Assembly (NCBI GenBank): GCA_022827025.1
Contig: JAJDTT010000278.1
Location: 1 to 64,000, forward strand
Reading direction: 5' to 3'
DNA: 64,000 bases
Origin: Acidobacteriota bacterium
GTDB lineage: Bacteria > Acidobacteriota > UBA6911 > RPQK01 > JAJDTT01
Shown here: piece by piece, positions 1 to 64,000 of the stretch
Position numbering within the stretch: position 1 is the first letter of the stretch
Layout of the letters: the number at the start of each line of letters is the position of its first letter
The notes under the pieces: generated by a model
The model's database searches: none
What the model saw: only the letters and a program-made list of their open reading frames with translations
Told to the model about the DNA's origin: nothing
Translations under genes and position numbers: made by a program

Positions 1-804
1 ACCTGGTCGGTGATGCTCGCGTTCGGGGCAGCGCTGGGAGGACTCGTCGCCGGGACCTGGGGCATCTATCCGGCCTTCATCATCGACGCCCTCAGCTTCG
101 TGGTATCGGCCGTCATCCTCTTGGGAGTGCAGTACCGGAAGACACCCGAAACGCCCGACACGCTCGGCCGCGGCCTGTTCGAGACTGCCGTGGTCCAATA
201 CCTGGAGGGTCTCGTCTACCTCCGGAACAACCGGGATATCCTGGTGACGGCCCTCCACAAGGGAGTGAGCGCTCTGGTCTATACCCAGGGATTCCAGGTC
301 GTCAAGGTGGTCATCGGCCGCAGTCTGTTTCCCTTGGGCCAAGCGGGCGGAATCAGCCTCGGTCTGCTCTTTTCCGCTACCGGACTGGGGACGGGTATCG
401 GCCCCATCGCCGCCCGCCTGTGGACCGCGGACCGGCCGGACCGGCTCCGCCTGGCCCTGTTCGCCGGCTATTTCCTGAGCGCTCTGGGCCTGGGGATCTC
501 GTCTCTTCTCATCAACCTGGAGACCGTGCTCCTGGGAAGCCTGTGGGCCGGGGTCGGCGGCGGAATCATCTGGGTCTTTTCCACCCAGCTCGTGCTCCAA
601 TCCGTGCCGGACAAAGTACGGGGACGAGTCTTCTCCACCGAGTACGCCATCTTCACTCTGCTGTCCACGTTCGGCGTAACGGCGACCGGGTTTGCTCTGG
701 ACTCGTCTCTGAAGGTGTCGGAAATACTGGCGGGGATGTCTGTCCTGACGCTGGTTCCCGGCGGCTTGTGGCGTATCTGGCTCTGGCGCCGCGCGCGACG
801 GTAG
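1..804 (+). CDS. MFS transporter, C-terminal part (5' end outside window)
   Basis: The reading frame is open from base 1, so the true start lies outside; about 267 residues are visible. They are very hydrophobic, with at least six or seven likely membrane segments separated by short basic loops, as in the second half of a major facilitator transporter. The segment reading FIIDALSFVVSAVIL near residues 26-40 resembles the multidrug or siderophore exporter branch (EntS/MFS_3-like). The last membrane helix is followed by a basic tail (WRRARR) and a TAG stop. Substrate cannot be read from the sequence. It is followed by a repeat-containing gap and is not obviously in an operon with the next gene. 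Confidence 0.8.
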   Translation, partial: TWSVMLAFGAALGGLVAGTWGIYPAFIIDALSFVVSAVILLGVQYRKTPETPDTLGRGLFETAVVQYLEGLVYLRNNRDILVTALHKGVSALVYTQGFQVVKVVIGRSLFPLGQAGGISLGLLFSATGLGTGIGPIAARLWTADRPDRLRLALFAGYFLSALGLGISSLLINLETVLLGSLWAGVGGGIIWVFSTQLVLQSVPDKVRGRVFSTEYAIFTLLSTFGVTATGFALDSSLKVSEILAGMSVLTLVPGGLWRIWLWRRARR

Positions 805-820
805 CCCCCCCTTGCAGTCC

Positions 821-920
821 TGCAAATTCATGTATTCGGAAGGGGTCCAGCCTCGGATTCGAACCCCGTAGGGGCACCCCTTGTGGGTGCACTCTTCTTG
901 TGGGTGCCCTCTTCAGTCCG
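821..920 (+). repeat. Dispersed repeat A, copy 1 (diverged)
   Basis: This roughly 100-base element resembles 16704-16808 (+) and 51031-51136 (-). The core is GTAGGGGC-ACC-CCTTGTGG-GTGC (868-890), followed by a second, tandemly duplicated CTTGTGGGTGCCC at 897-909. It is less well conserved than the other two copies. With repeat B at 1001-1034 it forms the same A-then-B pair seen at 16704-16880. The 805-1147 gap holds nothing else I recognise. Confidence 0.75.
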
Positions 921-1000
921 AACCAGACCAGGACCAAGCCAACCACGGGGACGTGGTGCGGGGATCCTGAAGGGCCGTCCGGATGATCTCGGCAGGTGAC

Positions 1001-1034
1001 GCCGGGCGGGCGACCACAAGGGTCGCCCCTACGA
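1001..1034 (-). repeat. Dispersed repeat B hairpin, copy 1
   Basis: A perfect 8-base stem (GGGCGACC at 1008-1015, GGTCGCCC at 1021-1028) closes a 5-base loop and is followed by CTACG. Read on the minus strand it is GTAGGGGC-GA-CCCTTGTGG-TC-GCCC, the same core as repeat A but inverted. Near-identical copies lie at 16848-16880 and, in the other orientation, at 59189-59217. The frame of the next gene stays open through it, but that translation is an artefact. Confidence 0.8.
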
Positions 1035-1147
1035 ACCGGGAGGCAATCGGCTTGAAGAACGGTTCCTGCTTCAGTAGCCTCCCGGAGACCGTTCGTGGCG
1101 AACGCTGCCACGGGCCATCGCATACGGCTTGTCCGAAGGCACGCACG

Positions 1148-2107
1148 GTGCAGATTTCCGAGATCATTCGATCGGTGCATTTTGCGGAGCGTGATCCGGG
1201 GCGCAACTGGGTCAAGGATGCGCACATCGCCGTGGATCAGGATACGCCGCTGGATTCCACGAAGATCCTCACTCCCAATGTGATTCGGCTACCGGACGGG
1301 CGCTACCGCATGTACTACACGGGACTCGGCCTCGGCCGTCCCGTCGTCGAGTCGGAAGGTTACGTTCTGAGCGCCAGGTCCGATGACGCCGCGGTGTGGT
1401 TCAAGGATCCGGGAATTCGGTTGGATGTCCACTCTCCCGACGCGAACCGCAGGGTGCTCTGTCCGGACGTCATCCCGCTGCCCGGCGGACGGTACCGCAT
1501 GTACTATGAAGCCAGGACGGCGTCGGGTCCCACCAGCGTCCTGAGCGCCGTCTCGGAAAACGGACTCGACTGGGAGCCGGAGCCCGGGATTCGAGTCGCC
1601 GACGGCCGGTGGTCCTACGGATCGCCCCGGTGCCTCTATTTCCGGGGCTCGAACGGCGGACTCCGGTACCGGATCTATTGCCACCACTACTCCCATCCTC
1701 TGAAGCCGGGTCTGACGTCGCAGAACCATATCGTGAGCGCCGTCTCGGAAGACGGGCTCGACTTCGAGCTGGAACCGGGAGTGCGCATTCCCCAGGAGAC
1801 CCGTTACGAGGACTATGCCGTGTATGCGCCGGAAGTGCTCCGCCTGGCCGGCGGCACCTATCGAATGTACTACGCCGCCTGGACCCACGATCCCATGCAC
1901 GGACGGATCTTCACGGCAGTCTCCCGGGACGGACTGCACTGGAGGAAGGATCCCGAGCCCTGTCTCGACATCGGCGGTCCCTGGGACCAGACGCACGCCT
2001 CCGAGCCGTGCGTCATCGACTTGGACGATGGCCGCTTCCGGCTCTTCTACGAAGCCTGTGATGCGAATGGCCGCTGGCGCATCCTGAGCGCCACGTCGTC
2101 GAACTGA
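1148..2107 (+). CDS. Five-bladed beta-propeller protein, glycosidase-like, cytoplasmic
   Basis: 319 residues from a GTG at 1148. The frame is open further upstream (to 983), but that part translates the repeat and is rejected. Five internal repeats are visible: PNVIRLPDGRYRMYY, PDVIPLPGGRYRMYY, a third ending in LRYRIY, PEVLRLAGGTYRMYY and PCVIDLDDGRFRLFY. Four are followed by an S-x-DGL-x-W-like strand and the last ends ILSATSSN. This matches the five-bladed propeller fold of GH43/GH32/GH130-type enzymes. No signal peptide is seen. I cannot place a catalytic acid trio with certainty, so activity on a glycan is inference. The next gene starts 27 bases downstream and encodes a secreted propeller-like protein, so the two may form an operon. 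Confidence 0.7.
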   Translation: MQISEIIRSVHFAERDPGRNWVKDAHIAVDQDTPLDSTKILTPNVIRLPDGRYRMYYTGLGLGRPVVESEGYVLSARSDDAAVWFKDPGIRLDVHSPDANRRVLCPDVIPLPGGRYRMYYEARTASGPTSVLSAVSENGLDWEPEPGIRVADGRWSYGSPRCLYFRGSNGGLRYRIYCHHYSHPLKPGLTSQNHIVSAVSEDGLDFELEPGVRIPQETRYEDYAVYAPEVLRLAGGTYRMYYAAWTHDPMHGRIFTAVSRDGLHWRKDPEPCLDIGGPWDQTHASEPCVIDLDDGRFRLFYEACDANGRWRILSATSSN

Positions 2108-2134
2108 TCTCCGAGTCCGGCGGAAAGGACCCCC

Positions 2135-3793
2135 ATGACAAGCTTCGAGCGCCTGCCGACATCCGCTCCGCGAGGTCCGCTCGCCTGCCTGACGTTGTTC
2201 CTGCTCACGGCGCCGCCGGCTTGGGGAAAGTCCGCGTCCCCGCTTGACATCGGTGACCGGCGCCAGGTCTTCATCGACCATCGGTTCCTGGAATCCTCCC
2301 AGGGAGTCCGGTTGCAGGTTCATCCTCCTCGAAAGACGGGCGAGATGACCATCGCCCAGGAACACCCCTGGGAGAGCCGGAGAGTGGGCCTGTACGGCAC
2401 GGTGCTGAAGGTGGGCGAGACCTACCACATGTGGTACGAGTCTCTGGCCAATTTCGACCGCGACGAGGCGGGGGGCCACACCCTGAAGGTGGAGCGGGAC
2501 CGGAGCGGCTGGCGCCGCTACATGTGCTACGCACGCTCTCGCGACGGGGTCACCTGGGAGAAGCCGAACCTGGGGCTGGTCGAATTCGAGGGCAACCGGA
2601 AGAACAACATCGTGGCCGGCCATGGCGCCGCCGGAATCGAGAAGCAGGCCTATGGAATGGTCTTCCTGGACCCCAACGCTCCGCCCGGGGAGCGCTTCCG
2701 CCTGGTGGTCCGGCTGCGGGGCGACGGACGCAACCAGCTCAACGTCTACTCGGCCCCCGATGGGATCCACTTTCGGCCGACCTACGAGCGTGTCCTGAGC
2801 TACCGGGACGACCGCAGGCACCATCTGGACACCTACAACATCATCTTCTGGGACGATCGAATCCGGAAGTACGTCGCCTATGTGAGACGGAACGCTCCGG
2901 GGCCCGGCCAACACCGGACCAACGCCCGCAGCGAATCCCTCCGCCTCGACCGGTTTCCAGACATCGAAGATTCGGCCCTCTCGCTGTCCCCCGACCGGCT
3001 GGACCTGCACCACTTCGACCCCATCTCCAAGACCCGGGTCCCGGTGGCCGATTTCTACACCAGCATCGTCGTGAAATACCCCTGGGCGCAGGACGCCTAC
3101 TACGCCTTCCCTTCGCTCTACTACCACTACGACGGCCGATTCCTGCACGAGTTCAGGGAGGAGACCCCGCACAACACCGGGGCCAACGACATCCGCTTTG
3201 CCGCCAGCCGGGACGGGATCGACTGGCAGCGCTACGACCGGCGCCCATTTGTGGAGCTGGGAATGGACGGAGAGTTCGACACCCGGGACAGCTACATGGT
3301 CCACGGCGTCGTGCCGGCGCTCAACGGCCGGGAGATGTACCTCTACTACTCGGGCAAGGACATGCTGCACGCCTGGGGTTGGGACGACCGGAGAAATCGC
3401 CTGATCCGGAATGCGGGTCTGGCTCCCGCTCGTGAGAAGAGCGCCATCAGCCGGCTGGTCCTGCGCCGGGATGGGTTCATCTCGGTCCGGGCCGATACCT
3501 CGGGCGGAGAATTCACGACGCCGTTACTGATTTTCCACGGCAGCGAGCTGTTCCTGAACGTGAACACCTCTGCCGGTGGCATCGCCCGCGTGGCGGTTCT
3601 CGATTCGGACTTCAGACCCCTGGACGGGTACTCCTTGCAGGACAGTGACCGGATCCATACCACCAACCGGATCGACCGGCGGGTTTCCTGGAACGGAAAA
3701 TCGGACCTGAGTTCGCTGGCGGGACGTCCGGTCCGGCTCCACTTCGAGTTGCGCGATCTGGATCTCTACGGCTTCCGGTTCCGAAATCCGTGA
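2135..3793 (+). CDS. Secreted propeller / glycosyl hydrolase-like protein
   Basis: 552 residues. ATG preceded by GGAAAGGA at good spacing. Residues 1-32 look like a signal peptide (basic start, LACLTLFLLTAPPAWG, then KS). The mature part opens with DIGDRRQVFIDHRFLE, then repeats of the type YHMWYES and YARSRDGVTWEKP, typical of propeller proteins related to GH32/GH43 that are frequent in Acidobacteriota and Planctomycetota. The C-terminal beta domain ends with RVSWNGKSDLSSLAG. It is a clear paralogue of the minus-strand gene at 57459-59078 (shared FIDH/FVDD start, YxMWY, GxxWEKPxLGLV and VSWNGxSDLSSL blocks). Likely acts outside the cytoplasm on a glycan or glycoside; substrate unknown. Confidence 0.72.
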   Translation: MTSFERLPTSAPRGPLACLTLFLLTAPPAWGKSASPLDIGDRRQVFIDHRFLESSQGVRLQVHPPRKTGEMTIAQEHPWESRRVGLYGTVLKVGETYHMWYESLANFDRDEAGGHTLKVERDRSGWRRYMCYARSRDGVTWEKPNLGLVEFEGNRKNNIVAGHGAAGIEKQAYGMVFLDPNAPPGERFRLVVRLRGDGRNQLNVYSAPDGIHFRPTYERVLSYRDDRRHHLDTYNIIFWDDRIRKYVAYVRRNAPGPGQHRTNARSESLRLDRFPDIEDSALSLSPDRLDLHHFDPISKTRVPVADFYTSIVVKYPWAQDAYYAFPSLYYHYDGRFLHEFREETPHNTGANDIRFAASRDGIDWQRYDRRPFVELGMDGEFDTRDSYMVHGVVPALNGREMYLYYSGKDMLHAWGWDDRRNRLIRNAGLAPAREKSAISRLVLRRDGFISVRADTSGGEFTTPLLIFHGSELFLNVNTSAGGIARVAVLDSDFRPLDGYSLQDSDRIHTTNRIDRRVSWNGKSDLSSLAGRPVRLHFELRDLDLYGFRFRNP

Positions 3794-3810
3794 CCGCGCG
3801 AAAACCGCCG

Positions 3811-4836
3811 TCACGGCTCGGGACTGACCGAGAGGTAGGCGATGATGTTGGCCAGGTGCATGACGAACTCGGCCGTGATCATGATCTTGTCGCCCAGCGT
3901 CGGCGTCGGGGTCCAGAACTTGGTGTTCTCCCAGTGGCCGTCGTCGAACTGGTGCTGGACGAACCAGTCCCCCATGCGCTGCGTCCAGGCCCGGTACGCC
4001 TCCTCCCGCGTCGCCACGTACAACAAGCCTGAACCCCAGCCCGACTTGCACACCTGCTTGGACCGGAACTGGATGTCGTCCGTGCTCATGGAGAATCGTT
4101 CGTAATCCCGGGCCAGCCGCAGCCAGCGGTCCTCCCCCGTGGCCTCGTGGATGTGCAGCAGCCCCGCGGCGGCGATTCCGCCGTTGAAGTGGTGTTGCCA
4201 GGGCTCGTCCTTGAGGGTGACGTAAAACGCCGCCTCCTGAGGATCGTAGTCGCGAACCAGACCCTGGGAACGCCTGTAGACGGCGTAGAGGCAATGCTCG
4301 GGATCGGGCTGCAGATCCCACAGCCGCTGGAGCCAGCGGCCGGACTGGACCGCTTCGGGAACGCGGCCCACCAGGGAGAGGGTCATGGCGGCTTGGGCCG
4401 TGGGGAACAGCTCCTGGTCCCCTTCGACCCCCTCGTGCGAGTTGGCGTAGAAGCCCCCGGTCTCCGGGTCCTGCCAGGTGAGCAGACTCCGCGTGCAACG
4501 CCGCACCAGGTCCAGCCGGCCCAACAGGCCGGCGCCGTAGATCAGGCAGGCCAGAGGGTACGAGCCGTAGCGGAGCTGGGGTCCTGCCGTCGTGGCGCTC
4601 TCGTCCAGGGCGCCTGCGGGGGTGATCCGGTTGCGATCGACCCAATCCAGCAACCGGTGGCCCGCTTCGGTTTCACCCATGAGGGCGAATGCCCAGGGAA
4701 CGCGATAGTAGTAGTTGCGCTCCGTGACGTTCCCCAGGGATCCGTCCGGATTGATGCGTTCCAACATCCAATCGGCGCCCTTCCGGCAGGAACGCCGGTA
4801 GCTCTCCAGTTTCGTTTCGACATCGATGACTTGCAT
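3811..4836 (-). CDS. Alpha/alpha-toroid protein (prenyltransferase / squalene-oxidase-repeat-like)
   Basis: 341 residues; ATG at 4836 behind GAGGAGAAGGA. It has repeated helical units with W-x-Q-DPETGGFYAN, DGSLGN and DGHWENTKFW, the Gly/aromatic turn pattern seen in alpha/alpha toroids such as prenyltransferase/squalene-oxidase-repeat proteins and some polysaccharide lyases or glycosidases. No signal peptide and no DxDD cyclase motif were found, so a terpene cyclase is unlikely. It is last in a minus-strand operon after an SDR and two epimerase-like genes, which suggests sugar or polyol metabolism (inference). Its end faces the end of the propeller gene 17 bases away. Confidence 0.55.
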   Translation of the reverse strand: MQVIDVETKLESYRRSCRKGADWMLERINPDGSLGNVTERNYYYRVPWAFALMGETEAGHRLLDWVDRNRITPAGALDESATTAGPQLRYGSYPLACLIYGAGLLGRLDLVRRCTRSLLTWQDPETGGFYANSHEGVEGDQELFPTAQAAMTLSLVGRVPEAVQSGRWLQRLWDLQPDPEHCLYAVYRRSQGLVRDYDPQEAAFYVTLKDEPWQHHFNGGIAAAGLLHIHEATGEDRWLRLARDYERFSMSTDDIQFRSKQVCKSGWGSGLLYVATREEAYRAWTQRMGDWFVQHQFDDGHWENTKFWTPTPTLGDKIMITAEFVMHLANIIAYLSVSPEP

Positions 4837-4866
4837 TTGTCCTTCTCCTCGCCTGAATGGTTCCCG

Positions 4867-5652
4867 TCAGCGCGCGGTGAATCCCCCGTCCACCGGGAGC
4901 AGGACGCCGGTGACCCAACGTGCTTCGTCTGAAGCCAGGTAGACGGCGGCGGCGGCCACGTCTTCCGGTTCGCCCAGCCGTCCCAGCGGGTGGTCCCGAA
5001 TCATTTCGTTCCAGGCGTCCGGGTCCTCCTTGAGACGGCGAAACATCTCCCGGTTGATGTCGGTGATCACGAAGGAGGGATTGATGGCATTCACCCGGAT
5101 GTTGTGCTTGCCGAAATCGACGGCCATTTGCCGGGTCAGGACGGACACGGCTCCCTTGGAGGCTCCGTAGGCCGGTCGAATCGGCAGGCCGACCAAGCCT
5201 GCCACCGACGACATGTTGACGATGACGCCCCCACCCTGGCGGATCATTCCGGGAATCACCGCCCGGCTCATGAGGAAGACGCCCTTGGCGTTGACGCGGA
5301 GGGTCTTGTCCCAATCCTCCTCCCGGGTGTCGAGCACGGTCTCCCGGGAAGGGATGACTCCGGCGTTGTTGACCAGGATGTCGATTCCCTCCAGCAGAGA
5401 GTGGGCTGCGGAGACCATTCGCTCCACCTGGCTCGACGATCCCACGTCGCCCACCACGGCGTGAGCTTCCCCTCCCTTTCGGCGAATCGATTCGACGACC
5501 TGGTGCGAAGCCCGCTCCTGGATATCCACGACGACGACCCGCGCCCCCTCCGCGGCGAAACGGCGGGCGATGGCCTCTCCGAGACCGGCGGCGCCGCCGG
5601 TGACCAGCGCCCCCTTCCCCGCCAGCCGTCCCGATGGCAATTGGCGTGTCAC
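4867..5652 (-). CDS. Short-chain dehydrogenase/reductase (SDR)
   Basis: 261 residues from a GTG. Classical SDR: the cofactor motif TGGAAGLG is near residues 18-25, NNAG at 95-98, and the catalytic set is Asn121, Ser149 (in NMSS), Tyr162 and Lys166 (YGASK). An acidic residue (VVDI, Asp43) ends beta-2, which favours NAD over NADP. The C-terminus (WVTGVLLPVDGG) is typical of 3-oxoacyl-ACP-reductase-like or sugar/polyol dehydrogenases. It lies 30 bases before the toroid gene and downstream of two epimerase-like genes. The substrate cannot be read from sequence. Confidence 0.9.
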   Translation of the reverse strand: MTRQLPSGRLAGKGALVTGGAAGLGEAIARRFAAEGARVVVVDIQERASHQVVESIRRKGGEAHAVVGDVGSSSQVERMVSAAHSLLEGIDILVNNAGVIPSRETVLDTREEDWDKTLRVNAKGVFLMSRAVIPGMIRQGGGVIVNMSSVAGLVGLPIRPAYGASKGAVSVLTRQMAVDFGKHNIRVNAINPSFVITDINREMFRRLKEDPDAWNEMIRDHPLGRLGEPEDVAAAAVYLASDEARWVTGVLLPVDGGFTAR

Positions 5653-5735
5653 GCGGATGCCCTCCGTCCGGATGTTGCACGGTTCGCTTGATACTTCATC
5701 GATCCCACCCTACCAGCATCCATCCCATGGGGACG

Positions 5736-6464
5736 TCACCGTTTCCAAAAGTCCTCGAAACCGAAGGTCGGACGCCAGCCAAAGACTCGCTTGACCTTCT
5801 CATTGGAGAACTGGCCGTGGGGGAAATCGGCAGAGACGAAGTAAGCTTCGTACCGGGACGGCAATTGCTCCAGAGGAATGTCCAGGGCCAGGGGAAACAG
5901 GGCCGCCGCGTCCTGCCAAGTGACGGTGAACGGAACAAACGTGGGCTCGTCGTCCGGTCGCGGCCGAGTGTCCCGGAAATGGTAGAAGAGGAACGAGGTG
6001 ACATGGAGATCGTGATTGCGGGTGAAGATCCGGCAGACCTCCTCGGCCAGTCCCTTGGTCAGGGCATACAGGTGGGTTCCCGGCCGGGGAGTGACGTCCG
6101 GATGCATGGCGAAGTCATAGGGTTCGCAGGTGGCGGGTCCCGTGATGGCATAGAAGGGACCGGTCTGGATGAACCGTCGGATCCCGTGCCTGCACGCCGC
6201 CGCCAACGCATTGTAGGCGCCCCGGGTGTTGACGTCGAAAGCCAGGCGCCGGTGATGCCGCAGCACGGACAGGTTGATGATGGCGTCCATCCCCTCCGCC
6301 GCATCGATGACCTGCTCCAGGTCGGCGACGTCGACCCGCCGGTACTCGTGACGCCCTTCAGCGGACTCCTTGACGTCGGTCAGCCTCAGTTCGTGCCGGC
6401 CCTCCAACGCCCGGACCACGTGAGGTCCCAGGTATCCGGCGGCGCCCAGAATCAGGACCTTCAC
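5736..6464 (-). CDS. NAD-dependent epimerase/dehydratase (extended SDR)
   Basis: 242 residues starting at a GTG whose last two bases overlap the TGA of the upstream gene (GTGA), so translation is probably coupled. The longer open frame to 7010 is the antisense-like extension through the neighbour and is rejected. GAAGYLG at residues 7-13 is the Rossmann nucleotide motif, Asp30 (RLTD) ends beta-2, and Tyr133/Lys137 (YALTK) is the catalytic pair. DFxxDTRPRPDDE-like and FGWRPTFGFEDFW segments match sugar-nucleotide epimerase relatives. The family's usual length is about 300, so this is a short version. Role in sugar or lactone metabolism is inferred. Confidence 0.82.
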   Translation of the reverse strand: MKVLILGAAGYLGPHVVRALEGRHELRLTDVKESAEGRHEYRRVDVADLEQVIDAAEGMDAIINLSVLRHHRRLAFDVNTRGAYNALAAACRHGIRRFIQTGPFYAITGPATCEPYDFAMHPDVTPRPGTHLYALTKGLAEEVCRIFTRNHDLHVTSFLFYHFRDTRPRPDDEPTFVPFTVTWQDAAALFPLALDIPLEQLPSRYEAYFVSADFPHGQFSNEKVKRVFGWRPTFGFEDFWKR

Positions 6465-7135
6465 GCCGGCCTCCAGGTCGATTCGAATCCCAGGGTCCGC
6501 TGGGCCCGTTCCGTACCGTATCGTTGTCCGGGAACTTCGGACTGGATGTGGAACACCGAATACCCGGGCAACTCTGCCGTCAATGACCGTCCGACGGCCT
6601 CGACAGCGTCTTGGACGGTGACACCGTCGGCGCAGGAATGCTCCGTGCTCAACAGGATCGAACCCAGCCTGAGACAGACGACCTGGAGCTTTCCCTCTCT
6701 CGCGAACTCGCGGCACACGATCTCTCCCAGGCGGTAGGCGAGAGTCGGCGGTTCCTCCGCCGGCCAGGGCAACCATCGCTCGGTGACCCGGAGATCGGCG
6801 GGATACCGGTCCATGACGGCGAGGGAACTCAATTGAACGACACGGGGAACGCCGGCCTCCGACGCCGCCCGGAGCAGGTTGTACAGACAGCGCGTCTGTC
6901 GATCCAGTCGCAAGGAAACGTCCTCGGAAGGGTCGGTCCAACCGGACCAGATGATGGCGTCCATTCCCTCGACCAACAACCGGGTCTCGGCGTCGTGATT
7001 CAAATTGCACGGAACGAAAGCATGACGGCTCCTGACCGGCCGAGTGTCGGTGAGGACGACCCGGTGACGCACGGCCAGAGCCTGGGACAGATGTTGGACA
7101 AGCCGATTCCTGGCGGTTGTGAGCAGCAGCTTCAT
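6461..7135 (-). CDS. Epimerase-like Rossmann protein lacking the usual catalytic Lys
   Basis: 224 residues from ATG 7135 (an in-frame extension to 7183 is possible but is not supported by a start signal). The fold looks like a short NAD-dependent epimerase: MKLLLTTARNRL at the N-terminus, LVEGMDAIIWSG mid-protein and VVQLSSLAVMDRY before the active site. The Gly-x-x-Gly-x-x-Gly motif is replaced by TTARNRL, and the YxxxK motif reads YRLGE (Tyr134, Glu138). It may bind a nucleotide poorly or not at all. It is coupled by a GTGA overlap to a related protein with an intact active site, so a regulatory or heterodimer role is possible (inference). Confidence 0.68.
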   Translation of the reverse strand: MKLLLTTARNRLVQHLSQALAVRHRVVLTDTRPVRSRHAFVPCNLNHDAETRLLVEGMDAIIWSGWTDPSEDVSLRLDRQTRCLYNLLRAASEAGVPRVVQLSSLAVMDRYPADLRVTERWLPWPAEEPPTLAYRLGEIVCREFAREGKLQVVCLRLGSILLSTEHSCADGVTVQDAVEAVGRSLTAELPGYSVFHIQSEVPGQRYGTERAQRTLGFESTWRPA

Positions 7136-7165
7136 AGGCCGACTCGAATCGAGCGGCGCCGACAC

Positions 7166-7178
7166 TGACGTAACGTCA
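7166..7178. promoter_or_regulatory. 13-base perfect palindrome, possible operator
   Basis: TGACGT-A-ACGTCA is a perfect inverted repeat 31 bases upstream of the ATG at 7135. An AT-rich stretch lies just beyond it at 7178-7188 (AATCAAAATTA). Position and symmetry suit a repressor site for the 7135-3811 operon. No regulator gene lies nearby, so this is a guess from shape alone. Confidence 0.35.
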
Positions 7179-7243
7179 ATCAAAATTACAGGGTTCTCGT
7201 GGAATGATCCAGGCTGGGGAGTGGGGTGACGTGGATGTCGCCG

Positions 7244-7757
7244 TCACTGAGGCCGCGCCATGTCCGGCGGTGGATCGGTATCGATTCTGGGATACAGCCA
7301 GGAGTGGGTCAGCCCCGGGTGGCGTTTGCCGTAACGGAAAGGTACATCCTGGGTCCAGTTGCTGGGGATGGTCAGGCAGAACAGCAACAGGCAGGCGAAG
7401 ACGATCCGCTGGGCGGCCAGAGGGCGCTTCGGGGTCACCCTCCGGGGGGCGGGTCCCGGATCGCTCCGGAGACGGCCCTGCCTCCGAAGACGGGAGCGAT
7501 AGAGCAGAAACGCCCCCAGCAGGGACATCAGGAGGTTCAGGGTCTGACCCGTCCCGATGGGGAGACGGTGGGTCGGATAGTCGCGGAAGAGATCGATGAC
7601 GAAGCGGGGAAGCGCGTACCAGAAGACGAAGCGGGCCGCGACGGCGCCTGGGGTCTTGTTGGTCTGCCTGACCCGGAGCAGGTACCCCATACCACCAGAG
7701 GTGCACTCCGGCGACGTCGAAGAGGATCGGATCGATCTGGTGGGTGTAGGGTCCCAT
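7244..7757 (-). pseudogene. lgt: Broken prolipoprotein diacylglyceryl transferase (lgt remnant)
   Basis: An ATG at 7757 starts MGPYTHQIDPILFDVAG followed by VHLWWYG, which is the Lgt N-terminus (HQIxPxLF...WYG). Around 7690 that frame turns into nonsense. The next frame over continues with TNKTPGAVAARFVFWY, PRFVIDLFRDY and GTGQTLNLLMSLLGAFLLY, which is the last Lgt membrane region including the FxRDY segment. The 150 or so middle residues, including the HGxxxG-type catalytic region, are missing, and the two pieces are out of frame. A further segment in the second frame has one membrane helix and SNWTQDVPFRYGKRHPGL. Lgt normally attaches diacylglycerol to lipoproteins; an intact copy is presumably elsewhere, since Lnt and Lol genes are intact here. 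Confidence 0.72.
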
Positions 7758-7921
7758 CGCCGATTGGATCTGCGGCAGAGTTCAGTTTGTTGCTGGAAAT
7801 CGATGAATTTCGGACATCGAGAATTGGACAGGAGCAGCCGTTTGCCTGTCCGAAGGCGCTTGTGGCTGCGGTGAACGGAAGGCAACCTCCCGGACGGGAG
7901 CGAGTGGAGCCGTGAGAGCGG

Positions 7922-9208
7922 TCAGACTGCGGAACCGGGAGGAATCATGGTCGTGCCTTCGCCACGGCCATACGCGTCTTCGCCATGCTCCAGAATATCC
8001 AAGCCGGTCCTTTCGTCGACTTGAGCCGGCCTCAGGGTCCCGAACAGTGAAATGACCTTCAGAAGCACCCACGTGACGACGCCGCAATAGAGGATGGTGG
8101 CGAGGACGCCCACAGCCTGGATGACGACCTGCATCGGGTTTCCATTCAGCAGGCCATCGGTTCCACCCCAGGCCGCGTGAGCGAAGACTCCCGTCAGCAC
8201 CGCACCGCTCAAACCACCCATTCCGTGGGCAGCCGCCACGTCCAGGGAATCATCCAATCCGGACCGGGATCGAAAGAGGATCGCGTAGTAGCAGGGGAAC
8301 GTGGCGATGGCGCCGATGGCGATGGCTCCCAGGGGACTGACGAAACCTGCCGCCGGCGTCACGGCCACAAGTCCGACGACGATACCGGTGGCGGCTCCCA
8401 CTGCCGTCGCCATCCGGTCGCGGACGGCATCCAGGATCATCCAGACGGTCAACGCGGCTGCCGGGGCCAGCAGGGTGTTGACGAAGGCCAGGGTCGCCGT
8501 ACCGTCAGCCGCCAGGGCGCTGCCGCCATTGAATCCGAACCAGCCGAACCAGAGCAGACCGGCGCCCAAAAGGACGAACGGCACATTGTGGGGAATGATG
8601 GCCTGGCGCCCGTAGTCGCTGCGGGGGCCCACCTGCCAGGCGGCCACGACTGCCGCCGTTCCCGCCGTGACGTGGACCACCGTGCCTCCCGCAAAGTCCA
8701 GGGCGCCCATCTCGCCCAGCCATCCGCCACCCCAGACCCAATGGCAGACCGGCCCGTACACGAGCAGCACCCAGCCGGCGATGAAGGCCAGGTAAGGCCC
8801 GAAGCGGATCCGCTCGACCACGGCTCCGGAAATGAGCGCCGCCGTAATGATGGCGAAAGCTCCCTGATACGCGGCGAAAAGGAGGTGGGGGATGCTGCCG
8901 TTGGCTTCCAGGTTCACACCCTGAAAAAAGAGATGTCCCAAGCCGCCCAGCCAGGGCTGCACGCCCTCGCTGCCCGGGGCGAAGGCCAAGCTGTAGCCGG
9001 CCATGACCCAGACCAGGGCGGTCACGCCCAGGGAGGCAAAGCTCATCATCATGGTGTTGAGGATGTTCTTGGACCGGACCAGTCCCCCGTAGAAAAAGGC
9101 GAGTCCGGGGGTCATGAGGAGGACCAGAGCGCAAGAAACCAGCAGCCACGCCGTATCCGCAGCCGAGATGCTCGCAGTGGCGGCAGTGGTCATTTCGGTA
9201 GCTGCCAT
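7922..9208 (-). CDS. amt: Ammonium transporter Amt
   Basis: 428 residues with about 11 membrane segments, the usual length for Amt. ATG is preceded by GGAGGGG. Family blocks are clear: FFYGGLVRSKN near residues 38-48, SGAVVERI, FAGGTVVHVTAG with pore His179, and DVAAAHGMGG with pore His328 (the twin-His pore). It imports ammonium across the inner membrane. No PII (glnK) gene is adjacent, which is unusual because amt is often paired with glnK. It starts 33 bases after the Gfo/Idh/MocA gene and may share its transcript. The 7758-7921 spacer below it contains a 7-base hairpin (GGACAGG/CCTGTCC, 7826-7851) without a T-run. Confidence 0.95.
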   Translation of the reverse strand: MAATEMTTAATASISAADTAWLLVSCALVLLMTPGLAFFYGGLVRSKNILNTMMMSFASLGVTALVWVMAGYSLAFAPGSEGVQPWLGGLGHLFFQGVNLEANGSIPHLLFAAYQGAFAIITAALISGAVVERIRFGPYLAFIAGWVLLVYGPVCHWVWGGGWLGEMGALDFAGGTVVHVTAGTAAVVAAWQVGPRSDYGRQAIIPHNVPFVLLGAGLLWFGWFGFNGGSALAADGTATLAFVNTLLAPAAALTVWMILDAVRDRMATAVGAATGIVVGLVAVTPAAGFVSPLGAIAIGAIATFPCYYAILFRSRSGLDDSLDVAAAHGMGGLSGAVLTGVFAHAAWGGTDGLLNGNPMQVVIQAVGVLATILYCGVVTWVLLKVISLFGTLRPAQVDERTGLDILEHGEDAYGRGEGTTMIPPGSAV

Positions 9209-9241
9209 GGTCGGTTCCCCTCCCTCTTCAGGACACCGGTT

Positions 9242-10561
9242 TCATGCAGGAGTGATGGTCCGCTTTTCGGGATCGAAGATCATCTTGCGGCCGCTCCACA
9301 AGGAGTCCGTAGCCATGATGCAGGCGATGGAGTGTCCGTAGCCTGCTTCGACCGGGCAGGAAATCCCGTCGACGTCGCGTCGCCGGACGCAGTCGAGCCA
9401 GTTGGCCATGTGAGGGAAGCGATGGTTCGGCATGGCTCCCGGCTCACCGGCGATATACTCGCCCTGCATCTGCTTCGCCCCCGGCTTCAGAGCTTCATCG
9501 CCGCGAATGCCGTCTCCGGAAACCCGCCAGGGCACTTCGTTGAAGAGCGGCGACTTTTCGAACGAGAGGGTTCCCTTGGTTCCCTGGAAGGTATAGCCGG
9601 TCCCGGCGCCGTTGATCAGGCAGCAGCCGTAGCTGGCGAGGAATTTCTTGTCTCCCGTCCCGTATTCGAAAACGGCCTCGGTGGTGTCCGGATTCTCGCG
9701 GTAGTCCTTGTAGCGGTAGATTCCGCCTTCGGCCCGGGCGCTCAGGGGGTAGGGTTCCCCCGTGAGATAGTGGAGAGTGTCGATGTCGTGGCTCATCCAC
9801 TGGTCGTAGATTCCGCTCGAGAACTCCTTGAACAGCCGAAAAGACCGGTAGATCCTGGGATCGAAGGGCCGATCGGGCTTACCCAGCAGAAACTCCTTCC
9901 AGTTCAGATCCTCTTCCCGGCACTCGGCCAGTTGTTCCGGGCTGCGGCGCCAGCGGTAAGGACTGTATTCGTTCTCCACCAGGCTGACTCGAACCACGTC
10001 GCCGATGAGTTGGTCCTTCATGATCCGGCGAGCGGCGATGCACTTGGGATGGCTTCTTCCCTGGGTGCCGCTCTGAACCACGATGCCGGCCTTCTTGCAG
10101 GCATCCAAGGCGTCGTTGGCCTCGGAAAGCACGTTGGCCATGGGCTTTTCGCAATAGGCGTCCTTCCCCGCCTCGGCGACCATCTTCAGCATCTTGCCGT
10201 GCTGGTGGTCGGCCGTGGCGATGATGACCGCATCGATCCCGTCATCGGCCAGGAGGTCGTCGATGTGGTGATAGAGCGTAGGCTCGCTGCCATAGTGGTC
10301 GCGGAGGTGACTGGTGGCGATTTTCTGGTTCCGCTTCCAGATTTCGCAGACCGCGGTGATCCGGGCGTTGTATGCGTCGGCATGCTCCAGGCACTTCCTC
10401 AACAGGTACATGCCCCGGCCGCCGGGACCCAGCACCGCCACCTGGAGAGTGTCGTTGAGGCTCCGCCCCTTGGCCAGCAGGGACCCCGACAGTCCGGTCA
10501 TGACCGCCCCCGCCCCGGCGGTGGCCCCCATGAAGCTGCGACGATTCAATTCCTTGGTCAT
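9242..10561 (-). CDS. Tat-exported Gfo/Idh/MocA family oxidoreductase
   Basis: 439 residues; ATG behind GGAGATCAGGA. The N-terminus NRRSFMGATAGAG followed by a hydrophobic run is a twin-arginine signal, so the enzyme is probably exported folded with its NAD(P). The Rossmann motif is VAVLGPGGRGMYLL; YCEKPMAN is the EKP motif of the family; SSGIYDQWMSHDIDTLHYL carries the conserved catalytic-site His. Such Tat-type members are abundant in Acidobacteriota and Planctomycetota, and several act on sugars or inositols. It lies between a Tat-type isomerase-like gene and amt, all on one strand. Substrate unknown. Confidence 0.9.
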   Translation of the reverse strand: MTKELNRRSFMGATAGAGAVMTGLSGSLLAKGRSLNDTLQVAVLGPGGRGMYLLRKCLEHADAYNARITAVCEIWKRNQKIATSHLRDHYGSEPTLYHHIDDLLADDGIDAVIIATADHQHGKMLKMVAEAGKDAYCEKPMANVLSEANDALDACKKAGIVVQSGTQGRSHPKCIAARRIMKDQLIGDVVRVSLVENEYSPYRWRRSPEQLAECREEDLNWKEFLLGKPDRPFDPRIYRSFRLFKEFSSGIYDQWMSHDIDTLHYLTGEPYPLSARAEGGIYRYKDYRENPDTTEAVFEYGTGDKKFLASYGCCLINGAGTGYTFQGTKGTLSFEKSPLFNEVPWRVSGDGIRGDEALKPGAKQMQGEYIAGEPGAMPNHRFPHMANWLDCVRRRDVDGISCPVEAGYGHSIACIMATDSLWSGRKMIFDPEKRTITPA

Positions 10562-10628
10562 TTCCTGATCTCCTTACGTATTGGTCACTCCGGACACGTT
10601 CTGTTACCCGGGCCGTCCGCCAGGGAGT

Positions 10629-11603
10629 TCAAACCCTGGGAACACCCGCCTGTTCAAAAGCCCGGGACATCTTCCGATAACAATGCTTGGCCGCCGCCAA
10701 CGGGTCGTAACCCGGCTTCCTGTGAATCTGGCCACTGACCTCGAGGACGATCGATCCCCGATAACCCTGGCCCTGAAGCTCCTTGAGGTAGGTCACGTAA
10801 TCCGTGTCGCCATCCCCCGGCATCAGGAATTGGGTCTTGCCCTCGCCGGTGATCGTCGCGTCCTTGGCGTGTGCGAAGACCGCATGAGAACCGAGAAGGC
10901 GAATCGAGTCCACCATGTCGAAATTCATGGCCCTGAAATGACTGTAGTCATACGTCACTCGGACCCACGGGCTGTCGGCCTGGCGCATCAACCAGTGAGC
11001 TCCATCGGGACTGTGCAGGGCGCTTCCCACGTGCGCTTTGATGGCCAACAGGATCTCGTGGGATCGCCCCACCTCCGCCCATTCCCTGAGCTTCTCGGCC
11101 ATGGGTTCCTTCGCCTGATCCCACTCGGAGGTCTTCCCCCCCAGCGTCAGGACCAGTACGGGACGCCGGTGCCGCCGCCCGGGTGTCCGCACGTTGAAGG
11201 GATAGATGTCGCGCCAGAGTTGCGCCGCCCGTTTGATCCGCTCCAGGTTCTCCCGGTGGGCCTCGGGACCCACCAGCAGTCTCAGGTCCTCGTCCAACCC
11301 GCTCAGCCCCAATCCCAACTCGCCGAACAGATTGGCCAACTCCCGCCGGGCCGACCGGGTGAGGATCTTGGGATCGTCCTGCCAACCGGGATAGATGGCC
11401 GGTTCCACGTCGTCGTACCCCACCTCGCTGGCCATGCGCATGGCGTCCGGCGTGCGGAGGGTTCGATTGTTGTAGAGACTCCACCCCAGGCCCATCGCCA
11501 GCTTCGGTTTGTGCCCGGAAGCGGCGGGCAGACCCGCGGACATCAGCGTCGCGGCTCCTGCTGGAATGGACTTGAGAAAGGCTCGCCGATGGAGCTGGGA
11601 CAT
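10629..11603 (-). CDS. Tat-exported sugar-phosphate isomerase/epimerase (xylose isomerase-like TIM barrel)
   Basis: 324 residues from ATG 11603 (AGGGAAA just upstream); an in-frame start at 11633 is possible. HRRAFLKSIPAGAATLMSAG is a textbook twin-arginine signal. The rest follows the AP_endonuc_2 / xylose-isomerase-like TIM barrel: YDDVEPAIYPGW with a metal-ligand Glu, LAIKAHVGSAL with a conserved His, VTYDYSHFRAM and GSIVLEVSGQ with a C-terminal Glu. It probably isomerises or epimerises a sugar or keto-sugar in the periplasm. It is followed after 67 bases by the Gfo oxidoreductase; such pairs often work on inositol- or hexose-type substrates (inference). Confidence 0.82.
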   Translation of the reverse strand: MSQLHRRAFLKSIPAGAATLMSAGLPAASGHKPKLAMGLGWSLYNNRTLRTPDAMRMASEVGYDDVEPAIYPGWQDDPKILTRSARRELANLFGELGLGLSGLDEDLRLLVGPEAHRENLERIKRAAQLWRDIYPFNVRTPGRRHRRPVLVLTLGGKTSEWDQAKEPMAEKLREWAEVGRSHEILLAIKAHVGSALHSPDGAHWLMRQADSPWVRVTYDYSHFRAMNFDMVDSIRLLGSHAVFAHAKDATITGEGKTQFLMPGDGDTDYVTYLKELQGQGYRGSIVLEVSGQIHRKPGYDPLAAAKHCYRKMSRAFEQAGVPRV

Positions 11604-11731
11604 GCGGGATTTCCCTTCAATTCGACGCCGCAAAGTCTAACCTACCGCCCCTGATAAAACAAACTTCCGACCCCCGTCGGAATGACGTCCCGGATCGAGT
11701 TTTGTCCTTGCAACTTCCCGCTGGTTCGTTG

Positions 11732-11761
11732 CTGCACTGGCCACCTGTTGTGGTGTAAACT
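11732..11761 (+). promoter_or_regulatory. Possible promoter of tRNA-Leu
   Basis: TAAACT at 11756-11761 could be a -10 box, 12 bases before the mature tRNA. The only -35-like hexamer at fitting distance (CTGCAC, 11732-11737, spacing 18) is poor. Confidence 0.3.
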
Positions 11762-11773
11762 CACCGGCAGGTC

Positions 11774-11861
11774 GCCGGAGTGGTGGAATTGGCAGACGCG
11801 CTGCGTTCAGGACGCAGTGGGCTAGACGCCCGTGGGAGTTCGAGTCTCCCCTCCGGCACCA
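11774..11861 (+). tRNA. tRNA-Leu (anticodon CAG)
   Basis: 88 nucleotides with the class II shape. The acceptor arm GCCGGAG pairs with CTCCGGC (11851-11857), followed by discriminator A and an encoded CCA (11859-11861). The anticodon stem CTGCG/CGCAG encloses TTCAGGA, so the anticodon is CAG (11808-11810), reading CUG. A long variable arm (TGGGCTAGACGCCCGT) and a T-arm with GTTCGAGTC are present. It stands alone; a repeat copy begins 17 bases downstream. No integrase or attachment-site duplication was seen. Confidence 0.97.
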
Positions 11862-11877
11862 ATTCCTATTTCCAATG

Positions 11878-11943
11878 TAGTAGGGGCTCCCCTTGTGGGT
11901 GCCCTCCCCTTGTGGGTGCCCTCTTCGTGTGCGCGCTCTTCGG
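11878..11943 (+). repeat. Dispersed repeat A core, partial copy
   Basis: Begins GTAGTAGGGGC-TC-CCCTTGTGG-GTGCCC and then tandemly repeats CCCCTTGTGGGTGCCCT before CTCTTCG. It is the same core as the copies at 821, 16704 and 51031 but lacks their flanking 50 or so bases. It sits between tRNA-Leu and the stop of the receiver gene. Confidence 0.7.
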
Positions 11944-11964
11944 CGATCTGCCCTTGGAGTCTGC

Positions 11965-12369
11965 TTACTTCTTCTTCGGAAGGAAACGGTCCAGCTTTTC
12001 CCGGAGTTCCACCATGCTGTAAGGCTTGGTCACCACGGCCTGACCGCCCGCGGCCAGGATTTCTTCAGCGCTTCCCTCCATGGCCGCGGCGGCGATGGCC
12101 AGGATCGGCACTCGAGCCAGGTCCCCGGCCCTGCGAATCTGACGGATCACCCGGTATCCGCCTCCACCGGAGATCATCATGTCCACGACGATCAGATGCG
12201 GGTCGAAGTCCATCAATTCAGCCATCGAGGACCGGCCCGAGAACGACCGCGTCCGAAAGCCGAGGCTCTGCAGGACGAATTGAATCGAGTAGATGTCGTC
12301 GACTGTCTCCTCGATCACGGCCAACCGTTTCGACTCGGCAGTCGGGGCAGGCGGACGGCGGCGCCTCAC
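11965..12369 (-). CDS. Stand-alone receiver-domain protein (degenerate response regulator)
   Basis: 134 residues from a GTG that overlaps the gatB stop (GTGA). The whole protein is a CheY-like receiver: LAVIEETVDD in the beta-1 region, the phospho-acceptor Asp in LIVVDMMISGGGG, and the conserved Lys in VVTKPYS near the C-terminus. No output domain is present. The acidic pair after beta-1 reads Glu-Glu, and the Thr/Ser that normally follows beta-4 is Ala (ILAIAAAAMEG). The basic C-terminus ends FLPKKK. It may still be phosphorylated, but the switching Thr is missing. Coupling to gatB rather than to a kinase is odd. Confidence 0.82.
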   Translation of the reverse strand: MRRRRPPAPTAESKRLAVIEETVDDIYSIQFVLQSLGFRTRSFSGRSSMAELMDFDPHLIVVDMMISGGGGYRVIRQIRRAGDLARVPILAIAAAAMEGSAEEILAAGGQAVVTKPYSMVELREKLDRFLPKKK

Positions 12370-13823
12370 TGGTCCAACATCTTTCTGAGCAGTTCGTTGA
12401 CCATCTTCGGGTTGGCCTGACCGCGGGTCTGCCGCATCACCTGTCCCACGAAGAATCCCAGCAGGCCCCGCTTCCCATTCCTATAACGTTCCACGGCTTC
12501 GGAATGCGACTCCAGAATCCCGGAAACGACGGTTTCCAATTCGCTCCGATCGCTGATCTGGGCCAGGTTCTGCTCCCTGACGATCGCCCCTGGAGACTTG
12601 CCTGTCTCATACATCCGATCGAAGACTCCCTTGGCCATCTTTCCGCTGATGGTCCCGTCGTCCAGGAGACGGATCAACTCGCCGAGATCCGAAGCCTTGA
12701 CGGGAGATTCGTGGAGTCCCCGCCCGTCTTTCCGCAGACGGTGCGTCACATCTCCCACCATCCAGTTCAGCACCGACTTGGGATTCCGGGCGCGCTCGGC
12801 GGATGCTTCGAAGTAGTCGGCGAACTCGGGGGTCCGGGTGGCGACGAGGGTGTCACCCGGATCGAGACCGTACTGGGAGCCGAACCGGCGCGCGCGGTCC
12901 GCAGGCAGTTCCGGCATGGTTTTTCTGATCTCCTCCAGGCGCTCAGCCGGGATCACGATGGGAAGCAGATCGGGATCCGGAAAGTACCGGTAGTCGTGGG
13001 CCTCTTCCTTGCTTCTCATGGGACGGGTCTCTTCCCGGTCCTCTTCCCACAGCCGCGTTTCCTGAACCACTTGCCGCCCCGACTCCAAGACTCGAACCTG
13101 TCTCCGAATCTCATAGTCGAGGGCCTTGTTCAAAAAACGGAAGGAGTTCAGGTTCTTGATTTCAGTCTTGGTCCCGAGAGAAGTCTCCCCCACCGGCCGG
13201 ACCGAGACATTGGCATCGCAGCGGAGACTCCCTTCCTCCATGTTCCCGTCGCACAGCGACAAAAATATGAGGACCCGTCTCAGGTAGTCCAGAAAATCGC
13301 TGGCCTCCCGTCCGGACCTCAGATCGGGACAGGTGACGATCTCCATCAAGGGGACCCCGCATCGATTCAAGTTGACCAGCGTGTCCTGTCTCGCGGCATG
13401 AATCGATTTTCCGGCGTCCTCCTCCAGGTGGACTCGAATGATCCCCACGTCGAGTTCACGCAGTGTTCCGGGTACGCCCGGAGTCCCGCGGTCCGGCAGC
13501 GGAACCCTCACTCGCCCGTCGACTGCCAGCGGCTCTTCAAACTGGGAGATCTGGTAGCCCTTGGGAAGGTCGGGGTAGAAGTAGTTCTTTCGAGCGAGCA
13601 GCGAACGCCGATTGATGCGGCAGTCCAGGGCCAATCCGGCCATGGCCGCCATCTCCACGGCCCGGCCGTTGACCACCGGAAGCGAACCGGGAAGACCCAG
13701 GCAGACCGGACAGGTCTGGGAATTCGGGGGAGCTCCGAACCGGGTGCTGCAGCCGCAGAACACCTTGCTCCGGGTGCGCAGTTGAGCGTGGACCTCCAGA
13801 CCGATTACCGGCTCGTACTGCAT
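12366..13823 (-). CDS. gatB: Aspartyl/glutamyl-tRNA amidotransferase subunit B
   Basis: 485 residues from ATG 13823 (MQYEPVIGLEVHAQL), the standard GatB start. The open frame continues to 14036 inside miaA, but that is overlap only. Family blocks: KVFCGCSTRFGAPPNSQTCP with the zinc-type cysteines, GLPGSLPVVN, RKNYFYPDLPKGYQISQF, EDAGKSIH and a C-terminal YqeY-like tail domain (GQVMRQTRGQANPKMVNELL). It uses ammonia delivered by GatA to convert misacylated Glu-tRNA(Gln) or Asp-tRNA(Asn) to the correct aminoacyl-tRNA. gatA and gatC are not in this window. It overlaps miaA by 19 bases. Confidence 0.97.
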   Translation of the reverse strand: MQYEPVIGLEVHAQLRTRSKVFCGCSTRFGAPPNSQTCPVCLGLPGSLPVVNGRAVEMAAMAGLALDCRINRRSLLARKNYFYPDLPKGYQISQFEEPLAVDGRVRVPLPDRGTPGVPGTLRELDVGIIRVHLEEDAGKSIHAARQDTLVNLNRCGVPLMEIVTCPDLRSGREASDFLDYLRRVLIFLSLCDGNMEEGSLRCDANVSVRPVGETSLGTKTEIKNLNSFRFLNKALDYEIRRQVRVLESGRQVVQETRLWEEDREETRPMRSKEEAHDYRYFPDPDLLPIVIPAERLEEIRKTMPELPADRARRFGSQYGLDPGDTLVATRTPEFADYFEASAERARNPKSVLNWMVGDVTHRLRKDGRGLHESPVKASDLGELIRLLDDGTISGKMAKGVFDRMYETGKSPGAIVREQNLAQISDRSELETVVSGILESHSEAVERYRNGKRGLLGFFVGQVMRQTRGQANPKMVNELLRKMLDQ

Positions 13824-14770
13824 CGGACCCACTCCAAAAGCTGCTTCAACGCCGACTCCGACTCCCCGGGCGACTGGATCCACCGCATGCCGTCCTCCCG
13901 GCGAAACCAGGTCATCTGCCGTTTGGCATAGCGGCGCGTGTCCCGGCTCGTCAGCTCGATGGCGTCCTCCACGCTCAACTCGCCCCTGAGGGTCTGCAAG
14001 GCGTATCGGTAACCCAATGCCTCGAAGGCTTTGCATCGCTCATCGTACCCCTTCCGCAATAGTCGATCCACTTCGTCCAGCAGGCCGCTCCGAAACATTT
14101 CCCGGGCCCGGGAATCGATCCTTTGGTAGAGAAGGGACCGGGGCAGGTTCAGTCCGATCTTCAGAATGCGGTAGCCGGCCAGCGGCTTTCGCCGCTCTTG
14201 AAGCCGGCTGATGGGAGTCCCCGTCAGGAAGTAGACCTCCAGGGCCCGTATCAGGCGCCGCCGGTCCCCCACGCCGATCTTGCGGGCCGTCGCAGGGTCT
14301 TTTCGGGCCAGCAGACGATGCATTCTCTCCTGACCGCGGCGTTGAACCATCTTCTCCAGGCGATCCCGAATGGCTTCACAGCGGGAAGGTCCTTCGAACA
14401 CTCCCACCAGCAGAGCCCTGAGATAGAGTCCCGTGCCTCCCACCACGAACGGAATCTTCCCCCGGTCCCGGACCTGCCGGCAGACTCTCCTGGCTTCCGC
14501 CATGTATCGCCCCGCGCTGTAGAACTGGTCCGGATCCAGGAAGTCGTAAAGATGATGGGGCACGGCGCCGGTTTCGCTGGCCGACGGTTTCCCGGTCCCG
14601 ATTCGGAGTTCGCGGTACAACTGGAGTGAGTCGCAGTTGATGATCTCGCCGTCCAGCCGGAGGGCGGCCTCCACCGCCAGGGCGCTCTTGCCGGAGGCCG
14701 TCGGTCCGGCGACGGCGATGAGAAGCGGATCTTCGGGCGGCGAAAGCGTCTTCAACGCAAACGTTCCCAC
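13805..14770 (-). CDS. miaA: tRNA dimethylallyltransferase
   Basis: 321 residues, the usual MiaA length, from a GTG with a weak ribosome site; an internal TTG is an alternative. The P-loop is AGPTASGKSALAVEAA near residues 20-35, followed by EIINCDSLQLYRELRIGTGK, PHHLYDFLDP, VGGTGLYLRAL and RRLIRALEVYFLTG. A C-terminal YAKRQMTWFRRE segment is also diagnostic. It transfers a dimethylallyl group to A37 of tRNAs that read codons starting with U. It lies 10 bases after the Gfo gene and overlaps gatB. Confidence 0.97.
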   Translation of the reverse strand: MGTFALKTLSPPEDPLLIAVAGPTASGKSALAVEAALRLDGEIINCDSLQLYRELRIGTGKPSASETGAVPHHLYDFLDPDQFYSAGRYMAEARRVCRQVRDRGKIPFVVGGTGLYLRALLVGVFEGPSRCEAIRDRLEKMVQRRGQERMHRLLARKDPATARKIGVGDRRRLIRALEVYFLTGTPISRLQERRKPLAGYRILKIGLNLPRSLLYQRIDSRAREMFRSGLLDEVDRLLRKGYDERCKAFEALGYRYALQTLRGELSVEDAIELTSRDTRRYAKRQMTWFRREDGMRWIQSPGESESALKQLLEWVRCSTSR

Positions 14771-14780
14771 TCGACGGACG

Positions 14781-15767
14781 TCACCGGGTTCTTCCGGAGA
14801 TGGACGTCCCGTGCTGACCGGCCACGGTCATCCGATCCAGGATCTCCAGAGCCAGATCCAGGACCCGGAAGCCCTCCTCGCCGCTGCATCCCTGCCCGAT
14901 TTCTCGTTCCTGGCCCTGCCGGCCCGCGATCTCTTCCAGGAACGCCATGATCTCCATTTTCAACGGTTCTTCGTGCTCCACCTGCGGAGACCGGTTGACG
15001 ATCCGCCTGGATCCATCCACCTCCACCATGCTCGACACCGCGGCCACCTGGCGGTCCAGATCGAGGGAGATGTAGTCGTCCGCCTGGAAGAACCTCAACT
15101 TTCTCATCTTCTGCTTGGAGACCCGGCTGGAGGTGAGATTGGCGACGCATCCGTCCTCGAACTCCAGCCGGGCGTTGGCGATGTCGATGCGGGGAGTGAG
15201 CACCGGAATCCCCACGGCGCGGATCTCGCGAACGGGGCTCCGGACCATCTGCGTGATGAGATCCAGGTCGTGAATCATCAGGTCCAGCACCACGTCCACG
15301 TCCAGACTGCGTGGCGTCAGCACGCTGAGGCGGTGGACCTCGAAGAACCGGGGAGTCTTGACGAAGGGCCGAATTGCCAGCACTGCGGGATTGAACCGCT
15401 CGGAATGACCCACGTGGAGAACCGTCCCTCGGGCCTCGTCCACCATGCGCCTCGCGGATTCCAGGTCTTCGGCGATGGGTTTCTCCACCAGGACGTGGAT
15501 CCCCCGCTTCAGGAACGGAAGGGCGACCTCGGCATGCAGCGAGGTGGGAACGGCCACGCTGACGGCGTCGACCCGATCCAACAGGGGCCCGTGGTCCGGC
15601 CAGGACCGGCAGTCATACCGGGAAGCCAGCTCGCGGCGCCTCTCCGGAATCGGATCCGCCACACCTACGAGTTTCACCTGCGGTAGGCTGCTGTAGATAC
15701 GGGTATGGTGACTCCCCAAGACCCCGACGCCGACGACTCCGACCCGGACCCGGTCCTGGACACTCAC
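14781..15767 (-). CDS. Gfo/Idh/MocA family oxidoreductase in the lpx operon
   Basis: 328 residues from a GTG that overlaps the lpxI stop (GTGA); the longer frame to 15872 runs into lpxI and is rejected. VGVVGVGVLGSHH is the Rossmann motif, VLVEKPIAEDL the EKP motif, and MIHDLDLI carries the conserved catalytic His. No signal peptide, so it is cytoplasmic, unlike the Tat-type member at 9242. The position directly behind lpxA-lpxI points to UDP-sugar or lipid A chemistry. GnnA (UDP-GlcNAc 3-dehydrogenase) belongs to this family, but no GnnB aminotransferase is nearby and LpxA keeps the Gly typical of ester-linked lipid A, so GnnA is not established. Confidence 0.88.
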   Translation of the reverse strand: MSVQDRVRVGVVGVGVLGSHHTRIYSSLPQVKLVGVADPIPERRRELASRYDCRSWPDHGPLLDRVDAVSVAVPTSLHAEVALPFLKRGIHVLVEKPIAEDLESARRMVDEARGTVLHVGHSERFNPAVLAIRPFVKTPRFFEVHRLSVLTPRSLDVDVVLDLMIHDLDLITQMVRSPVREIRAVGIPVLTPRIDIANARLEFEDGCVANLTSSRVSKQKMRKLRFFQADDYISLDLDRQVAAVSSMVEVDGSRRIVNRSPQVEHEEPLKMEIMAFLEEIAGRQGQEREIGQGCSGEEGFRVLDLALEILDRMTVAGQHGTSISGRTR

Positions 15768-16621
15768 TGGCAGACCACCGTTATTCTCGACTCGTCGGCG
15801 CCCCGGACGAATTGGTCGCGGTCCAGGATCAGAGTTCGTCCGGAATCGATGGAGAGGGCCGAGACGCGACACTCTCTCAAGACGTTCAAAGTCTCCGACC
15901 CGATGACGGGAACGTCGTATCTCATTTCGTTGCGGGCACGGCCGGCCTTGACCACCGTGAGACGGCTCCCTGCAACCAATCCGGCCGCTCTCCGAATGGT
16001 CGCGTCCGTCCCCTCCATGGCCTCCACCGCCACCACGGCCTGATCCTTGACCACCACGGTCTGGCCCAGGTCGAGCCGGGACAACTCCCGGGCCACCTCC
16101 CGGCCGTATTCCATGTCCCGTTTCTCCCGCTCGTTGGGCTTGCGGCGGGTGAGCACCCCCGGATCCGGGATGAGGCCGGCAAGCAGCCAGGTCGAGTCCA
16201 GGATCTCCACCCCCTCGTCCCGCAGGACTCCGATGACGCCTTCGATCAACGACCGCGTATTGCGCCGCCGCAGGGACGCCAACATGCGCAACATCCTGCC
16301 ATCGGGCAACGCGGACAGGATTCCCGCCGGCGTCCGTACGCCGGACGCGAATATGCGGACATGTTTCACCTGGCCGGCCATGACCGCGTGCCGGATGCCC
16401 TTGCTCTTGAACACGCGGACCAACTTTCCCAACTGCCCCAATCCGATCCAGTGAAACGACGATCCATTGGAGAGCTGGCCCGTTATCTCCTCCAACTGGG
16501 GATCCGCTTCTTCCCGAATGGCTGCCACGACCACCGGCAACCGCCGATTTCGAGCCTCACGCAGCGCCAGGAACGGAAACCGCCCGTTTCCGGCGATCAA
16601 TCCCAGTTTTTCAGGTTCCAA
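15764..16621 (-). CDS. lpxI: UDP-2,3-diacylglucosamine pyrophosphatase LpxI
   Basis: About 285 residues. The best start is TTG 16621 (or TTG 16624) behind GGGGAGGGG; the upstream frame runs through repeat A and is rejected. KLGLIAGNGRFPFL is the LpxI N-terminus; IRHAVMAGQVKHVRIF and EAMEGTDATIRRAAGL are conserved LpxI blocks, the latter next to the active-site Asp. LpxI hydrolyses UDP-2,3-diacylglucosamine to lipid X and replaces LpxH in many bacteria. It follows lpxA after a 287-base gap filled with repeats and is coupled to a Gfo/Idh/MocA gene. Confidence 0.92.
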   Translation of the reverse strand: MEPEKLGLIAGNGRFPFLALREARNRRLPVVVAAIREEADPQLEEITGQLSNGSSFHWIGLGQLGKLVRVFKSKGIRHAVMAGQVKHVRIFASGVRTPAGILSALPDGRMLRMLASLRRRNTRSLIEGVIGVLRDEGVEILDSTWLLAGLIPDPGVLTRRKPNEREKRDMEYGREVARELSRLDLGQTVVVKDQAVVAVEAMEGTDATIRRAAGLVAGSRLTVVKAGRARNEMRYDVPVIGSETLNVLRECRVSALSIDSGRTLILDRDQFVRGADESRITVVCQ

Positions 16622-16703
16622 CAATTCCCCTCCCCGGTCCCAAGGGGCGCTCGCAAAGAACACTGGAGCGACCGTGCGCCTGGCTCCGGTGCATTCGGCG
16701 CTA

Positions 16704-16808
16704 GTGTGCCGTCCCGCAAATACATGTGTTCGTAACGGATCGAGCCTCGATTTCGAATCTCCGTAGGGGCACCCCTTGTGGGTGCCCTCTTCGGTCCAAG
16801 TCACGCCA
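16704..16808 (+). repeat. Dispersed repeat A, copy 2 (full length)
   Basis: About 105 bases from GTGTGCCGTCCCGCAAATA through CATGTGTTCGTAACGGATCG and CCGTAGGGGCACCCC to CTCTTCGGTCCAA. It matches the minus strand of 51031-51136 almost base for base (one extra G near the start and a few substitutions). It sits in the lpxI-lpxA gap, inside the lipid A operon. Confidence 0.9.
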
Positions 16809-16847
16809 CCAGTACAAAGCTCCCCCCGGGACGACTCCGCTGCCGTT

Positions 16848-16880
16848 GCCGGGCGGGCGACCACAAGGGTCGCCCCTACG
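16848..16880 (-). repeat. Dispersed repeat B hairpin, copy 2
   Basis: Same GGGCGACC-ACAAG-GGTCGCCC hairpin with CTACG as at 1001-1034. It is 39 bases after repeat A copy 2, mirroring the A-then-B pair at 821-1034. It lies just beyond the lpxA stop and could act as a transcript-stabilising or partly terminating hairpin inside the operon. Confidence 0.85.
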
Positions 16881-16908
16881 TCTTTTTGAGGGACAGTACA
16901 CCAGGCGC

Positions 16909-17706
16909 CTATCGGATAACCCCCCGGCTCGACGCCTCCAGGAATTGCAGCAACGATTCGACATCCGGGGTTTGCAATTTCTCTCGCAGGATGCGGTCCC
17001 GAGCCTGCGGTACGGTGAGACCCTTTCGAAAAATCCAGCGGTAGGCCTTCCTCAATGCCTGAATCCGTTCCTCGGAGAATCCTTTGCGGGAGAGACCGAT
17101 GCTATTGATCCCGTAGGTCCGGGCCTGGTTGCGGTGTCCCACCGTCTTGATGAAAGGCGGCGCGTCCCGGGTGATCACGGAGTAGCCGCCGATGAAGGCA
17201 TGCCGTCCCACCCGGCAAAATTGGTGGACGCCGGTGAACGCACCGACCGTAGCCCCGTTCTCGATCTCCACGTGACCCGCCAACGTCGCCGCGTTGGCAA
17301 GAATGCCGTCGTGCCCCAGGTGGCAATCGTGCGCCACGTGCACTCCCGTCATGAACAGGTTGCGGCTCCCGATCGTGGTCTTGCCTCCACCCTGAGCCGT
17401 GCCCCGGTTGATGGTGACGAACTCGCGGATGACGTTGTCGTCTCCCATGTGCAGGGAGGTCTGCTCGCCCCCGTACTTCAGGTCCTGGGGATCGGTCCCG
17501 ACGGCGGATTGCCCCACGATTCGATTCCGCTTGCCCAAGAAGGCGGGGCCCTTCAGGACGGTGTGAGGACCGACCGAGGTCTCCTCGCCGATCACGACGC
17601 CGTCGCCGACGATGGCGAAGGGACCGACGGTCACGCCACGCTCCAGTTTCGCGTGCGATGACACCTGTGCCGTGGGATGAATCTGAGCGGTGCCGGCGGC
17701 GGGCAT
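16909..17706 (-). CDS. lpxA: UDP-N-acetylglucosamine acyltransferase
   Basis: 265 residues from ATG 17706 (MPAAGTAQIHPTAQV); the frame to 17964 is an extension into fabZ. It is a left-handed beta-helix with hexapeptide repeats, the catalytic-His block HVAHDCHLGH and VHQFCRVGRHAFIGGYS. The Gly equivalent to E. coli Gly173 is retained, consistent with an ordinary UDP-GlcNAc substrate and an ester-linked acyl chain. It performs the first step of lipid A synthesis in the cytoplasm. Its start is 10 bases from the fabZ stop. Confidence 0.97.
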   Translation of the reverse strand: MPAAGTAQIHPTAQVSSHAKLERGVTVGPFAIVGDGVVIGEETSVGPHTVLKGPAFLGKRNRIVGQSAVGTDPQDLKYGGEQTSLHMGDDNVIREFVTINRGTAQGGGKTTIGSRNLFMTGVHVAHDCHLGHDGILANAATLAGHVEIENGATVGAFTGVHQFCRVGRHAFIGGYSVITRDAPPFIKTVGHRNQARTYGINSIGLSRKGFSEERIQALRKAYRWIFRKGLTVPQARDRILREKLQTPDVESLLQFLEASSRGVIR

Positions 17707-17716
17707 GGCGTCAACC

Positions 17717-18166
17717 TCAGCCGGAAACGACCGAGGCACGGTCCACCAGAGAGAACAGGATCTCCGCTTCCGCCGCACGCTGGTCTCCGACAAACGCTCG
17801 GCCCCGAAGTTTGCCTGCCCGGCCCCTGACCCGGACGACCACCATTTCGAGCCTGAGCTGATCTCCCGGCCGGACCGGCCGGCGGAACCGGGCCTTTTCG
17901 ATCCCCATGAGAAAAACCAGCTTTGTTTCCCGATTCGGCAGGGATTTGAACACCAGAAAGCCACCGGCTTGCGCCATGGATTCGATGATCAGGACTCCCG
18001 GCATGATGGGCGCGCCGGCGAAGTGACCCTGGAAGAACGGCTCGTTGAAGGTGACGTTCTTGATGGCGACAATCCGTTCGCCCTCGTGGAATTCGACAAT
18101 CCGGTCCACCAGGAGCATGGGATAGCGATGAGGGAGGAGATCCATGATCTCCTGAATGTCGAACAT
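17717..18166 (-). CDS. fabZ: 3-hydroxyacyl-ACP dehydratase FabZ
   Basis: 149 residues from ATG 18166 ([16 protein letters not shown]), the standard FabZ start; an extension to 18211 lacks support. The hot-dog active-site block is [19 protein letters not shown], with the catalytic His and Glu. FabZ dehydrates 3-hydroxyacyl-ACP and so competes with LpxA and LpxD for the same acyl-ACP, which is why it usually sits between them, as here (lpxD-fabZ-lpxA). Confidence 0.97.
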
Positions 18167-18223
18167 GCCGGGTTCCTGCCCTTCCTTCAAGAGGAGTATC
18201 CTACCCACCACGGGAAAGGGGTT

Positions 18224-19237
18224 TCAAGAGTCACGGCGCCTCTTCTTCCAGGAACGCCATTCCGCCATGAGTCGGGGGAGGCGCCGCGTCAGGGCCTGGA
18301 TCTTCACCGTCGTCCGGTGGTCTCTGGCCGGCTGGCCGGACACGGTCATCCCGTCGGGGATATCCTTGGTCACCATCGTCTTGGCCAGGACCTTTACGCC
18401 GTCGCCGATTCGAACGTGGTCGACGACTCCCGAATGCCCCGCCAGGATGCAGTTCCGGCCCACCGTAACGCTCCCGGAGACCCCCACTTGCCCGACCATC
18501 ACCGTGTTCTCGCCGATGGTGCAGTTGTGACCGATCTGTACGTGGTCGTCCAGCTTGACTCCCCTGCCGATGGTGGTCTGGCCGAAGGTGGCCCGATCCA
18601 CACAACTGTTGGCGCCGATTTCCACGTCGTCCTCGATCACGACCGTTCCCCGCTGGGGAATCTTGACCTGACGTTCCCCGTCGAATACATAGCCGAATCC
18701 ATCGGCTCCGATCACGGCTCCGCTGTGCAGGATCACGCGTGCGCCGATGCGAATCCCGTCGTAGAGGGTCACATTCGGGTGCAGCACACTGCCGGGACCG
18801 ACGCAGCAGCCGTTCCCGACATGAACCCCGGAATGGAGGGTCACCTCTTCGCCCAGCGTGACGCCGTCGCCGACGTAGACATGGGGATGGATGGACACCC
18901 GTTCGGGGATGGAGCAATCCCGGCCCACGGTGGCGCCGGGCGATACGCCGATGGGCACAAAGGGCGTCTGCCGGATGTATTGCAGGAGCCGGGCGAAGGC
19001 CAGCTTCGGGTTGTCGACGCGAAGCAAGGGGCGGTTGTGAAACGGCACCGTCCTGGAAACGATGACGGCCGACGCGCCGGACTCGGGAATCCGTTCCTCG
19101 TACCGTTTCCGGGCCGCAAGGGTCAGGTCCCCCGGACCGGCCGTCTCGAAGGGTCTCAAGCGCCTGATGGGAGTGTCCGGGTCTCCCGCGACCTCTCCAC
19201 CCACCTGTTCCGCCAACTGCTCCAGACGATAGAGCAC
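18224..19237 (-). CDS. lpxD: UDP-3-O-acylglucosamine N-acyltransferase
   Basis: 337 residues from a GTG behind GAGGGA, the usual LpxD length. An N-terminal uridine-binding domain (residues 1-100) is followed by a long hexapeptide-repeat beta-helix (ATVGRDCSIPERVSIHPHVY and onward). The catalytic His lies in VQIGHNCTIG, and ADGFGYVFDGERQVKIPQRG is a signature block. A C-terminal helix (RRLPRLMAEWRSWKKRRRDS) completes the trimer. It adds the second acyl chain to the lipid A precursor. Between it and skp (19238-19391) I see no gene. Confidence 0.97.
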   Translation of the reverse strand: MLYRLEQLAEQVGGEVAGDPDTPIRRLRPFETAGPGDLTLAARKRYEERIPESGASAVIVSRTVPFHNRPLLRVDNPKLAFARLLQYIRQTPFVPIGVSPGATVGRDCSIPERVSIHPHVYVGDGVTLGEEVTLHSGVHVGNGCCVGPGSVLHPNVTLYDGIRIGARVILHSGAVIGADGFGYVFDGERQVKIPQRGTVVIEDDVEIGANSCVDRATFGQTTIGRGVKLDDHVQIGHNCTIGENTVMVGQVGVSGSVTVGRNCILAGHSGVVDHVRIGDGVKVLAKTMVTKDIPDGMTVSGQPARDHRTTVKIQALTRRLPRLMAEWRSWKKRRRDS

Positions 19238-19391
19238 GATTGTTCCCTCGCGTGGGCGAATCCTGCGGTGACCGCCATGGCGGCGGGCACATCACAGGTC
19301 TGGCAGGGAGGCGGAAATGAGGCGCCGGATGGCCGTCAGCGAACGAACGATACCACCGCGACGGCGTCTCGGCTCGGGAAACTCCAGGCTC

Positions 19392-19973
19392 CTAGGGCTG
19401 GGCTGGAGCCGAAGCCTGGGCGGAAGCCACCGGGTGACGCTGGTTGTAGATGGCCACCAGCTCCTTGGTGACATCCAAGGAAGGATCCACGTAGCTCTGC
19501 CCCTCGTTGCGCAGGAAGATGACGGAGTATCCGTTCTGTTGGGCGTACTCGTTGATGATGGTCTGGATCTTGGTTCCGATCTGTTCCAGCATCTGACGAT
19601 TCTTGGCCTCGGACTCCAACTGGCTGTCTTCCTGTTTCCGGCGCAGCCTCCGGTCCCGATCCTCGATGGTCCTCATCATCTCGGTTCGGGTATCCGGATT
19701 CAGCGTCCGTTCCTGAGCGGCGAACTGTTCGCGCAACCGGTCCAACTCGGTCTTGTCCTGCTCCAGTTCCTTGCGCCTGTCCTCGGTCCACTGTTGCAGT
19801 ACAGTCAGCGCCTGCCTGCCCTCGTCGGTTCCTTGAAGAACTTCAACCGAATTGACGAATCCCACCTTCAGCCCGGCGCCGCCCAGACCTTGCGACACGG
19901 CCCAGGGCGCCGCGCCCATGACGCCGGCAAGCCCGGCAAACAAGACCAAAACTCGTCGAGATCTCGTGAACAT
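19392..19973 (-). CDS. skp: OmpH/Skp-family periplasmic chaperone
   Basis: 193 residues; ATG behind AGGGGGA. The N-terminal basic stretch and hydrophobic run (VLVLFAGLAGVMGAAPWAVSQG) make a signal peptide. Then VGFVNSVEVLQGTDEGRQ is the OmpH start, followed by a charged coiled coil (residues 65-130, rich in E, R, Q) and a C-terminal strand YSVIFLRNEGQSYVDPSLDVTKEL. It shepherds unfolded outer-membrane proteins to BamA. It is 18 bases downstream of bamA, the classic arrangement bamA-skp-lpxD-fabZ-lpxA. Confidence 0.92.
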   Translation of the reverse strand: MFTRSRRVLVLFAGLAGVMGAAPWAVSQGLGGAGLKVGFVNSVEVLQGTDEGRQALTVLQQWTEDRRKELEQDKTELDRLREQFAAQERTLNPDTRTEMMRTIEDRDRRLRRKQEDSQLESEAKNRQMLEQIGTKIQTIINEYAQQNGYSVIFLRNEGQSYVDPSLDVTKELVAIYNQRHPVASAQASAPAQP

Positions 19974-19991
19974 GAATCCCCCTACTCCTTG

Positions 19992-22637
19992 CTAGAAGGT
20001 ATATCCTACCGTAAATCGGATGTTCCTGCGACGTTCCTGCATCGGATAGCGGATGCCGTTCACCGTGACCGTGGTATCCATGACCAGTGGATTGTAGGCG
20101 AATATGAGGCGAAACGGCTGGTTGAGCATGGGCATGACGAACTGAAACTCCATTCCCGTCGACATCCGCCAAACGTCGTTGGTGTTCTCCAGCAGGTCAA
20201 TGGCCGTGTTCGGCCCGAACAGAACCAGCTTGTTCCTGTTCAGCACCGTGTTGATCCCGAAATCCGCGAATGCGGCCAAGTGGATGGGACCGGCCACGGG
20301 AATTCGATACTCGGCCGTGAGCAGCAACGAGGTGTCGCCGCCGGCCGGAACCAGGTTCTCGCTCAACGCCGGAAGCCCCGTCCTCCTGTCGATGATGGGA
20401 TTCCCCGATTCGTCCCTCAGAGGTGACCGTGTCTTGGCCCATGGGGTCACCGACCTCAGGTCGAATCCACGGAAGTCGAACTCCCCGCCCCGATAGATCC
20501 GTTCGAAAAAGGGCACCGTCATGGGCCCGCCATTGGGCAACTCTCCGTACGGATACAGGTGCAGGAGCTGGGCCCGGAAACCCATACTGTTGCGGCCTCC
20601 GCTCAGCCAGCGGTCTTCCATGAATTTCTGATACTCGATGATGGGAGAGATGACGTTGTAGGTCCCTCCCAGGGGCCCGCCGGCAAAGGGGACCGACAGC
20701 CGCAACATGGTTCCCCGGGTGGCGCCGAAAAAAGCGTTCTTGCTGTTGTAGGTCCAACTGGGCGTGACTTCGCTCCGGATGATGCCACTCTGAGCATCTT
20801 CCCGGCTGCCTCCGGGAGTGAAGCCGGTCAACTGGCTCAAGGCGAAATCGCTGAAGTTTTCCGCCACGTCGGTGATGCTGATCCTCTGGAGCTGGTACGA
20901 CAGTCCCACCCGCACCCACCGCCAGAGCGGATAGGCGGTCTGTACGCTGAACCCGGTGCTGCTGCGGGTGAACAGGTTGACGTTGTTCTCCGGCAGGAAC
21001 AGGCCCCAGAAGGCAGTGAAGGTGTCGTAACGGAAGCGCTGGCTGAAGACGGAGAACCCCAGGGAGAGGCGCGTGTCCAGAAAATAGGGCTCCTGGAACG
21101 AGAAGTTGTACTGCTGGGTTCGAGTTCCGGTAACCGCCTGGACGTAGATCTGCTGGCCCAATCCCCGGAAGTTGTTGGTCGAATAACTGATCCCGATGAA
21201 CTTGCCGCTGATGCCGCTCACGCCCCCGGTCAGGCCGATGGACTGCTGACTCTGCTCCTTGACGGTGAGCAGAACGTCCACCTCGGCCAGGTCCGGGCGC
21301 TTGACGACCTCGTAATCCTCCTCCTCGATCTTGTCGAAGAATCCCAACTGGTTGAGTCGAATCACGGAAATGTCCAACAGGTCGCCGTTGAACTGGCGTT
21401 GCTCCTCCAGCAGAAACTCGCGCCGCAGAACCTTGTCCCGGGTCTTGGTGTTCCCCAGGAAGTTGATCCGCTTCACCAGGTACTGCTTTCCCTCTTCCAC
21501 GCGGATCGCGACGTTCATGACATTTTCGTTTTCGTTCTTGTCGATCTCGGGAATCGCCTCCATGTCCAGATAGCCGTACCGGGCATAGAGCTTTTTCAGG
21601 TCCTCGTTGGCCTTCTGCAGTTGGACCCAGTTGAAGACTTCCCCCTTCTGAATGTTGTAGGCGCGAGTCAGGACTTCGGAGTCGAAGTTCTTGATGCCCT
21701 CCAGCTTGAAGTCGCCGAACCGAAACTGAGGCCCTTCGTCGATGGGCACGGTGATGAAGTACTGTTGCTTGGTCTTGCGGAATCCGAAAAGAATGCCTCT
21801 GCCCGCCTCTACGATCTCCACCTTGGGCTCGCCGAGCCGGGCTTCCATGTACCCGCGCTCCCGGTACTTGTCCATCATGTTGACGTGGAGATCGTGCTCC
21901 ACCTTCTCCTTGATGTACTTGTCGAGACCCTTGAAGAGGGTGATGGGCCCCCGCTCCTTTGTCAGTTCCAGGCCCCCCCGCAATTCCTTGTCCGAAAAGA
22001 TCGTGTTGCCCTCGAACTGGATCTTGCCGATCCTCACCTTGGGGCCTTCGTCGATGTTGAAGACCACCTTGACCGCGGAGGACGTGATCGGCTCGACGGT
22101 GACCTCGACTCGCCCCAGCGGGCGCCCGTTCGTGTCCAGCAGGGTCCGCAGGGCCCGCCGCGCCTTGGGCAGCTTGGCGCCGTCGAAGGGGTTGTCGACG
22201 GTCATGCCCACCTTGAGCTCCCGGAACTGCTCCAGCACGTCCGATTCCTTGAAGGATTTCATGCCCTCGTATTCGATGGTCCGAATCAGGGGGCGTTCCT
22301 TGACCTCGAACAGGACGATGGTTCCAGTTTCCCCATCCAACTTCTTCACCTTGGCGTCGACGAAGAAGTTGGTGTTGAGGAGGCTCCGGTAGTCGCGGAG
22401 GATCTGCCCTTCGTTGTAGACGTCCCCCTGCCGGCTCTGGATGTAGAAGCGAATGGTGTCCTCGCTGATGCGCCGGTTTCCGAGGATGCGAACTTCCTCC
22501 AGGCGGCCGACGGACTGGCGCGCCTGGGCGTTGAGAAGCTCGGAGCCTCCCCAGAAAAGCGCCAGCACCGAAAGCACGATCCGGTGGACCCGGACGGCGT
22601 TCAGCCTTTGAACGGCACGATACGGTTTGCCCATCAT
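19992..22637 (-). CDS. bamA: Outer membrane protein assembly factor BamA
   Basis: 881 residues from ATG 22637; TTG 22640 and ATG 22634 are also possible. A signal peptide is followed by five POTRA domains (residues about 45-460), with EVRILGNRRISEDTIR opening the first and INFLGNTKTRDKVLRR the fifth. The C-terminal half is a 16-strand barrel with IYRGGEFDFRGFDLRSVTPW, a lid/loop-6 region carrying the conserved (V/I)RGF-like motif as FRGF. The barrel ends FTVGYTF with the terminal Phe needed for insertion. It inserts beta-barrel proteins into the outer membrane. It lies 32 bases after clpC. Confidence 0.97.
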   Translation of the reverse strand: MMGKPYRAVQRLNAVRVHRIVLSVLALFWGGSELLNAQARQSVGRLEEVRILGNRRISEDTIRFYIQSRQGDVYNEGQILRDYRSLLNTNFFVDAKVKKLDGETGTIVLFEVKERPLIRTIEYEGMKSFKESDVLEQFRELKVGMTVDNPFDGAKLPKARRALRTLLDTNGRPLGRVEVTVEPITSSAVKVVFNIDEGPKVRIGKIQFEGNTIFSDKELRGGLELTKERGPITLFKGLDKYIKEKVEHDLHVNMMDKYRERGYMEARLGEPKVEIVEAGRGILFGFRKTKQQYFITVPIDEGPQFRFGDFKLEGIKNFDSEVLTRAYNIQKGEVFNWVQLQKANEDLKKLYARYGYLDMEAIPEIDKNENENVMNVAIRVEEGKQYLVKRINFLGNTKTRDKVLRREFLLEEQRQFNGDLLDISVIRLNQLGFFDKIEEEDYEVVKRPDLAEVDVLLTVKEQSQQSIGLTGGVSGISGKFIGISYSTNNFRGLGQQIYVQAVTGTRTQQYNFSFQEPYFLDTRLSLGFSVFSQRFRYDTFTAFWGLFLPENNVNLFTRSSTGFSVQTAYPLWRWVRVGLSYQLQRISITDVAENFSDFALSQLTGFTPGGSREDAQSGIIRSEVTPSWTYNSKNAFFGATRGTMLRLSVPFAGGPLGGTYNVISPIIEYQKFMEDRWLSGGRNSMGFRAQLLHLYPYGELPNGGPMTVPFFERIYRGGEFDFRGFDLRSVTPWAKTRSPLRDESGNPIIDRRTGLPALSENLVPAGGDTSLLLTAEYRIPVAGPIHLAAFADFGINTVLNRNKLVLFGPNTAIDLLENTNDVWRMSTGMEFQFVMPMLNQPFRLIFAYNPLVMDTTVTVNGIRYPMQERRRNIRFTVGYTF

Positions 22638-22669
22638 CAAGATTCTATCGGGTTTTACACTCCGGGCCG

Positions 22670-25111
22670 TTACGCGATCCCGAATGACAGGGGAACGCCT
22701 GCCTTCTTGGATCCCTTGGCCCGATAGTACAATGCTCCACCCTTGATAAAGATGGAGAGAGTTTCCTTTTCTTTCAATTTCCCCTGAATAATCAACTCCG
22801 AGACCGGATCTTCAATATATTTCTGGATGGCTCTCCTCAGGGGACGGGCGCCATAGGAACGGTCCCGGCAAGTCTTGTCTATGATCCACCTCTTCGCGCT
22901 CTTGCCCAACGAGATCCGGATCTGCTTCTGGGAGAGGTTCTCGTTGCCCTTTTCGATGAGCAGATCGACGATCTTTCCCAGATCCTCTTCGGTGAGGGAA
23001 TCGAACAGGATGAGGTCGTCCACCCGGTTCAGGAACTCGGGATTGAAGACCCGTTTCACCTCTTCCATGATGACCTCTTCCACCTTCTCCCTTCCCTGAT
23101 CCGTTCCGCCGGCAAACCCCAGCTGCGGCTTGTTCATCAGGTAGCGGGCTCCGATGTTGGAGGTCATGATGATGATGCTGTTCTTGAAGTCGACCGTGTT
23201 CCCCAGGGAGTCGGTCAACTGGCCGTCCTCGAAGACCTGCAGCAACAGGTTGAAGATGTCGAAGTGGGCCTTTTCGACTTCATCGAGAAGGACCACGCAA
23301 TAGGGATTGCGCCGGACCCGTTCCGTCAATTGCCCACCCTCTTCATGCCCCACGTATCCGGGCGGCGAACCGATGAGCTTGGAGATCGAGTGTTTCTCCA
23401 TGTATTCGGACATGTCGAAACGGATCAAGGACTTCTCGCTCCCGAAAAGGAACTCGGCCAACGATTTGGCCAGTTCGGTCTTGCCCACTCCCGTGGGTCC
23501 CAGAAACAGGAAAGATCCGACGGGCCGGTTGGGATGCTTCATCCCGGCCCGGCTCCGGCGAATGGCGCGCGCGAGCGCGGAGACCGCCGTGTCCTGGCTG
23601 ATCACGCGGCGGTGCAGGTCCACCTCCATGCGCAGCAGCTTCTGTGTCTCCTCTTCGCGCAAGGCGCTCACCGGAATTCCGGTCCAGCGGGAAATCACCT
23701 CTTCGACATGTTTTCGACCCACCACCGGAGTGACGCGATTTTTGAGCTTCCAGCGATCCTTGACGATCTTCAGGTTCTCGCGCTCCACGACCTCGCGATC
23801 CTTGAGTTGGGCCGCCCGGTCGAATTCCTTGGCGGAGATGGCATCGTCCACCTCCCGGACGGTCACTCGAATCTTCTGTTGGAGAACCGTCACCTCGTCG
23901 GGGAATGAGGTGTAGTTGAGTTTCACCCTGGCTCCGGCCTCATCCAGGACGTCGATGGCCTTGTCCGGCAGAAACCGGTCGGGAATGTAACGATTGGAAT
24001 GGCTGACCGCAGCCTTGATGGACTCGTCGTCATACTCGACCCGGTGGAAGCTTTCGTAACGTTCCTTGATGCCGTGGATGATCCGTATCGTCTCTTCTTC
24101 GTTTGTCGCCGCCACCTTTACGGACTGGAAGCGGCGTTCCAAGGCCCGGTCCTTCTCGATGAAACGGCGATATTCGTAAGGCGTCGTCGCCCCCACGCAC
24201 TGGAGATCCCCGCGTGACAGGGCCGGTTTCAGGATGTTGGCCGCGTCCAGTGAGCCCTCCGCCGAGCCGGCGCCCACCAGGGTGTGCAATTCGTCGACGA
24301 AGATCACGAACTGAGGGTTCTCCACGATCTCCTTCATGATGGACTTCAGCCGTTCCTCGAACTGCCCCCGGTACTTGGTGCCGGCCACGATCAAGGAGAT
24401 GTCGAGAGCGAGAATTCGTTTGTCCAGGAGCATGGCGGGAGCGTCGCCGTTGACGATTCTCTGGGCCAGGCCTTCGACGATCGCCGTTTTTCCCACTCCC
24501 GGCTCACCGATCAGAGCCGGATTGTTCTTGGTCCGGCGGCAGAGAATCTGGGTGACCCGCTCGATCTCCGCCTCCCGGCCGATGAGGGGGTCCAATTCTC
24601 CGCGCATGGCCGCTTCGGTCAGATCCCGGCTGAACTCGGTCAGGATCAGGGACTCCTTCACCTTGTGCGGGGTCGGACGTCCCGGATTTCCGGACAACTC
24701 GTCCCGAACCCGCGCCAGGTGCAGGCCCTTTTCGCTCAGGATCATCGAGGCCGCCGACTTCTCTTCCCGGAGGAGGCCCAGAAGAATGTGCTCGGTCCCG
24801 ATATAGCTGCAGAGAAGGCGTTCCGCTTCTTCGGCGGCAAACGTGAGCACCCGCTTCGACTCATCGCTGAGAGGGAGCTCGACCGAAGTCGAAACCTTCT
24901 CCCGGACGCCCGAACGACCCTCGATTTCCTTGCGGATCGCCTCCAGGGTGGCTTCGCTCCTGCGGAAGAAGCGGCTGGTGAGCCCCTTGTCCTCCCGGAG
25001 CAGGCCCAGCAGGATATGTTCCGTTTCGATGGACCGGGAACCGAGCTGGCTGGCCTCGTAGCGGGCAAAGAAGATCACCCGCCTCGCCTTTTCCGTGTAC
25101 TTCTCAAACAT
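22670..25111 (-). CDS. clpC: ATP-dependent Clp protease ATPase ClpC
   Basis: 813 residues from ATG 25111 ([17 protein letters not shown]); the frame to 25189 crosses the promoter region. It has an N-terminal double Clp-N domain (residues 1-150), a first AAA domain with [16 protein letters not shown], a UVR motif ([20 protein letters not shown]) that identifies ClpC rather than ClpB or ClpA, and a second AAA domain with [18 protein letters not shown]. It unfolds proteins for ClpP. No long ClpB middle coiled coil is present. It heads the clpC-bamA-skp-lpx segment and may have its own promoter. Confidence 0.95.
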
Positions 25112-25178
25112 TAAGCGATTTCCGCTTTGATTTAAGCAAACCGCAATTGTCCGGGCAAACGGCTCGCCGAACCCGTCG

Positions 25179-25184
25179 ATTATA
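25179..25184 (-). promoter_or_regulatory. clpC: Possible -10 box of clpC
   Basis: A perfect TATAAT on the minus strand, 67 bases upstream of the clpC ATG in a 194-base gap. No good -35 at 16-18 bases is visible, so it may depend on an activator or be chance. The rest of 25112-25305 shows nothing else. Confidence 0.35.
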
Positions 25185-25305
25185 CACACGCGTAGTGAAC
25201 AAGCGGGGAATCGGAGTCGGCGAATCCGCTCCGGGATCCGGGATCATGCCCACTGATGGACTGAACTCCCGGAGCCGGGCGGACCAGTGGAACTCCGGCG
25301 GCGGA

Positions 25306-25977
25306 TTATACGAGTTTCCCCTGAAGGACCTCCTTGCGGACGTTGCAAAGATCCGCCAGGGAGGCATTGTGGGTCGCGATGAGTGAAGTGAGTCCGTGCC
25401 TTCGATGCACCTGATCCAGCAGTTCGTAGATTCGCTCGGAGGTCGCCGGATCCAGATTGCCCGTGGGTTCGTCGGCCAACAGCAGCCGGGGTTCTCCCGC
25501 CAGCGCGCGTGCAATGGCGACACGCTGCTGCTCGCCGCCTGAAAGCTCCCCCGGCCGGTGCCGCATCCGGTCGCCCAGGCCCACCTCTTCCAGAAGGGCC
25601 TCAGCCCGCCCGGAGGCTTCCTGGTGGGAGGCCCCCCGCAGCAGCAGGGGAAACATGGCGTTCTCCCGGGCGTTGAACTCGGGCAGAAGATAGTGAAACT
25701 GAAACACGAAGCCCACGGTCCGGTTCCGGTACGCGGCCAGCTCCCTCCCCTGCAATCCGGTGATCTCCAGGTCCCGGAAGCGGATGCTTCCCGAATCCGG
25801 CCTCTCCATTCCCCCCACCAGGTGCAGAAAGGTGCTCTTGCCCGATCCGCTGGCTCCCGTGACGGCCACCATCTGCCCCGCCTGAACGTCGAGATCCAGA
25901 TCCACCAGAATGCGCAGCCGCTCCTGACCCGAACGATAGGACTTGGACAGGCCGCGGATCTTGAGAAGCTCACTCAT
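25306..25977 (-). CDS. lolD: Lipoprotein-releasing ABC transporter ATPase LolD
   Basis: 223 residues from ATG 25977 ([17 protein letters not shown]), overlapping the lolC stop by 8 bases. Walker A is GASGSGKST; signature [15 protein letters not shown]; Walker [13 protein letters not shown]; the switch His is in [29 protein letters not shown] is typical of the LolD/MacB family Q-loop region. It powers extraction of lipoproteins from the inner membrane with the LolC/E partner encoded just upstream. Confidence 0.95.
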
Positions 25978-27196
25978 GGCGGAGCCCCTCCAACGGGTCC
26001 AGACCTGAAGCGGCGCGGGCCGGATACAGGGTGGCGGCAAAACTGATGAGAACCGCCAGCAGCGAAACCACCACCAGATCCCACGAATTCAACTGGAAGG
26101 GGACGTACGGAATCGAATAGACGCGCGGTTCCAGCTCGATGGCCTGGTAGGCGTCCAGGTACCAGGCGGTGGCCGCTCCCAGGATGCCGCCCAGACTCGT
26201 GCCGGCCAACCCGATGATGAGGCCCTGGAGCATGAACACCACGGTGACCGTTCGAGGAGTCCCTCCCATGGCGGTGATGATGGAAATATCCCGGTTCTTG
26301 TCCATGACCATGAGGGTCAAGGTGCTGACGATGTTCAGGGCGGCGACCAGAACGATGAGTCCGATGGCGACGAACAGGGCCAGCTTCTCCAACTCCAGAG
26401 CGGCGAACAGCGGCCGGTTCAGTTCGATCCAGGTGTTGGTGGCGAATCCGTCGCCCAGCGCCTCCTGCACGGTCCTGGCCTGGCTCTCGACGGCGTAGAT
26501 GTCCTCGACGCGCATCTCCAACGCCGAGGCCTGGTCCTTGGCAAGGCCGAAAAAGGACTGCGCGGCGGCCAGCGGCACCAGCGCCCAATTGGAGTCGTAC
26601 TCCCACAAGCCGGACTCGAAGACGGCCACGACCCGGAAACTCCCGATCCGCAAACTGCGGCCGAAGGGTGAGAGCTCCCCCTTCAGTCCGTAGGCCCGAA
26701 CCGGTTCCCCGACCAGCGCTCCCAGGGATCCCGCCAGGTCCTTCCCGAGGATGATGGGAAAGGGTTTGCCGCCGTCATGGAATCCCGCTGTGGTCCCCTC
26801 GATGATGGAGACGCTCAAATTGGTCAGTTGGCTCGGGTCTCCCCCGATCCCCTTCAGAATTGCCGCGCCCTGTCTCGAACCGGACTGCAGCATGGTCTGG
26901 CCGTAGACCGTCGGCACGACGCTCTTGATTCGGGGCATCCCGCTCAGGGCGTCGGCGATTCCCTGGTAGCCCGAGATGGCCCGCTCCCGGGCGGGCAGGA
27001 GATTGAGGTGTGAGGTGGCCCCCAGAATCCGGGCCTGGAATTCCCGCTGCAGGCCGTTGTTCAGGGCCAGGGCGATGGTGAGGGCCATCACGCCGGCCGC
27101 GACCCCGACCACCGAGATGATGCTGATGACCGAGATGACGGCCTGTTTGCGCCGTGCTCGAAGATAACGGAGGGCGACAAACAGCTCGAAACGCAA
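25970..27196 (-). CDS. lolC: Lipoprotein-releasing ABC transporter permease LolC/E
   Basis: 408 residues from a TTG behind GAGGGAC. Four membrane segments: one near residues 18-45 and three in the C-terminal half (about 270-395), with a large periplasmic MacB-like domain between them. The N-terminus (FELFVALRYLRARRKQAVISVISIIS) and C-terminus ([20 protein letters not shown]) are the standard Lol ends. Only one permease gene is present, so it may act as a homodimer (LolF-type) as in many non-enteric bacteria. Confidence 0.93.
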   Translation of the reverse strand: MRFELFVALRYLRARRKQAVISVISIISVVGVAAGVMALTIALALNNGLQREFQARILGATSHLNLLPARERAISGYQGIADALSGMPRIKSVVPTVYGQTMLQSGSRQGAAILKGIGGDPSQLTNLSVSIIEGTTAGFHDGGKPFPIILGKDLAGSLGALVGEPVRAYGLKGELSPFGRSLRIGSFRVVAVFESGLWEYDSNWALVPLAAAQSFFGLAKDQASALEMRVEDIYAVESQARTVQEALGDGFATNTWIELNRPLFAALELEKLALFVAIGLIVLVAALNIVSTLTLMVMDKNRDISIITAMGGTPRTVTVVFMLQGLIIGLAGTSLGGILGAATAWYLDAYQAIELEPRVYSIPYVPFQLNSWDLVVVSLLAVLISFAATLYPARAASGLDPLEGLRHE

Positions 27197-27264
27197 TTAC
27201 GTCCCTCTTTTCGCCGCCCGGGCATGGACGCCGCTTGCGGGCGACCCGGCCGAATTCTTGCCGC

Positions 27265-28782
27265 TCACTCCTGGTCTCGCGAGTCCCGTTCCCGCCGCGA
27301 CGGGCGGAGGTGGGGAAAGAGAATCACTTCCCGGATGGAGGGAGAGTTGGTCAACAGCATGGCAAGCCGGTCGATTCCGATTCCCTCGCCGGCCACCGGC
27401 GGCATTCCGTACTCGAGGGCCCGAACGTAGTCCTCGTCCATCTCGTGGGCTTCTTCGTTTCCCTGCTCCCGGTCGATGAGCTGCTCCCGGAACCGCTCCC
27501 TCTGCTCTTCCGGATCGTTCAGCTCGCTGTAGGCGTTGGCCAGTTCCAGGCCCCCGGCGAAGAGCTCGAAACGCTCCGTGAACCGGGGATCGTCGGCCTT
27601 CCGCTTGGACAGAGGGGACAACTGCGCCGGAAAATCATGGATGAAGGTGGGCTGGATCAAGTGCTTCTCGACCACCGTCTCGAACAGCAGTCCAAGCATC
27701 CGATCCCAACTCGTTCCCGGAGGCACTTCCAGGTTCCGGTCCCGAAGCAGGGTTTCGAGCGCCGTCGAGTCCATCAGGTCCTCTGCCGAAGGAGCCGTTT
27801 CACCGGACCAGAATTCACGAATCGATTCCGCCATGGTGTAGCGCCGAAACGTGGAGAAGTCGATGGTCGACGGTCCGTACTCCACCTCCAACCCATGGCA
27901 GACCTCCCGGACCAGCCCCTTCAACATCTCTTCCGTCAGGTCCATCAGGTCTCCGTAGTCGCTGTAGGCCTGGTAGAACTCCAGCATGGTGAACTCGGGA
28001 TTGTGGCGGGTGGACACGCCCTCGTTCCGAAAATTCCGGTTGATCTCGTACACCCGGTCCAACCCGCCCACCACCAGGCGTTTGAGGTAGAGCTCCGGCG
28101 CGACCCTCAGGAACAACGGGATGCCCAGCGCTTCGTGCCAGGTCTTGAAAGGCCGCGCCGTCGCACCCCCGGCCAGCGTCTGCATCATGGGGGTTTCCAC
28201 TTCCAGGAACCCCCTGTCCTCCAGAAAACGGCGGAAGAACGAGATGATCCGGTTGCGGCGGACGAATACGGACCGTACGCGCGGGTTGGCCATCAGGTCC
28301 AGATAGCGTTGCCGGTATCGCACCTCGACGTCGGCCAGGCCGTGCCACTTCTCGGGGAGGGGCCGCATCGACTTGGACAACAACTGCACCGAATCGGCGA
28401 AGACCGTGAGTTCTCCCGTACGGGTCCGCAGCAACTCGCCTTCCACGCCCAGAAAGTCCCCGATGTCCAGCAACCGGAACAGGTCGTGTTCCTCGGGTCC
28501 CACCCGGTCCCGGCGCACGTAGATCTGGAGCCGGCCCCCTCCCTGGCTCAGGTGGGCGAAGCTGACCTTGCCGTGGCCGCGGATCGAAACGATGCGGCCC
28601 GCGGTTCGAACCCTGTGCCGCGCGGACTCCAGCTCCGGCGCCTCCAGGTGGGAGAAGTCATCCAGGATCCGGGGAATCTCGTGGGTCAGGTCGTAGTTGG
28701 CGGGATAGGGATCGTAGCCGCCGGCCCGTATGCGCCGCAGCTTCTCCATCCGCCGGTCGATCAACTCGCTTCCGGAAGTCAT
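27265..28782 (-). CDS. lysS: Lysyl-tRNA synthetase, class II
   Basis: 505 residues with GGAGG upstream. The N-terminal OB-fold anticodon-binding domain (residues about 55-160) includes [17 protein letters not shown]. Class II motif 1 ([17 protein letters not shown]), motif 2 ([20 protein letters not shown]) and motif 3 ([13 protein letters not shown]) are all intact. It charges tRNA-Lys. It lies between nusB and lolC, spaced 63 and 68 bases from them. Confidence 0.97.
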
Positions 28783-28845
28783 CGTGCCGTTCCCCGCCGC
28801 GGGGTCCTCCGTCCGTGGCGTTCGGAGCCCTTCATGGCCCTTGCC

Positions 28846-29265
28846 TCAACCGGCCTCCCGTCCGGCATCCAGTTCCTTGCGGATGGCATCCAGGATGCCG
28901 TTGACGAATTCCGCCGATCGCTCGGTCCCGAATTTTCGTGCGATCTCGATGGCCTCGCTGATGACCACCACCTTGGGCGTGTCCAGAAAGAGGAACTCGG
29001 CGACCCCCATGCGCAGCACGTTTCGATCGACCGCCGAAATCCTTCTCAATTCCCAGTTGTCGCAATGCCGTTGGATCAGGCCGTCGATCCGGCTCCTGTC
29101 CTGCAGTGACTTCCCGAACAGGCTGCCGGCGAAGCTGCGGGCCTCGGCCGCCGCGGCGGCATGAGCGTCCCAGAAGGACCGCTCCACCAGGGAGCCCGGG
29201 TCCCGGGTCACCTCCTGCTGATAGAGCATCTGCAGGGCATATTCGCGGGCCCGCCGGCGGCTCAT
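28846..29265 (-). CDS. nusB: Transcription antitermination factor NusB
   Basis: 139 residues, all-helical. It starts MSRRRAREYALQMLYQQEV as NusB proteins do and carries RISAVDRNVLRMGVAEF and the C-terminal VVISEAIEIARKFGTERSAEFVNGILD block. With NusE (S10) it binds boxA in rRNA leaders. ribH lies upstream, separated by 203 bases that hold an inverted repeat; the ribH-nusB order is widely conserved. Confidence 0.96.
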   Translation of the reverse strand: MSRRRAREYALQMLYQQEVTRDPGSLVERSFWDAHAAAAAEARSFAGSLFGKSLQDRSRIDGLIQRHCDNWELRRISAVDRNVLRMGVAEFLFLDTPKVVVISEAIEIARKFGTERSAEFVNGILDAIRKELDAGREAG

Positions 29266-29277
29266 ACCGAACTACTG

Positions 29278-29350
29278 AACCTGGGAGCCTGCGCGGCAGA
29301 AATCAATCTACTGCTCGCTACGATCATTTCTACGGTGCAGGCTCCTGTGG
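29278..29350. repeat. Inverted-repeat element E, copy 1
   Basis: Two arms, GGAGCCTGC-GCGGCAGAAAT (29284-29303) and ATTTCTACGGTGCAGGCTCC (29326-29345), can fold into an imperfect long hairpin between ribH and nusB. The loop holds CTCGCTACGATCAT, whose exact complement recurs in element E copy 2 at 59247-59288. The rest of 29266-29468 shows nothing I recognise. Confidence 0.75.
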
Positions 29351-29468
29351 AGTCGTCCCACCCGCCGGCGGGATCGATGGTCTTGCGCCTGGAAGAACGC
29401 CATTCCCGGCCTGAACGCCGACACGGGAGGCCACGGAGCGCGTCCCTTCCCCGCTTTCACCCGGGCCA

Positions 29469-29942
29469 TCAGCCGTCCGCCAGCTTCTGACGGGCCAGGT
29501 CGGCCATTTCCACCGCGGCGGACGCCGCTTCCGCCCCCTTGTTTCCATGTTTCAAGCCGGCGCGATTGATGGCTTGTTCGGTGGTATCCGCCGTGATCAG
29601 GCCGTAGGTGATGGGGACGCCCTGCTCCAATGCCAGTCGCGACAGAGCCCCCGTCACCTGCGAAGCCAGGTATTCGTAATGGTCCGTCTCTCCCCGAATC
29701 AGGGTTCCGAGGCAGACCACCGCGTCGCAGATCCCGGCCGAAGCCAGTTTCCGGGCGGCAAACGGGATTTCGAAGCTCCCGGGCACGTGAACGACGGTCA
29801 CGCCATCATCCGGGACTCCGAGGCGGTGGAGCACGTCCAATGCGCCCTTCAAGAGCCGATCGGTGACCAACTCGTTGAACCGGCTGACCACCACGCCGAT
29901 CCTGAGATCCGCGCCATTCATGCGTCCTGTGATTTCTTTCAC
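29469..29942 (-). CDS. ribH: 6,7-dimethyl-8-ribityllumazine synthase
   Basis: 157 residues from a GTG behind GGGAGAG (ATG 29921 is an alternative). The lumazine synthase blocks are intact: VVVSRFNELVTDRLLKGA, VHVPGSFEIPFAARKLA, CLGTLIRGETDHYEYLA with the substrate region, and GLITADTTEQAINRAG. It condenses 5-amino-6-ribitylaminouracil with dihydroxybutanone phosphate in riboflavin synthesis. Other rib genes are absent here and no FMN riboswitch was seen upstream. Confidence 0.96.
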   Translation of the reverse strand: MKEITGRMNGADLRIGVVVSRFNELVTDRLLKGALDVLHRLGVPDDGVTVVHVPGSFEIPFAARKLASAGICDAVVCLGTLIRGETDHYEYLASQVTGALSRLALEQGVPITYGLITADTTEQAINRAGLKHGNKGAEAASAAVEMADLARQKLADG

Positions 29943-30021
29943 GTCCGTCTCTCCCGGAACCCAGTCTACTACGACTCGCGGTCCGCAGTGGCGATTGCAA
30001 CGCGCTGCCGGGCTTCCGGCG

Positions 30022-30804
30022 TCACCGTCCCTTGAAACGGGGTCGCCTCTTTTCCATGAAGGCCCGGGTCCCTTCCTTCATGTCATCCGTGCCGGAAGCC
30101 AGCCCGAAGAGGGCCGTTTCCAGGTCGAGTCCGGCTTGCAGGGGCAGGTCGTAACCCCGATTCACCGCCTCGAAACAGTACCTGACGGCCAAAGGGGCCT
30201 GACCGGCGATTCGGGACGCCAGTTCACGACAGGTGGGCAGAAGATCCTCCGGTTTTACGACGCGGCTCACCAGGCCGGCCTCCAAGGCCTCCCGGGCGGA
30301 CAGGGTCCTGCCGCAGAGCAACAACTCGAGAGCCTTGGAGCGTCCCACGATTCGCGCCAGGCGCTGCGTGCCGCCATAGCCGGGAATGATCCCCAGCTTC
30401 ACCTCAGGCAAACCGATTCGAGCATCCGTCCCCGCAATCCGGATATGACACGCCAACGCCAGCTCGCAGCCCCCGCCGAGGCAGAAGCCCCGCACCGCGG
30501 CCAGAACCGGTTTGGACCCGCGTTCGATACGGTTCAGGGCGGCATGGCCCCGGCGGGAGAAAGCCTGGGAGGTCTCGGCGTCCAACCGGTGGACCTCGGG
30601 GATGTCGGCTCCGGCGGAAAACGCCTTCCCGGCTCCCGAGAGGAGCACGACGCGGACTTCCTCATTCCGCTCCAAAGTCCGGAAGGCCGAATCCAACTCC
30701 CGAATCGTCTCCTCGTTCAAGGCGTTCAGGACCGCCGGCCGTTCCAGGGTCAGCTCGGCCACTCCTCCCGAATCGATCTCCAGCCTCAGGTTGCGGAATT
30801 TCAT
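30022..30804 (-). CDS. Enoyl-CoA hydratase/isomerase (crotonase family)
   Basis: 260 residues. Oxyanion-hole block KAFSAGADIPEVHRL; GFCLGGGCELALACHIRI carries the first catalytic Glu and PEVKLGIIPGYGGTQRLARIVG the second, so it is probably an active hydratase. The C-terminus (KEGTRAFMEKRRPRFKG) is standard. It hydrates 2-enoyl-CoA in fatty-acid or amino-acid breakdown. It lies between pgsA and ribH with no other beta-oxidation genes nearby. Confidence 0.92.
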   Translation of the reverse strand: MKFRNLRLEIDSGGVAELTLERPAVLNALNEETIRELDSAFRTLERNEEVRVVLLSGAGKAFSAGADIPEVHRLDAETSQAFSRRGHAALNRIERGSKPVLAAVRGFCLGGGCELALACHIRIAGTDARIGLPEVKLGIIPGYGGTQRLARIVGRSKALELLLCGRTLSAREALEAGLVSRVVKPEDLLPTCRELASRIAGQAPLAVRYCFEAVNRGYDLPLQAGLDLETALFGLASGTDDMKEGTRAFMEKRRPRFKGR

Positions 30805-30828
30805 GTCAACTTCCGAAATACAGGCGGT

Positions 30829-31380
30829 TCACCCCCGGTTACAGGCGAAGATACGGACGCCGCGGACCAGGTACTGGAGACCGCTGCCCACCGCCAGAAG
30901 GGCCGTGACACCGAAGAGTCCTGCGTAAAACGGGATTCGCCACGGGATCACGTTGTCCACGAGGACCGCCAGGATGGTCGTGAACTGGGCCAGTGTGGAC
31001 AACTTCCCCAGGATGGACGGCGGAAACGCCTTGGTGCCGGCGTAGGCGTAGGTCGAGAGGGCGCCGATTCCAAGAACCAGGTCCCGCGCCACCACCGACA
31101 GAGGCAACCAGTGCGGGATCCGGACCTCCAGAGCCGGGTTCTCCAGGGAGAGCACGACCAGAGCGCCGACCATCAGGAGCTTGTCGGCCAGGGGATCCAG
31201 AAACCTGCCCAAGGCGGTCCGCTGGCCGTATTTCCGGGCGACCAGCCCGTCCAGCAGGTCGGTGGCCCCGGCCAGAATGAACACCGCCAGAGCGGTGCCG
31301 ACCGACCCCGAAGCGACCAGCCACATAAAAAACGGGACCGAGAGGATCCGAAGCACCGTGAGCTGGTTTGCTGAGGTCAT
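30829..31380 (-). CDS. pgsA: CDP-diacylglycerol-glycerol-3-phosphate 3-phosphatidyltransferase
   Basis: 183 residues from ATG 31380 (MTSANQLTVLRI). The CDP-alcohol phosphotransferase motif is complete: DLLDGLVARKYGQRTALGRF continuing to LDPLADK, i.e. DGxxAR-x8-GxxxDxxxD. About five membrane segments. It makes phosphatidylglycerophosphate for the inner membrane. It lies downstream of the PTS genes on the same strand, with a 58-base gap to ptsI. Confidence 0.93.
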   Translation of the reverse strand: MTSANQLTVLRILSVPFFMWLVASGSVGTALAVFILAGATDLLDGLVARKYGQRTALGRFLDPLADKLLMVGALVVLSLENPALEVRIPHWLPLSVVARDLVLGIGALSTYAYAGTKAFPPSILGKLSTLAQFTTILAVLVDNVIPWRIPFYAGLFGVTALLAVGSGLQYLVRGVRIFACNRG

Positions 31381-31438
31381 GGCCAATCACCGCCAGATGG
31401 TCCCACTCCCCTCCGGCGCCGGTCGAGATCTCAAGGAG

Positions 31439-33238
31439 TCAACACTTGATGAACCGGGAACCCGATCCCTGGCCGACGGTTTCCCACGACGGCATCTCGC
31501 GCTTCACGAACTGTTCGACCTCCTGAATCGTGGAAAACCGCAACAGCTCCCGGATCTTCTCCCGCGCTTCCTCATAGACCATCTCCCGAATTCTCTTTTT
31601 CACCGCCGGAATGGAGAACGGGTTCATGGAAAGCCGTTGAAAACCCATGCCGATGAGCAGGTACGCGTAGAGCGGCTGCGCGGCCACCTCTCCGCAGACA
31701 TAGGCGGGAATGCGATTCTCGGACGCGACTCTGGCCACCCGTTCCAGGCTCTTCAGAATGGCCGGGTGGAGGGGGTTGAAGAGGGAAGACAGGAGGTCGC
31801 TGGATCGGTCGACCGCCAGCGTGAACTGGATCAGATCGTTGCTGCCCACCGACACGAAATCGGCATGCCGGCAGATTCCGTCCAGCACCAGCACGGCTGA
31901 AGGGACCTCGATCATGGCGCCCACCTGGATCGGCGATTCCGGTTCCATTCCGGATTCTTCGGACACCTCCCGCTCCACTTGCCGAATCAGATCGCGGGCG
32001 GTGACCAGCTCGTCCGCACTCGAGATCATGGGGAGCAGAATTCGCAGGTCACCCTCTCTTCGGGCACTGACGATGGCTCTCACCTGATCCCGAAACAGGT
32101 GGGGATGGTCCAGGCTCATACGAATCCCCCGGAGGCCCAGTACGGGTCCCTCGCCTGCCAGCCGCGTAAAATAGGGATGATCTTCCGTGCCCATGTCCAG
32201 GGTCCGGATGACGGCAGGCCGCCGGCCCGTCAATCGGGCCAACCGCCGATAGATGTTCAACTGCTCGTCGAACCGGACCGGACCACTCTTTTCGCCCATG
32301 TAGACGAACTCGGAACGAAACAGTCCGATTCCCTCCGCCCCCAAACCGAAGGCCACCGTGGCTTCGTCTTCCATGTCGGTGTTGGCGAGCACGGAGACGA
32401 CCCTCCCGTCGGAGGTGCAAGAGGGCCTGGAGTCCCCCTCCAACTCGGAGCTGCGACGCTGCTCCTCCCGCAGCAACACCTGGAAATCCCGGCGCTCTCC
32501 CGCCGACGGCTGCACCAGGACGACACCCTCGGAGCCGTCGACGATCATTTCATCGCCGGTACGAATGGTTCCCTCCAGCCCCGGCACGCCGGAAACAGCC
32601 GGAATGCGGTGCACGCGGGCGATGATGGTGATATGCGAGGTCTGTCCCCCACGCGTCGAGACCAGTCCCTTGACTTGGGCCAGCGGAAAACCGGCCAGAT
32701 CCGAGAGTCCGATTTCCGGCCCCACCAGAATCAGGTCTTCGGACGATTCTTCCTCCTGCCGGGGCGGTCCGGACTCACCCAGGTTGGCCACGATTCGCCG
32801 CGCCACTTCTTCCAGGTCCGATCCACGGTCCCGGAAGAAGGGATCGGTCAAAGTGCGGTACACGGCCAGCCACTCCTCGGTGGCCTCCCAGACGGCCCGC
32901 TCGGGACCGTACAGGTGATCCCTGATCTTGGATCGGATCTGCTCCAGGAACTCCCGGTCTTCAAGGATCAGCCGATGGGCGTCGATGATGTAGGAGTGTT
33001 CCTTGCCCAGTTGTTGCTCGAATCGTTCCTTGATCCGGACCAGTTGCTCCCGGGACTTGGCCAGGGCTTCCTGCAGCCTCTCCAACTCGCGGGGCGCTTC
33101 GGCCGGGGACACATACAGCCGATGGAAGTCCGGCGCGTGTTGTTCGATCCGATACGCTCTTCCAGCCGCGAGTCCCGGAGACAGGGGCGTGCCCACCAGT
33201 CTCCGGCCAGATTCGGTGCGTTGCAGCTTCTCCACCAT
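31439..33238 (-). CDS. ptsI: Phosphoenolpyruvate-protein phosphotransferase (PTS Enzyme I)
   Basis: 599 residues from ATG 33238 (GTG 33235 is also placed well behind GAGGG). LVGTPLSPGLAAGRAYRIE opens the protein; the phospho-His is in GGQTSHITIIARVHRIPAV; GLFRSEFVYM and IGSNDLIQFTLAVDR-like blocks (here VGSNDLIQFTLAVDR) form the PEP-binding C-terminal barrel; the C-terminal Cys is in YVCGEVAAQP. It takes phosphate from PEP and hands it to HPr. Downstream of HPr, EIIA-Man and hprK; no sugar permease is nearby, so a regulatory PTS is likely. Confidence 0.95.
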   Translation of the reverse strand: MVEKLQRTESGRRLVGTPLSPGLAAGRAYRIEQHAPDFHRLYVSPAEAPRELERLQEALAKSREQLVRIKERFEQQLGKEHSYIIDAHRLILEDREFLEQIRSKIRDHLYGPERAVWEATEEWLAVYRTLTDPFFRDRGSDLEEVARRIVANLGESGPPRQEEESSEDLILVGPEIGLSDLAGFPLAQVKGLVSTRGGQTSHITIIARVHRIPAVSGVPGLEGTIRTGDEMIVDGSEGVVLVQPSAGERRDFQVLLREEQRRSSELEGDSRPSCTSDGRVVSVLANTDMEDEATVAFGLGAEGIGLFRSEFVYMGEKSGPVRFDEQLNIYRRLARLTGRRPAVIRTLDMGTEDHPYFTRLAGEGPVLGLRGIRMSLDHPHLFRDQVRAIVSARREGDLRILLPMISSADELVTARDLIRQVEREVSEESGMEPESPIQVGAMIEVPSAVLVLDGICRHADFVSVGSNDLIQFTLAVDRSSDLLSSLFNPLHPAILKSLERVARVASENRIPAYVCGEVAAQPLYAYLLIGMGFQRLSMNPFSIPAVKKRIREMVYEEAREKIRELLRFSTIQEVEQFVKREMPSWETVGQGSGSRFIKC

Positions 33239-33331
33239 TTCCCTCGAATTCCCTCGAAAATACAGCAAAGACCCGGGTCTTCCTATCGGGAGCGAATCGC
33301 GTCGATCACCCCGGGAATCACGCCCGCGACC

Positions 33332-33607
33332 TTACTTTTCCTCTCCGAACCGGTTCCTGACCAGAGTCTCCATCGCCTCGGCCGCCTCGATCTCGTCGGA
33401 CCCGCGAACCGTGAATTCCAGCTCGGTTCCGCAAGAGGCGGCCAACAGGAGAATGCCCAGGATGCTCTTGCCGTCGATCTCCTGCGACCCGCCGACCCTT
33501 GAGAGCTTGACGTCGCTGTCAAAACGGGACGCCGTCCTGACCAGCTTCGCCGCCGCGCGGGCGTGCAGCCCCAGGCGATTCCGGATCCGCACGACCCGCC
33601 GGATCAT
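33332..33607 (-). CDS. ptsH: Phosphocarrier protein HPr
   Basis: 91 residues. The active-site His15 is in NRLGLHARAAAKLV. The regulatory Ser (Ser48) is in DGKSILGILLLAAS, matching the HPr kinase target site. Both sites are intact, so it can be phosphorylated by Enzyme I and by the HprK encoded two genes upstream. Its ATG overlaps the EIIA stop (ATGA), which implies coupled translation. Confidence 0.97.
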   Translation of the reverse strand: MIRRVVRIRNRLGLHARAAAKLVRTASRFDSDVKLSRVGGSQEIDGKSILGILLLAASCGTELEFTVRGSDEIEAAEAMETLVRNRFGEEK

Positions 33608-34032
33608 TCCCCCAGCAACCCGCTGGCCAGCGCGATGTGTTTCTGCCCCTGTTCCAGGACCCGTTGCGCGAGTTCGCTCACGTCCTCCCTGCCCGTCTGG
33701 TTGGCCAGCTTGATGATCATGGGGAGGTTCACTCCGGTGACGATTTCCACCTCTCCCTTCTTCAACAGGGCGAGAGTCAAATTGGACGGCGTCCCTCCGA
33801 ACATGTCGGTCAGGATGATAACGCCGCCGCCCCGGTCGAGGGTGCTGATGGCCTCTTCGATCCCCTGCCGGGACCGGTCCACGTCGTCATGCCACCCGAT
33901 GGAGACCGGCAGTACGTGGGGGATCGCACCGACGATCATCTCGGCGGCGGCGACCAGCTCATGGCCCAGTCTCCCGTGAGTGACGACCAGTCCTCCGATT
34001 CGGTTCCGTTCCGTTTCATTCATTGTCGCCAT
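33604..34032 (-). CDS. PTS EIIA component, mannose family
   Basis: 142 residues from ATG 34032, or 139 from ATG 34023. GLVVTHGRLGHELVAAAEMI holds the phospho-His (His19), and ILTDMFGGTPSNLTLALL is the signature of the mannose-type EIIA fold. No EIIB, EIIC or EIID partner is present in the window. In similar clusters of diderm bacteria this EIIA is thought to be a regulator rather than a transporter part. It overlaps hprK and HPr at its two ends. Confidence 0.95.
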   Translation of the reverse strand: MATMNETERNRIGGLVVTHGRLGHELVAAAEMIVGAIPHVLPVSIGWHDDVDRSRQGIEEAISTLDRGGGVIILTDMFGGTPSNLTLALLKKGEVEIVTGVNLPMIIKLANQTGREDVSELAQRVLEQGQKHIALASGLLGE

Positions 34033-35008
34033 CCCCCGCCCGGGGTTGTTCTCCTCGACCCCACGGTACTTGGATCCTGCGTTCCAGGAGGCGAATCGAC
34101 TCCAGCGCGGGATTATATCCCTGCATCTTCAATTTCTGGACTCTGACGGCCACCTCCACCAGGGTCGCCAGGGTTCGTCCAGGCGCCACCGGAATCGTGA
34201 TCAACGGAAGGTCCACTCCCAGGACGCGATATTTCTCTTCCTCCAGTCCCAAACGGTCCCGCGTATCCCGTTCCGGCCATTTCTCCAGCTTGATCACCAG
34301 ATCGACGGGCCGGGCGGGGCTCAGCACGGAGATCCCGAACAGATCCCTGACGTTGATGATGCCCAACCCCCGCAGTTCCATGTGAAAGGGCGCATCGGGA
34401 GGACCGGACCCCACCAGGCTGTCGCCGGAAACCTTCTTCAATACGACCAGATCGTCGCTGACCAGACGGTGGCCCCTCAGGATCAGGTCCAGAGCGCACT
34501 CGCTCTTGCCGATACCCGATTCCCCCACCAGCAGGACCCCGAGCCCCAAGAGCTCCACCAGGACGCCATGGATGGTCCGGGTGAGGGCCAGATGTTCCTG
34601 CAGACTGGCCGTGACCTCGACGATGGCCCGGGAGCTGAGCGCCGTCGTCGTGAGTACCGGAGTCGAGGCCTTCTCCGCCTCGGCCAGAAAATCGGGCGGC
34701 GGCGCCAATCCGGTCGTCACCAGGATGCAACAGAGTCCGACGTCGAAGGAGTCGGAGAAAACCTTCCGGCGACGCTCCGGCGACAACTCCTCCATGTAGT
34801 AGGTCTCGGTGCGGCCCACGAACTGCACCCGTCCCCGGTGCAGGTAACGCGTGTATCCCGAAAGGGCCAGGCCCAACTTCTGGATTCTGGGAGAGGTGAT
34901 GGAGTTGTCCAGACCGGCGCCGCTGGAGGCGAGCGCCAGGTTCAGGGCCGGGTCCATGGACTCGTAGAACTGTCGAACGGTCACCGAGGGAATGGAATGA
35001 TTCTGCAT
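34016..35008 (-). CDS. hprK: HPr kinase/phosphorylase
   Basis: 330 residues. Walker A is GESGIGKSE (162-170), followed by a DDLVVLKK block and the HPrK signature GLGIINVRDLFGISVL. The N-terminal domain is of the usual length. It phosphorylates and dephosphorylates Ser48 of HPr. It sits between rpoN and EIIA-Man, an arrangement shared with many Gram-negative bacteria in which it couples carbon or nitrogen status to the PTS. Confidence 0.97.
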   Translation of the reverse strand: MQNHSIPSVTVRQFYESMDPALNLALASSGAGLDNSITSPRIQKLGLALSGYTRYLHRGRVQFVGRTETYYMEELSPERRRKVFSDSFDVGLCCILVTTGLAPPPDFLAEAEKASTPVLTTTALSSRAIVEVTASLQEHLALTRTIHGVLVELLGLGVLLVGESGIGKSECALDLILRGHRLVSDDLVVLKKVSGDSLVGSGPPDAPFHMELRGLGIINVRDLFGISVLSPARPVDLVIKLEKWPERDTRDRLGLEEEKYRVLGVDLPLITIPVAPGRTLATLVEVAVRVQKLKMQGYNPALESIRLLERRIQVPWGRGEQPRAGDGDNE

Positions 35009-35054
35009 GGTTCACGCCTCGCATGCGGCCCTCAGGGCAGGAAATGAACGAGGA

Positions 35055-36500
35055 CTACAACAGGTTCGCCTTTTTTCTGGCGAGCGACCCGGGGATTCTC
35101 ATCTGATCCCGGTACTTGGCGACGGTGCGGCGGGTGATACGGATCCCATCCCGGTTCAACAGGTTGGTGAGTTTCTGATCGGACAGGGGCTTCTTGGGGT
35201 CCTCGCGCCGGATCAGGTTTTTGAGCCGGTCCTTCACCTGCATGGTGGAGACGTTCTCTCCATTGGCGTGCCCCACCCCCACCGAGAAAAATCGGCGCAA
35301 CTGCATCACTCCCTGCGGGGTGTGAGCATACTTGTTGGCGACGACGCGGCTGATGGTGGACGGATGAACCCCCAGTTCATCGGCCACATCCTTGATCAGC
35401 AACGGCTTCAACTTCCGGATGCCCGATTCCATGAAATCGTGCTGGTGCCGGATGATGACGCGACAAACGCGAAAGATGGTCTCTTCCCGCTGATCCACCC
35501 CTCGCAGCAACTCGATGGCGGACCGGAATCGCTCGCGGATGAAGCTCTTGGTCTCCTTGGAGACGCCGTTCTTGCGAAGCAGCTTCCGGTAGGCAAGGTT
35601 GATTCTCAGCTTGGGCAGGCCATCGTCATTGAGGCTGACCTGGTACTCGCCTTCGACCTTTCGAATGTGCACGTCCGGCCGGACGTAAACCGGCTGGGAA
35701 GAGGCGTATTTCTGTCCCGGCCACGGCGAAAAGCCTCGAATCAACTCGAGGGCGCCGGACAGATCCTTCGGATCGCATGCCAGGCGATTCAAAATGGTGG
35801 AGTATTTTCTGCCTTCGATCAACGGCAGGCAGTCCCGAATCAGTGCGCCGACCAGAGAGTCCTCCAGACCCGCGGCCCTCGCCTGCAGCAAGAGGCATTC
35901 GCGCAGGTCCCGGCACGCGACGCCCACCGGGTCGAGGGCCTGAACCGCCGCCAGAGCGGCGTCGACGCTTTCGGAAGGAACCTGCAACTGCTGGCGGACC
36001 TCCTCCGGGGGCAGGGTCAGGTAGCCGTCCTCGTCCAGATTTCCCACGATGAAATAGGCGATCTCCCGCAGGTCCGAATCGATCCCGCTCAGGTTCAACT
36101 GCCAGTTCAGGTAATCCCACAAGGAGTTGGCGGAGGAGAGAAACTGCTCGAATGTAGCCTTCTGTTCCACCGGTTCGAATTCCTGGCGCTCGTAACTCGA
36201 TCCCAGGTAGTCTCCGAAGAAGTATTCGTAGTCCAGGTCCTCCAGATGGCTACCTTCCTCCGGCGGATCCGCGTCCTGCTCCGATTCCCGGGACGACTCC
36301 GAAACTTCCGGTCCGGTTTCGAAATGATCCGAGACCTCGTCCAGCAAGGGGTTCTCCTCCAGCTCCTGCTGGAGGATCTCCGAGAGTTCCAACTGGTTGA
36401 CGGAGAGGAGCTCGATCTTCTGGAGGAGCGAGGGGGTGATGGTCAGCCGTTGCGACAGGCCGAGCACCAGGGAGGGTTTCAATTGAGCGCGTCGACTCAT
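35055..36500 (-). CDS. rpoN: RNA polymerase sigma-54 factor
   Basis: 481 residues. Region I (LSQRLTITPSLLQKIELLSVNQLELSEILQQELEENPLL) is glutamine- and leucine-rich and contacts activators. An acidic region II (residues about 60-110) follows, then the core-binding domain and a helix-turn-helix (VADELGVHPSTISRVVANKYA). The RpoN box appears as TRRTVAKYRDQM near the C-terminus. It directs transcription from -24/-12 promoters with AAA activators, none of which is encoded here. The hpf/raiA gene often found downstream of rpoN is missing; hprK follows instead. Confidence 0.97.
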   Translation of the reverse strand: MSRRAQLKPSLVLGLSQRLTITPSLLQKIELLSVNQLELSEILQQELEENPLLDEVSDHFETGPEVSESSRESEQDADPPEEGSHLEDLDYEYFFGDYLGSSYERQEFEPVEQKATFEQFLSSANSLWDYLNWQLNLSGIDSDLREIAYFIVGNLDEDGYLTLPPEEVRQQLQVPSESVDAALAAVQALDPVGVACRDLRECLLLQARAAGLEDSLVGALIRDCLPLIEGRKYSTILNRLACDPKDLSGALELIRGFSPWPGQKYASSQPVYVRPDVHIRKVEGEYQVSLNDDGLPKLRINLAYRKLLRKNGVSKETKSFIRERFRSAIELLRGVDQREETIFRVCRVIIRHQHDFMESGIRKLKPLLIKDVADELGVHPSTISRVVANKYAHTPQGVMQLRRFFSVGVGHANGENVSTMQVKDRLKNLIRREDPKKPLSDQKLTNLLNRDGIRITRRTVAKYRDQMRIPGSLARKKANLL

Positions 36501-36705
36501 GTCACTCCGGAGTTGCTCCGGTTCAGGGTCCCGTGGTGGCCCGAAGCAAAAGTCGGCGCGTCACTTGGCCGGGCCGGCATTCCGGTGGAGTTCGCTGGCC
36601 CCGTTTCCCTCCGAACGAGCATGCTTCCTGGCGCCGTCTTGTCCGGATGAATCCCGGTAGCGCGGCGGCAAGCTTCAGGCCAGTCCAACCGGCGCCCAAT
36701 GCGGT

Positions 36706-37452
36706 TCAGTATAGCTGGAAGTGGTCTCCCAGGTAAACTTTGCGGACGTCCGGATCGGCGGAGAGCAGGTCCGGGGTGCCGGATCGAAAGATCCTTCCTT
36801 CGGTGATGATGTAGGCCCGATCGGTGATGCGAAGAGTCTCGCGAACGTTGTGATCGGTGATCAGCACGCCTATTCTCCGCGCCTGGAGCCGGGTGACCAT
36901 GCGTTGGATATCCAAGACGGCAATGGGATCGATTCCGGCGAAGGGCTCGTCCAACAGGATGAAGTCGGGCCGGATGACCAGCGCGCGTGCGATCTCCAGA
37001 CGCCGTCTCTCGCCGCCTGAGAGGGTGTAGGCGGGACGGTCCCTCAGGGCCGCGATCCCGAATTCCTCCAACAGCTCGCTGACCAACTGGTCCGATTCCC
37101 CGTGGGGGAGATCCAGGGTCTCGGCGATGGCGTACAGGTTGTCCTCCACCGAAAGCCGGCGAAACACGGAGGGTTCCTGGGAGAGATAGCTGATCCCTCT
37201 TCGCGCCCGAACGTACATGGGAAGGGGAGTAATGTCCTCCCCGTCCAGGAAGACCGCGCCCCGGTCCGGGTCCAGCAGACCCACGATCATGTAGAAGGTG
37301 GTGGTCTTTCCGGCGCCGTTGGGACCCAGCAGGCCCACCACCTCGCCCGATGAGATGGTGAGGCTCACGTCGCCGACCACCTGCCTGCTCCGATACGATT
37401 TGCAGAGGCTCCGCGCCTCGAGAACCTTCTCCAGAACGCCCTCCCCGGTCAT
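36706..37452 (-). CDS. lptB: LPS export ABC transporter ATP-binding protein
   Basis: 248 residues. Walker [20 protein letters not shown]; signature [15 protein letters not shown]; Walker [16 protein letters not shown]; switch His in [10 protein letters not shown]. The [20 protein letters not shown] and RIFRSGTP blocks identify LptB rather than other ABC ATPases. It powers LPS movement from the inner membrane through LptC, LptA and LptD. It is placed between the LptC/A-like fusion and rpoN as in Proteobacteria. The 205-base gap 36501-36705 holds nothing recognised. Confidence 0.96.
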
Positions 37453-37623
37453 TTGAAACGGAAAACAAGACGGGTTTGGACCGTGTCCGGCGCGGCCCGG
37501 GATCCCTCGTGTTTCGCAAAAGGCTGCGGACGATGGAACTCAGACGCCGGATCCGGACGACAGCCGGTTCCGGCCCCGGCCACACCCGTTGATCGCGGGT
37601 CACGGCGCCGGCAGCGAGGCCGG

Positions 37624-39957
37624 CTAATCGACCACGATCTTGTCGGTTTCCACGAACAGCGTCACTCTGCGTCCGGACGCGCTGCCGCGAAGCGGCTCCA
37701 CCACCTCGGCGAGCTCCCCGGTCAGCTCCACGCGGCCCTCCCGGGGATGATACACCGCCTGCTCTCCCCTGGCCCATCGATCCCCTTGCCGGATCTCGAC
37801 CTCGCCTCCCGCGGCAATGCTCCGAATGGTGCTCGAAGGGGAATCCTCCAGCAAGAAGTCCAAATGGGAGGATTTCACCTGGAAGTCGCCGGACTGCATC
37901 CGCACGCCGCCGCGGTACTCCGCCCTTCCCGAGCTCCTCTGATAGACGAGCTCTGGCGCGCGGATCCGGCACTTGCGGTCCGGCACTCCCCCAGGCTCCC
38001 AAAAGGTGCTGTCCACGTCCTGAACTTCCAACCGTTCACCGGCGGAGTCCAGGCGAATCATCGTTCCCGCAATCAGGTGGGATTCCCGGACGATCCGCGG
38101 ATTGCCGGCATAGGAAAGCGATTTGACACCGGAATCGAACACCAGATGATCCGCCTGGACCAGGACCGGTTCTTTCCCGGGACGACTGAAGAGGGTCCGG
38201 ACTCTCCCGGCCGCCGACAGTTCTCCCCGGTCCGGATCCATCCGGAACCGGTCCGCCCGGGTCCGCGACTCCACCGCACCCGCGCCTTCCGTCATGCCTT
38301 CGGAGTAGTACAGGTGGGCGCCTTCCGGGTCCGTAAAGGAGAACAGGTTCGGTCCGGCGTCATACTCCGCGTTGTTCGCCGTCAGCCTGACGCGCCCGGA
38401 GGGGCCCTCTTCCCGGTAGACCACCTGGCCCTGACCCCGGGCTTCCTGGAGTTGCCGGCCGGAGAATCCAAGTTCGAGCCGCCCGCTTTTCCCGTCCCGC
38501 TTCCTGGTTTCCGAGTTCATGGCCCAACGGACGTTTCCCACCGCCGCAACGCTCAGCACGCCCCCTTCCTTGAAGACTGCCTCCATGCGTTCCGACTCCA
38601 CTGTCCGTTCCCCTTCGGGAACCTGCTGGCGCAGAACCGGGTCTTGCGTGGCCACGAGCCTCTTCAGTGTCCCATCCCGGTAGAACGCGTCCATTCGTCC
38701 TGCTCGAAGACGGGCCGAAGCCCCGTCTCCGGTTCGGGACCAGGCCACGGTGTTCCCGGTAACGGTCGCGTGATCCAGGACTCCGTCAGCGCCAAGATCC
38801 AGAACCAGCAGATCCCCCTGAATGGACTCGCGAGAATCATCGAGCTCTCGAAGCCGCCCGACCAGTGTCGTATTTCCCTTCATCTCCAACCACTTGAGAC
38901 GCTGATTCTCAAGACTCAGGTGAGCTTCCAAGAGGTCGGCCCGCCCTTCTTCCAGACCCAGAGGCCGGGAACGGACAACGACACGCCGGTGTGCCAGAAG
39001 CCGAGTCTCATTCGCACCCGAAGCCCCGGCCAACCCGTCGATGCGATCCGCTTCCAGGTAGGTCTCGGGGTCTTCGTACACCGCGCGTTGTTCAGGAGAA
39101 TCGGGAGCGGCTTTGCCCGAGTAGACGTAGAAGCGCTCGATCCTCCCCTCATCGGAAGCCGCAAACAGATGGATGGACTCACCGGTGAAGGCCCGGTCCG
39201 AATCCAGGGCCAGCCGAACGCCACGCGAGGTGAACATCCGCTCCACGGCCCGGTCTTCGGTCAGAAAGACACGGACGTACCCGGCGGTCAACTCTCCCTG
39301 GGGACCTTGAATGCGGGCCCCGTCCAACAGATCGACCCTGCGATCCTCCGGATCGTACAAAGCCCTCGACGCCTTGACCTGGAGCCGATCGTCGCCTTGC
39401 GCGATGTTCAACTCGAACTCTTCATCCACCCGGAGGTGGTTCCGCCGGATCTCGTAGCTGAGAGACCGGCCGTGACCGGAGATCTTCTCCATGCCGAAGC
39501 GGAATCCCTCCTCGATGGCCACCACATTACGGGCCAGGTCGGCCTTCAGACGATCCGCTTCGATGGTGGTTCCATCCGAAAGCTCGATGCGCACGTTTCC
39601 GGTGAACTCGATCCGGTTATCGACCATCCGGTAGATCGCTTCGTCTCCCGAGATCTCCTCGGCGGCGCTTCCGTCCGGACCGAAGTGAGTCAGTTTCACG
39701 CCGAAAAGACGCAGGATTTTCTTGACTGTCTCGGTGCTGGTCCCGGCCTCCACCTTGTAGTCCGTTCGCCCTTCCTCGTGGTGGGTATGCTCGAATCCGG
39801 TGGTCTGCTGCCGCACCTCGGGAGAGAGGAGGCGTTCCCGCACCAGGGGCGGCCTGGCGTCCCGCCTGGTCAGGAAACTCCAGACCACGGCTCCCATGGC
39901 CGTCACCAGGACCACGATCAGAACCAGCCGGATGAGCTTGAGGGAACGGGGACGCAT
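37624..39957 (-). CDS. LptC/LptA-like fusion protein (LPS transport), very long
   Basis: 777 residues; LptC is normally about 190 and LptA about 185. One N-terminal membrane helix (LIRLVLIVVLVTAMGAVVWSF, residues 8-28) anchors the protein, and the next roughly 180 residues have the LptC-like pattern (KKILRLFGVKLTHFGPDG, DEAIYRMVDNRIEFTGNV). From about residue 110 on, OstA/LptA-type strands repeat many times (ADRLKADLA, LQVKASRALYD, VQADHLVFDSG, VKSSHLDFLLED, EVEIRQGDRWARGEQAVYH). The domain could form a continuous periplasmic slide for LPS. It is placed between recJ and lptB, where lptC and lptA normally sit, and no separate lptA is seen. Confidence 0.75.
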   Translation of the reverse strand: MRPRSLKLIRLVLIVVLVTAMGAVVWSFLTRRDARPPLVRERLLSPEVRQQTTGFEHTHHEEGRTDYKVEAGTSTETVKKILRLFGVKLTHFGPDGSAAEEISGDEAIYRMVDNRIEFTGNVRIELSDGTTIEADRLKADLARNVVAIEEGFRFGMEKISGHGRSLSYEIRRNHLRVDEEFELNIAQGDDRLQVKASRALYDPEDRRVDLLDGARIQGPQGELTAGYVRVFLTEDRAVERMFTSRGVRLALDSDRAFTGESIHLFAASDEGRIERFYVYSGKAAPDSPEQRAVYEDPETYLEADRIDGLAGASGANETRLLAHRRVVVRSRPLGLEEGRADLLEAHLSLENQRLKWLEMKGNTTLVGRLRELDDSRESIQGDLLVLDLGADGVLDHATVTGNTVAWSRTGDGASARLRAGRMDAFYRDGTLKRLVATQDPVLRQQVPEGERTVESERMEAVFKEGGVLSVAAVGNVRWAMNSETRKRDGKSGRLELGFSGRQLQEARGQGQVVYREEGPSGRVRLTANNAEYDAGPNLFSFTDPEGAHLYYSEGMTEGAGAVESRTRADRFRMDPDRGELSAAGRVRTLFSRPGKEPVLVQADHLVFDSGVKSLSYAGNPRIVRESHLIAGTMIRLDSAGERLEVQDVDSTFWEPGGVPDRKCRIRAPELVYQRSSGRAEYRGGVRMQSGDFQVKSSHLDFLLEDSPSSTIRSIAAGGEVEIRQGDRWARGEQAVYHPREGRVELTGELAEVVEPLRGSASGRRVTLFVETDKIVVD

Positions 39958-40162
39958 AGAGAGTCCGGTTTGAAGCAGTCCTTTCGGCCCGTCGATAAGC
40001 GCCGGCGGGCTGCCCGGCTCCGGCCGCGATTCGAGGCCGTCCCCGAGGGGTCATCGAATCGCCCCGCTCAACGAGACGAAAGGCCCGCCGGCCCCTCTCC
40101 CCATTGGACGGAAAACCGAAAAGGATCGTTCACGGGACCGGGACGACGTGTGCCGGAGACTT

Positions 40163-41887
40163 TCAGGAATCGGTCGAGATCGGGTGCGTGCGCAGATCCC
40201 GGACCGTCATGAGCAGACTCTCCACGCCCCGGTACTCGTTCCGGTTCAAGGTGTACGCCACATCGATCTTCGATCCTGCCGATATGGTATCAGCGGCATC
40301 CCCGTTCTTCCACCAGATGGCGTCGACGCCGGTTCCGTTGGCGCCGATACGGACCTTCAGATGCCTGTTCTTCAATACCCATGGACCGCCGGTCACATCC
40401 AACCCGCGGCTGGCGAAGACGGGAACCGGATTCCCTACCCCGAATGGCGCCAGATGCTGAATCTCCCGGTACAGCGACAACGAAAGGTGGCCCGGCCTCA
40501 GATACGAGTCCAATGGGACCAGGGGTGTCAGTTCCTCCGCTGACAGCACGGACCGGGCGTGGGAATCGAGTCGATCCGAGAGGGTCCGGAGGCGGTCCTC
40601 CAGGGAATCGCTTCCCTCCATGGCGCAACCCACCGCCTGAGCATGCCCGCCAAATCGATCCAGGAGGTCGCCGCACGCCTCCAATGCCTCCAGCAGGTGA
40701 AAGCCGGGTATGCTTCTCCCCGAACCCTGGCAGTCGGATTCCCCGACCGAGAACACCAGCGTGGGGCGGAAGAAACGCCGGGCCACCCTCGAGGCGATGA
40801 TCCCGATCACCCCCCGGTGCCAGTCTCTCCCAGCCAGGACGATGAAGGTCTTCCGGAACAGTTCCGGGCGGCTCTCCTCCCACTCGCGGATCTCCGCCAG
40901 GATGGCCTCTTCCTCCCGCCGGCGTTCCCGGTTCTTCGTATTCATGTCCCGGACGATCGCCTGGGCCCGCGACCTGTCCTGGGTATCGAAGAGATCCAGG
41001 ACCTCCGGTCCGCCCCCCATTCGGGTCACCGCATTGATGCGGGGAGCGATCCTGAAGGCCACGTCGTCCAGCTCCACCTGCCCCGAGACTCCGGCGCCGT
41101 CGAGCAGGGCCCGCAGGCCTACGTTGTGCGGTTGGGCCAGACCCTCCAACCCCAGCTTGACCAGGACCCGGTTCTCCCCGGTCAGGGGGACCATGTCGGC
41201 CGCGGTTCCCAAGGCCACGACTTTCAGAAAATGGGGAAGCACCCGCGTGCGCCGGGCTTTTTCGAAGAGTCCCTGCACCAGCTTGAAAACGACGCCTGCC
41301 GCCGACAGGTTCCGGTCCGGGTAGTGGCAGTCCTCACGGTGCGGATTGAGGATGGCTCGCGCCGGAGGAAGTTCCGCGGAAGGCAGATGATGATCGCAGA
41401 TCAGAACGTCGAGGCCCAACTCGCGCGCCCGGCCGCAAGCCTCGAAGGCGCGAATTCCGCAGTCCGAGGTCACCAGCAACCCCACCCCGTCCCGGTGGCA
41501 CCGTTCCACGAACCTGGTTTGAATTCCATATCCGTCCTTGAGCCGCCGGGGGATATGGATGTCGACGCGGCCCCCCAGCATCTCCAGAGCGCGTTTCAGG
41601 ATCAGGCTCGAGGTGATGCCGTCCACGTCGTAGTCTCCGTGGACCATGATCCGCTGCTTCTCCTCCAGGGCCTTCCGGACGAGCGGGACCGCCCGGTCCA
41701 TGTCCTTCATCAGAAAGGGGTCGTGGAGATTCTCAAAGCGGGGATGGAGAAAAAGGTGGGCCTCCTCCGGGTCCCGGATGCCGCGGTTGACCAGCAGGCG
41801 AGCCGTCAGCGACGAAACGTCCAGCTCGGAGGCCAGCGTCCGAACCGCCTCCGCCTCCGGCTCCCGCAGCGTCCACCTGCGCCTCAT
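40163..41887 (-). CDS. recJ: Single-stranded-DNA-specific exonuclease RecJ
   Basis: 574 residues. DHH phosphoesterase motifs: MVHGDYDVDGITSSLI, LLVTSDCGIRAF, LICDHHLPS and a DHHA1-type segment with GSGRSIPGFHLLEAL and FGGHAQAVGCAM. A C-terminal OB-like domain follows (LRPGHLSLSLYREIQHLAPFG). It degrades 5' single-stranded DNA in recombination and mismatch repair. It begins the long minus-strand run; a + strand gene starts 69 bases away, so this is a divergent promoter region. Confidence 0.95.
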   Translation of the reverse strand: MRRRWTLREPEAEAVRTLASELDVSSLTARLLVNRGIRDPEEAHLFLHPRFENLHDPFLMKDMDRAVPLVRKALEEKQRIMVHGDYDVDGITSSLILKRALEMLGGRVDIHIPRRLKDGYGIQTRFVERCHRDGVGLLVTSDCGIRAFEACGRARELGLDVLICDHHLPSAELPPARAILNPHREDCHYPDRNLSAAGVVFKLVQGLFEKARRTRVLPHFLKVVALGTAADMVPLTGENRVLVKLGLEGLAQPHNVGLRALLDGAGVSGQVELDDVAFRIAPRINAVTRMGGGPEVLDLFDTQDRSRAQAIVRDMNTKNRERRREEEAILAEIREWEESRPELFRKTFIVLAGRDWHRGVIGIIASRVARRFFRPTLVFSVGESDCQGSGRSIPGFHLLEALEACGDLLDRFGGHAQAVGCAMEGSDSLEDRLRTLSDRLDSHARSVLSAEELTPLVPLDSYLRPGHLSLSLYREIQHLAPFGVGNPVPVFASRGLDVTGGPWVLKNRHLKVRIGANGTGVDAIWWKNGDAADTISAGSKIDVAYTLNRNEYRGVESLLMTVRDLRTHPISTDS

Positions 41888-41955
41888 GGCCGGATCTTAT
41901 CAGCGTCTGCTGACGCCCACCGGACTGCGTTGCTCCTCGGTCACAGAGTCCCGGT

Positions 41956-43197
41956 ATGCTTTCTCCGAGTGCCTTGACCGGCGGGCGCAGCCCAGTCTCG
42001 GTGCTACGTGGGACTTCCATCACGTACGGTGAGGCAGGACACGAATTGCGGAGTCGACTCCTTCTCCTGGCATTGATCTTCTTCGGCCTTCTGGCCGTCC
42101 TGATTCTTCTCGCGACCGAATTCTGGCTTCGATATTCTTTTCTCGGGGAATCCGAGGAACCTCGCGATCACGCCGAGGAATCCTGGTACCTGCCGGTTCG
42201 TATCAAGGGAGACTACGAGGGCGTCTTCTGGGACATCCCCTTCGTCACCAACGCCTACGGTTTCCGGGACGAACCGCCGTTGGACCCCGTTCCCCCGGAG
42301 GGCGAATTCCGAATCCTCTCGCTGGGAGACTCTATCGGGTTCGGCCTCGGAGTCGCGTCGCAGGACCGGTACGCACAAGTTCTGCAGCGGGAACTCAATC
42401 ATTCGCCGGGAGCCTACCGCTTCCGTGTCGTCAACGCTTCGGGGCAAGGCTACAGCCCCTCCAGCTACGCAGCCTACATCTACCAGGAAGGTCTCAAGCT
42501 GAACCCCGATCTGGTATTGGTGCAAATCGAACTTTGCAACGACGTCACCGACGAGGCTCTGCTCGGCTGGCCGTCCGGGGTCCAAGCGAGCCTGCCGGAA
42601 TCGGTCCGGGGGGGCCGGTACGTGGTGGGTTGGGACGGCCAGCTTCTGGGGACTTGGTCCCGAGGACCTTATTTCTTTGAAAAGACTTATACTTACACGG
42701 TCCTAATTCGCAAATTACTTGAATCTTTGCACCGGATCAGTCCCACCGAGCCGTTCCGCAGTACCCGGGGGCTGACCTACTACGCCATGGGTTACGAGAA
42801 GTTTCTCCTGGACCGGGAACGGATCGACGCCGGTTGGACAAGGCTCTTCGGGGCGTTGGGAGGAATCCGGGATCTTCTTGAGCGAGAGCGGATTCCGTTT
42901 CTACTCCTGTTGATTCCCTCCCGCTTCGTGTTCCGGAAAGAGGCTCCGGAGCATGCGCTCTTTGCCCGGGAACTGATGGATCGAGCCATCGAACAATGCC
43001 GATCCCGGCAGATTCCGTATCTCGATCCATCCCGCGATCTGCGGCAGGCCGGCGGCCCGGAACTCTATTTCGACTTCGCTCATCTCACCGGCGAGGGAAA
43101 CCGTGTCACGGGACGGGCTCTGGCCCGGGAAATCCGGCGGCGATACCTCGGCGCCGGGGGAACGACCCCCGCCGGCGGCCGGCAATCCATCGACTGA
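41956..43197 (+). CDS. Membrane-anchored SGNH/GDSL-type hydrolase
   Basis: 413 residues if ATG 41956 is used; GTG 42001 (398 residues) is equally plausible because neither has a good ribosome site. One membrane helix at about residues 33-55 (LLLLALIFFGLLAVLILLAT) follows the start. Block I is ILSLGDSIGFGLGV with the nucleophile Ser; NASGQGYSP supplies the block II Gly; VQIELCNDV the block III Asn; DFAHLTGEGN the C-terminal Asp-His pair. All catalytic blocks are therefore present. It is a likely periplasmic esterase or acetyl-transfer-related protein acting on a polysaccharide. It is the only + strand gene in this 37 kb segment. Confidence 0.75.
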   Translation: MLSPSALTGGRSPVSVLRGTSITYGEAGHELRSRLLLLALIFFGLLAVLILLATEFWLRYSFLGESEEPRDHAEESWYLPVRIKGDYEGVFWDIPFVTNAYGFRDEPPLDPVPPEGEFRILSLGDSIGFGLGVASQDRYAQVLQRELNHSPGAYRFRVVNASGQGYSPSSYAAYIYQEGLKLNPDLVLVQIELCNDVTDEALLGWPSGVQASLPESVRGGRYVVGWDGQLLGTWSRGPYFFEKTYTYTVLIRKLLESLHRISPTEPFRSTRGLTYYAMGYEKFLLDRERIDAGWTRLFGALGGIRDLLERERIPFLLLLIPSRFVFRKEAPEHALFARELMDRAIEQCRSRQIPYLDPSRDLRQAGGPELYFDFAHLTGEGNRVTGRALAREIRRRYLGAGGTTPAGGRQSID

Positions 43198-43204
43198 ATG
43201 CAGT

Positions 43205-43939
43205 TCAATCGGACCCGGGCCGGTCCAGGTCCCGCGCCGCCTGGCTCAACGCGGTCACCGTTCGAGTCTCCAGGTCCACCGACCAGATGAAGTGGACCTC
43301 CGGACCGGGCTCCCCGGCCGCTACGAGATCGATCCACAGGACGGGCACGTCGTCCTTCACCAGCTTCCACTCCTTGAACGCCTGCCCGGGGATCTTTCCC
43401 TCCGTGAGATCCTTGGCGGCAGCCGACTTTTCCAGGAGCAGCCGGTAGGCCGTCTCGGAGTCTCGAGTCTTCTTCAGAGACTCGACCTGGCGGGGCCCTC
43501 CATTCGGGTCCCCGCCGGAAGAGGCCGTTCCAATCTCCGGAACATTCGAACCCGTCACGATGGGGACCGGCGCCTGAAAGACCACCTTCTGCTCGGCCGG
43601 CTTGGGAGGCGGGGGAGGCAGGCGATAGATGTGGGACCGGGTGACGTCGCGGGAAGCGGCCATCCACATCTCCGACACCTGGAGGACCAGTTCATGTCGG
43701 ACCGCGGGGAACATGAGGAGATAGATGGTGCTGCCCATCACCCCCGTGAAGAACGCCAGATAGAGAACCTTGCCGAGGAAGGACGGGCCCGAAGGACCCG
43801 AAGGATCGGTCCTGTCCCGCCGAACCGCCACCCGGAGTCTCCGGGCCTGCTCCTGCAGCTCTTCGACCGGGACCTGACTTTCGGATTCCGGAATTTCCTC
43901 GGGCGAGTCGTTCTCAGGGGATTCAGATTCTTCTTTCAC
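43205..43939 (-). CDS. Conserved-looking membrane protein of unknown function
   Basis: 244 residues. An acidic, Glu/Ser-rich N-terminus (residues 1-45), one membrane helix (FLGKVLYLAFFTGVMGSTIYLLMF, about 53-76), a Pro-rich linker (YRLPPPPPKPAEQK) and a C-terminal domain with VLWIDLVAAGEPGPEVHFIWSVDLETRTV. I do not recognise the family. The topology suggests the C-terminal part is periplasmic. It is 9 bases after the prfB stop, so co-transcription with prfB and lnt is likely. It ends 7 bases from the SGNH gene, which converges on it. Confidence 0.6.
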   Translation of the reverse strand: MKEESESPENDSPEEIPESESQVPVEELQEQARRLRVAVRRDRTDPSGPSGPSFLGKVLYLAFFTGVMGSTIYLLMFPAVRHELVLQVSEMWMAASRDVTRSHIYRLPPPPPKPAEQKVVFQAPVPIVTGSNVPEIGTASSGGDPNGGPRQVESLKKTRDSETAYRLLLEKSAAAKDLTEGKIPGQAFKEWKLVKDDVPVLWIDLVAAGEPGPEVHFIWSVDLETRTVTALSQAARDLDRPGSD

Positions 43940-43948
43940 CTATGATCC

Positions 43949-45101
43949 CTAAACACCTTTAGATTCTTTATTATTGGATCCGGTCCCCGAGATTCTTCCG
44001 CGCCGGCTCTTCTCCCGGCTGCGCCGTTTCAAGTAGGCTTCGATGAAGAGGTCGATTCCCCCGTCCAGCACCGAATCCACGTTCCCGATCTCGATCCGCG
44101 TCCGGTGATCCTTGACCAGGCGATAGGGGTGTAGCACGTACGAACGGATCTGGCTGCCCCATGCGATATCGGCCTTGGAATCCTCGACCTCATCCAGTTC
44201 CTTTCGCCGCTTCTCCATTTCGTAGTCGTAGAGCTTGGCCCGGAGGACCTTCATCGCCGTGTCCTTGTTCCGGTGTTGGGACCGTTCGTTCTGGCATTGA
44301 ACGACGATTCCCGTCGGCAAATGGGTGATGCGGACGGCCGAGTCGGTGACGTTCACATGCTGCCCGCCGCTGCCGGAGGACCGGTAGGTGTCGATCTTGA
44401 GATCCTTCTCGTCGATGACGATCTGCACGCTGTCGTCGAGCTCAGGCGAAACGAACACCGAAGCGAACGATGTGTGGCGCCTGGCGGCGGCATCGTAAGG
44501 GGAGATGCGCACCAGGCGGTGGACACCGATCTCGCTCAACAGGTACCCGTACCCGTAGTCTCCTTGCGCCAGGAAGGTCGCCGACTTGATCCCGGCTTCC
44601 TCACCCTCCTGAAAATCCACGATCTCCGCCTTGTAGCCCTGCTTTTCGGTCCATCTCAGGTACATGCGCAGGAGCATCTGGGCCCAATCCTGGCTCTCGG
44701 TGCCGCCGGCGCCGGGATGGATGGTGACGATGGCGTTGCAGGCGTCGTGCCGGCCCGAGAGAAGCGTGTTCAACTCAGCCTCGGAGAGCCGGTCCTCCAG
44801 GTCTCGGACCTGTTGCCGGATATCGTCGAGGACGTCCTCCCCTTCCCCTTCCAGCTCGATCAACACCTCCAGGTCCTCCAGCCCGTTCCCACACTCCCGG
44901 GACAACTCCAGGCTCCGGTGCAGGTAACGGCGGCGGCGGAGAACGTGTTGGGACTCCTGGGCCCGGGTCCAGAAGGACGGGTCCGAGATCACCTTCTCGA
45001 TCTGTTGGAGTTCCTTTTCCTTGGCCTCGACGTCAAAGATACTCCCACAGGTTGCCGATCCTGGTCCGCAGATCGCGATAGCGTTCCTGAATATCCTCCA
45101 T
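43949..45101 (-). CDS. prfB: Peptide chain release factor 2 (expressed by +1 frameshift)
   Basis: 383 residues after frameshifting. ATG 45101 lies behind GGGAGG; 22 codons (MEDIQERYRDLRTRIGNLWE then YL) reach CTT-TGA-C at 45038-45032, the standard RF2 slip site, with GGGAG placed 3 bases before it. After the shift the frame continues DVEAKEKELQQIEKVISDPS into a full RF2: VTIHPGAGGTESQDWAQML, the GGQ loop (SSGSGGQHVNVTDSAVR) and IVVQCQNERSQHRNKDTAM. It releases nascent chains at UGA and UAA and regulates itself through the slip. Confidence 0.97.
45032..45047 (-). other. prfB: Programmed +1 frameshift site of prfB
   Basis: On the minus strand the sequence reads GGGAG-TAT-CTT-TGA-C, with an internal Shine-Dalgarno-like GGGAG three bases before CTT and an in-frame TGA followed by C, the weakest termination context. 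This matches the autoregulatory slip site known from RF2 genes of many bacteria. Confidence 0.93.
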
Positions 45102-45188
45102 GGCGGCGGCCTCCCTGATTTCAGCGTACGGATTCCGGCGGTGGCGCTCTCCGAACGGTAGGGTTCGATCGGAAATCACGGCGACGCC

Positions 45189-46679
45189 TCAACGCCGTCT
45201 CCGCGGAAAAACCAGACCGAGAAGAGCCAAGCCAGCCAGGAACATATTAATCCATTCGCCCACCCGGGAGTAAACGGTCCGGTAGGAACTCGACTGGACC
45301 GTGTCGACCAGCAGTCCCTCCTCGAAGAGGCCCGTCCGGCTGCGAACGGCGCCCGTGGCGTCGATGTGGGCCGAGTAGCCGCTGTTGGCGCAGCGCAGCA
45401 GGGGACGGCGCTGTTCGATGGCCCGAAAAGCGCCGAACTGAAAGTGTTGCATCGGAGCCGCCGTCGTGCCGTACCAGGTGTCGTTGGTGATGTTGACGAG
45501 GATCTGGGCCCCGTTCCGGACGAAGTCCCGGGCCAACTCGGGGAAAATGCCCTCGAAGCAGATCAGGGTCGCGAACCGGACCCCGGAGACCCGGCCCAGG
45601 ACATACTCCTGCCCGGGTTGGAACCCGCCCACCTCCTGAACCAGAGGTGAGGCGAATGCCAGCCACTCCGCCATCGGAACGTACTCCCCAAAGGGAACCA
45701 GGTGGATCTTGTCGTAGCGGTAGGACACCGTTTCCCCGCCCTCCAGGAGGTAGGCGCTGTTGAAATAGCGGGTCGACGGGGGCCGTTCGATGGAGGTGAC
45801 GTTCATCACCAGGGGAACCCCCGACGCCTGGACCTGGCGCTGCCAGAACGCCCGGAATTCGGAGTCTGCCGTAAACAGGTAGGGGTTCTGAGCCTCCGGG
45901 AAGATCACCCAGTCGACTCCTGCTTCCACCGCCTTCCGGTAGTGCCGGGGAAGGTCGTCGAAGTACTTTTCCGCATAGTGCCGCCCATCGGCGAAGAGCC
46001 CCACGTCGGGCTGCACCAGGGCGACGCGCAGTTCCGCGCCCGGAGGCGGGTTCCAGACGTGGCAGCGGTACCACCCATAGAGATTGGCTCCGGCGAAGCA
46101 GAGCGCAAACAGGGCCGGGATTCTCCAATTCCGGTATCGAAGGGCCGCTACCAGAGCGGCATTCCCCAGCAGCACCAGAAAGGAGATCAGGTAGACGCCG
46201 CTCAGGTCCGCCACCTGGACGATCCAGCGGTACGGGAACTGCGTGTGTCCCACCAACGCCCAGGGGAATCCGTTGACCGTGTAGTAGTTGCGCAGCAGCT
46301 CGGTCAGGATCCAGAGGCCCGGAACCGACCAGAGAGCGATGCCGGCGGACCGCCGGGCTACAGCGTGGGTCAGGAGGGAAAAAGGAAGCAGGAACAGGTC
46401 CAGCAACAGGATCATGAGCCCGAAGATAAGAGCGGAGGTGAACCAGTCCAGATTGCCGTACTCGACCAGCACCCGCGGAATCCAGTAGAGGACTCCGCCG
46501 AAGTAGAGGGACGAGAAAATCAGGTGTCCCGCCAGAATCCGCCGCCGGGAACCGGTCTCCAGGAGGAACTGCAGGTAAGGGGCCAGTGTGACCCAGGCCA
46601 GGGGGAATAGGGAAAATCCGGGGAAGGCCAGGCAGATCCCGATTCCGGAGACCAGCGGACGCAGCGCCCAGCGTGTCAT
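45189..46679 (-). CDS. lnt: Apolipoprotein N-acyltransferase
   Basis: 496 residues from ATG 46679, which overlaps the stop of the SPOR gene (ATGA). The N-terminal half has about six membrane helices; the C-terminal half is a nitrilase-like domain with the triad in VIFPEAQNPY (Glu), YDKIHLVPFGEYVP (Lys) and ATLICFEGIFPELA (Cys). A last helix near the C-terminus ends with RRRR. It adds the third acyl chain to lipoproteins before Lol sorting. Typical Lnt length is about 510. Confidence 0.96.
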   Translation of the reverse strand: MTRWALRPLVSGIGICLAFPGFSLFPLAWVTLAPYLQFLLETGSRRRILAGHLIFSSLYFGGVLYWIPRVLVEYGNLDWFTSALIFGLMILLLDLFLLPFSLLTHAVARRSAGIALWSVPGLWILTELLRNYYTVNGFPWALVGHTQFPYRWIVQVADLSGVYLISFLVLLGNAALVAALRYRNWRIPALFALCFAGANLYGWYRCHVWNPPPGAELRVALVQPDVGLFADGRHYAEKYFDDLPRHYRKAVEAGVDWVIFPEAQNPYLFTADSEFRAFWQRQVQASGVPLVMNVTSIERPPSTRYFNSAYLLEGGETVSYRYDKIHLVPFGEYVPMAEWLAFASPLVQEVGGFQPGQEYVLGRVSGVRFATLICFEGIFPELARDFVRNGAQILVNITNDTWYGTTAAPMQHFQFGAFRAIEQRRPLLRCANSGYSAHIDATGAVRSRTGLFEEGLLVDTVQSSSYRTVYSRVGEWINMFLAGLALLGLVFPRRRR

Positions 46680-47236
46680 GGAGACTTGGACGTGCTCCGG
46701 ACGTAGGTGTTGAACCCGTCGTCGTACAATCGCCGGGCCCAGCGGTAGGCTTCCGTGTCGGTGGAAAACTCGCCGACCCACACCAGGTAGAAAGGATTGT
46801 TCGGGCCCGGCCGGCGAATCACGGCCGGGTAATCCCTGGCCTGCGCCCTCATCATCATTCGCCTCGCCGCTTGTTCCTGCTCCGTAGCGGCGATTTGGAC
46901 CGTGTAAAGGCTTCCGTCGGACGGGGCAGCCTGAGGGTCACCCATAGCGCCGGCGTCCCGTGAGCCTTGTTGCGGGAGGGGAGGAGACTCGGCGCCGGCC
47001 GCGTCCGCACCCCGGGTCGCCGGGTCGTTCAGGCGCCCGTAGAACTCCAACCGTGTCGTCGAATCGGACCCGGAGGCGCCGACGTCCGCCGGAGCCGCGA
47101 AACGTGCCGGCTCCGCCTCCACCGGGAAACTGCGGCCCACGTAGAGGCCGAGGAGGAAGAACCCGGTTACCGTCAGGAGAGTGAGCACATAGAGGTGAAC
47201 GATCTCTCTCCAATCAATCTTCGGAATCACCGCCAC
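46676..47236 (-). CDS. SPOR-domain membrane protein
   Basis: 186 residues from a GTG (a second GTG lies two codons downstream). A cytoplasmic N-terminus, one membrane helix ([23 protein letters not shown], about 12-34), a low-complexity linker rich in Ala, Gly and Asp (40-105) and a C-terminal SPOR domain ([19 protein letters not shown] ... [22 protein letters not shown], about 109-182). SPOR domains bind denuded peptidoglycan at division sites. It overlaps the stomatin gene by 23 bases and lnt by 4. Confidence 0.88.
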
Positions 47237-48011
47237 TTTGAGCCCCGGCCTTCTTGGCGATCTTAATCAGGGGAGACAGGAGGTCCATGGGGATGGGGAA
47301 TACGATGGTGGAATTCTGCTCGGTGGCGATCTCCGACAGTGTCGAGAGATAGCGCAACTGCAGCGACACCGGCTCCTGGGAAAGGGTGCTGCCCGCTTCC
47401 TGCAGGCGCGCCGCCGCCTGGAACTCGCCTTCGGCATGGATCACCTTGGCTCTCCGTTCCCGCTCGGCTTCGGCCTGCCGGGCCATGGCCCGCTGCATCT
47501 CCGCCGGAAGATCCACGGTCTTGATCTCCACCAGGGAAACCTTGATTCCCCAGGGATCCGTGTGCTGATCCAGAATCGACTGCAGCCGATCGTTGAGCTC
47601 TTCCCGTTTGCTCAACAAGTCATCCAACTCCACCTGTCCCAGGACCGAGCGCAGGGTCGTCTGGGAGAGCTGGGAGGTGGCGTACAAGTAGTTCTCCACC
47701 GACACGACGGCGCTGTTCGGCTCGATGACTCGAAAATAGACGATGGCGTTGACCTTGACCGAGACGTTGTCCTTGGTGATGACGTCCTGGGCCGGGACGT
47801 CCATGGCCACCATCCTCAGACTGATGCGCTCCATGCGGTCGATGGGCCAGAAGACCAGGATCAATCCGGGACCCTTCGATTCGGGCAGGAGTCTTCCGAG
47901 TCGGAATATGACTCCACGCTCATACTCCCTCAGCACATTGACGACCGAGAGCACATAGAGAATGACGATGCCGACCAGCACTATGGTTGAGAACGGAATA
48001 CCTTCAAACAT
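47214..48011 (-). CDS. SPFH/stomatin-family protein (slipin)
   Basis: 265 residues from ATG 48011 behind GGAGG. One N-terminal membrane segment ([21 protein letters not shown]), then the band-7 domain with [21 protein letters not shown] and a helical region ([27 protein letters not shown]) before the C-terminus. Slipins form ring-shaped membrane assemblies and pair with NfeD proteases, as here where nfeD is directly upstream on the same strand. Confidence 0.94.
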
Positions 48012-48071
48012 GGAAACCTCCACTCCTGCAGGAAGACCCGCACTGATTTCGGACGAATCGATTCGGGCCGC

Positions 48072-49379
48072 TCACCCCTCTTCCTCTGTAGCCGTGGCCA
48101 AAGATACTCCCGACCCGGCGTAGGGCTCAACGACCAGGAGCAGATTCTTGGAAGCCACCACCTTGACCCGGGCGCCCTGGGGAATCGATGTCGCCGACAC
48201 CGCTTTCCATCGTTCGCCGGCGACCAGCGCCCAACCCTCATCCCCTTCGATGGAGGTCTGGGCCACGCCATGCAATCCCACCATCCCCCGCGTCCCGGTG
48301 GTGACTCTCAGTCGCACCGACTTCACGGTGAGGTGCAGCAGGAGGATGGCAATCAGGGCGAACGGAATGGCGACCGCCACGGCCAGACCGTAGCTGATCC
48401 GGAGCTCGGGAAAAGGAGAGTCCACCAGAAACAGGAAGCCCAAAATCATAGCGACGGTTCCTCCGGCACCGAGAATCCCGAATCCCTGAACCGTGACCTC
48501 GGCCACGAACAAACCCAGGGCCAGGAGGATGAGCAGAATCCCGATGTAGTTCACGGGAAGCAGCGAGAATCCGAGAAGGGCCAGGAGCAGGCTGATCCCT
48601 CCCAACACTCCCGGAAGAATCAGGCCCGGGTTCGAAAACTCCAGGTAGAGCCCCAGCAGGCCGATCACGCCCAGGATGAGAGCGACGTTGGGATTGGCGA
48701 TGGAGCTGAGGATCTTCTGGCGGAACGTCATCTCGACGACCCGAACATCCTGGCCTTCGGCCGTCAGAACCTGGGAGGTTCCCGAAAAACGCTTGATCTG
48801 CCGTCCCTCCAGGGCCGCCATGAGTTCGCTCTCGTCGCCCGCGACCAAGTCGATGAGTCCCCCGTCGAGGGCTTCCTGAGCGGTGTAGGACTTGCTCTCC
48901 AGGACCCCCTTCTCGGCCAGTTCGTAGTTGCGCTTCCGCTGTTGGACGATGGCCCTCAAACCCGCCACGGCGTCGTTTTTCACCTTCTCCAGCATGATCT
49001 TGTTCTCCATGCCGAAGGGGAACACGGGATGCGCCGCCCCCGTATTGGTTCCGGGAGCCATGACGGCGACGTCTGCCGAGAGCAGGATGAAGAAGCCGGC
49101 GGACGCGGCGCGGGCCCCCTGGGGAGCGACGAAGCAGACGACGGGAACCGGCGAATTCAGGATGCTCTGGATGATCTCCTGCATGGAGATGCCCAGGCCG
49201 CCCGGCGTGGCCAGGCGGATCAGGAGGAATTCGGCATTCGCATCCTCCGCCTGTTCGATGGCGGAAGTAATGAATTCGGAGGTGATGGGATCGATGGGCC
49301 CGTCGATCTCCACCTTCAGGATTTCGGCTTGCGCAACCGGTGCCGAGAGGAGCAGGAGCAGGCCGAGAGCCCTCTTCAT
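48072..49379 (-). CDS. NfeD-type membrane serine protease (ClpP class)
   Basis: 435 residues. A signal peptide (MKRALGLLLLLSAPVAQA), then a ClpP-like domain with Ser93 in ARAASAGFF and a nearby Lys (132 or 134) that fits the Ser-Lys dyad. Four or five membrane helices follow (about 220-350) and a C-terminal NfeD OB-fold (GMVGLHGVAQTSIEGDEGWALVAGERW, about 365-425). Long NfeD proteins cleave the C-terminus of their partner stomatin. It stands directly before the slipin gene, spaced 60 bases. Confidence 0.92.
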   Translation of the reverse strand: MKRALGLLLLLSAPVAQAEILKVEIDGPIDPITSEFITSAIEQAEDANAEFLLIRLATPGGLGISMQEIIQSILNSPVPVVCFVAPQGARAASAGFFILLSADVAVMAPGTNTGAAHPVFPFGMENKIMLEKVKNDAVAGLRAIVQQRKRNYELAEKGVLESKSYTAQEALDGGLIDLVAGDESELMAALEGRQIKRFSGTSQVLTAEGQDVRVVEMTFRQKILSSIANPNVALILGVIGLLGLYLEFSNPGLILPGVLGGISLLLALLGFSLLPVNYIGILLILLALGLFVAEVTVQGFGILGAGGTVAMILGFLFLVDSPFPELRISYGLAVAVAIPFALIAILLLHLTVKSVRLRVTTGTRGMVGLHGVAQTSIEGDEGWALVAGERWKAVSATSIPQGARVKVVASKNLLLVVEPYAGSGVSLATATEEEG

Positions 49380-49684
49380 CAGACCAGCGATCTTATCAGT
49401 CCCGGGAGAAACTCGCCAAGGTGACCGGCCGGACCCGGACCCTGCCCCAAGTCGAGGACACGCGGCCAGCGGGTCCCTTTAGAGGGGCACCCCAACGGAG
49501 ATTCACCATGCATAGTGAAATATGACCTGTCATTCACCTTTTATGGATATTTTCGACCCTTGTCACGAAATCGAGAATTGGATAGCCGCTCCCCCACCGG
49601 CCCCGGTCCAGCGAAATCCTGCGAGAAAAAGGCGGTCTGGGAACGGAGGCTTTCCGGCCGGCGGTTCCGATCCGGCGGCGAAGA

Positions 49685-49709
49685 GGGGGACAAGAATGTC
49701 CCCCCTCCG
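49685..49709 (+). repeat. Hairpin repeat D-type, copy 1
   Basis: A perfect 8-base stem, GGGGGACA (49685-49692) and TGTCCCCC (49697-49704), with loop AGAA and followed by CTCC. The same layout, with stem GGGCGACA, loop AGGA and CTCC, recurs at 51007-51030. The 353-base gap 49380-49732 contains no gene I can support. Confidence 0.7.
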
Positions 49710-49720
49710 GGTGCGGCTGC

Positions 49721-49726
49721 TATACT
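49721..49726 (+). promoter_or_regulatory. Possible -10 box directly before moaD
   Basis: TATACT ends 6 bases before the moaD GTG, and no Shine-Dalgarno is visible. If it is real, the transcript would start at or near the GTG and be leaderless. No convincing -35 is present. Confidence 0.25.
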
Positions 49727-49732
49727 TCACCC

Positions 49733-49987
49733 GTGGTCGTCAAGATCTGCCTCTTCGCATCCCTCCGGGACGTGGTGGGCCAGTCCGAAATCGTCATCGA
49801 CTCGGTCCCGCCGGGAAACACGGCGCTTCAGGTGTTCCACCGGCTGGCGAGGCGGTTCCCCGGCCTGCGGCGTTACCGCAAGGCCCTCCTGGTGGCCGTC
49901 AACCAGGAGTACTCGGACTGGGACCAGGAGGTTTCGCCCGGGGACGAGATCGCTTTCTTTCCCCCCGTCAGCGGAGGAGCCGCGTGA
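49733..49987 (+). CDS. moaD: Molybdopterin synthase small subunit MoaD (with two residues after Gly-Gly)
   Basis: 84 residues from a GTG. Ubiquitin-like fold: VKICLFASLRDVVGQSEIVI, a helix with ALQVFHRLARRFPGLRRYRK, then VAVNQEYSDWDQEVSPGDEIAFFPPVSGG. MoaD normally ends at Gly-Gly, where the thiocarboxylate forms; here the codons GCC GCG add Ala-Ala before the TGA. Either the tail is trimmed or the shift is a real oddity. Its stop overlaps the moaE GTG by four bases. Confidence 0.92.
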   Translation: MVVKICLFASLRDVVGQSEIVIDSVPPGNTALQVFHRLARRFPGLRRYRKALLVAVNQEYSDWDQEVSPGDEIAFFPPVSGGAA

Positions 49988-50397
49988 TCGAGCTGGTCAC
50001 GACTCCCATCGACCGGGAGCAGGTGGTCCGCAGCGTCGCTTCTCCTCAAGCGGGCGCCGTGGCCACCTTCGACGGCGTGGTGCGGGACCACGCCCGGGGC
50101 AAGTCGGTCACCCATCTCTACTATGAGGCCTACCCGGAAATGGCCAAGACCGAGATGGTCAAGATCCGCAAGCAGGCCCTCGAGAGGTGGCCGCTTCACG
50201 GATTGGCCATCGTCCATCGAACCGGAAGGCTGGAGGTCGGCGAGAGCAGCGTCTTCATCGCCGTCGCCTCGGCCCATCGCGCGGACGCGTTCGAGGCCTG
50301 CCGGTTCGTCATCGACACGCTCAAGACCTCGGTGCCCATCTGGAAGAAGGAGCACTACCGGGACGGCGAGGTCTGGATCGAGGGTTACGGAGCATGA
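49984..50397 (+). CDS. moaE: Molybdopterin synthase large subunit MoaE
   Basis: 137 residues from GTG 49984; the frame extends upstream to 49522, but that part overlaps moaD in another frame. Blocks: [55 protein letters not shown] and [17 protein letters not shown] with the active-site lysines. With MoaD it converts cPMP into molybdopterin. Translational coupling on both sides (GTGA and ATGA). Confidence 0.96.
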
Positions 50398-50870
50398 AAG
50401 CTATCGTCTTGACCGTCAGTGACGGCTGCTACCACGGCCAAAGGCCCGATCGTTCCGGACAGGCTCTGACAAAACAGCTCCGGGAAGCGGGATGGGAGGT
50501 GACGGCCAACCGCATCGTCCCGGATGAGACGGCCGATATTCAGGAACAGGTCCACGCCTGCTGCGATTCCGGCGACACCAAACTCATGGTGATGACGGGC
50601 GGCACCGGACTCGGCCCCAGGGACGTGACGCCGGAGGCCGTTCGGCCCCTGCTGAGCAAAGAGGCCTCAGGCCTCGCCGAACTCATGCGCCTGGAGGGTC
50701 TGAAGAAGACCCCCTTCGCCGCCCTCTCCCGCTCCCTGGCCGGAGCCCGCCGGCAGACGCTGATCCTCTGCCTCCCGGGAAGCCCCAAAGGCGCCACCGA
50801 ATCGCTGGACGCCGTCCTCAAGCTCCTCCCCCACGCCGTGGACCTCCTCCAGGGCCGGACCGGCCACTGA
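50394..50870 (+). CDS. mog: Molybdopterin adenylyltransferase (Mog/MoaB family)
   Basis: 158 residues from ATG 50394, overlapping the moaE stop. The binding block [20 protein letters not shown] is the MoCF signature; [19 protein letters not shown] is near the C-terminus. It adenylates molybdopterin before metal insertion. moaA, moaC and moeA are not in this window, so this is a partial cofactor operon. Confidence 0.93.
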
Positions 50871-50876
50871 TTGCCT

Positions 50877-51030
50877 GGAGCGGCGTGTTTCACGCGGAGC
50901 GGCGTCTTTCAGGCGCCGACTGGGACCGGCGTCCTTCCGGGCGCCGGTCTCCGGAGTGGCAACACAACGAAAGAATACGGGGCGCCTGAAACACGCCCCT
51001 CCCAGTGGGCGACAAGGATGTCGCCCCTCC
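50877..51030 (+). repeat. Hairpin cluster (repeat D), copy 2
   Basis: A run of GC-rich units: GGAGCGGCGTGTTTCACGC, GGAGCGGCGTCTTTCAGGC, a GACCGGCG/CGCCGGTC hairpin (50932-50949), the inverse GGGGCGCCTGAAACACGCC, and the hairpin GGGCGACA-AGGA-TGTCGCCC (51007-51026). The first and fourth units are inverted copies of each other. It lies between convergent mog and the SLC13 gene and could end transcription from either side, though no T-runs follow. Confidence 0.7.
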
Positions 51031-51136
51031 TGGCGTGGTTTGGACCGAAGAGGGCACCCACAAGGGGTGCCCCTACGGGGATTCGAAATCGAGGCTCGAT
51101 CCGTTACGAACACATGCTATTTGCGGGACGGCACAC
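51031..51136 (-). repeat. Dispersed repeat A, copy 3 (full length)
   Basis: Read on the minus strand this matches 16704-16808 almost exactly, from GTGTGCCGTCCCGCAAATA to CGGTCCAAACCACGCCA. It abuts the hairpin cluster directly. It has no B hairpin partner on the expected side. Confidence 0.9.
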
Positions 51137-51199
51137 TCGAAACAAGTTGGTGTCGGATCCGGCCAATCTCTTGCGCCAGCTTCGCAACCCGTTCCGCCT

Positions 51200-53557
51200 T
51201 CATCCTTCCGGCACCAGCGGCCATACGAGCGGAAGCACTGTCAAGACCACGGTCATCACCAGGATCAGCAACGGGAATCCCGCCTTCATAAAATCTACAA
51301 ACCGGTATCCTCCGAAACCCATCACCAACAAATTGACCGGATGGCCCACCGGACTCATGAAGGCGCAGGAACTTCCTACCGCCACCGTCATCATCAGAGC
51401 TTGGGGCGAGAGCCCCTCACTGGTGGCCGTGCTGAGTGCAATGGGGGACATGAGTACCGCCACTGCCGCCGTCGGCATCACTTGAGCTGAAAGGGCGGTG
51501 ATCAAGAAAAGTCCCGCTACCACTGCCAGAGGACCAAAGTCCGCAAAAGATCCCAACACCGCCTTGGCCACCAGCGCAGCAGTTCCGGATTCCTGCATCG
51601 CCAGTCCCAAACTGAGCATCCCCGCGATCAGGATCACCGCTTTCAACTCGATGCACCGATAGGCCTCTTCAATATTGAGACAACCCGTCAGCACCATCAA
51701 AACCGCTCCAATTGGCGCCGCGATAAAAATAGGCAAAAGGCCCGAGACCACCGAAGTCAGGACGCCTGCCATGATTACGGCGCTGACTGGAGCTTTGCGG
51801 CTTCGCACCACCTCTACGACTTCTTCGGTCATGACGAGGAAGTCCGGATGTTCCACCAGGAGCGCGAGCTTTTTCCGGTCGCCATAAAGCAAAAACGCAT
51901 CACCTGGGAGCAGTTCCATCCGCCGGAGCCGGCTCCGGTAAATTTTTCCGTTCCGCCATATCGCAAGGATGGAAACACCGTATTTTTCACGGAAATTGAG
52001 CTCCTCAACTGTCTTTCCCGCGAAGGTCGTGCGTGGAGACAACGAAGCCTCCGCCAAGCCGACAGTGTCGGACTCCAGTCGGCTCAGGTCCAGGGGACGA
52101 TTATCGCCCACTTTCAATTCCTGGAGCGCCTCCAAGATCTTGAGATCCTCGAAGTGTCCCCGGAGTAAGAGAACGTCCCCTCCCTCCAGTTTTGTATCCG
52201 GATCCGGCATGAGAAGCTCTTCACCAGCCCGAAAGATGCCCACAACCGTCAGGCCGAATGCATCGGCCAACTGGGTTTCCGCGAGGAACTGACCGACCAG
52301 TAGTGATTCTTCCGAGATTCTGACGCTTTGGATCCTGCGTTCCATGTGGTAACGGAAGATCAAATCCTTTGCCGGCACGGAATGGACCGTTCCAAAGGTC
52401 TTGTCCTCCTCCAGTGCGGCAAGTCGCCCGCTCTTCATCGCAATCAGCAGGCGGTCCCCTGGAGCAAGAGTCATGGCCCGCAATCCCGTGCGATGTACGC
52501 TGTCACCCCGTAAAATTGCGAGCACGTGCAGGCGGCGAGTCCGGCGCAGGTTTGCCTTTCGAACTGTCTGCCCGATCAGCGATGAATCTTCTGCCAACTC
52601 CAGTTCCGCTACCCCGATAGAAGCCTCTGCAATCCGCTCCAGAGTCCGATCTCTCGACTCAATCTCCAGATGCTTCCATGCGCGCAGGCCCTCGAACCTT
52701 TCCAGGGTTCCTTCAACAACCATCTCGTCTCCCCCCCTTAGAACGAAGTCCGTTCCAGGAGCGAGGATCATCTGCCCGCTTCGTTGCACAGCTACCACGT
52801 TCAGACCCAGGGCATGGCCCAACCGGCCTTGCTGCAGTGTTTTACCTGCCAGAGCTGAATTTTTGGGCGCTTTCAGCATTCCGATCAGGCCGCCCAAGTC
52901 GTAAAGTCCCCCCAAATCCGCTGGAGCCGATTCCTTTTTCGGATCTCGGTTCGGAAACAGCCGCCGCCCCAGGAAAGTCATATAAACGACCCCTGCAGCA
53001 AGCGCTGTCAACCCGACCGGTGTGAACGAAAACATCCCGAACGGCTCAAACCCGGCATCCCGCAACGCCCCGTTCACCAGGATGTTTGGTGCCGTTCCGA
53101 TCAAGGTCGTCATCCCGCCCAGCAGGGATCCGAAGGCCAGGGGCATGAGCAGTTTGGATGGCGCTGTCCCTATGCGTCGGGCCATATCCAGCACCACCGG
53201 CAGCATGAGGGCGGCGATCCCAATGTCGTTCATGATTCCTGACAGGAGGCCCACCGTGGCCATCATCACCGCGGTGAGCCGGCCGACTCCGTCACCCGAT
53301 GCCGCCAGGACCCGTTGGCCAATGAAATGAGCCACCCCAGTCCGGGTAAGCCCTCCGCTCAAGACCAGGACTGAAGCGATTGTGACTACCGCTTCGTTGG
53401 CGAAGCCCATGATCGCCTCCTCGCCCTCGAGGATGTTCGTCACCACGAGCCCCAGCATCACCATCAACGCCACCAGATCCACCCGGACCCTTTCGGTCAC
53501 GAACAGGACCACCGCGGCTGCAAGAATCCCCCCGACTACGAAAACCTCGTAATTCAT
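51200..53557 (-). CDS. SLC13/DASS-type permease with four RCK_C domains
   Basis: 785 residues from ATG 53557. Residues 1-205 have about six membrane helices with GIMNDIGIAALMLPVVLDMA and MTTLIGTAPNILVNGALRD; residues 590-785 have the second half with AQVMPTAAVAVLMSPIAL and SPVGHPVNLLVMGFGGYRFVDF. Between them lie four tandem RCK_C (TrkA-C) domains, roughly 217-290, 312-388, 408-482 and 497-572. Relatives usually have two. Family members carry anions such as sulfate, dicarboxylates or tellurite; the RCK_C domains likely bind a regulatory ligand. Neighbours give no clue to the substrate. Confidence 0.88.
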   Translation of the reverse strand: MNYEVFVVGGILAAAVVLFVTERVRVDLVALMVMLGLVVTNILEGEEAIMGFANEAVVTIASVLVLSGGLTRTGVAHFIGQRVLAASGDGVGRLTAVMMATVGLLSGIMNDIGIAALMLPVVLDMARRIGTAPSKLLMPLAFGSLLGGMTTLIGTAPNILVNGALRDAGFEPFGMFSFTPVGLTALAAGVVYMTFLGRRLFPNRDPKKESAPADLGGLYDLGGLIGMLKAPKNSALAGKTLQQGRLGHALGLNVVAVQRSGQMILAPGTDFVLRGGDEMVVEGTLERFEGLRAWKHLEIESRDRTLERIAEASIGVAELELAEDSSLIGQTVRKANLRRTRRLHVLAILRGDSVHRTGLRAMTLAPGDRLLIAMKSGRLAALEEDKTFGTVHSVPAKDLIFRYHMERRIQSVRISEESLLVGQFLAETQLADAFGLTVVGIFRAGEELLMPDPDTKLEGGDVLLLRGHFEDLKILEALQELKVGDNRPLDLSRLESDTVGLAEASLSPRTTFAGKTVEELNFREKYGVSILAIWRNGKIYRSRLRRMELLPGDAFLLYGDRKKLALLVEHPDFLVMTEEVVEVVRSRKAPVSAVIMAGVLTSVVSGLLPIFIAAPIGAVLMVLTGCLNIEEAYRCIELKAVILIAGMLSLGLAMQESGTAALVAKAVLGSFADFGPLAVVAGLFLITALSAQVMPTAAVAVLMSPIALSTATSEGLSPQALMMTVAVGSSCAFMSPVGHPVNLLVMGFGGYRFVDFMKAGFPLLILVMTVVLTVLPLVWPLVPEG

Positions 53558-53756
53558 TCAGCGGGTAATTTTAGGGCACAGGAACTTCAATGCAAAAAAA
53601 CTCCTGTCGGACCGTTTCAAGTCGAAAATAGGGCCAAGCCCCGAGTTCAACGGCTTTGCAGGCCGGGATTCGATGGTCTCCCGAGCCAACGGCCATCGCT
53701 CATGAGCGTTGTCACGGACCAGCGCCGCTCAATCCCGAGTTCTCGGACAGGCTCCC

Positions 53757-53808
53757 AGGAGGCGTGTTTCCTGTCGCCCGCTGGAGGGGCGGTTTGCCTA
53801 CCGCCCCG
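53757..53808 (-). repeat. Hairpin repeat D-type, copy 3
   Basis: GGAGGCGTGTTTCCTGTCGCC is followed by a perfect hairpin GGGGCGGT (53786-53793) and ACCGCCCC (53800-53807). Units match those at 50877-51030. In the 53558-53835 gap no gene or clear promoter is seen. Confidence 0.6.
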
Positions 53809-53835
53809 TGCAGCGTCGGGCTATGATTTACCGTG

Positions 53836-54675
53836 ATGCAAACAACACCGCACATTGCCTTACCCACGGCCGTCCTGACCCTCGCCGTCCAGCTTGGCGC
53901 ATGCGAGAGCGCCCCGCCTGACGATACGCCGCAGCCTCTCGAAGCGGGGTCCGTCGCCGGCTGGCGGATGGTCGACCTCACTCACGCCTACGGCGGCGAC
54001 ACGCTCTACTGGCCGACCGACACCACCGGCTTCCGACTCGAGACGCTGGCCGAGGGACAGACGGCGGGCGGCTATTTCTACGCCGCCAAGCAGTTCACCA
54101 CCGCCGAGCATGGCGGCACTCACCTCGACGCGCCCTTCCACTTCGCGCAAGGGGGCGCCACCACCGAGTCGATTCCCCTGGAGCGGCTCATTCTCCCGGG
54201 CATCGTGCTGGACGTCAGCCTGTCGGCGGCGGCCGATCCCGACTATCTGGTCACCTCCGATGACGTCCTGGCGTGGGAGGAAGCCCACGGCCGGGTGCCG
54301 AAAGGATCAGCGGTGCTGATCAGGACCGGTTGGGCCGCCCGCTGGCCGGATGCGCTCGCCTACCTGGGCGACGACACACCGGGCGAGACCGCAAACCTTC
54401 ATTTCCCCGGGATCGGTGAAGCCGCGGCGCGCCTGCTGGTGGAAGAACGAGGCGTGGGGCTCCTGGGCATCGACACGGCCAGCGTGGACTACGGGCAGTC
54501 CACGGACTTCATCGTCCACCGGATCGGGGCCGCAGCCGACGTGCCCAACCTGGAGAACGTGGCCGACCTGTCCACTTTGCCGCCCACCGGATTCCTCCTC
54601 GCAGCATTGCCGATGAAGATCGAAGGAGGCACCGGCGCCCCCGCGCGCATCGTCGCGCTGATCCCGCCGCATTGA
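53836..54675 (+). CDS. Cyclase-family lipoprotein (kynurenine formamidase-like)
   Basis: 279 residues from ATG 53836 (a GTG lies one codon upstream). Residues 9-23 form a lipoprotein signal with lipobox QLGAC (Cys23). The metal-binding block EHGGTHLDAPFHF (91-103) is the cyclase / kynurenine formamidase motif, with GSAVLIRTGW and LLGIDTASVDYG further on. Related cytoplasmic enzymes hydrolyse N-formylkynurenine or isatin; the lipoprotein anchor places this one at the membrane facing the periplasm. RidA follows 52 bases downstream, suggesting a shared imine or amide pathway (inference). Confidence 0.85.
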   Translation: MQTTPHIALPTAVLTLAVQLGACESAPPDDTPQPLEAGSVAGWRMVDLTHAYGGDTLYWPTDTTGFRLETLAEGQTAGGYFYAAKQFTTAEHGGTHLDAPFHFAQGGATTESIPLERLILPGIVLDVSLSAAADPDYLVTSDDVLAWEEAHGRVPKGSAVLIRTGWAARWPDALAYLGDDTPGETANLHFPGIGEAAARLLVEERGVGLLGIDTASVDYGQSTDFIVHRIGAAADVPNLENVADLSTLPPTGFLLAALPMKIEGGTGAPARIVALIPPH

Positions 54676-54727
54676 CCTGACGAGAGATCCAGGACAGATC
54701 AACTATTCCTTGCAAAGGAGGACGCAC

Positions 54728-55111
54728 ATGAACGCACAACGCATCAATCCCCCATCGTTGCCGACGCCTGCAGCCGCTTATTCGCAGGTGGTCCGGAAAG
54801 GATCGCTGGTCATCACGGCGGGACAGATCGCCTTTGACGCCGACAGCAACCTGGTCGGCGAGGGCGACATCGGAGCCCAGACGCGGCAGACACTTGAGAA
54901 CCTGAAAACGGCGCTGGAGGCCGCCGGCTCGTCGTTGGACGACGTGGTGAAGGTGACCGTCTTTCTGAGCGACATGATCTACTACCAGGGAATGAACACC
55001 GTCTTCAACGAGTACTTTCAAGGGCGGCCGCCTGCCCGCTCCACCGTGCAGTCGGGTCTGGTCCTCCCCTCGCTGCTGGTGGAGATCGAGGCGATCGCCG
55101 TGGTCGATTGA
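54728..55111 (+). CDS. ridA: RidA-family reactive-imine deaminase
   Basis: 127 residues from ATG 54728 behind the strong site AAAGGAGG. Blocks: PAAAYSQVVRKGSLVITAGQ, TRQTLENLKTALEAAGSSLDDVVKVTVFL and RPPARSTVQSGLVLPSLLVEIEAIAV. The Arg in PPARSTVQ that binds the substrate carboxylate is present, so imine hydrolysis is likely. Placed after the cyclase-family gene. Confidence 0.93.
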   Translation: MNAQRINPPSLPTPAAAYSQVVRKGSLVITAGQIAFDADSNLVGEGDIGAQTRQTLENLKTALEAAGSSLDDVVKVTVFLSDMIYYQGMNTVFNEYFQGRPPARSTVQSGLVLPSLLVEIEAIAVVD

Positions 55112-55126
55112 CATCCGCCGTCCGCT

Positions 55127-55159
55127 TGGTGATACCACTGAACAAGTTTGGTATTACCA
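55127..55159 (+). promoter_or_regulatory. Operator-like pair of palindromes before the toxin-antitoxin genes
   Basis: TGGTGATACCA (55127-55137) and TGGTATTACCA (55149-55159) are two near-identical short palindromes with centres 22 bases apart, two helical turns. This layout suits paired binding of a ribbon-helix-helix antitoxin dimer of the kind encoded ten bases downstream. Confidence 0.6.
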
Positions 55160-55168
55160 GAGGATGCG

Positions 55169-55408
55169 ATGAATACCGTTTCGGTGAAGATGCCCGACCC
55201 GCTCGCCGCCGAGTTGGCGGCAATGGCGCGCCGCAAGGGCATGAGCAGGTCCGCGCTGATTCGCGAGGCTCTGGCCGTATATCTGGAGAGGTCGGAGACC
55301 CAACGTCCCGGATCGGCTCTGACGCGCGTGGCCGATCTGGAGGGCATCATCTGCGGACCCGAAGACTTGTCGGTGAACCAGGACTACCTGGATGAATTCG
55401 GCCGATGA
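55169..55408 (+). CDS. Ribbon-helix-helix antitoxin
   Basis: 79 residues from ATG 55169 (in-frame starts further up are less likely; AGAGG lies at good distance). MNTVSVKMPDPLAAELAAMA followed by RRKGMSRSALIREALAVYLE is the RHH_1 fold (strand-helix-helix). The C-terminal third (GIICGPEDLSVNQDYLDEFG) is acidic and probably wraps the toxin. Stop and toxin start overlap (ATGA). It likely represses its own operon through the palindromes upstream. Confidence 0.88.
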   Translation: MNTVSVKMPDPLAAELAAMARRKGMSRSALIREALAVYLERSETQRPGSALTRVADLEGIICGPEDLSVNQDYLDEFGR

Positions 55409-55824
55409 GAAAAAACGTCATCCTGGATACGGGCCCACTGGTGGCGTTGTTGAATCGGCGCGACCGGCACCATCACTGGGCCAAGGACCAGTGGGCCGAG
55501 ATCGATCCTCCGTTGTTGACCTGTGAACCCGTCCTGGCGGAAGCCTGCGTCCTGGTCCAGCCCTTCGCGGGAGGACAGACGGCCGTGCTGGAAATGGTCC
55601 GGCGAAGCGTCCTGGACCTGTCCTTTGGCCTTGCCGAAGAAGCCGCCGCCGTCTCCCGGTTGCTGAAGAAGTACCAGGACGTGCCCATGTCCCTGGCGGA
55701 CGGCTGCCTGGTCCGGATGGCCGAACGGCATTCGAAGAGTGTCGTCCTCACTCTCGACAGTGGCTTCAAGATTTACCGGAAATATCGGCGTCAACGAATA
55801 CCGACTTTGTCTCCAACCATCTGA
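55405..55824 (+). CDS. PIN-domain toxin (VapC-like)
   Basis: 139 residues. The acidic metal site is complete: Asp8 in VILDTGPLVALL, Glu46 in CEPVLAEA, Asp99 in PMSLADGCLVRMAE and Asp118 in LTLDSGF. PIN toxins cleave tRNA or rRNA when freed from the antitoxin. The gene is coupled to the RHH gene; no third gene belongs to the module. Confidence 0.9.
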   Translation: MRKNVILDTGPLVALLNRRDRHHHWAKDQWAEIDPPLLTCEPVLAEACVLVQPFAGGQTAVLEMVRRSVLDLSFGLAEEAAAVSRLLKKYQDVPMSLADGCLVRMAERHSKSVVLTLDSGFKIYRKYRRQRIPTLSPTI

Positions 55825-55873
55825 GTGCCGTTCCCTGTCCTGAATTCGAGGGGATCGCCGGCGGTATTGCGAC

Positions 55874-57439
55874 ATGAACCTGTTCGAGAGCAGCGGCGGC
55901 CTGGCGCCCATCGACTGGATCATCATCGTCCTCTACGCCGCCGGGACCATCGCATTGGGGAGCTACTACACCCGCCGGCAGACCAACCTGCAGGAATACT
56001 TTACCGGCGGCGGCCGCATGAATCCCAAGCTGATCGGCGTGTCGCTCATGGCCACCTCGCTCAGCACCATCGCCTACCTCGCCATTCCGGGTGAGGCCGT
56101 CGCCAACGGACCCGTGGGTCTGGCCAACCAGCTTGCTCAACCCTTCATGTTCCTGGTGGTCGGCTTCGTCCTCATCCCCTATTTCATGCGGGTCCGGGTC
56201 ATCAGCGCCTATGAACTGCTGGAGGCTCGCCTGGGTCTCGGCATCCGGATGCTGGGCGCCTCCATGTTCCTGGTCTTCCGGTTGGTCTGGATGTCGCTCC
56301 TGGTCTTTCTGGGCGCCAAGGCCCTGTCCATCATGATGGGCTTGGACGAATCCTGGATTCCCTGGATCAGCCTGGTCACCGGAATGGTGGCCGTGACCTA
56401 CACCTCCCTGGGCGGACTCCGGGCCGTGGTCATCACCGACAGCTTTCAGACCGTCCTGATGCTGGGCGGCGCCATCCTGGTGATCGGACTGGTGACCTGG
56501 CGCGTGGGGAGCTTCGATTGGTTCCCCACCTCCTGGCAGCCTCACTGGGACGAGCAGCCCCTGTTCAGCTTCGATCCTTCCGTCCGCCTCAGCATCCTGG
56601 GCACGGCCTTCTCCACCTTCGTTCTGGCGACCTGCGGATTGGGGGGCGACCAGACCAAGATCCAGCGTCTGATGGCCACCGTCGACGCCCGGGCCGCCCG
56701 GCAGGCCTACCTGGTCAACCAGATCGTGGGCGTGACGGTGGTCCTGGTGCTCTGGCTGGTGGGGTTCGCGCTGATGGGACTGGTCCGGAGCCATCCGGAC
56801 ATGCTGCCCGCCGGAATGGACATGGTGCGGGACGGCGACAGCCTGTTTCCGTATTTCATCGCCCACCTGTTGCCACCGGGAATCTCAGGCCTGGTGGCGG
56901 CCGCCATGCTGGCCGCCGCCATGTCCAGCATCGACTCGGGCGTCAATTCCATCACCGCCGTCGTCAACCGCGACTTCCTGGACCGGTTCGGCCGGCTCCC
57001 CTCCGGTCCCCGGGCCCAGGCTCACCGGGCCAAGGTCATGGCCTTCGTCATCGGCGCCGTCGTGGTGGGAGGAACTTCCTACATGGGAGCCGTCCCCGGC
57101 AACATCTTCGCGGTGGCCAAGAAGACCTCCGGGTTGCTGATGACGCCCATGTTCGGGCTCTTCTTCTTTGCTTTCTTCGTGCCCTTCGCCCGGCCCGCGG
57201 GCGTGGCCGCCGGCGCCGTCTCCGGAATCACCACGGCGGTCCTCCTGGCCTACTCGGGACCCATCTTCGGCATGCACCCGGTGACGGGAGAGGACCCGGT
57301 GAGCTTCATGTGGATTGCGCCGGGGGCCCTGGTGGTGAACTTGGCCGTGGGACTCGGCGTCAGCTACCTGTTGCACCTTCGGCGGATGCGGAGCCGGCGC
57401 CGCCCGGGGAATGGGTCCGCGCAGGGTGGTGAGCCATGA
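55874..57439 (+). CDS. Sodium:solute symporter (SSS family)
   Basis: 521 residues with about 13 membrane helices. Family blocks: YYTRRQTNLQEYFTGGGRM near residues 34-52, SLMATSLSTIAYLAIPGE, VTYTSLGGLRAVVITDSFQ and PPGISGLVAAAMLAAAMSSIDSGVNS, the last being the SSS signature with the conserved Ser residues. It imports a sugar, polyol, carboxylate or amino acid with sodium. The gene lies beside a propeller lipoprotein, hinting at uptake of a degradation product (inference). The weak ribosome site is unremarkable. Confidence 0.92.
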   Translation: MNLFESSGGLAPIDWIIIVLYAAGTIALGSYYTRRQTNLQEYFTGGGRMNPKLIGVSLMATSLSTIAYLAIPGEAVANGPVGLANQLAQPFMFLVVGFVLIPYFMRVRVISAYELLEARLGLGIRMLGASMFLVFRLVWMSLLVFLGAKALSIMMGLDESWIPWISLVTGMVAVTYTSLGGLRAVVITDSFQTVLMLGGAILVIGLVTWRVGSFDWFPTSWQPHWDEQPLFSFDPSVRLSILGTAFSTFVLATCGLGGDQTKIQRLMATVDARAARQAYLVNQIVGVTVVLVLWLVGFALMGLVRSHPDMLPAGMDMVRDGDSLFPYFIAHLLPPGISGLVAAAMLAAAMSSIDSGVNSITAVVNRDFLDRFGRLPSGPRAQAHRAKVMAFVIGAVVVGGTSYMGAVPGNIFAVAKKTSGLLMTPMFGLFFFAFFVPFARPAGVAAGAVSGITTAVLLAYSGPIFGMHPVTGEDPVSFMWIAPGALVVNLAVGLGVSYLLHLRRMRSRRRPGNGSAQGGEP

Positions 57440-57458
57440 ACTCGCTTGCGGAGTTCGC

Positions 57459-59078
57459 TCAGCTCCCCAGCCGGAAGGAATAGAGCTTGGCGTTCGTGAG
57501 CAGGAACCGGATCCGGATCTTCCGGTCCTGCAACGAACTCAGGTCCGATTGACCGTTCCAACTCACGGCATGGGCCACGGAATCGGCACGGATCGGATCG
57601 CAGCGGCCGGCCTCGAAGCCGGACAGGACCGAGCCGTTTTCATCCAGCAGCTCGACCCGGATTTCGCCCTGGCCTCCGGGATGCTTCTTCCAGCGGTTCA
57701 CCTCCCGCCTCCAGACCGAAGGGTCCGAGGCGTCGGCATTGACCACCAGTGTCCCTCCCCGGCACCAGAGGGTCCGGGTCACGACCTCTCCCGGATCGGC
57801 GCCCGCGTCCAGGGAGACGAAGCCGTCGCGCCGGGCCAGCGCCAGTCCGCCCGCCCCGCCGTGCAGCGCCCAGGGTTGCGGCATCACGCCGAACCACCAG
57901 GCGGCTCCGCGGTATTCGGACAACGCCTCCTCCGTTCCCGGAGGCAGCGCCGCCGGCCGGTGGGCCATGACCGCCAGGTCTCCGGGGGTCAGCGTATGGC
58001 CTTCGTCCTGACCCAGGTAGTAGACCCGGATCTCCTCCTCCAGGACCACCGGCGGGCTGTAGACGTAGATGCCGTGGGAATCGAACCGGTCGGGCATGCC
58101 GTAGGTCAGGATCGGATGCCGCTTCCCGACCCGCTGCCACTCGATCCCGTCCCGGCTGAAGGCCAGTTGGATGTCCACCATCAGGGAGTTGGCGTGGTAG
58201 ACGCTCAGGAACGCGAAGTAGACCCCCCGGTCCTTGAAGACCGAGGCGGTGTAGAACTGGGTGTCCATCGGATCCTGCTCATCGGGAGCCAGGACGACCT
58301 GATTCTGAGGCAGATCCCATTTCAGGAAGTCCGGACTGGTGGACCGGCCGATGACCCGGATGGAGACGTTTCCCATGGCCGCAACGGGAGGGGACGGCAG
58401 CGGCCGCAGGAACCCCACGTATCGCTGGATCCGGTCGTCCCAGATCACCTTCCCCGCGCCGACCTTCTGGTCGATGACGGGGTTCCCCGGGTAGGGAGTC
58501 CAGGTCAGACCGTCGGGGGAGAAGGCCACTCCCATGTCGCGAGAGTTGTCTCCCGTGCCGATGACCGCCTTGTAGCGCTTCCGGGGATCGGGGTCGCGGA
58601 TGTCGTAGAGGGAGGGATTGTGAACGACGGCGTTGTTCTTCAGTCCGGCGCCGGGCACCCGGACCAGGCCCAGTTCCGGTTTCTCCCAGACGATTCCGTC
58701 CCGGGAGATGGCATAGGCCCGGCCGGCGCTGGACCGGTCGACGCGCAAATACTGTTCTCCCGGCTCCTGGTCCCGGTCGATGTAGACGTACCACATCTTG
58801 TAGAGACGGTCGTCCTGGTCGAAGACCACGAAATTGGGATGCGTGAACTGCCCCTCCCACGGGCGGTCCGGCTTCAGAATGGGGTTGGCGGGATGCTTCT
58901 TGAGGGGATTCAGGCGCCGGGTGACCTGGCGCATCTCCCGGACCACGTGGTCGTCCACGAAGAGCTGGAACCGGCCGGCGACCTCCAGGGCCTGCTCCGG
59001 CGGCGGCCCTCCTCCGCACGCTCCCAGCAGACCGGCCAGAAGGATCCACAGGGCGTTCCCTGTCCGACTCGATTTCAT
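57459..59078 (-). CDS. Propeller / glycosyl-hydrolase-like lipoprotein
   Basis: 539 residues. The N-terminus MKSSRTGNALWILLAGLLGA followed by CGGG is a lipoprotein signal (lipobox LGAC, Cys21). The mature part matches the gene at 2135-3793: GRFQLFVDDHVVREM, DDRLYKMWYVYIDRD, YAISRDGIVWEKPELGLV, LAFSRDGIEWQRVG and AVSWNGQSDLSSLQD. So both ends of this window carry paralogues, one secreted and one lipidated. Catalytic residues cannot be assigned. It converges with the SSS symporter gene (19-base gap). Confidence 0.75.
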   Translation of the reverse strand: MKSSRTGNALWILLAGLLGACGGGPPPEQALEVAGRFQLFVDDHVVREMRQVTRRLNPLKKHPANPILKPDRPWEGQFTHPNFVVFDQDDRLYKMWYVYIDRDQEPGEQYLRVDRSSAGRAYAISRDGIVWEKPELGLVRVPGAGLKNNAVVHNPSLYDIRDPDPRKRYKAVIGTGDNSRDMGVAFSPDGLTWTPYPGNPVIDQKVGAGKVIWDDRIQRYVGFLRPLPSPPVAAMGNVSIRVIGRSTSPDFLKWDLPQNQVVLAPDEQDPMDTQFYTASVFKDRGVYFAFLSVYHANSLMVDIQLAFSRDGIEWQRVGKRHPILTYGMPDRFDSHGIYVYSPPVVLEEEIRVYYLGQDEGHTLTPGDLAVMAHRPAALPPGTEEALSEYRGAAWWFGVMPQPWALHGGAGGLALARRDGFVSLDAGADPGEVVTRTLWCRGGTLVVNADASDPSVWRREVNRWKKHPGGQGEIRVELLDENGSVLSGFEAGRCDPIRADSVAHAVSWNGQSDLSSLQDRKIRIRFLLTNAKLYSFRLGS

Positions 59079-59188
59079 CTCAACTCCTTGGTAATCCCCC
59101 GCCGGTGGGCTTCCGGCATGACCCTACGGGAATCCGGGGGGAGATCATCAATACCCGTCGCCAACCGCGTCGCCCACGGCGACCGCCT

Positions 59189-59217
59189 CGTAGGGGCGAC
59201 CCTTGTGGTCGCCCTCC
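59189..59217 (+). repeat. Dispersed repeat B hairpin, copy 3
   Basis: GTAGGGGC-GA-CCCTTGTGG-TC-GCCC, the reverse complement of copies at 1001 and 16848. It stands 111 bases upstream of the propeller gene's ATG. Confidence 0.8.
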
Positions 59218-59246
59218 CTCCGAACGGCGTCATCCACCGGTGATCG

Positions 59247-59288
59247 TGACCTGGGAGTCTGCGCGGCAGAAATGATCGTAGCGAGAAA
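59247..59288 (+). repeat. Inverted-repeat element E, copy 2 (short)
   Basis: Shares CTGGGAG-(T/C)-CTGCGCGGCAGAAAT with 29281-29303 and then ATGATCGTAGCGAG, the exact complement of bases inside that element's loop. It lacks the second arm. It lies in the 59079-59306 gap, which holds nothing else recognised. Confidence 0.65.
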
Positions 59289-59306
59289 GTTGGAGAATCA
59301 TGGACT

Positions 59307-60800
59307 TCAGGCCAGAATGGGTTTCACCACCCGGGCCAGGTCAACTCCGGTCAGGCGGTGATCCAGTCCCTGGTAGCGGAAGGTGAAGCGATCGTGGTCG
59401 ATGCCGAAGAGCTGCAAAATCGTGGCCTGGAAGTCGCGGACGTGGACCGGGTCGGCCACGATGTTGTACGAGAAGTCGTCGGTCTCGCCATGGACGACAC
59501 CCCCCTTGATCCCGCCCCCGGCCATCCAGAGGCTGAAACAGCGGGGATGGTGATCCCGCCCGTAGGTCGTGTCGGTGAGCTTTCCCTGGCAATAGATGGT
59601 GCGCCCGAACTCGCCGCCCCAGATCACCAGGGTGTCTTCCAGGAGCCCTCTCTGCTTCAGGTCCTGCACCAGTCCCCAACAGCCCTGGTCCACGTCCTTG
59701 CACTGGCTGGGCAGGACCTGCGGCACCTCGCGGTGCACGTCCCAACCGCGATGGTAGATCTGGACGAAGCGGACGTTGCGCTCGGCCAGGCGGCGGGCCA
59801 TCAGGCAACTGTAGGCGAAAGTCCCGGGGACCTTGGCGTCCTCGCCGTAGAGGCGATAGGTGCTCTCCGGTTCCTTGGAGAGGTCGGTCAGCTCCGGCAC
59901 CGAGTTCTGCATCCGGAACGCCATCTCGTACTGCTCGATCCGGGACAGTGTCTCCGGGTCTCCGATCTGCCGGTGCTGAATCCGGTTCATCTCGGCCAAC
60001 GAGTCCAGCATCCGGCGGCGGACCTGGCTGGGCACGCCGTCGGGGTTGTTCACGTACAGGACCGGGTCCTTGGTGGACCTGAGGGAGACTCCGGCGAACT
60101 TGGAGGAGAGGAAGCCGGAAGTCCAGAGCTTGGCCGAGATGGCCTGCACGTTGGCTTTGGGATGGGAGTGGGTGGCGTTGAGGACCACGAAGGTGGGCAG
60201 GTCCCGGTTCATGCTCCCCAGTCCGTAGGCCAGCCAGGAGCCGATGCAGGGCCGTCCGGCCACTTCACGCCCCGTCTGGATGAAGGTGATGGCCGGCTCG
60301 TGATTGATGGCCTCCGTGTGCATGGACCGGACAATGGCCAGATCGTCCGCCATGCGGGCCGTGTAGGGCAGGAGCTCCGAGATCCAGGCTCCGCTCTGGC
60401 CGTGTTGCTGGAACTCGAAGGCCGACGGAACGATGGGAAACCGCTCCTGTCCCGAGGTCATGGTGGTCAACCGCTGCCCTTTTCGAATCGAGTCGGGAAG
60501 GTCCTTGTCCAGCCACTTCTCCATCCCCGGCTTGTAGTCGAAGAGCTCCATCTGGGGCGGGGCCCCCACCATGTGCATGTAGATGGCCCGCTTGGCCTTG
60601 GGAGCGAAATGGGGCAGGTGGGGAAGTCCACCCGTCCGGTCCAGGGCCGTAGCGCCGGCGGCCTGGGTCTCCTCCCCCAGCAGCGTAGCCAGGGCGGCCA
60701 GACCGAGCCCCCGGGCGCCGCGGGCGAAGAGCTGGCGCCGGGTCTCGATTCGAACCGCTTCGTCGGACAGAATTCCGGGAGGAGTCAGGTAGCAGGTCAT
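59307..60800 (-). CDS. DUF1501 protein (Tat-exported, sulfatase-like fold)
   Basis: 497 residues from ATG 60800, overlapping the upstream PSD1 stop (ATGA); the frame to 61721 lies inside PSD1 and is rejected. The N-terminus [24 protein letters not shown] is a twin-arginine signal. DUF1501 features: [53 protein letters not shown] and [21 protein letters not shown]. The HGGQ-like and WGGEFGRT blocks resemble alkaline-phosphatase/sulfatase metal sites. DUF1501 genes are almost always next to a PSD1 gene; function is not known. Confidence 0.9.
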
Positions 60801-63800
60801 TTGTTCAACACCTCGTCCAGATTCAAGAGCTGATTGGCCACCATGGTCCAGGCGGCGAACTCGGCCTTGGGCAAGCTCCCGTCCGCTTCGGAATCGCCGA
60901 CCGAGAGGGCCTTCCCGGCCTGTTCGGGATGGGCACCGTAGTAGCTCAGATAGTCCTCGTAGGCTCTTCGGGCCACTTCCTGCTCCGGCTCCCGGAGGGA
61001 ACGCGCCAGCAGGTGGGAGGCCATGAATTCGAGCCGCTGATCCGCGCTTGGCGCCGCCTGCATGGCCCGCTGGGCCAGGTGGCGCGCGGCTTCGAAGAAC
61101 TGGACCCCGTTGAGCGTCAGCAAAGCCTGCAGGGGCGTGTTGGTCCGCTCGCGCCGGACCGTGCACTCCTCCCGCGTGGGAGCGTTGAAGACCACCAGTT
61201 GCGGCGGAGGCGCGGCCCGCTTCCAGAAGGTGTAGAGGCTCCTCCGGTAAATGGCCGATCCCGAGTCCTGCTCGTAGAAGCGGGTGTTGCTGCCCTCCAT
61301 GGCCACCGCTTCCCACAGGCCCACCGGCTGATACGTCTTGACGCTGGGGCCGCCGACTCGACGCTCCAGCAGGCCGCTGGCGGCCAGGGCGTAATCCCGC
61401 ACCATCTCCCCGTCCATGCGAAAGCGGGGCCCCCGGGAGAAGAGGCGGTTGCCCGGGTCCTTCTTGATCTTCTCGCCGGTCGCCTGGGCCGACTGCCGGT
61501 AGGTGGCCGAGTCCAGCATCAGGCGGAAGAGGTGCTTCACGTCCCAACCCGAATCCCGAAACTCCGCCGCCAGCCAATCCAGGAGCTCCGGGTGCGTGGG
61601 CGCTTCCCCCTGGGACCCGAAGTCTTCCGACGTTCTGACCAAACCGGTGCCGAAGACCTCCTGCCAGAAGCGGTTCACCATGACCCGGCTGGTGAGGGGG
61701 TTGTCGTCCGCCACGAGCCAACGCGCCAATCCGAGCCGGTTCCGCGGGAGGTCCGGATCCATGGCGGGCAGAACGCCCGGGGTGGCCGGCTGCACCTCAT
61801 CACCCCGCTGGTCGTACATCCCCCGGCGGAGGATGTGGGCCATGGGGTCGCTGTCCGGCTTCTCCCGCATGACATGAGTCAGGCTGCTCCCGCGCAGGAT
61901 GGCGCGGCGCTCGTCCTGAAGCGCCGTCAGTGAACGGGACGCCTGCCCGAAGGCCTCGTGACGGCGAACCAGAAACCAGGCCCGGAGAGCTTCGCGATCT
62001 TCGGAATCCAACTCCTCCGGTTTCCGTCCCCGGATTGCGGCCAGCGTCTCCCAACGCGCCAGCAGCCGGGCCTCCGACTCGCTCACCGCCCGGTCCAGCA
62101 CCCTGAAATGGCGGATCGAACCGTCCAGAAAATCGGATTTGCCGGCGGACGACCGGTCGCCGGCGCCGAGCACCAACGGCGTGCTGGTCCGGATCGACCC
62201 CTCCAGGACCCGAATGGCCCGCCCGAAGCCCTGGGTGGGCACGACAGCGCCGTCCAGGTAGAGGTTCATGCCGGTGCGCTGGCGCATGCCGTCGTAGGTG
62301 ACCACCAGGTTGGTCCACCGGTCCGGCTCCAACTTGTTCTCCACGGCGCCGCGGATGCCTATGTTGCGGCCATCCTTCACCTGAACATTGAAAGACGGCC
62401 GGTCGCCGAGGATCTCCAGTCCCCAACCACGGTTGGAGTCTTCCAGATCGATCTGCCGGGCCAGGATCATCCGGGAGCCCCCCTCCCGAAACCGGAAGGT
62501 CATGGAAACCGTAAAGGGACGGTCCGCTTCGAGGCCCGGAAAATCCTTTGTCTCCACGAAGGAGTCCTCGGGCAGATCCAGGAAGGGGATGGGACCGGAC
62601 CGGTCGACTCGAGCCGGTCCGGACAGCTCCAATTCCCTCTTCTCCGAACCGGCGCGGAGATGGGGTGTCTCGCCCAGCTCCAGGGAGAAGGTCTGGGAGC
62701 CGTCGAATTCGTCCAGGTTGAAATCGAGAGGCCGGTCCGAATCCAGCCAGCGCCGGAATTCCGCTTCGGCGGCCCGCTCGATCTCATCCCGCTTGTCCCT
62801 GGCGGCAGGCTCCTCCCGCCTCAGTTGTTCCCACCGCACGGCGTCGCTGCTGGCCGGCACGATCATCACCGGCGGAGGATCGAAGGAATTTCCGTCCAGA
62901 GGCTTCTGGGTCGTGTTGCGGAAGAAGGCGGCCAACGAATAGAAGTCCTTCTGGGTGATGGGATCGAACTTGTGGTCGTGGCAGGTGGCGCAGCCCACCG
63001 TCAGGCCCAGCCAGACCGTGCCGGTGGTGTCGACCCGGTCCTTGGCGTACATGACCTCCACTTCCTCTTTGATCACGCCCCCTTCGTTGGTGGTGATGTT
63101 GCAGCGATGGAAGCCGGTGGCGATGAGTTGTTCCGGTGTGGGTTCCGGCAGCAGGTCGCCGGCCAACTGGTCCACCGTGAACTGGTCGAAGGGAAGGTTC
63201 CGGTTGAAGGCCCGGACGACCCAGTCCCGGTAGGCCCACATCTCACGGTAATTGTCGATATGCAGGCCGTGGGTGTCCCCGTAGCGGGCCGCATCGAGCC
63301 AATAGCGGCCCCGGTGCTCCCCGTAGGCCGGAGACCGCATGAGCCCGTCGATCCACGTGGCGTAGGCGTTCGGGGAGGGATCCGCTGCGAACTTCGCCAC
63401 TTCCTCCGGATTGGGTGGCAAACCGGTGAGATCCAGTGAGGTCCTCCGGGCCAGAGTGCGACGGTCGGCTCGCTCCGCCAGCGCCAGTCCCTCCTTCTCG
63501 AGACGGGCCAGGACGAAACGGTCGATGGGATTGCGAACCCACTCCGGGGACTGGACCTGGGGCGGATCGGGCCGGGTCAGCGGCGTGAAGGACCAGTGCT
63601 CCTCCCAAGGCGCCCCCTCCTCGATCCAACGCCGCACCACCTGGATCTGATCCTCGGTCAGTTCCTTGTGGGCGTATTTGGGCGGCATCCTCAGGGCGGC
63701 GTCCGCGTGCGTGATCCGCTGGTAGACGAGGCTCGAATCCGGGTCGCCAGGAGTGACCGGCGACCCCGTGGGCCGCTCGGAGAAGACTCCCTCCTCCAGG

Positions 63801-64000
63801 TCCAGCCTCAAATCCGCCAGCCGGGCCTTGGGGTCCGGTCCGTGGCACTCGAAACAGGCGTCGGACAGGATGGGGCGCACCTGCGACTGAAAGTCCACCG
63901 GCGCCTCGTCCACCGTTGAACCCGCCACCCGCGGCGCGCTCAGCAGCGACATACCGGTGAGCACCGCCACGACAACTGCTGGTATCTGTCTGAAAACCCA
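60797..64000 (-). CDS. PSD1 protein: cytochrome-c-like, DUF1549, LamG, DUF1553 (5' end outside window)
   Basis: At least 1057 residues. The frame is open to the edge at 64000, and the visible [20 protein letters not shown] looks like part of a signal peptide, so the true start is outside. Counting from GTG 63970: PSCyt1 heme site CFECH (39-43); DUF1549 (about 146-350) with [16 protein letters not shown] and a second CATCH (327-331); a LamG/concanavalin-like insert (about 480-640) with [23 protein letters not shown]1553 (about 740-1020) with [20 protein letters not shown] and [13 protein letters not shown]. Typical of planctomycete-type surface proteins paired with DUF1501. Confidence 0.9.

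Follow-up and report, generated by a model that had tools for sequence, protein, structure and literature searches.

Where separate lptC and lptA genes are expected, directly upstream of lptB, the window analyzed here (the whole 64,000-nucleotide stretch of Acidobacteriota DNA) carries one long open reading frame. The locus raises the question of whether a single polypeptide can take the place of both proteins in the periplasmic bridge for lipopolysaccharide (LPS). The original prediction described an N-terminal anchor and LptC-like part that continue into a long series of OstA/LptA-like strands, and proposed that such a chain could span much of the periplasm and dispense with LptA oligomers.

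A fused lptC-lptA gene upstream of lptB

The frame was recovered exactly as predicted in its limits and length, on the minus strand with an ATG start at position 39957 (Table 1). Its predicted placement also held: lptB lies 171 nt downstream and is followed by rpoN, and the order lptC-lptA, lptB, rpoN matches the lptC-lptA-lptB-rpoN order of E. coli. After rpoN, genes for HPr kinase and for a PTS EIIA protein of the mannose type (33604–35008, minus strand) are found in the position that holds hpf and ptsN in E. coli. Upstream of recJ, an open reading frame on the opposite strand (41956–43197, plus strand) resembles GDSL/SGNH hydrolases, has an AlgX-like match, and is kept in congeners.

Table 1. 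Positions in the window of the fused gene, its parts, and the neighboring genes.
Feature	Position	Strand	Basis
rpoN (sigma-54)	35055..36500	-	Pfam; conserved neighbor as in E. coli
lptB, ATPase of the LPS exporter	36706..37452	-	TIGR04406, 355.5 bits (cut-off 240)
Fused lptC-lptA gene, 777 aa	37624..39957	-	Open reading frame; LptC and LptA/LptD_N profile matches; dN/dS
C-terminal LptA-like jellyroll, residues 561-777	37627..38277	-	TIGR03002; AlphaFold; Foldseek
Middle OstA-like repeats, residues 235-560	38278..39255	-	LptD_N in relatives; hhalign
LptA/LptD_N-like stretch 1, residues 101-234, which overlaps and extends the LptC domain	39256..39657	-	PF03968; TIGR03002
LptC domain, residues 11-148	39514..39927	-	TIGR04409; PF06835
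N-terminal transmembrane anchor, residues ~8-30	39868..39936	-	Hydropathy scan; helix 3-31 in AlphaFold model
recJ, upstream neighbor kept in many relatives	40163..41887	-	Pfam; synteny

Comparison of lptC-lptA with its congeners gave a dN/dS of 0.25–0.28, indicating that the gene is under purifying selection, and orthologues of the same length are present in two congeneric genomes (L036 and L008). Together these data exclude that the frame arose by chance or as a joint in the assembly.

Domain organization of the 777-residue chain

A hydropathy scan revealed a single strongly hydrophobic segment, the N-terminal anchor, both in this protein and in the majority of 31 relatives. In the window protein, the 19-residue mean hydropathy at residue 11 reached 2.65, and no value above 1.0 was found beyond residue 90. 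Because there is one N-terminal hydrophobic helix and no later hydrophobic segment, we consider the product to be an anchored periplasmic protein. The lack of an internal hydrophobic segment also led us to reject an internal start that would give rise to a separate exported LptA.

The protein is a fusion with LptC at its N-terminal end. Both LptC profiles passed their cut-offs, TIGR04409 with E=8.4e-11 and 41.3–41.7 bits (cut-off 38) over residues 11–147, and PF06835 with 29.8 bits (cut-off 21), and the N-terminal anchor of the family is present. LptC typically consists of the LptC domain only, at about 190 residues; here that domain is just the first part of 777 residues, and counted in residues (LptC has 191 in E. 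coli) the original estimate, about four LptC lengths, is right.

Homology to LptA is found toward both ends of the remaining chain. PF03968 (LptD_N, the LptA/OstA domain) matched two stretches with 60.5 bits (cut-off 20.4). The LptA equivalog profile TIGR03002 matched the whole protein with E=4.7e-16, at 58.9 bits, below its cut-off of 71.7, with the best stretch at residues 661–776; when the first LptA-like part was searched alone, the same profile gave E=2.9e-5. A phmmer search of the protein against PDB sequences returned nothing useful, and no AsmA/TamB Pfam family was found in the chain at E≤1.

Between these stretches lies the part that is most variable in length among relatives. In the window sequence itself no Pfam family matched residues 235–560, and LptD_N matched this middle segment in 9 of 22 relatives. 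Profile comparison within the family by hhalign demonstrated repeat homology: the N-terminal part matched the C-terminal part at 98.3%, the second half of the middle matched the C-terminal module at 97.4% and the first half at 90.1%, and the two middle halves matched each other at 97.9%, these matches lying in registers other than that of the roughly 20 residues the two halves share. Compared with E. coli LptA or LptC as single sequences, profiles of the middle gave no match, because the sequences are too divergent.

The structural model accounts for the C-terminal third of the chain. AlphaFold was run on the full-length protein with four near-identical rows as input and gave a mean pLDDT of 45.6, with residues 560–777 mostly at 70–87; the jellyroll of residues 30–180 was modelled at low confidence. 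A second job restricted to residues 225–600 gave a pLDDT of 41.1 for the middle and a model too poor to yield a fold match. The weakness outside the C-terminal third is due to the fact that only near-identical sequences were usable, and since its structural model was too poor, the middle was assigned by repeat homology. Foldseek matched the model, confident at residues 560–777, with a probability of 1.0 to LptH (4uu4), LptA (2r19/2r1a), LptC (4b54), the LptC of LptBFGC, and LptD. The check for a continuous jellyroll thus came out in part: the C-terminal end of the chain has the fold of LptH, LptA, LptC, and LptD, and the remainder was not confidently modelled. Of the predicted architecture, the anchor and LptC-like part were confirmed by hydropathy and by profiles above cut-off, and the long OstA/LptA-like series by profile comparison, with a fold in hand for residues 560–777 only. 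From the sequence, a continuous groove probably runs through the whole chain.

The length of the bridge can be estimated from the strand spacing in the well-modelled part, about 16 residues per strand. By this estimate the periplasmic part holds about 47 strands, equivalent to approximately three 16-strand jellyrolls and spanning 110–115 angstrom; the count is nearer to three jellyrolls than to four or five because the strands are long. For E. coli, whose periplasm was put at 21 nm, an assembly of one LptC, a single LptA, and the portions of LptF/G and LptD/E that lie in the periplasm was estimated to measure 16 nm (PMC5575297). With one more jellyroll than this set, the total would come close to 20 nm, by arithmetic on the E. 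coli values.

Lpt genes of the genome and of the Acidobacteriota

A canonical lptA elsewhere in the genome would have argued against the fusion taking the place of LptA, and none was found. In this draft genome (5.33 Mb, 98.8% complete) PF03968 matched the lptC-lptA frame alone, and TIGR03002 at E≤10 matched only the lptC-lptA and LptD frames; in principle, a gap in the draft could hide a small, separate lptA. LptD is encoded (P0006; PF04453 and LptD_2 above cut-off), as are LptE (38.4 bits, cut-off 23) and the lipid A gene lpxC. One 776-residue frame on another contig (C77, L005:445-2775, plus strand) codes for both LptF and LptG; its residues 4–358 match LptF (328 bits, cut-off 230) and residues 419–772 match LptG (313 bits, cut-off 240). 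The genome thus encodes all of LptB, LptF, LptG, LptC, LptA, LptD, and LptE, and because LptC-LptA and LptF-LptG are each fused, the seven functions reside on five genes.

The comparison of lengths across relatives that had been proposed revealed long LptC-LptA frames, usually of 600–880 aa, in nearly all sampled Acidobacteriota. A search for related loci returned two congeners only. Among the 40 nearest genomes, 36 contain a homologue, nearly all of them complete, the complete copies being single frames of about 750–890 aa. PF06835 matched in 148 of 247 sampled Acidobacteriota genomes. Taking the best LptC match in each of 137 genomes, with frames measured between stop codons and with a small number of weak PF06835 matches that may represent LptD or a different OstA protein, the median frame was 759 aa (5–95%, 600–881) and 134 frames were at least 545 aa. 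Among the three short frames is a split one (G026), the other half of which is found in a second frame. PF03968 matched in 187 of the 247 genomes, almost always in frames of at least 548 aa; the only short frame listed measures 246 aa. Among genomes that had no library match, lptB was sought in 16 and found in 12, and in nine of these the frame directly upstream of lptB encodes a long relative, between 491 and about 1000 aa in length (family HMM, E from 1e-7 to 1e-60). We compiled 31 complete fused proteins of 607–860 aa, most of which are adjoined by lptB and usually also by rpoN.

Several loci depart from the common arrangement. The shortest fused proteins, at 491 aa, belong to one family (f15; L122:2527-4002 and L123:1733-3208), in which lptB overlaps the fused gene by 4 nt; they form the short end of the length series. 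In several genomes of the divergent family f31 (L118:2511-5798, minus strand; also L117 and L119), a protein of 1090 aa with BNR/sortilin repeats and a signal-like N-terminus is encoded between lptB and the fused lptC-lptA gene, only part of which was read. One genome (G078; contigs C8 and C6, L113 and L116) holds two near-identical lptCA-lptB-rpoN copies with ambiguous bases, probably a mixture of strains. In another (G041; L124:1499-4235, minus strand), a gene for a second LptB-like ATPase directly follows a 683-aa frame, a possible second lipid exporter.

The LptF-LptG fusion is similarly widespread: PF03739 matched in 146 of 149 genomes, usually twice per frame of about 740–950 aa, f31 included. 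Because they are found in nearly all sampled Acidobacteriota, both fusions look like traits of the phylum, as judged from these frames. The original prediction missed the LptF-LptG fusion as well as the phylum-wide spread of LptC-LptA.

A probable single-chain bridge and its relation to known systems

We consider it highly probable that the frame encodes a single-chain LptC-LptA whose stacked OstA/LptA groove bridges to LptD. At the inner membrane, the N-terminal helix and LptC jellyroll would dock onto the LptB2-(LptF-LptG) exporter. From there, stacked OstA/LptA strands would build a single groove, equivalent in total to about three jellyrolls, and its final LptA-like jellyroll would deliver LPS to LptD at the N-terminal jellyroll of the latter. 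A separate LptC and a self-assembling chain of LptA would then be replaced by one polypeptide, fixed in length and in stoichiometry. A chain that spans much of the periplasm without LptA oligomers, as originally proposed, would fit all that we have seen, with the groove presumably passing through the middle and making oligomers unnecessary. The original prediction is borne out for the feature and, to the extent that sequence can show it, for the meaning given to the feature.

The estimated span bears on whether the fused protein could instead be LptC with a partial bridge, one that still oligomerizes head to tail or needs other adaptors to reach LptD. The 110–115 angstrom fall short of the 210 angstrom of an E. 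coli-type periplasm unless the jellyrolls of LptF/G and LptD supply the rest, and the relatives in f15 are shorter still, at just 491 aa. Adding the periplasmic parts of LptF/G and LptD does bring the total near 20 nm, starting from the 16 nm of PMC5575297, and the covalent LptC anchor would make head-to-tail chains awkward; we therefore regard a partial bridge as unlikely.

Less probable by far is that the chain carries a lipid other than LPS, or serves as a general bridge like TamB/AsmA, with LPS moved by other means. Groove-type beta bridges are common in envelope lipid transport, but the profiles that match are those of LptC, LptA, and LptD_N and not of an AsmA/TamB Pfam family, lptB adjoins the gene, and the genome has lptD, lptE, and lpxC and no other lptA. 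As to two genes having been joined through sequencing error in assembly or annotation, the genome is a draft, and in one congener (CATOST, G001; L037 near 6870) the fused gene falls into two frames at about residue 292, by a sequencing error in the metagenome-assembled genome or a recent break. Such an artefact has a negligible chance of being correct: single frames of the same length, free of internal stops, occur in independent genomes and many families, the dN/dS is that of a selected protein, and no signal sequence that could export an LptA lies within the chain. The intact frames of relatives and the dN/dS refute it.

Returning to the single-chain bridge, we suggest a broader and more tentative possibility, that Acidobacteriota use a consolidated Lpt machine. 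LptF-LptG and LptC-LptA would each be one chain, so that stoichiometry in the bridge would be fixed at 1:1 and its length set by the gene, with the variable middle of LptC-LptA (total length ~490–860 aa) perhaps serving as a molecular ruler for periplasm width or for the LptD partner. The consolidation itself is the wider finding, and the fused chain makes a variant of a known machine, not one of a new kind. In a survey from 2022, Acidobacteria were described as apparently lacking lptF and lptG (PMC8871954). The LptF-LptG fusion is a likely reason for this reported lack, and it touches a claim relevant to arguments on the origins of the outer membrane. No description of an LptC-LptA or LptF-LptG fusion was found in a text search of the open-access literature, subscription papers and preprints being outside its scope. 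Such fused proteins are surely listed in domain databases. A natural single-chain bridge fixes the number of LptA units by sequence, making stoichiometry, length, and direction directly testable. In Enterobacteriaceae, thanatin-type peptides disrupt the LptC-LptA and LptA-LptA joints, and a one-chain bridge would be without these targets.

The principle of the proposed bridge is similar to that of the AsmA-like proteins TamB, YhdP, and YdbH, which are anchored in the inner membrane and form a long beta groove; these differ in family and locus, and the chain has no Pfam match to them. The best solved matches of the C-terminal part, Pseudomonas LptH (4uu4) and E. coli LptA (2r19/2r1a) and LptC (4b54), are single modules at 10–15% sequence identity, in contrast to the fused series found here. 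In diderm Firmicutes a pair of separate OstA proteins, each about 200 aa long, has been proposed as LptA and LptC, beside lptB and a single LptF/G homologue (PMC5007114); the placement of OstA proteins next to lptB and the presence of LptF/G are alike, but one long chain and a tandem LptF-LptG are found here. E. coli encodes LptC (191 aa) and LptA (185 aa) in adjacent genes, and the likeness extends to the gene order, the anchor with its putative jellyroll, and an LptA-like last module. How many LptA copies make up the E. coli bridge is left open in PMC5575297, which also reports that stable oligomers are not strictly essential. Where E. coli uses two proteins, the Acidobacteriota window encodes one chain of 777 aa, the length of which is set by the gene.
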